Shown here one piece after another: positions 1-20,747 of a stretch of 20,747 nt of DNA. The stretch is taken from the IMG/VR virus record IMGVR_UViG_3300007609_000109, positions 1-20,747 of that record. One strand, written 5' to 3'. The notes beneath the pieces are model-generated. The model was not told where the DNA came from. It did no database searches and worked only from the letters and a program-made list of their open reading frames with translations. Numbering within the stretch: the first letter of the stretch is position 1; each line of letters begins with the position of its first letter. The DNA comes from a virus. The position numbers were made by a program, and so were the translations under genes.

Positions 1-366
1 TGCATTGATCCTGCTGATGGTAAAGTCAAAGTAGTAAATTTAAAGAAGAAGCTGTGGGAGCAAATCATTACTGCCGCAGAAGATTTAGGTGACCCAACAG
101 ACCCTGAAACAGGCTGGGATGTATGTTTCAAGCGCGTCAAGACTGGGCCTCTACCCTACAATGTAGAGTACCAACTACAAGTACTAAAGTGTAAAGCTCG
201 ACCTCTCGATGACGCTGAGCGCGCTGCCATTGCAGATCTTAAGTCTATGGACGAAGTAATGGCTCGTCCTACTCCTGATGCTCAGAAAGAGCTTCTTGAC
301 CGTGTTCGTGCTCCTTCACAAGAGCAAATGGACGAGAGCCTTGAGGAAGAGTTTAATATCGGATGA
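1..366 (+). CDS. Probable ssDNA-binding protein, gp32-like (3' part only)
   Basis: The reading frame is open at the left window edge and ends at the TGA at 364-366, so only the last 121 codons are visible. The visible part has a basic/aromatic stretch (LKKKLWEQI), a DPTDPETGWD turn and a strand-rich segment (FKRVKTGPLPYNVEYQLQVL), which recalls the core of T4 gp32-type single-strand DNA-binding proteins. It ends in a strongly acidic tail (MDESLEEEFNIG) with a hydrophobic tip, as SSB-type proteins use to recruit partners. Its place directly ahead of the gp47/gp46 pair, with a 4-base ATGA overlap, fits a coating protein for recombination and replication intermediates. The identification is by pattern and context. 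The N-terminal part, including any zinc site, lies outside the window, so another DNA-binding role is possible. Confidence 0.55.
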   Translation, partial: CIDPADGKVKVVNLKKKLWEQIITAAEDLGDPTDPETGWDVCFKRVKTGPLPYNVEYQLQVLKCKARPLDDAERAAIADLKSMDEVMARPTPDAQKELLDRVRAPSQEQMDESLEEEFNIG

Positions 367-1322
367 TATTATTCACAGCAGACTGGCATATTAAACTAGG
401 TCAAAAGAATGTGCTGCCTGCTTGGGCATTGAACAGGTATCATCTATTTTTTGAGCAAATTAAAGAAATAGAAAAAACCTGTTCGATGCACATAATAGGT
501 GGAGACTTATTTGACCGATTGCCTACTATGGAAGAGCTAGAACTGTACTTTACGTTTATTCGTAAGGTACAGATCCCTACCATAATCTACGACGGTAATC
601 ACGAAGCTACTAAGAAAGCAAAAACTTTTTTCAGCCAATTAAAGCAGGTTACTAGAGATATAAACCCTTTAGTAAATATCATAGACATATCTTACGTTGA
701 TAAAGACTTAGGCTTCGGCATACTACCTTACACAGAACTCCATAAAAAAGGTAGTATAGATCACTTTGATAAAAGAAAACCTCTGTTTACTCATGTACGG
801 GGAGAAATACCTCCGCATGTTAAACCTGAGATAGACCTAGACGACTTATCAGAGTTCCCAGTAGTTTTTGCAGGGGATTTACATTCCCACTCAAACACTC
901 AAAGAAATATAGTTTACCCTGGCAGTCCAATGACTACTTCTTTTCATAGAAGTAAAGTCTCAACGGGGTATCTACTTATTGATGAAAAATCTTGGAATTG
1001 GTTATGGGAGGAGTTTACTCTTCCACAGTTAATTCGTAAAACAGTAGCCTCTACAGAAGAAATGGTTGAAACTGAGTATGATCATACAATCTATGAAATA
1101 GAGGGCGATATTCAAGAATTAGCATCAATTAAAAACTCAGACTTACTCGACAAGAAGGTAGTCAAACGAAATTCTGAAGCAACTCTTATTATGGAAAAAG
1201 ATATGTCCATTGAAGAAGAGTTGTCAGAGTATCTAAACTACATACTTGGAATAAGTGAAGAAAAAATCTCTGGAATACTAGGCACATTTAATGATTACTC
1301 TCAAAAAGCTCAAATGGAATAA
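363..1322 (+). CDS. SbcD/Mre11-like recombination nuclease subunit (T4 gp47 type)
   Basis: This is a 319-residue calcineurin-like metallophosphoesterase. The metal-binding motifs are clear and in order: D7-x-H9 (ADWHIKLG), GGDLFD at 46-51, GNHE at 78-81, H144 (LFTHV) and GDLHSHS at 171-177. In the family, this subunit forms a heterotetramer with the Rad50/SbcC-like ATPase and resects double-strand DNA ends or trims hairpins. In T4, gp46/gp47 is needed for recombination-dependent replication and host DNA breakdown. The length is close to that of T4 gp47. The ATG at 363 overlaps the upstream stop (ATGA) and is preceded by GAGGAAGAG, a good ribosome site. The 3' end overlaps the start of the ATPase gene by 32 bases, which suggests coupled translation of the two subunits. 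Confidence 0.92.
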   Translation: MILFTADWHIKLGQKNVLPAWALNRYHLFFEQIKEIEKTCSMHIIGGDLFDRLPTMEELELYFTFIRKVQIPTIIYDGNHEATKKAKTFFSQLKQVTRDINPLVNIIDISYVDKDLGFGILPYTELHKKGSIDHFDKRKPLFTHVRGEIPPHVKPEIDLDDLSEFPVVFAGDLHSHSNTQRNIVYPGSPMTTSFHRSKVSTGYLLIDEKSWNWLWEEFTLPQLIRKTVASTEEMVETEYDHTIYEIEGDIQELASIKNSDLLDKKVVKRNSEATLIMEKDMSIEEELSEYLNYILGISEEKISGILGTFNDYSQKAQME

Positions 1323-3093
1323 CTGCTTCAGCTATGGAGCAGAGAATGAGATAAACTTAGATGACAGTACTCTTACTCAGATAATCGGAACAAACGGAAT
1401 GGGCAAATCGTCCATTCCGTTGATTATCGAAGAAGCTCTATACAATAAAAACTCGAAAGGAATCAAAAAAGCTGATATACCTAATCGTTATGTAAATAAC
1501 GGTTATGATATATACTTGTCTTTTCAAAAAGAGGATTCGTTATACGAGATCACTATTAATAGAAAAGTCAATATAAAAGTAAAACTAGAAGAAAATGGGG
1601 TAGATATCTCTAGCCACACGGCTACGAATACCTACAAAAGTATTCAAGAAATTCTAGGTATTGACTTTAAGACTTTCAGTCAATTAGTTTATCAAAACAC
1701 TAATAGTAGTTTACAGTTTCTAACAGCTACAGATACCAACCGCAAAAAGTTTTTAATTGACTTACTGCATTTGGAAGAATATGTTCAGTTGTTCGAAGTT
1801 TTTAAGGAGGCTGCTAAAAATACAACAGCCAACTTAACTAGTATAGAATCAAAAATAGCAACTATCGAAAAGTGGCTTTCCGACAATAAATTGAGCGATA
1901 CATCCATACTTCCACTGTTAGAAGTTGAAATTGACACGGAAGAAGATGAGAAAGAACTGCGTTCTCTTACAGTAGAAATTCAAAATATTTCGGAAAAAAA
2001 TAAGAAAATTTCAGCAAATAATAAATTTATAGAAATATTGGCCGGTATTGACATAGATGAAGCCAATAAAATTAAAGCCACTGAAATACTTTCTTATGAT
2101 GCCCTACAATCCGAGGCTGGTAGCCTCAAGGGAGCTGTAACAAGTTCTAAAGCAGCATTAACAAAGTTGGAATCTCTCGGACATAACTGTCCTACGTGTG
2201 AACAATCTATAGACGCTGATTTCAAGCAAGGACTAATTGACCTTGAAAAGGCAAGGGCTGCAGAAGCCTTAGAGAAGTTAAAAAATGAAATTAACCCAGA
2301 AATTGAAAGAATTAAAACTAACAATGCAGAATATGAGCGCAAAACAAGTATTGAGCAAGATTGGCAGAGGGTTTATAAATCTATTGACCGCAATCTTCCG
2401 AAGACTCAAGTGGATAGGGAAGAGCTTGATGGAAGGATTCTTGGAGTTCAGAGCCGTATATCAGATGCAAAAAACAAGCTGGCAGATATCTCAACAGAGA
2501 ATGAAAGACGAACAAAAAGAAACACCAGAATCCAAGTAATACAAGAGCAAACTCAAGAGTTTGTAGATCAGCTAAATGAAGCAGAAGCTATGTTAACTAC
2601 AGAGTCTACTCTAAACTCTAATTTAGAAATTCTAAAGAAAGCATTTAGCACAAACGGACTTCTTGCTTATAAGATAGAAAATCTTGTGAAAGAGTTAGAA
2701 GAGCTTGTAAACGCCTACTTAGGCGAGTTATCTGATGGTAGATTTACTTTAGAGTTTGTAGTGTCAAATGATAAACTAAATGTACAAGTAACAGATAATG
2801 GAAATATTATTGATATACTAGCTTTATCGAGCGGTGAGCTGGCAAGAGTTAATACTGCGACTCTTCTAGCTATTCGAAAGCTAATGAGTAGTATATCTAA
2901 GTCCAAACTTAACATACTATTCCTGGATGAAGTAATCAATGTACTAGACGATTCAGGCAGAGAAAAACTAGTAGAAGTATTGCTAGGAGAAGAAGAGCTA
3001 AATACTTATGTAGTAAGTCATGGCTGGACTCACCCTCTGCTAGAAAAGATAGAGATTGCTAAGAAAGGCAGTATAAGCGTACTAGAAAAATAA
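1291..3093 (+). CDS. SbcC/Rad50-like recombination ATPase (T4 gp46 type)
   Basis: This is a 600-residue SMC-type ABC ATPase. The Walker A is GTNGMGKS at 33-40. A long charged coiled-coil region follows and is broken near its centre by a zinc hook, CPTC at 300-303. The second coil returns to the signature motif (LSSGELARVN, about 511-520), Walker B with catalytic D546-E547 (ILFLDE), a D-loop (NVLDDSG) and an H-loop (VVSHG). This order is that of Rad50/SbcC, in which the head binds the nuclease and the hook joins two complexes. It is shorter than E. coli SbcC and near the size of T4 gp46. The ATG at 1291 lies inside the nuclease gene, and the first downstream methionine would lose the N-terminal strand. 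The resolvase-like gene follows one base after its stop. Confidence 0.93.
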   Translation: MITLKKLKWNNCFSYGAENEINLDDSTLTQIIGTNGMGKSSIPLIIEEALYNKNSKGIKKADIPNRYVNNGYDIYLSFQKEDSLYEITINRKVNIKVKLEENGVDISSHTATNTYKSIQEILGIDFKTFSQLVYQNTNSSLQFLTATDTNRKKFLIDLLHLEEYVQLFEVFKEAAKNTTANLTSIESKIATIEKWLSDNKLSDTSILPLLEVEIDTEEDEKELRSLTVEIQNISEKNKKISANNKFIEILAGIDIDEANKIKATEILSYDALQSEAGSLKGAVTSSKAALTKLESLGHNCPTCEQSIDADFKQGLIDLEKARAAEALEKLKNEINPEIERIKTNNAEYERKTSIEQDWQRVYKSIDRNLPKTQVDREELDGRILGVQSRISDAKNKLADISTENERRTKRNTRIQVIQEQTQEFVDQLNEAEAMLTTESTLNSNLEILKKAFSTNGLLAYKIENLVKELEELVNAYLGELSDGRFTLEFVVSNDKLNVQVTDNGNIIDILALSSGELARVNTATLLAIRKLMSSISKSKLNILFLDEVINVLDDSGREKLVEVLLGEEELNTYVVSHGWTHPLLEKIEIAKKGSISVLEK

Positions 3094-3094
3094 T

Positions 3095-3541
3095 ATGGTT
3101 GATTCAAGAGCAAAAGGTGCTCGTGGAGAGTATCTCGTCAGAGATATGCTTCGCGAGTATACAGGTCTTAAGTTTGAGAGAGTACCCGCTTCGGGAGCTC
3201 TCGAATACTTAAAAGGGGATTTATATGTCCCTAATGAAAAGAACAAGTTCTGCATAGAAGTAAAAAACTACTCAGACTCTCCTTTAACAGATAAAATGTT
3301 TACTGCAGAAAAAACAAACAATCTGATTAGGTGGTGGACTAAAGTAGAACTGCAAGCAGAGAATGGCGGACAAGAACCTATGCTATTCTTCAAGTATAAT
3401 AGGTCTAAGATATTTGTTGTTACTCGAATTAAACCGGAGAAATGCTTAAAATATTTCTTTATTTCTTGGTTAAATTGTTATATAATAATAGCTGAAGAAT
3501 GGTTAGAACAAGAAGAAATAGAATTTTTAGGAACATACTAG
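3095..3541 (+). CDS. Hjc-like PD-(D/E)XK endonuclease, putative Holliday junction resolvase
   Basis: This is a 148-residue small nuclease. After a basic start (RAKGARGEYLVRDML) it shows the archaeal Hjc-like set E12, D42 (KGDLY), E55-x-K57 (CIEVKNY), followed by a lysine-rich helix (DKMFTAEKTNN). Hjc and related phage enzymes cut four-way DNA junctions, and the same fold also occurs in other recombination or repair nucleases. The context supports junction resolution: it follows the gp47/gp46 pair and precedes a FEN-type exonuclease, with one-base spacing on the left and none on the right. T4 uses an unrelated resolvase (gp49, endonuclease VII). The 3' end carries a probable promoter for the next genes (3448-3486). 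The exact substrate is inferred from family and context. Confidence 0.75.
   Translation: MVDSRAKGARGEYLVRDMLREYTGLKFERVPASGALEYLKGDLYVPNEKNKFCIEVKNYSDSPLTDKMFTAEKTNNLIRWWTKVELQAENGGQEPMLFFKYNRSKIFVVTRIKPEKCLKYFFISWLNCYIIIAEEWLEQEEIEFLGTY
3448..3486 (+). promoter_or_regulatory. Putative internal promoter ahead of exonuclease-nrdAB
   Basis: AAAATATTTC (3448-3457) is followed at once by TTTATT (3458-3463, a weak -35), a 17-base spacer (3464-3480) and a perfect TATAAT (3481-3486). The upstream element, spacing and -10 box match, in register, the two stronger minus-strand promoters at 9667-9707 and 18517-18556. It lies in the 3' end of the resolvase-like gene, with the -10 box 55 bases ahead of the ATG at 3542. 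The -35 box matches the other two at only four of six positions, so strength is uncertain and it may need a phage factor. Confidence 0.5.
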
Positions 3542-4375
3542 ATGGCATTTAATTTTTCAGACAAAATAACAGGGTCAGGCAGAAACGCTACTCTCATAGT
3601 TGATGCTCTAAACTTAGCTTTCAGATGGAAGCATCAAGGAAGAACGGATTTCTGCGATGACTATGTTAGAACAGTTGAGTCTCTGGCAAGGTCTTACGAT
3701 TGTAGTAATGTGATTATTACTGCGGATAAAGGCTCCTCGTCTTATCGTAAAGAGATTTCTCCTGAGTATAAGCAAAACCGAAAAGATAAGTACGCAGATC
3801 AAAGCGAAGAGGAAAAGCAAGCATTTCTAGACTTTTTTGAAGAGTACGAGAACTCTCTGGAAGCACTAGGAGACTTGTTTCCTGTTTTACGATATGATGG
3901 TGTTGAGGCAGACGACCTCGCAGCTCACTTAGTAAAAAATCGTAAGCGCTACGGGCTTGGAGATGTATGGCTTATTTCCAGTGACCGAGACTGGGATTTG
4001 CTTATTGATGAAAAAGTTGCTCGATTCTCCTACGTAACTAGAAAAGAAGTTACATTAGAGAATTGGCATGAACATTATGATGTAAGCAGAGAAGAATATA
4101 TATCTCTTAAGTGCCTTACTGGAGATAAGGGAGATAACGTTGCAGGTATTCCAGGCATTGGACCCAAGCGCGCAGTAGACTTAATTCGTGAGTACGGGGA
4201 TGCAATGGATATCTACAACTCTCTTCCTATAGACAGTAGATATAAACATATACAAGCATTGAATGATAGTGGAGAGCAATTACTAACAAACTATCAATTA
4301 ATGGACTTATTAACATATTGCGATGATGCAATAGGGTCTGATAACGTATCAGATATAGAGCGGAAATTTGATTAA
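3542..4375 (+). CDS. 5'-3' exonuclease / RNase H, FEN-like (T4 rnh or T5 exonuclease type)
   Basis: This is a 277-residue structure-specific nuclease of the FEN/5'-3' exonuclease family. The acidic metal-binding residues are in place: D21 (LIVDALN), D62 (ITADKG), E122 and D124-D125 (VEADDLA), D148 and D150 (SSDRDWD), and D195/D198 (GDKGDN). The basic ISPEYKQNRK stretch and the helix-hairpin-helix IPGIGPKRA at 203-211 bind DNA. Family members remove RNA primers and 5' flaps, and in T4 the RNase H acts with gp32 on the lagging strand. Here the probable ssDNA-binding gene is in the same operon. The ATG follows the upstream stop directly, and its own stop overlaps the nrdA start (TAATG). A probable promoter lies about 55 bases upstream. 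Confidence 0.92.
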   Translation: MAFNFSDKITGSGRNATLIVDALNLAFRWKHQGRTDFCDDYVRTVESLARSYDCSNVIITADKGSSSYRKEISPEYKQNRKDKYADQSEEEKQAFLDFFEEYENSLEALGDLFPVLRYDGVEADDLAAHLVKNRKRYGLGDVWLISSDRDWDLLIDEKVARFSYVTRKEVTLENWHEHYDVSREEYISLKCLTGDKGDNVAGIPGIGPKRAVDLIREYGDAMDIYNSLPIDSRYKHIQALNDSGEQLLTNYQLMDLLTYCDDAIGSDNVSDIERKFD

Positions 4376-6150
4376 TGAAGATTGATATAAATTATAGACG
4401 AGATAACTACTTATCTGAGTTTAGTATAAAAACTTTAGAAGATAGGTACATGGTAGACGGGGAGATCTCGCCACAAGATGCTTTTGCTCGCGCTGCTAAA
4501 ACTTTTGCAGATGATGAAGCACACGCACAAAGACTCTATGACTACGCTAGTAAGTTGTGGTTTATGTTTTCTACACCTATTTTAAGTAATGGAGGAACAA
4601 GTCGTGGATTACCTATTAGTTGCTTTCTTAACTACGTGGACGACAGCAGAACTGGTATTACATCTCACTACACTGAAAATGCTTTTCTTTCGTCAGTAGG
4701 CGGGGGCATTGGCGGAAGCTGGGACGGGGTCAGGAGTGTAGGCTCGAAAACGAGCAATGGCTCCGAAAGTACGGGAGTGATACCATTTCTAAAAGTAGTA
4801 GATGCAGAAATGCTAGCGTTCTCTCAGGGGGTTACTCGACGCGGAAGCTATGCTGCCTATCTCGATATTGGACACCCAGAGATTGAAGAATTCTTGGATG
4901 TTCGTAAGCCTACAGGCGGAGATATTAACCGTAAGTCTATCAATCTACATCACGGCGTGGTGATTAGTGATAAATTTATGGAAATTATCGAAAATGCTAC
5001 ACGAATTGAAGGATTTGATGATTCGTGGGATTTGGTTGATCCGCACAGCAAACGTGTTATTAAAACAGTGTCAGCAAAAGCACTTTGGGTAAAGCTTATC
5101 CAAAATCGTGTTGAAACGGGAGAGCCTTACATTATGTTTGGCGACACTGTTCAAGATGCGTTACCAGAGTTCCAAAAAGAACTAGGCTTAAAAGCGCGTC
5201 AATCTAATCTTTGCTCTGAAATTACACTTGCAACAGATGAAGAGCGTACTGCCGTATGTTGCTTATCAAGTGTAAATTTGGAAGAATATGACGAATGGAA
5301 AGATAACGCCCAATTTATTCCAGACTTAGTAAGAATGCTAGACAATGTGCTAGATCATTTTATCGAGAAAGCACCTGATGAACTAGAAAAAGCAAAGTTT
5401 AGTGCTTTTAGAGAAAGAAGTATTGGCCTAGGCGCAATGGGCTTTCATGCGTACTTGCAACGACAAAACATTCCTTTTGAAAGTGCTCTTGCAAAGAGTG
5501 CTAACATGAGAATGTTTAAGTATATTAAATCGGAGGCAGAAAATGCTACTCGACTTCTTGCGAAAGAGCGTGGAGACTGTCCGGACGGAATTGGTTATGG
5601 TATTCGCAATGCTCATTTATTGGCTATCGCTCCTAATGCTTCTAGTAGTATCATTTGTGGTAATACTAGTCCTAGCATTGAGCCCTACCGCGCTAATGCG
5701 TTTACGCAGAAAACTAAAACAGGATCGTCACTACTCAAAAACGAATACCTAGAGCATCATCTAGATGAGATAGGAATGAATGATGAGGAAGTTTGGAAGA
5801 GTATTCTTACAAATGGAGGAAGTGTACAACATTTGGAGTTTCTAGATGACTACACGAAAGACGTGTTTAAGACTGCTGTAGAGATAGACCAGCGATGGGT
5901 AATTGATATGGCAGCAGATAGGCAAAAGTATATTTGTCAGAGTCAGTCTCTCAATGTATTCTTTCCTGGAAACGTGTCGAAGCAAGAGCTTCATGCAGTA
6001 CACATGATGGCTTGGAAACAAAAAGTAAAGACTCTTTATTATTTGCGAAGTGAAGCAGTAAAGAGAGCTGAAAACGTCTCAGTTGAGGCACTAAGGCAGT
6101 ATATATTCGATTCAATCGATGAGAACGCTTGTTTAGCGTGTGAGGGGTAG
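4375..6150 (+). CDS. nrdA: Ribonucleoside-diphosphate reductase class Ia, alpha subunit (NrdA), short form
   Basis: This 591-residue subunit reduces ribonucleoside diphosphates to deoxy forms with the partner beta subunit. Active-site parts are complete: C83 (LPISCFLN), N278-L-C280-S-E282 with the thiyl cysteine in the middle, C295 (AVCCLSS) as the second redox cysteine, and the radical-relay pair Y555-Y556 (TLYYLRS). The C-terminal tail has C586-x-x-C589 for re-reduction by thioredoxin or glutaredoxin. The family phosphate-loop segment APNASSS is at 419-425. It is about 150-170 residues shorter than E. coli or T4 NrdA. The shortfall is at the N-terminus, since the first redox cysteine is at 83 rather than about 225, so the ATP-cone is missing. 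No intein or intron is seen. The start overlaps the exonuclease stop. Confidence 0.96.
   Translation: MKIDINYRRDNYLSEFSIKTLEDRYMVDGEISPQDAFARAAKTFADDEAHAQRLYDYASKLWFMFSTPILSNGGTSRGLPISCFLNYVDDSRTGITSHYTENAFLSSVGGGIGGSWDGVRSVGSKTSNGSESTGVIPFLKVVDAEMLAFSQGVTRRGSYAAYLDIGHPEIEEFLDVRKPTGGDINRKSINLHHGVVISDKFMEIIENATRIEGFDDSWDLVDPHSKRVIKTVSAKALWVKLIQNRVETGEPYIMFGDTVQDALPEFQKELGLKARQSNLCSEITLATDEERTAVCCLSSVNLEEYDEWKDNAQFIPDLVRMLDNVLDHFIEKAPDELEKAKFSAFRERSIGLGAMGFHAYLQRQNIPFESALAKSANMRMFKYIKSEAENATRLLAKERGDCPDGIGYGIRNAHLLAIAPNASSSIICGNTSPSIEPYRANAFTQKTKTGSSLLKNEYLEHHLDEIGMNDEEVWKSILTNGGSVQHLEFLDDYTKDVFKTAVEIDQRWVIDMAADRQKYICQSQSLNVFFPGNVSKQELHAVHMMAWKQKVKTLYYLRSEAVKRAENVSVEALRQYIFDSIDENACLACEG
6142..6147 (+). 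promoter_or_regulatory. Ribosome binding site that sets the nrdB start
   Basis: GAGGGG lies 4 bases ahead of the ATG at 6152. This favours that ATG over the in-frame GTG at 6140, which would overlap the site and add only four residues (to give VRGR-M). Confidence 0.6.
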
Positions 6151-6151
6151 A

Positions 6152-7114
6152 ATGAGCAATTTATTAGAAGAAAGAGAATACTACAAGCCTTTTAATTATC
6201 CGTGGGCTTTTGAGCACTATAAGTCTCAACAACATATGCACTGGCTGCCAGATGAGGTGAATTTGGCAGACGATCTAAAAGACTATCGCGAAAAGCTGTC
6301 TCCAGAGAATCGACGACTTGTAAATCAAATCTTTCGATTCTTTACTCAAGCAGATGTAGACGTATGTTGTGGCTATGCAAAGCACTATTTGCCTACATTT
6401 AAGCAGCCTGAAGTACGTATGATGCTGTCTGCATTTGCGGCAATGGAAGCCGTACATCAAGAAGCATACTCATTACTTCTCGAAACACTAGGATTCGATG
6501 AGTCTGAATATCAAAAGTTTTATGAACACAAAGAGATGTTAGATAAGCATGAGCATCTTTCAAACTTTGGTATGAGTACAAAAATGGACATAGCAAAGAC
6601 TATGGCTATTTACTCAGGTTTTACAGAAGGAGTGCAACTCTTTAGTAGTTTTGCGATTCTTCTTAACTTTCCTCGTCACAACCTTATGAAAGGTATGGGT
6701 CAGATTGTTACTTGGTCAATTAGAGATGAAAGTCTTCACGTAGAAGGTATGAGCCAACTATTTCGTACTTTTATTCAAGAGAATCCAGAGCTATGGACGG
6801 ATGAATTAAAGTATGAAATCTATTGCGCTGCAGAACGTACTGTAGAATTGGAAGATGCATTTATTGACCTTTGTTTTGAAGGTGCAGATGTACCCGATCT
6901 AACCCCGCAGGAGGTAAAAGATTATATTCGCTATATTGCAGATCGAAGGTTGCTAGGTCTAGGCATGAAAAAGATTTTTAATAGTGAAAAGAATCCTCTG
7001 GAGTGGTTGGATTATATGCTCAACGGGGTTGAACATACTAACTTCTTTGAGAACCGGGCTACTGAGTACTCTAGAGCGAGTACCACAGGAAACTGGCAAG
7101 ATATATTTAAGTAA
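6152..7114 (+). CDS. nrdB: Ribonucleoside-diphosphate reductase class Ia, beta subunit (NrdB)
   Basis: This 320-residue radical-generating subunit has an apparently complete di-iron site: D68 (TQADVDV; D70 is a less likely alternative), E99 and H102 (MEAVHQEAY), E159 (FTEGVQLF), and E193 with H196 (RDESLHVEG). The radical tyrosine is kept at Y106, seven residues after E99 as in E. coli (E115/Y122), so this looks like a normal tyrosyl-radical R2 and not a Phe or metal-only variant. The C-terminus (TGNWQDIF) is the usual tail that docks on NrdA. The ATG at 6152 was chosen over a GTG at 6140 because of a GAGGGG site. The gene begins right after the nrdA stop, is last in the plus-strand operon and is followed by a strong hairpin. 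Confidence 0.95.
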   Translation: MSNLLEEREYYKPFNYPWAFEHYKSQQHMHWLPDEVNLADDLKDYREKLSPENRRLVNQIFRFFTQADVDVCCGYAKHYLPTFKQPEVRMMLSAFAAMEAVHQEAYSLLLETLGFDESEYQKFYEHKEMLDKHEHLSNFGMSTKMDIAKTMAIYSGFTEGVQLFSSFAILLNFPRHNLMKGMGQIVTWSIRDESLHVEGMSQLFRTFIQENPELWTDELKYEIYCAAERTVELEDAFIDLCFEGADVPDLTPQEVKDYIRYIADRRLLGLGMKKIFNSEKNPLEWLDYMLNGVEHTNFFENRATEYSRASTTGNWQDIFK

Positions 7115-7115
7115 T

Positions 7116-7142
7116 AAAAAGCCCTCCAAGTGAGGGCTTTTT
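7116..7142. terminator. Bidirectional intrinsic terminator between convergent operons
   Basis: The stem AAAAA-GCCCTC (7116-7126) pairs with GAGGGC-TTTTT (7132-7142) around a CAAGT loop. The A tract and T tract make it work in both directions. It lies between the nrdB stop (7112-7114) and the stop of the last minus-strand gene (7153-7155). Confidence 0.92.
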
Positions 7143-7152
7143 ATTGTCTTTA

Positions 7153-7470
7153 TTATACTACGAATGAATCGTACCATGCTCCAGCTTGCTCAGTTACTTG
7201 CGCATCTGTTAAAGTTGTCTCAGTGCCTTCATCGTCTCTAGAGACCATTGGAACACTTGCATGAATAGTTAATTGACGAGATAGAAATTCTGCCCTAGAT
7301 AGAGACGTAATAGTATCAGGAATATAATAATCTCTATCAGCTTCTGCTTCTACCAAGCCCACCATAGTATTATCAATAGGGGAAAGCCAGTACCCTCCAT
7401 CCATAATAAAATCAGGGGCTTTTTTTCCATTCTTGCTTACTTTGTGTAACTTATACTCTACTAAAACCAT
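7153..7470 (-). CDS. Unknown small protein, last gene of the minus-strand operon
   Basis: I do not recognise this 105-residue protein. It opens with a short strand-forming stretch (VLVEYKLHKVSK) and a glycine/tyrosine turn (MDGGYWLSP). An acidic centre follows (VEAEADRDYYIP), then a C-terminal helix with LTDAQVTEQAGAWYDSF. There is no signal peptide or membrane segment. The ATG has a strong AGGAGAACCT ribosome site, and the gene follows the dioxygenase gene by 9 bases, so the two are probably transcribed together. Its stop lies just before the bidirectional terminator. Being in the tail-fibre transcription unit suggests a virion or assembly accessory, but nothing in the sequence shows that directly. 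Confidence 0.7.
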   Translation of the reverse strand: MVLVEYKLHKVSKNGKKAPDFIMDGGYWLSPIDNTMVGLVEAEADRDYYIPDTITSLSRAEFLSRQLTIHASVPMVSRDDEGTETTLTDAQVTEQAGAWYDSFVV

Positions 7471-7479
7471 TAGGTTCTC

Positions 7480-8706
7480 CTATTTAAAACGACCTGAACC
7501 ATGTATCCAAATTACCATTACCCATCGCTCTCCGTATGTAATAGGAGACACTCTATGAAGCATATAACTAGGAAACATTGTTATAGATCCTTGCTCGTCA
7601 ATACACTTTATTAGTGTACCATTATTTAATTCTAGTTCGCCCCCTGAGTATCCGTCTCTATTAGTTAAAGGAATAGAGACAGAAATTTTACGGCTAGATG
7701 CAGTTTCTGGGCCTATATCTACGTGCCAATCATAATGGCCATTTTCTTCGGCTTTGTACTGTAAGAGTTCGATTCCATGAATCATACCCAATAAATCAAA
7801 CTTAAAATAGTTAGCATTTGCTTCTGCAACCGCTTTACCTATTCTATCAAATATCCAATGATTGGAAGTGTCCTCTAGTGCTATTTCAAACTTATTTACG
7901 GAACGAACAGAGGTGTCTAATTTACCATTATTTTCGAATCCTACAGTAGCTTTACTAGAATATAAAGTATCTGATAATGATATTATTTTTTTACATTCTT
8001 CCTCAGTAAAAGTCATAGCGGGGTTAAAGCCGGTATGAAAAGTTATTGGCCCTGGTGAGATAGAGTCACATTTAGATATCATATATCCGTTAGGTTGAGT
8101 AAATATTTTATTGCCCGAGCTAGCGGCTTCTTTTTTACTTCCTAACTGTTTTCTACCGTCAAACTTATGATCTTTATAAGGTCCGTTCTTATCTACATAG
8201 TGAAAAAATACTTGAACTTGCCAAACTCCTTTAAAGGGAGGCCTCCAATGAGGAAGTTCATTTCCTCGGTACATCACTAGATCGCCCGTATTTATAAGCA
8301 GAGGTAATCCTACTAAATCTTCCTCATCTTTTGCAAAGTATATAGGCCAAACACTAGTATTAGGCTCAAATCCCAGAGTCATTGTTCCTGAGATTTCACA
8401 CGATGGGCGGTCTGAATGCCTTTCTAGCACTTCTCCCGGCCTGTAAATTCTTGCATAAGTATAAGCGGGGTCTAGGCTAACTCCCAACTGCTTCGATAAA
8501 GTTTCTGTCAATTCTTCTAATAGTTTATCAAATACAGGGTCGCCGTATACTGAGTCAGATAAAGGACATTGAGGATCTTTTTCTAGATTTCCGGCCCTGT
8601 GCAGTCCAAACATTCTGTCTGTTAAGTTTTTGCAAGTTTGTTCATCTATGACATTTGACAAGTATACATATCGATTTTTTTCAAAATAATCCGCAATTGC
8701 TGTCAA
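7480..8706 (-). CDS. Double-domain 2OG-Fe(II) oxygenase (prolyl-4-hydroxylase-like)
   Basis: This 408-residue protein holds two 2-oxoglutarate/iron dioxygenase domains in tandem. Domain 1 (about 1-172) has H97-x-D99 (ERHSDRP) and the distal H153 (LPHWRPP). Domain 2 (about 220-405) has H328-x-D330 (YDWHVDIG), H384 (MLHRVSP) and R394 (GERWVM), the usual 2OG anchor ten residues after the distal histidine. Both domains keep 56 residues between the first and distal histidines. In domain 1 the +10 position is Q163, though R155 and K159 are near. Such enzymes hydroxylate proteins, small molecules or nucleic acid. Being in the fibre operon hints at virion modification, which is inference. The start is TTG at 8706, one base after the upstream stop, with a good AAGGAAG site. 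No ATG occurs before residue 32. Confidence 0.88.
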   Translation of the reverse strand: MTAIADYFEKNRYVYLSNVIDEQTCKNLTDRMFGLHRAGNLEKDPQCPLSDSVYGDPVFDKLLEELTETLSKQLGVSLDPAYTYARIYRPGEVLERHSDRPSCEISGTMTLGFEPNTSVWPIYFAKDEEDLVGLPLLINTGDLVMYRGNELPHWRPPFKGVWQVQVFFHYVDKNGPYKDHKFDGRKQLGSKKEAASSGNKIFTQPNGYMISKCDSISPGPITFHTGFNPAMTFTEEECKKIISLSDTLYSSKATVGFENNGKLDTSVRSVNKFEIALEDTSNHWIFDRIGKAVAEANANYFKFDLLGMIHGIELLQYKAEENGHYDWHVDIGPETASSRKISVSIPLTNRDGYSGGELELNNGTLIKCIDEQGSITMFPSYMLHRVSPITYGERWVMVIWIHGSGRFK

Positions 8707-8707
8707 T

Positions 8708-9622
8708 TTAGTCTTCCTTCTTTTCTAATTGTGCAACTTTCTTATCATACCCCAAGCCTGTGGTATGCTCGTGCTTAAAGCCCATGCGATCCATCTTAGC
8801 TTCATCAACTTTACAGTTGTCAATTAGGTTAGAGACAACATGATCTACGAAGTCATGCAAGCCATTCGTATCCCAACTCTCGGAAACAGCTTCTTCCGCT
8901 ACGTATTCACGAATCATACGCTGAATCTTTCCAGGGTTCACACCAATCTGTTCCATATATTCTTGCTCGCCTTTTGTAATATTTCCGCTTTGGCGAACAT
9001 CTCGAATACACTGAACTAGACTTCTCTTTAAGTGTGATTTAGATTCTTCTTTTTCTACGTCTTCTTCTGAAAAATCTGAAACTTTGCTTTTTAACTGCTC
9101 ATATAATTCATTAAGAGCTAGTACATCTTTCATTGCGCCTTCAATATAGAGCGAACCTTCTGCCATGCCTTCTCGAAGTTGGGCAAGTTTTACTTTTCCT
9201 TCCACTTCATCCCAGTATTCTAAGTTTGGATCACTAAGTTTTTCTTCAAGTTTACGAATTTTTACTTCATTCTTTACTTGTCGCCATTTAGCTTCATTCA
9301 GTGCATTCTTTTTGCTTGTTACTTCTGCAGCAATTTGTCGCATATTCTTAAGAGGACTGTGGTAAGATAAATTAATATGCTTCCACGTCCACTCAGTATG
9401 ACTACGATTCCATATATTTTGCAGCTCTTGAGTATTTTGAAGTGCGGTATCTACTAACTGAGAATTTTCAGCTAGACTTCTGCCTCCAAAGCTTTCTGTC
9501 TTTGCAAGGGTGCCTCGACCAAATACTGCTGCTACTGGTACCTTATATTCACTACCGTCCGTAAGTGTAATATCTTTGCGAATTTCTTCGAATATTGCTA
9601 ATTCTTTTGTATCGTCTGACAT
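8708..9622 (-). CDS. Coiled-coil protein of unknown function
   Basis: I do not recognise this 304-residue protein. The first 60 residues look globular (TDGSEYKVPVAAVFGRG, then a Gly/Ser-rich turn). Residues about 100-190 are long charged helices with heptad-like spacing (QVKNEVKIRKLEEKLSD, KVKLAQLREGMAEG), so coiled coil is likely. The last 90 residues form a second helical region (YMEQIGVNPGKIQRMIREYV), ending in a lysine/glutamate-rich tail. There is no signal peptide or membrane segment. Unlike its neighbours, it is preceded by its own perfect sigma70-type promoter, which would also drive the dioxygenase and the 105-residue gene, so these three may be made earlier or apart from the fibres. 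A scaffold, tail-measuring or host-directed role cannot be told apart here. Confidence 0.75.
   Translation of the reverse strand: MSDDTKELAIFEEIRKDITLTDGSEYKVPVAAVFGRGTLAKTESFGGRSLAENSQLVDTALQNTQELQNIWNRSHTEWTWKHINLSYHSPLKNMRQIAAEVTSKKNALNEAKWRQVKNEVKIRKLEEKLSDPNLEYWDEVEGKVKLAQLREGMAEGSLYIEGAMKDVLALNELYEQLKSKVSDFSEEDVEKEESKSHLKRSLVQCIRDVRQSGNITKGEQEYMEQIGVNPGKIQRMIREYVAEEAVSESWDTNGLHDFVDHVVSNLIDNCKVDEAKMDRMGFKHEHTTGLGYDKKVAQLEKKED
8713..8719 (-). promoter_or_regulatory. Ribosome binding site supporting a TTG start
   Basis: On the minus strand AAGGAAG ends 6 bases ahead of the TTG at 8706-8704. The good site and spacing, and the lack of an early ATG, make TTG the likely start of the dioxygenase. 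The site lies inside the last codons of the preceding gene, so translation may be coupled. Confidence 0.6.
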
Positions 9623-9660
9623 TGTCCTACCTTTTATCTAGTGGATTTATTTTTGTTAGT

Positions 9661-9684
9661 GTTGTTATTATATAATATGACAAC
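9661..9684. promoter_or_regulatory. Inverted repeat over the -10 box, possible operator
   Basis: GTTGTTAT (9661-9668) and ATGACAAC (9677-9684) form 8-base arms with one mismatch, around the -10 box of the minus-strand promoter. It could bind a dimeric regulator. No regulator gene is visible in the window and AT-rich promoters often look palindromic, so this is weak. Confidence 0.25.
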
Positions 9685-9707
9685 AAAAAAGTCAAGCAAT
9701 ATTTTTT
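9667..9707 (-). promoter_or_regulatory. Strong sigma70-type promoter for the coiled-coil/dioxygenase genes
   Basis: On the minus strand the order is AAAAAATATTGC (9707-9696), the -35 box TTGACT (9695-9690), a 17-base spacer, and the -10 box TATAAT (9672-9667). The boxes are one base from consensus, and the A-rich run upstream could act as an UP element. Transcription should start near 9660, leaving a leader of about 40 bases before the ATG at 9622. The same upstream element occurs at the promoter at 18517-18556. Confidence 0.85.
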
Positions 9708-9708
9708 C

Positions 9709-10767
9709 CTAGTTTTGCTGCCCTACTGGCTGTTTTAATGGAAGTAAAAGATCCCCTACGTCCGTGGCATTTGCATCAGAAGAAAAAGAAAACTTTTCTA
9801 TAACATTTTGATGAGTGGGACTTAAAAATCCTCCATGAGAATAGCCACTATCTGTAGAAGAAGTTCCTGCATTATTTTTAACGTTGTTCGTTAAATCTCC
9901 TACATCAGTAGCATTTGCATCTGTTGCAAAAGGAAACTTTTGAATAACATTTGTGAGCGCTGGAAGGCTTCCACCTGCGAAATATCCGTTTTCACTAGAA
10001 CTTTGACCGGCACCAACAGCAATGCCACTCAATAAATCTCCTACATCAGCAGCATTTGCATCTGTTGCAAAAGGAAACTTTTGAATAACATTTGATTTCC
10101 CTGGGGCATCCCCTCCACTATGATATCCATTTTCAGTAGAATTTTGACCTACTCCAGTCTCAACTAAATTGATCAAATTTCCTACGTCAGTAGCATTTGC
10201 ATCTGCTGCAAAAGAAAACTTTTGAATAATATTGGTTCTCGGGGGAGAGAATCCTCCTGATGTGTACCCATATTCAAGAGAAGATTGCCCCGCTAAGTTT
10301 GTCATAGTAGTTGTTAAATCACCTACATCAGTAGCGTTTTCATCTGCTGCAAAAGGGAACTTTTCTATAACATTAAGGTATGCCGGCGTAGCTCCCCCTG
10401 CTACATAGCCATTAGTAGGAGAAGTTTGTCCCGAAGCTTGATGTTTTGCTGCTGTAAGATCTCCTACATCAGTAGCATTTGCATCTGTTGTATAAGAGTA
10501 CTTTTGAATAACATTAGAAAGAACATAAGATGTTGGAGCACCTTCTTGGCCTGACGAAGAATACCCGAAGCTGCTACCTTGAAATGCATCTGCAACAACA
10601 GCAGCAGCAGGCTCAAAGTAACTTAAAGAACTCCATGCTGTGGAACCGTCTCCTACTTTAAACTTGCCCGTGTCAGTTTCGTAGGCAAATTCTCCTATTG
10701 CCAGCGTCGGATCTGCAGCTGTTAGGTCTGCTGCCAGTCCTCTCTTTAATTGTATTGTATTTGCCAT
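9709..10767 (-). CDS. Tail fibre / receptor-binding protein with six propeller-like repeats, paralog C
   Basis: This 352-residue protein begins with a fibre N-terminal module like that of Bordetella phage Mtd (IQLKRGLAADLTAADPTLAI, then ETDTGKFKVGDGSTAW, 1-50). A short Ala-rich linker follows, then six repeats of about 47 residues on the pattern GYxxGG-x(5)-N(V/I)IQKF(P/S)FA-x-DANATDVGDL. The di-glycine then aromatic layout recalls kelch-type beta-propeller blades, and six integral repeats suggest a closed six-bladed ring. The first repeat is degenerate (SSSG in place of SGG). The C-terminus ends in mid-linker (GQQN). It is the last of three tandem paralogs 8-9 bases apart. Host-surface binding is inferred from the N-terminal module and operon. 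A repeat-built trimeric fibre is an alternative to a propeller. Confidence 0.8.
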   Translation of the reverse strand: MANTIQLKRGLAADLTAADPTLAIGEFAYETDTGKFKVGDGSTAWSSLSYFEPAAAVVADAFQGSSFGYSSSGQEGAPTSYVLSNVIQKYSYTTDANATDVGDLTAAKHQASGQTSPTNGYVAGGATPAYLNVIEKFPFAADENATDVGDLTTTMTNLAGQSSLEYGYTSGGFSPPRTNIIQKFSFAADANATDVGNLINLVETGVGQNSTENGYHSGGDAPGKSNVIQKFPFATDANAADVGDLLSGIAVGAGQSSSENGYFAGGSLPALTNVIQKFPFATDANATDVGDLTNNVKNNAGTSSTDSGYSHGGFLSPTHQNVIEKFSFSSDANATDVGDLLLPLKQPVGQQN

Positions 10768-10776
10768 AGTTTTTTC

Positions 10777-11853
10777 CTAGTTTTGTTGGCTTGTAGAATT
10801 TCTAACGGCGATTACAAGATTTCCTACATCAGTAGAGTTTCCGTCTGTTTCAAAAGAAAACTTTTGAATAACATTAGTATAAACATTAGGAGGTCCTTGT
10901 AAACCCCCGGCCACATATCCGCTAGAAGTTGAAGAAGTCGCTGACATCTGTTGATTAGTTGCAAGTAAATCTCCTACATCAGTAGAGTTTCCATCTGTTT
11001 CAAAAGAAAACTTTTGAATAACATTAATTCGAGCAGTAGCATCCGAGTTGTATCCACCAGATACATATCCATAAGTAGAAGAATTACTTCCTGCCTGGGA
11101 ATTAACTAGTGCAGATAAAAGATCCCCTACATCAGTAGCATTTGCATCTGTTGCAAAAGAAAACTTTTGAATAACATTAACGGGGTTATTTGGAAAACTA
11201 TATCCCCCAGATACATATCCACTTACAGGACTAGAATGACCTGCACTAGCCCTATAACCAGATAAAAGATCCCCTACATCAGTAGCATTTGCATCTGTTG
11301 CAAAAGGAAACTTTTCTATAACATTATAACCATTGGCAGGAGTGGGCACCGCGGTGCCGCCTGCAGAATAACCGTTTTCGGAAGAAGAATGCCCAGTACC
11401 GGTATCCTTAGCTGCCAGAAGATCTGCTATGTCAGTAGAGTTTGTATCTGTTGCAAAAGGAAACTTTTCTATAGTATTTTTGACGCCAGGGGTTGTTCCA
11501 CCAGAGAGATATCCAGACTCAGTGGAAGATTGGCCTGTGCTTAACTGTATAGCAAGTATAGTATCTCCTACATCAGTAGCATTTGCATCTGAAGTAAAAG
11601 AATACTTTTGTATTGTATTACGTATAGTAGGTGACGTGCCTCCAGAAGCGTATCCGTAGTTTTCCCCTTGAAAACTCCAAGCTTCAGCGGCAGCGACTTC
11701 AAAATAACCTAGGGCACTCCAAGCGGTTGAGCCGTCTCCAACCTTAAACTTGCCTGTATCAGTTTCAACGCCTACTTGGCCAGCTACCAGCGTCGGATCT
11801 GCTGCAGTCCATTCAGCTGCTGTACCTCTTTTATGTTGTATTGTATTTGGCAT
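10777..11853 (-). CDS. Tail fibre / receptor-binding protein with six propeller-like repeats, paralog B
   Basis: This 358-residue protein is the middle of three tandem paralogs. The N-terminal module (MPNTIQHKRGTAAEWTAADP, then VETDTGKFKVGDGSTAW) is nearly the same as in paralog A, and the six repeats begin near residue 69. Repeats 3 to 6 have longer and more varied loops between the di-glycine and NVIQKF (for example AVPTPANGY and YNSDATARI). These loops are the likely contact surface if this binds receptors. Two repeats carry FETDGNSTDVG in place of FATDANATDVG, a sub-type that marks the last two repeats of this paralog. The ribosome site (CTAGGGGAAACT) overlaps the stop of paralog A, so translation is probably coupled. 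No signal peptide is present. Confidence 0.8.
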   Translation of the reverse strand: MPNTIQHKRGTAAEWTAADPTLVAGQVGVETDTGKFKVGDGSTAWSALGYFEVAAAEAWSFQGENYGYASGGTSPTIRNTIQKYSFTSDANATDVGDTILAIQLSTGQSSTESGYLSGGTTPGVKNTIEKFPFATDTNSTDIADLLAAKDTGTGHSSSENGYSAGGTAVPTPANGYNVIEKFPFATDANATDVGDLLSGYRASAGHSSPVSGYVSGGYSFPNNPVNVIQKFSFATDANATDVGDLLSALVNSQAGSNSSTYGYVSGGYNSDATARINVIQKFSFETDGNSTDVGDLLATNQQMSATSSTSSGYVAGGLQGPPNVYTNVIQKFSFETDGNSTDVGNLVIAVRNSTSQQN

Positions 11854-11861
11854 AGTTTCCC

Positions 11862-12938
11862 CTAGTTTTGTGAGCCTGCTTGGCCATAGCCAGTCGCTAA
11901 AAGATCTGCAATATCCGTTGCATTTGCATCTGTTGCAAAAGGGAACTTTTGTATTGTATTAAGAAGGGACGCATTGACACCTCCTGCACCATACCCATCA
12001 GTAGTAGAACTAGAGGGGGCTCCACTATACTGAACGGCTTGAACTAAATCTCCAACATCCGTTGCATTTGCATCTGTTGCAAAAGGAAATTTATCTATAG
12101 TATTAGTCGCGCCAGGAGGACTACTAAAAGGTACGTCCATACCTCCGGCAGTATAACCATATTCTGTAGAATTAGGTGCAAAACTGTAAGATCTGGCCAC
12201 TGTTAAATCACCTACATCAGTAGCATTTTCATCTGCTGCAAAAGGGAACTTTTGTATAATATTAGTATGAATATTAGAAGGGCTGGGAGCTATAGCAGGG
12301 TTAAATCCGCCTACTACATATGCGTACTCTGGAGCACTTATTCCACCGGATGCGTACCTCGCAGCAAGTAAATCTGCTATATCCGTACCATTCTCATCTG
12401 CTGCAAAAGAAAACTTTTCTATAACATTAAATACTGTAGGAGAAGCTCCTCCAGAGTGGTATCCATTTTCAGAAGAAGAAGAAGCTGCTGTCTCGTATTT
12501 GTCTACTGTAAGATCACCTACATCGGTAGCGTTTTCGTCTGCTGCAAAAGGAAACTTTTCTATAACATTTGTTTGAAGAGGAAGTCTTCCCCCCGCAGTA
12601 TAGCCATGAGACGAAGACGTATTTCCTGAGATACTGAATTTGAGTTGTGTAAGGTCGCCTACATCAGTAGCATTTTCATCTGCTGTAAAGGAGTACTTTT
12701 GTATTGTATTCACCTTAGGAGTACCTCCAGAAGCATAACCAAAAGCACTTCCTTGAAAGCTATAAGCAGCAGCAGCAGCAGCTTCAAAATAACCTAAAGC
12801 ACTCCAAGCTGTGGAACCGTCTCCCAGTTTTAATTTGCCAGTATCAGTTTCATAGCCGAACTCTCCCGCAGCCAGTGTAGGGTCTGCGGAAGTCCATTCT
12901 GCTGCTGTACCTCTTTTATGCTGTATGGTGTTCGCCAT
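11862..12938 (-). CDS. Tail fibre / receptor-binding protein with six propeller-like repeats, paralog A
   Basis: This 358-residue protein is the first of three tandem paralogs in transcription order. The N-terminal fibre module (MANTIQHKRGTAAEWTSADP, then YETDTGKLKLGDGSTAW) is followed by an Ala-rich linker and six repeats beginning FGYASGG. Early repeats use FAADENATDVG while the last two use FATDANATDVG, the form common in paralog C, so repeats look mixed between genes. Repeat 4 and repeat 5 have long Pro/Ser-rich loops (FNPAIAPSPSNIHTN, MDVPFSSPPGATN). It follows the 82-residue protein gene by 9 bases, with a GGA ribosome site. The likely role is adhesion, as part of the virion. Confidence 0.8.
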   Translation of the reverse strand: MANTIQHKRGTAAEWTSADPTLAAGEFGYETDTGKLKLGDGSTAWSALGYFEAAAAAAYSFQGSAFGYASGGTPKVNTIQKYSFTADENATDVGDLTQLKFSISGNTSSSHGYTAGGRLPLQTNVIEKFPFAADENATDVGDLTVDKYETAASSSSENGYHSGGASPTVFNVIEKFSFAADENGTDIADLLAARYASGGISAPEYAYVVGGFNPAIAPSPSNIHTNIIQKFPFAADENATDVGDLTVARSYSFAPNSTEYGYTAGGMDVPFSSPPGATNTIDKFPFATDANATDVGDLVQAVQYSGAPSSSTTDGYGAGGVNASLLNTIQKFPFATDANATDIADLLATGYGQAGSQN

Positions 12939-12947
12939 GATTTTTTC

Positions 12948-13196
12948 CTATACTTCTTCGTCTGCAGGATTCGTCCAATCGGGGTTGAGAGTAAATGCTC
13001 CATTTGCATATGTATACTTATTACCAGACCAATCGTCTGGAATTGTTACACCTTCGACCATTGTTGCGTTCTCGCTGTTGAGATCTGCGACAATAAAGTT
13101 AGGAGTTTCAATGTTTGTAGCAGTAAGCGATACCACTACATCATCCTCAAATACATACTTTGATAAATTAGTTGCTGTTTCAATAATTGTTTTCAT
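12948..13196 (-). CDS. Small fibre-associated protein, unknown
   Basis: This 82-residue acidic protein begins MKTIIETATNLSKYVFED, then VVVSLTATNIETPNFIVADL, and ends PDWTNPADEEV. The first half predicts strands and the second half has aromatic turn residues (DDWSGNKYTYANGAF). Similar small proteins sit beside fibre genes in marine phages, to my recollection, but I cannot name a function. Its ATG overlaps the stop of the 654-residue fibre (TAATG), so it is translated with that fibre. Its place between that fibre and the three propeller paralogs fits a small fibre component, tip cap or assembly factor. This is inferred only from position. Confidence 0.7.
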   Translation of the reverse strand: MKTIIETATNLSKYVFEDDVVVSLTATNIETPNFIVADLNSENATMVEGVTIPDDWSGNKYTYANGAFTLNPDWTNPADEEV

Positions 13197-15160
13197 TATA
13201 CTACTGTCCCTCCATCAATTACGCTATTGCCGTCAAGTCCGTTTCCTCCGTCCTTTCCGATTAGTAATTTAGTTGTACTAATAGCAACTCCGGCAAACAC
13301 TCTAGTTGTATCTGCAGTGACCGCTAAAGTACCGTCTTCTTGTATGAAGTATGCCTGGCCTGAAGTAAGCCCTGACTGAGCATCGTCAATCGACCCCGCA
13401 GTTTGAATTGTAGCTGTAGCAGCATCTGCATAAGCCCCATCTGCAATACCCGCATAGTTTTCTGCTGTAAGGTTTGTTGTTGTAACATCTCCTGCTTGAA
13501 TTACAACAGCCTTACCGTCGTCGGTATCTGCATCATCAGCATAAAAAACTACTATTTTGTTTGAATTTGAATCAAAAACAGCCGACATACCTTCATAGAT
13601 AGCGCCAGATTCAATTTCAAATTCAGTACCATAAGTAATACTATCTCCTGAAACTGTACCGACAATAGCCTTTCCACTAGTATCATAGTAAGTAGTAAGT
13701 ATTTTATTTGTATTCGAATCAAAAGCTACGGCATTGAACGAGCTTGTGCCGGAATTATGAGTCACTGCGGAACCAAAAGATATACTCGTATCATCAACAG
13801 TACCTATTTTTGTAGTACCATTGAACGAACTACCGCCTTCTCTATATACTACAACTACTTTGTTTGAAATTGAATCAAAAGTTACCTTGCTCATACTTGT
13901 GGTTCCAGTACTAAATACTACTGGCGTACCAAAAGTAATACTTGTACCATCTACACTTCCTACTACCGCAGTTCCCTTGTCGGTATTTCCTGCATCTTTG
14001 TATACAAAGACTACTCTATTTGAGTTTGAGTCAAAAGTGCCGTTAGCCCACTCAATTGTACTTGTCTCAAATACTACTGGCGTACCAAAAGTAGCACTAC
14101 TTCCTGAAACTGTACCTACGACCGCTGTGCCATAGTTAGAGTTACTACCATCTCTATAAGCGATTACTATTTTATTTGAGTTTGAATCAAAAACTACAGA
14201 TGAATAAGTCATCGCACCGCCAGAGTCCGCAGTAATAGCACTTCCAAAAGATATGCTATTTCCTGAAACCGTACCTATAAGCACATCGAGGCTGGTACTA
14301 GCATTTCTATAAGATAGTACTACTTTATTTTCATTCGAATCAAATCCTATTCCAAAGAAATTTGTATTTACTGAAGCAGCTACTACTGGTGTACCAAAAG
14401 TAATATCTCCATTTGCTACAGTTCCTACTGCCACCGTTACATACCCAGAGTTAGCTACATCTGAATAAGCTACCACTACTTTATTTGAGTTAGAGTCAAA
14501 AGTACTTTTTACAACTTTTGCCTCACCCGTTGAAAAAGTTACTGGATTGGACTTTGTTTCACTCAAAGTAGTTGTTTCTTCAACAACACTGACAGTACCG
14601 TCACTATTTATAGCTACAGGGTCTCCATCAGAAATTGCTCCAGAAGCTGTTGCTTCAAATGAGCCTCCGCCACCAGATGCAGCATCAATAAATGTGTATG
14701 TTCCGTCACCATCTGCCGAAAGAACTTGCCCTGCCGTGCCATCAGTAATGCTGAGGTCAGTGAGCACAGAAGGTATAGTAGGAGTACCTGTAAGATCACT
14801 ATAAGCACCACTAGTTGCTACAGTTGCTAGATCAGCACTATTTGCTTTTGTGGCAAGCGAAGTTGTTACCGTATTAGAGAAATTTGCATCATCACCTAAA
14901 GCTGCGGCCAGTTCGTTAAGAGTATCTAACGTGCCAGGAGCAGAAGCAACCAAATCATCTATAGCTGTAGTAATGTCTGCTGCGGTTGCATAAGATGTAG
15001 CATCTAAAGCATAGGAAAGACTACTCCATGCTGTGGAACCGTCTCCTATTTTTAATTTAAGAGTATCAGTTTCAAAGCCTAACTCACCTACTGCGAGAAC
15101 GGGATTTGCGGAGGTCCAATTTGCCGCTGTATCCCTTCTTATTTGTATTCTATCCGCCAT
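13196..15160 (-). CDS. Tail fibre with seven-repeat propeller-like domain
   Basis: This 654-residue protein starts with the shared fibre module (MADRIQIRRDTAANWTSANP, then ETDTLKLKIGDGSTAW). A common phage fibre linker follows (APGTLDTLNELAAAL, ATKANSADL, SDLTGTPTIP). At about 205-560 lie seven repeats of about 50 residues, each with FDSNSNK(V/I)V(V)xY, then a GTxxGxxITFGTPV strand pair, as in a seven-bladed propeller. This block sits between two halves of a fibre module seen in other phages: SGAISDGDPVAINSDGTVSV before and ADGAYADAATATIQTAGSID then AQSGLTSGQAYFIQEDGTLA after. The C-terminus ends DGNSVIDGGTVV. It overlaps the upstream 75-residue gene by 11 bases and the downstream gene by TAATG. 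Its role as a virion adhesin is inferred. Confidence 0.8.
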   Translation of the reverse strand: MADRIQIRRDTAANWTSANPVLAVGELGFETDTLKLKIGDGSTAWSSLSYALDATSYATAADITTAIDDLVASAPGTLDTLNELAAALGDDANFSNTVTTSLATKANSADLATVATSGAYSDLTGTPTIPSVLTDLSITDGTAGQVLSADGDGTYTFIDAASGGGGSFEATASGAISDGDPVAINSDGTVSVVEETTTLSETKSNPVTFSTGEAKVVKSTFDSNSNKVVVAYSDVANSGYVTVAVGTVANGDITFGTPVVAASVNTNFFGIGFDSNENKVVLSYRNASTSLDVLIGTVSGNSISFGSAITADSGGAMTYSSVVFDSNSNKIVIAYRDGSNSNYGTAVVGTVSGSSATFGTPVVFETSTIEWANGTFDSNSNRVVFVYKDAGNTDKGTAVVGSVDGTSITFGTPVVFSTGTTSMSKVTFDSISNKVVVVYREGGSSFNGTTKIGTVDDTSISFGSAVTHNSGTSSFNAVAFDSNTNKILTTYYDTSGKAIVGTVSGDSITYGTEFEIESGAIYEGMSAVFDSNSNKIVVFYADDADTDDGKAVVIQAGDVTTTNLTAENYAGIADGAYADAATATIQTAGSIDDAQSGLTSGQAYFIQEDGTLAVTADTTRVFAGVAISTTKLLIGKDGGNGLDGNSVIDGGTVV

Positions 15161-15377
15161 TTGCGTCTCCTCCTGTATATCCTGCTAATGCTGAATAAGT
15201 TGCAGTAGCTGTCCCAGCATCAATTGTTCTTAAAAATATGTTTACAGTTGCACCATCAACTCCAGTCGGCGTTGCGGAAGAGTTGATAACTCTGTCTAGA
15301 TTATTTAATATATCAGCATTAAGAGCAAACCCCGCTTGAGACACTCCCAAATACTTTTGTTGTGAATAAAGTGCCAT
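15150..15377 (-). CDS. Small virion-associated protein, unknown
   Basis: This 75-residue protein begins MALYSQQKYLGVSQAGFALN, has a central helix (ADILNNLDRVINSSA) and ends with a strand region and Gly-rich tail (ALAGYTGGDANGG). I do not recognise it. It lies 2 bases after the 152-residue fibre-like gene and overlaps the next fibre gene by 11 bases, so it belongs to the same translated series. Its size and position recall small adaptor or fibre-linked proteins, but no motif shows this. Confidence 0.65.
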   Translation of the reverse strand: MALYSQQKYLGVSQAGFALNADILNNLDRVINSSATPTGVDGATVNIFLRTIDAGTATATYSALAGYTGGDANGG

Positions 15378-15379
15378 GA

Positions 15380-15838
15380 TTATCTCTCAGTAAATATCCA
15401 GCCTCTGGAAGAGTTATAATAAACTAAAGTAAAAGCAGCTCCGTTTATGTCGATCGTCATATCCGCAGCCTCTCCATCAATTTTTTCACCGTTCCTATCA
15501 ATTGTAATATTATTTGTTGCTGCAGTATTTGTTCCATCAATAAAAGCTATTTCATCACCCAGAATAGGACTTGCAGGGAGTGTCATTGTGAGAGCTGAAG
15601 AGCTACTATCAACTATGACTTTATCTCCTGCGCTAAGAGTGGCGTTTGTAGTTTTTTCTACAAAGCTAGAGCTGGAGCCTCCTCCAACTTGTATAACTGA
15701 AGCAGTACCGTCATCTTTTTTTATAAATAACTTACCATCATAAGTATTTATAGCTACTTCACCTAGTTCTAGTTGAGAAGTACTAGGAACGTTCCCCGAA
15801 ACCGAAGAACGTTTTAATTTAATAGTTTGTGCAGCCAT
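15380..15838 (-). CDS. Short fibre-like structural protein
   Basis: This 152-residue protein has a variant of the shared fibre N-terminal module (TIKLKRSSVSGNVPSTSQLE, then EVAINTYDGKLFIKKDDG). A strand-rich C-terminal domain follows, with TNATLSAGDKVIVDSS, LPASPILGDEIAFIDGT and a final NSSRGWIF. This second domain is a common phage fibre unit that often forms the end of short fibres. There is no repeat region, so it may be a minimal fibre or an adaptor for longer ones. The ribosome site is AGGAGAG, and the ATG follows a 46-base gap that holds a perfect palindrome. It is followed after 2 bases by the 75-residue gene. Confidence 0.75.
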   Translation of the reverse strand: MAAQTIKLKRSSVSGNVPSTSQLELGEVAINTYDGKLFIKKDDGTASVIQVGGGSSSSFVEKTTNATLSAGDKVIVDSSSSALTMTLPASPILGDEIAFIDGTNTAATNNITIDRNGEKIDGEAADMTIDINGAAFTLVYYNSSRGWIFTER

Positions 15839-15858
15839 TAGGCCTCTCCTATAAAAAT

Positions 15859-15872
15859 TGCGTATATACGCA
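15859..15872. terminator. Perfect palindrome with T-rich tail between fibre genes (weak terminator or regulatory site)
   Basis: TGCGTATATACGCA is a perfect 14-base palindrome in the only gap of note (15839-15884) within this fibre series. On the minus strand it is followed by ATTTTTAT, so it may act as a weak intrinsic terminator or a transcript-processing site that lowers expression of the genes after 15838. The centre is AT-only and the stem short, so a protein-binding site is an alternative. Confidence 0.35.
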
Positions 15873-15884
15873 GGAGGTTAATCT

Positions 15885-17786
15885 TTAAGAAAAAGTTCCA
15901 CCATCAATAGTAGCAATCTCTACTGCTCCTGACGTCACTGAAAATTGTGTTGAGTCAAAAGAGGCAACACCTACACTTGAGGTAGTTGCAAGGCTATTTT
16001 CAATTGTTACTGCTCCTGCAGCATTTGTAATACTTACTCCATTTGAACCCGCAGTAAGAGTTGAGAGTTCCATATCACCATTTGATGTATTTCCTATTAA
16101 GAGTTGGCCGTCTGTAGGTGCAGAACCATCTACGGAAGTAATAGAACCCGCTAGATCTAGACTTCCAAAGGATACGTCTCCGGCATTACCAGAAAATACT
16201 TCTGAAGTATTTGTAGCATCAGAGATAAAAGTAAACTTGCTTGTTGAATCATCAAATCCAAAAAAGCCCACTTTAGCATTTGTACCATCATGCCAGTTAA
16301 ACTCTATACCTCTATCTTTGTTATCATCAGATGCAGGTGCTGAATCTCCGCCAAGAGTGAAGATTGGGTCGTCAACAGTAACAGTTGTCGAGTTTACAGT
16401 TGTTGTAGTACCACTTACAGTAAGATTTCCAGTTACAGTAAGATTATTTCCTACTGTTACATTGTCAGGAAGTCCTACTTGAATTTGATTTGCAGTTACG
16501 GCAGTTTCAATCTCATTTGAAGTGCCTACAATAGAGACAGTTTCTCCATTGTTTATTGCATTTGCAGACCCCGTATCTCCATCAATAGTAAAGAAGATAG
16601 TGTTCCAAGATAACTGACCTGATCCATTTGTACCTAAGTATTGACCATTTGAGCCATCTGCTTGTGGCCAATTTTGACCGTCAAGAACAATACTTCCTGT
16701 AGTATCTGGAGTTATTTCAATATTTCCAGCTGAAGCAGATACTATAGAATTACCATTTACGTCCAGGTCTCCTCCGAGTTGGGGAGTTGTATCTTCTGAT
16801 ACATTTCCCAAACCCCCACTAGATACTGCAGCCCAAGAAAGTTGCCCAGCTCCATTGGTCTTTAAGTAATAGTCTGCTGTTCCATCTGCTTGAGGCCAGC
16901 TCTGCCCATCAAGAACAATACTACCTGTACCATTAGGAGTAATTGCAATATCTCCGTTTGAAGCAGATACTATAGAATTACCGTTTACATCTAGATCTCC
17001 TCCGAGTTGGGGAGTTGTATCCTCTGATAGATCCGAAACTACATTTGTCCAGGACAGTACACCAGATCCATTTGTTTTTAATACTTGGTCCGCACTGCCA
17101 GCACTAGTAGGTAAAGTAAGAGTATAAGTAGCTGCTGCACTGTGAGCAGGCCCCTGTACTGTTACTCCATGAGTATTAACTTCACAATTAAAGGTTAGTT
17201 TTCCAGAGCCTCTAGTTGCATTGCCTGCTAATATTACACCTCCAGTACCGTTAGGGTCTAGAGAGATATCCGCATTTGAAGTAGTTACAAGATCATTGCC
17301 ATTTAAATCTAAGTCTCCACCCAACTGTGGAGTAGTATCTTCTAATATATTTGCTAACCTAGAAACCCAAGAAAGTTGCCCAGATCCATTAGTTTGAAGA
17401 ACGTAATTTGCTGTTCCATCTGCTTGCGGCCAGCTCTGCGCGTCTAAAACAATACTACCCCCACCATTTGGGGTAATTAAAATATTTCCATTTAGATCTG
17501 TAGATGTAATTGAGTTTCCATTAAAAGTTAGATTATCAACATTTAACACGTCTAACTTACTATCTGAATCTACAATAAGAGCACTACTAGCAGTCACGGT
17601 GCCTGCAGTATGATCTAGTAAGTCTGTAAAAAACTTACCACCAATCGCATCGATATCCCCTGTAGAGCCTCCAGGACGGCCTATAAAGAGTTTATCGGAG
17701 CTACTCGAATAAGCTATTTCTCCGTTTTCAAGTGAAGTAGGCGCCGCGGTCGAAGTACTACGTTTAATTTTAATAAGTTGTGTCAT
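15885..17786 (-). CDS. Long tail fibre with repeated LGGDLD/WPQADG cassettes
   Basis: This 633-residue protein begins with the fibre module (QLIKIKRSTSTAAPTSLENG, then GEIAYSSSSDKLFIGRPGG). The middle is built of repeated cassettes: EDTTPQLGGDLD(V/L)NGN, then GSIVLD(G/A)Q(S/N)WPQADG, then TNG(S/A)GQLSW. The LGGDLD element occurs three times and the WPQADG element three times. The C-terminal part (about 430-633) has NLTVSGTTTTVNSTTVTVDD, KDRGIEFNWHDG, GFFGFDDSTSKFTF and a final TIDGGTFS, typical of extended beta-structured marine phage fibres. There are no coiled-coil, signal or enzyme motifs. It lies 21 bases downstream of the 116-residue gene. Host attachment is inferred from architecture. 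Confidence 0.82.
   Translation of the reverse strand: MTQLIKIKRSTSTAAPTSLENGEIAYSSSSDKLFIGRPGGSTGDIDAIGGKFFTDLLDHTAGTVTASSALIVDSDSKLDVLNVDNLTFNGNSITSTDLNGNILITPNGGGSIVLDAQSWPQADGTANYVLQTNGSGQLSWVSRLANILEDTTPQLGGDLDLNGNDLVTTSNADISLDPNGTGGVILAGNATRGSGKLTFNCEVNTHGVTVQGPAHSAAATYTLTLPTSAGSADQVLKTNGSGVLSWTNVVSDLSEDTTPQLGGDLDVNGNSIVSASNGDIAITPNGTGSIVLDGQSWPQADGTADYYLKTNGAGQLSWAAVSSGGLGNVSEDTTPQLGGDLDVNGNSIVSASAGNIEITPDTTGSIVLDGQNWPQADGSNGQYLGTNGSGQLSWNTIFFTIDGDTGSANAINNGETVSIVGTSNEIETAVTANQIQVGLPDNVTVGNNLTVTGNLTVSGTTTTVNSTTVTVDDPIFTLGGDSAPASDDNKDRGIEFNWHDGTNAKVGFFGFDDSTSKFTFISDATNTSEVFSGNAGDVSFGSLDLAGSITSVDGSAPTDGQLLIGNTSNGDMELSTLTAGSNGVSITNAAGAVTIENSLATTSSVGVASFDSTQFSVTSGAVEIATIDGGTFS
16607..17066 (-). 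repeat. About 230-base tandem duplication within the long fibre gene
   Basis: Matching landmarks lie 230 bases apart: the LSW region at 16607 and 16837, and 'tatagaattacc' at 16743 and 16973, followed by 'cctccgagttggggagttgt' in both. The two copies encode one full fibre cassette each. A third, more diverged copy is split around 17288-17489. Confidence 0.7.
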
Positions 17787-17807
17787 TAGTTTTTCTCTTT
17801 AATAGCC

Positions 17808-18158
17808 TTAAAAGGCCCCTGCGTCTAGAGTATCTGAGTCTCCGCCCGCATCTCCTAATAGTATAGGTACCCATTCAAAAATTTGTGTAGAAGTTTCTCT
17901 ATAAACATACAGTTGTTCAGTAGTAGTATTGTACCAAGTGTCCCCCTCATTTAAATTAGTAGTTGGAGTATCTGCTTGGCTAAAAGAATTATCTGCTAAT
18001 TGTTTAATAGCATCTTCTAGATTATCTGCAGTAATATTTGCATACCCTGGAAAAGTTACTGCTGAAGCAGTAGTTGAACTGACTCCTACACTCGGGACGG
18101 CAGCTGTGTTAATAGTTAGTTCTGTAGTTGTACCTACTATTTCTAAAGATATTGCCAT
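17808..18158 (-). CDS. Small structural protein with fibre-type GDTWYN motif
   Basis: This 116-residue protein begins with strand-forming sequence (AISLEIVGTTTELTINTAAV), then a helix (TADNLEDAIKQLAD). A phage fibre motif follows, NEGDTWYNTTTEQLYVYRET, and the protein ends FEWVPILLGDAGGDSDTLDA plus GAF. The GDTWY...LYVYRE...WVP pattern occurs in many phage tail and virion proteins. The end DSDTLDAGAF recalls the 'D(T/G)G(T/A)F' tails of neighbouring fibres (IDGGTFS, IDGGTVV). The start overlaps the stop of the preceding gene (TAATG). It is probably a virion part linking the upstream BppU-like protein to the fibres, which is inferred. Confidence 0.72.
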   Translation of the reverse strand: MAISLEIVGTTTELTINTAAVPSVGVSSTTASAVTFPGYANITADNLEDAIKQLADNSFSQADTPTTNLNEGDTWYNTTTEQLYVYRETSTQIFEWVPILLGDAGGDSDTLDAGAF

Positions 18159-18496
18159 TATCGTGTGATTTCTCTGGTGATCGTTACCTGTCCTTGCAAT
18201 AGACGAACAACAACTGAATCACTGCCTTGATAAATCTCTAAATCATAGTAATAAATGCCGGCAGAAATATCTTTACTTACCGCATTAGACATTTCCATTC
18301 TAATTTTACCGTCTGTAGGACTAGGAATGCTGCAAACAAAAGACCCCGCTATAGTGGGAGCATCTTTTGTTTTTCTAAGCTGAGAGCGAGCGGAGTACCC
18401 CGTAAGATTTTTTACTACAGAATCTTCTTTCATAATCATTTCTAAAGCAAAGTCCGTGCCTTGGTCTAGATTAAAATTATAGGTAGCTGCACTCAT
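18158..18496 (-). CDS. BppU-like N-terminal / Ig-like virion structural protein
   Basis: This 112-residue beta-rich protein follows the pattern of phage baseplate upper-protein N-terminal domains: TYNFNLDQGTDFALEMIMKE, NLTGYSARSQLRKTKDAP, a central GKIRMEMSN and a C-terminal GIYYYDLEIYQGSD with VRLLQGQVTI. In phages this fold attaches fibres or receptor-binding parts to the baseplate or tail. It is the first gene after the strong promoter at 18517-18556, with a GGAG ribosome site, and so starts the fibre transcription unit. Its stop overlaps the next start. There is no signal peptide. Confidence 0.72.
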   Translation of the reverse strand: MSAATYNFNLDQGTDFALEMIMKEDSVVKNLTGYSARSQLRKTKDAPTIAGSFVCSIPSPTDGKIRMEMSNAVSKDISAGIYYYDLEIYQGSDSVVVRLLQGQVTITREITR

Positions 18497-18516
18497 TTGA
18501 AATTCTCCATGGTGAA

Positions 18517-18556
18517 ATTATAGCAAACCAAACATTTTAAGTCAAGAAATATTTTT
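18517..18556 (-). promoter_or_regulatory. Strong sigma70-type promoter for the fibre operon
   Basis: On the minus strand the order is AAAAATATTTC (18556-18546), the -35 box TTGACT (18545-18540), a 17-base spacer, and the -10 box TATAAT (18522-18517). It lies between the S74 gene and the ATG at 18496, with an expected leader of about 15 bases that holds the GGAGA ribosome site. The boxes and the upstream element are the same as at 9667-9707. A 7-base inverted repeat (18526-18532 with 18554-18560) flanks the -35 box. Confidence 0.85.
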
Positions 18557-18576
18557 GGTTAGGTATAGATGACTTT

Positions 18577-20747
18577 TTAATTAGATTCTAGATCTATTAT
18601 ACGTGATTCTAAGGCTTCTATTTTTACTTGCTGTTCTTGTATAGCTTTTACTAGTACCGCACATAAGGCATCTAATTTTAAAGACTGAATTTGATTTGCG
18701 GCATCTTTCTCTCCCTCAACTGCGCTAGGAATAACTTGAGCAAGTTCATGGGCTATAAAACCTTCTCTATTTACTCCGTCAGCTGTCCAGCTAAAATTAG
18801 AGTTATTAGCATAAGTATATGTAACAGGCCTAATTTGATTGATTCTAGAAATAGCTTCCTGAGTCTGAGTTTGAATATTATCTTTTATTCTATAATCTGA
18901 AGAAACCGAAATATTACCAACATTTGTAGTATCCACCCATAATTGAGCTGCAGACCCCGTCCACCAAAAATTGAAGCTATTACCTGTACTAGTACCATTT
19001 GTTCCTTGTCGCCCTTTTATTCCTTTAGAAGCAACAGTATCGTTCACAGTTAAAGTTCCATTAAAAAACCCATTTCCTGCAGTAGTTACATTAAATTTCT
19101 CAGAACTATTAGACCAACCTCTAGTGATATAACTAGAGTCGCAAAAAGTTATAAAAGCATCACTTGCAGTACCCCAAATAGACCCCGTATCTTTAGCAAA
19201 ACCTCCGGCGGTTCCGTATCTTGCTACTCCTGCAAAACCGAAAGAGCCAGTATTAGTTCCTGTATACTCCGAAAATATTGTTGCACACGCTCCAGTATGA
19301 GTAGATCCAAATCTAGCAGTTGTATCGTACCCTGTACCTTGGATAGTAACTCCAGAGCTAGCTAATTGGAACGTATGGCTAGACTCTGAAAAAGTAGTGT
19401 TAGAGTTAAGTGCTGATAAATTGACTGTACCTGTAGTTATGTTACCGCCATCAATAGTAGTAATTGTAGAGCCGTCTAACTGAAAATCTCCTGAGCTAAA
19501 CGTCACTAAGCCTTCAAAGTTATGCCCAAGTTCAGGAGAATCGAACTCTAGTTCTCCGTTGGAACTAGTTCCTATTGTATCGGTCGAGCTAGATTGAACA
19601 ACTCTGTAACGTGAATAATAATATTTTCCATTTGCACCTGCTCCCATTTCTGGGGGACTTTGTTGCCACCCAGAACGCATTCCAACGATATTACCGGTTG
19701 ACCAGTAGTAATAAACTGACCCATCGTCTGGACCTGAGGGAGCACTTGTAGTTGCAGTATTATAGTAAACATAGCCTTCCGCAGTTCTTACCCCATCAGC
19801 ACCATCTGTGCCATCTGTGCCATTAGTACCATTAATACCATCTGCACCATCTGCACCATCTGCACCATCTGCGCCTTCAAAAGAGGGAGTAATACTTATG
19901 TTAAACTTAGGATTGTATTGAGTACCATCACTAGAAGTTACATATATGGATAACTCATATTGTGTAGCTTGAGTAAGATTTCCTGCAAAAGCCCCTAAAG
20001 TAGCTCCCACACTTCCAGAGCCTGTAATTGTTGGCTCTGTTAAAGTATCCCCCGAAACTTTAGTAATATTTAAATTATATCTACCGTTAGTTCCCGGATA
20101 CGATGTTGTTTGAGTATTACTATTTAGTACTAGCTCTGTTGTTCCATCGAATATATTTAAGTTTCCACCACTTCCAGTCCAAGTTTCTATGCCAGTATTT
20201 GTTACAGGAACTGTATGTGATTGATTGCTGTAAAAAGTTGTAATTGCATCTACACCATCGCCTCCAGCTACTCCGTCTGCTCCGTCTGCTCCGTCTGCTC
20301 CGTCTGCTCCGTCGGTACCAGGCTGTATTGCTCCCATAGTAATATGGTCTCTAGCAAGTATACTGGAGCTAGTGCTGCCTTCTCTAATTTCAACTTCAAT
20401 TTCGTCGGGCATACTAGAAATATTAGACTGAGGCGTATATGTGTAAGTATTGCTTGTTGTATGCTGAACAGAGCTATTGTTCAAAAAGAACTTATAATAT
20501 ACCGTTCCGCTGGTATTATTTGCAGATGCAGTGATAGTTGTATTAGAGGGGCTAGGAGAGGATCCTGCTGCAGAATATGTAAATATATTAGTTCCTGCAG
20601 TTAAATCTACAGATCTTGCGTCTGTTCCTGCAGATCCATCTGCACCATCGGCTCCCGCAACTCCATCTACGCCAGCGCTTGATTTACTAAAAGTTTGCTT
20701 TTGAGTTCCTGTTACAAGATTTTCTATGTTCAAGGTATAAGTAATAA
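18577..20747 (-). CDS. Collagen-like tail protein with C-terminal peptidase S74 chaperone (5' end outside window)
   Basis: The frame is open to the right edge. The nearest start-like codon is a TTG at 20733-20731 without a ribosome site, so I treat the gene as truncated at its 5' end, with at least 718 residues visible. Counted from that TTG, three Gly-x-y collagen-like stretches (about 21-39, 138-163 and 287-314) separate strand-rich domains. Beta-structured fibre sequence follows. The last about 107 residues are an intramolecular chaperone of the S74 type: S612-D-Y-R-I-K617 (the Ser/Lys dyad), then GFIAHELAQVIPSAVEG and a final coiled coil (IQEQQVKIEALESRI). The family trimerises, folds the fibre and cuts itself off before the serine. 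It is probably a central tail tip or main fibre protein. Confidence 0.88.
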   Translation of the reverse strand, partial: ITYTLNIENLVTGTQKQTFSKSSAGVDGVAGADGADGSAGTDARSVDLTAGTNIFTYSAAGSSPSPSNTTITASANNTSGTVYYKFFLNNSSVQHTTSNTYTYTPQSNISSMPDEIEVEIREGSTSSSILARDHITMGAIQPGTDGADGADGADGADGVAGGDGVDAITTFYSNQSHTVPVTNTGIETWTGSGGNLNIFDGTTELVLNSNTQTTSYPGTNGRYNLNITKVSGDTLTEPTITGSGSVGATLGAFAGNLTQATQYELSIYVTSSDGTQYNPKFNISITPSFEGADGADGADGADGINGTNGTDGTDGADGVRTAEGYVYYNTATTSAPSGPDDGSVYYYWSTGNIVGMRSGWQQSPPEMGAGANGKYYYSRYRVVQSSSTDTIGTSSNGELEFDSPELGHNFEGLVTFSSGDFQLDGSTITTIDGGNITTGTVNLSALNSNTTFSESSHTFQLASSGVTIQGTGYDTTARFGSTHTGACATIFSEYTGTNTGSFGFAGVARYGTAGGFAKDTGSIWGTASDAFITFCDSSYITRGWSNSSEKFNVTTAGNGFFNGTLTVNDTVASKGIKGRQGTNGTSTGNSFNFWWTGSAAQLWVDTTNVGNISVSSDYRIKDNIQTQTQEAISRINQIRPVTYTYANNSNFSWTADGVNREGFIAHELAQVIPSAVEGEKDAANQIQSLKLDALCAVLVKAIQEQQVKIEALESRIIDLESN
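19792..19874 (-). repeat. 9-base tandem repeats encoding collagen-like Gly-Ala-Asp
   Basis: Units near 'accatctgc' (plus strand) repeat about nine times with substitutions. The last four are nearly exact. They encode the third Gly-x-y stretch of the S74 protein (GADGADGADGADG, then GINGTNGTDGTDG). Copy number could change by slippage without breaking the frame. Confidence 0.75.
20271..20315 (-). repeat. 9-base tandem repeats encoding collagen-like Gly-Ala-Asp
   Basis: Four exact copies of 'ctccgtctg' (plus strand) and a fifth with one change run head to tail. They encode the second Gly-x-y stretch (GTDGADGADGADGADG) of the S74 protein. Such near-exact repeats suggest recent expansion and likely length variation between isolates. 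Confidence 0.8.

Follow-up and report, generated by a model that had tools for sequence, protein, structure and literature searches.

How marine phages track variation of the host surface is an open question. The subject here is a viral contig of 20,747 nucleotides (IMGVR_UViG_3300007609_000109; this whole stretch is hereafter called the window), in which an earlier note had pointed out a tandem trio of propeller-like fibre genes as a possible receptor-binding repertoire. In this analysis, the products of these genes, designated copies A, B, and C, were concluded to be, probably, interchangeable receptor-binding proteins that have been diversified by replacement of the whole distal domain and, more weakly, by exchange of blades. 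Overall, the interpretation offered in the earlier note was partly supported.

Organization of the tandem array

As summarized in Table 1, the three adjacent paralogs claimed for positions 9709–12938 were located exactly there as three complete ORFs. All of them lie on the minus strand at a spacing of 8–9 nt, and the encoded proteins share pairwise identities of 56–60% over the full length. In the order of transcription, they follow gene D and an 82-aa ORF (12948–13196). The junctions of A, B, and C were shown to begin with the last codons of a gene, whose TAG stop overlaps a ribosome-binding site of the AGGAAA type, followed by the ATG and start of a docking domain. The 205-nt direct repeats at the gene borders are candidate regions of homology for recombination.

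Table 1. Positions of the genes, predicted domains, and DNA repeats of the array
Feature	Position	Strand	Remarks
D, fourth Mtd_N protein	13196..15160	-	654 aa; Mtd_N 15005-15160, E 3e-18
D, probable seven-bladed propeller	13487-14563 (residues ~200-558)	-	model pLDDT ~75
Copy A	11862..12938	-	358 aa; Mtd_N codons 1-52 = 12783-12938; then Ala-rich linker
Copy A, propeller	11865-12749 (residues 64-358)	-	six-bladed, kelch-like; AlphaFold2 and fold match
Copy B	10777..11853	-	358 aa; Mtd_N 11698-11853; six kelch-like repeats ~10780-11664
Copy C	9709..10767	-	352 aa; Mtd_N 10612-10767; six kelch-like repeats ~9712-10575
205-nt direct repeat, copy 1	12767..12971	-	family D4; gene junction, ribosome-binding site, and Mtd_N start of A
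205-nt direct repeat, copy 2	11682..11886	-	family D4; end of A, ribosome-binding site, and Mtd_N start of B
205-nt direct repeat, copy 3	10596..10800	-	family D4; end of B, ribosome-binding site, and Mtd_N start of C
Conserved cassette junction	10767..10785; also 9699-9717, 11852-11870	-	repeat family D9

The docking-type N-terminus proposed to be common to the three proteins was identified as the Pfam domain Mtd_N (PF18454), which exceeded the curated cut-off in A, B, and C (E 1e-12 to 1e-17); in the four window proteins that carry it at the N-terminus (A, B, C, and D), the scores were 48–66 bits against a cut-off of 26.3. Going by the name of the family and by known structures, we take Mtd_N to be an attachment or trimerisation module. 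Among the kelch ORFs, it was present in only 18 of 364 (duplicates included), and the N-termini varied among lineages, indicating that the propeller is carried behind docking parts of several kinds.

Gene D, which lies upstream of A with the same docking domain, had been missed by the earlier note. The propeller part of D matched YncE, WD40, and PLL lectins (Z 26–29), and the model suggested that D probably carries a seven-bladed propeller, less certain than that of A since it was modelled with three sequences only. Between D and the relative L115, the N-terminal 165 codons were 76% identical and the remainder 44%.

The count of six repeats per gene, 18 in total, was exact in A, B, and C (repeats of 47–55 aa with a final half-repeat of 32 aa), and the DNA repeat family D1 likewise had 18 copies in the window. 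Repeat sub-types were mixed within and between the genes as described earlier, with AADEN in A2–A4 and C2, ATDAN in A5, A6, B3, B4, C4, and C5, and ETDGN in B5 and B6. Of 224 distinct complete genes of relatives in the fetched loci, 189 contained exactly six cores and one contained seven, and the tail after the last core was nearly constant at 11–13 residues. This recurrence of six cores, together with the identity among A, B, and C, indicated that the array and its repeats are not due to chance. The number of gene copies did differ among relatives, with tandem runs of one to nine genes in the fetched loci.

Predicted fold and sequence variation of the propellers

An AlphaFold2 model of copy A, built with 55 relatives, displayed the expected closed ring, namely a propeller of six four-stranded blades, with a pLDDT of 90.7 overall and of about 96 over residues 64–358; the same fold was inferred for B and C from their identity to A and their six repeats. 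The docking part of the model had a lower pLDDT (58–82), which might be expected if this part folds only as a trimer. In Foldseek and VIA-align comparisons, which speak to shape and not to function, copy A was nearly superimposable on the kelch domain of Keap1 and on the designed propeller SAKe6 (Z ~40, rmsd ~1.6 Å over ~275 residues), with just 16–22% sequence identity.

Unlike Keap1 and SAKe6, the window repeats lack the kelch Trp and score below the Pfam kelch cut-offs. None of the models Kelch_1 to Kelch_6 reached its curated cut-off in A, B, or C, the best being Kelch_6 in copy B only (21.5 bits vs 25.3); among 56 relatives, one matched Kelch_1 (E 0.001) and one matched Kelch_6. The double glycine of strand B was found in nearly all window blades, and Gly occupied columns 40–41 in 94–100% of 254 distinct 47-aa repeat units. 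The kelch Tyr and Trp that come after the double glycine were not kept: in the consensus, GYTSGG..P..NTIDKFPFASDANATDVGDLT, a Phe lies close to the place of the Tyr, and Trp is missing. A Pfam assignment of the repeats was dropped, as the matches were just sub-threshold kelch hits and scattered spurious ones. Considering the kelch-like fold together with the missing Trp and the lack of a Pfam kelch match at cut-off, these propellers have a kelch-type shape and constitute a separate sequence family.

This propeller family is common in aquatic viral contigs. In the cultured Synechococcus phage S-SKS1 (Llyrvirus), SWZG_00001 contains six repeats, and 14 matching places were detected in the genome; the S-SKS1 proteins of this type were ~27–30% identical and annotated as hypothetical. 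Except in S-SKS1 and the single-cell virus AG-345-L05, the matches to copy A among cultured phages covered essentially the docking domain alone. In the cellular genome collection, six MAG contigs were matched, which are likely phage.

The expectation that loops would vary faster than cores was borne out both within the family and between orthologues. Across the 254 distinct repeats, the mean column entropy was 2.6 bits for the DA loop, 2.9 for BC, and 2.4 for the short AB loop, while the strands and the CD loop were nearly fixed (0.4–0.9 bits). Between copy C and its orthologue in the relative IMGVR_UViG_3300045135_001080 (L002), which has the same gene order as the window, non-synonymous change was 0.16 in DA, 0.25 in BC, 0.04 in the strands and CD loop, and 0.008 in Mtd_N (loops vs core, p 5e-9). 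Following from the antiparallel geometry of a four-stranded blade, the BC and DA loops lie on one face of the ring. In Keap1, the ligand is bound by loops of such a BC/DA-type face. The variable loops of A, B, and C may thus form a recognition face that binds the receptor. Neither of the two outcomes named in the earlier note as refuting its reading occurred, namely the lack of a propeller or fibre fold, and full conservation of copy number and loops.

Some kelch-type propellers are enzymes, and those of the array might likewise be galactose-oxidase-, epimerase-, or depolymerase-like enzymes that trim glycans of the host surface rather than plain adhesins. A propeller is also contained in phage endosialidases (PMC4901313). 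However, His, Cys, Glu, and Trp were all absent from the invariant and almost invariant columns in an alignment of 56 relatives, the face with the greatest exposure is hypervariable, and in the propeller part every enzyme model of Pfam stayed below its cut-off. An enzymatic function is therefore very unlikely, and recognition of a receptor by the loop face is preferred.

Replacement of distal domains behind a conserved docking domain

Comparison of the window with L002 located the differences between the two phages. Whereas the flanking genes were 95.6–98.0% identical, except for a 105-aa gene (85%), and the docking-domain DNA was 95.5, 84.0, and 91.7% identical in slots A, B, and C, respectively, the distal parts behaved differently in each slot. 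Slot A of L002 contains a different kelch propeller, with a DNA identity of 63% that corresponds to the background level; identity dropped at ~12785, in the Ala-rich linker past codon 52, and was regained at the end of A. In slot B, Mtd_N is followed in L002 by an FG-GAP repeat propeller (PF14312, E 3e-72) of another fold, with 41% identity, and the drop near 11740 was reversed at 10779, by the start of C. Slot C retained its propeller (90% DNA identity) and showed the point changes in loops described above besides the whole-domain replacement seen elsewhere. The whole distal domain was thus demonstrated to have been replaced behind a conserved docking domain between near-identical phages.

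The same pattern was observed in other lineages. The fetched loci contained 315 kelch genes, counting duplicates, in which pairs with orthologous N-termini not belonging to the same virus were compared. Of these, ~14 slot pairs from seven lineage groups (window/L002, L017/L067, L018/L038, L013/L021/L022, L009/L034, L049/L102, and L059/L064/L097) had N-terminal identities mostly of 0.80–0.93 and propeller identities of 0.58–0.69; for some of them, the N-terminal match was short or weaker (L009/L034; L018/L038, 75 nt). In three slot pairs, the propeller was kept at 0.90–0.96. Since random family members were 0.583 ± 0.062 and within-contig paralogues 0.649 ± 0.066 identical in their propellers, the values of the former class are those of random or paralogous members, which implied replacement rather than gradual change.

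These comparisons also bear on whether the tandem copies are merely redundant duplicates drifting without selection, their propellers differing through fast divergence. In the DA loop of copy C, non-synonymous change was nearly equal to synonymous change (0.16 vs 0.15), which is compatible with relaxed constraint on the loop. Drift is nevertheless most improbable, given that the reading frames are intact, that six blades are maintained in most relatives, that docking DNA mostly 80–95% identical adjoins propellers at background level across a sharp boundary, that slot B switched its fold class entirely, and that other slots of the same genome pairs stand at 90–96%.

Replacement of whole propellers by recombination could be enabled by the near-repeated DNA that brackets each propeller, with the Mtd_N start before it and, after it, the stop and the ribosome-binding site and Mtd_N start of the following gene. 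As to the idea put forward earlier that phages could switch host range by recombination between copies, what was observed is distal-domain replacement behind a conserved docking domain, and the search for donors was negative: in the fetched loci, no swapped propeller had a match of at least 88% across 250 nt that followed another N-terminus.

The earlier suggestion that repeats are shuffled received modest support. Blade-by-blade positional orthology between copies was absent, with a suggestion for blade 1 alone; across copies, the silent-site likeness of same-position blades (0.549) was equivalent to that of different-position blades (0.547). Blades within a gene were more alike at silent sites than blades of different genes on the same contig in 37 of 46 contigs (p ~1e-7), and adjacent blades were slightly more alike than distant ones (p 0.003). 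This silent-site signal, statistically clear but small, is modestly in favour of blade exchange. In addition, L026 has five blades where L014/L015 have six, exactly one blade being lost within surroundings otherwise 98–99% identical, although the five-blade form is possibly a collapse in short-read assembly.

Genomic setting, known systems, and proposed role

Within the window, a series of fibre genes precedes the array, and one of their products carries collagen repeats and an S74 chaperone. In relatives with longer context, the arrays adjoin genes for the head-tail adaptor Ad2, head closure Hc2, tail-sheath stabiliser, terminase large subunit, and tail sheath, and tail-fibre and baseplate genes lie on the other side. 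In T4, the short tail fibre and whisker genes sit in the corresponding region. The phage is probably one with a T4-like tailed virion.

The adjoining neck genes (head-tail adaptor, head closure) would also fit decoration or whisker-like virion proteins that bind generic surfaces or phage parts and do not determine host range, as would, in the portion of the CBB report available, a kelch protein of phage CBB that is present in the virion with no receptor role given (PMC5259590). On the other hand, exchange of the distal domain while the docking part is conserved usually marks a receptor-binding protein, the C-termini of tail fibres under-recruit in metaviromes from the sea (PMC3909814), and the Mtd_N relatives of known role are tropism determinants or tail hyaluronidases. 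A decorative function is accordingly considered unlikely, and we continue with the assignment of A, B, and C as probable receptor-binding proteins.

Like these copies, Mtd of Bordetella phage BPP-1 has an N-terminal Mtd_N (PF18454) followed by a variable host-recognition domain. Its C-terminal part is a C-type lectin fold that is varied by a retroelement. The copies studied here differ from Mtd and other targets of diversity-generating retroelements (DGR) in having, instead of the C-type lectin C-terminus, a propeller that is exchanged whole. Diversification by such a retroelement, prompted by the name Mtd_N, seems less likely, as the change is mainly whole-domain replacement, with loop point changes in C besides. 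No reverse transcriptase was recognised among the ORFs identified in the 20.7-kb window, the contig being a fragment.

The remark in the earlier note that kelch propellers are not a textbook type of phage fibre was fair but not absolute, as exemplified by CBB and phi11. Phage vB_PcaM_CBB encodes a cluster of kelch-domain proteins, CBB_550, 552, and 554, one of which was found in the virion (PMC5259590). It resembles the window in encoding several kelch-type six-bladed proteins near each other and differs in being a jumbo phage whose domains are recognised by kelch models; that portion of the report mentions neither an Mtd_N docking domain nor slot-wise propeller replacement (PMC5259590). The receptor-binding protein Gp45 of Staphylococcus phage phi11 has one beta-propeller per monomer, and PRD1 P2 and PhiKZ gp131C are further propeller cases (PMC4901313). 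Gp45 is likened to A, B, and C by fold type; unlike them, it has five blades, a helical stem, a C-terminal tower, and a solved trimeric structure. Host-recognition metaviromic islands of marine phages share with the window a conserved N-terminus and a variable, under-recruiting distal tail-fibre region, and also contain Fe(II) oxygenase genes; they differ in comprising T7-type fibres and C1q proteins, and no propeller arrays are described for them, the word kelch being absent from the text (PMC3909814).

Already known, then, are receptor-binding propellers of phages (PMC4901313), clustered kelch proteins of a jumbo phage (PMC5259590), and variable distal parts of marine fibres (PMC3909814). 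A literature search for phage propeller arrays retrieved no paper, and the literature searched did not describe tandem arrays of this unnamed six-blade family, their abundance, or whole propellers being exchanged slot by slot, even across propeller classes.

The following mechanism is proposed. In view of the synteny with tail and neck genes, Mtd_N would plug the protein into the virion, and the variable BC and DA loops of the six-bladed propeller would contact the receptor. Recombination would swap the propeller, even for one of another class, while the docking part stays; the exchange may proceed by homologous recombination in the 205-nt near-repeats, perhaps aided by the phage's own SbcC/SbcD-like nucleases, genes for which lie at 363–3093 of the window. 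Blades within one propeller may in part be homogenised or exchanged. Extending this more speculatively, aquatic tailed phages could carry up to nine tandem adhesins (six-bladed kelch-like, FG-GAP, and seven-bladed), interchangeable in their propellers and competing for the same docking sites; the virions of a single clone would then bear mixed adhesins, and the array would serve as a reservoir that recombines propellers and single blades to follow changes of the host surface. We regard this broader scenario as tentative and rather doubtful.

The differences between these near-identical phages fall almost precisely where docking domain and propeller meet, slot by slot, and extend even to propeller class. 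The propeller family is abundant, has no Pfam match at cut-off, and is annotated as hypothetical in S-SKS1, the sole cultured relative found; naming it would make many anonymous genes testable candidates for host-range determinants. With a constant ring and hypervariable loops on one face, these propellers are a counterpart in nature to the scaffolds engineered from propellers, and the array looks like a natural system for swapping host-recognition parts.

Blade number and divergence within the propellers

Among the fetched viral loci with kelch arrays, L014 (2321-3502) and L026 (1863-2897) were found to carry near-identical genes differing by exactly one blade (six versus five), a difference attributable either to a natural blade deletion or to assembly collapse. 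When copy C of the window array was compared with its counterpart in the relative L002 (10464-11525), synonymous divergence reached 0.324 in the part encoding the docking-type Mtd_N domain and only 0.125 in the propeller core (p 0.01); the lower value of the core perhaps represents a trace of homogenisation among blades.

The fourth Mtd_N protein and other window genes

The fourth Mtd_N protein of the window is built with 51-aa repeats, which are predicted by structure modelling to form a seven-bladed propeller; in structure comparison this model matched YncE, WD40 proteins and PLL lectins, with Z scores of 26-29. Its L002 counterpart comprises 1344 aa, with internal segments repeated. The nearest cultured phages for NrdA are pelagiphages (about 65%); in contrast, relatives of the array possess T4-like neck and tail genes.

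Features of the window
Feature	Position	Remarks
NrdA	4375-6150	
2OG-Fe(II) oxygenase gene	7480-8706	adjoins kelch array
304-aa protein	8708-9622	weak phrog_1409 match
Copy C	9709-10767	
Fourth Mtd_N protein	13196-15160	
Fibre protein	18577-20733	collagen-like stretches, weak Big_7 match, C-terminal S74 chaperone domain; TTG start assigned by mechanical ORF call

Genes bordering the array

The 304-aa protein is a conserved marker of the kelch-array edge (38 loci with it). In many loci the arrays are also accompanied by relatives of the oxygenase, often together with a sulfotransferase-like gene (start MKxLHFCGGLPRSGSTVL). Fibre proteins or host glycans are possible targets of modification by the products of these two genes.
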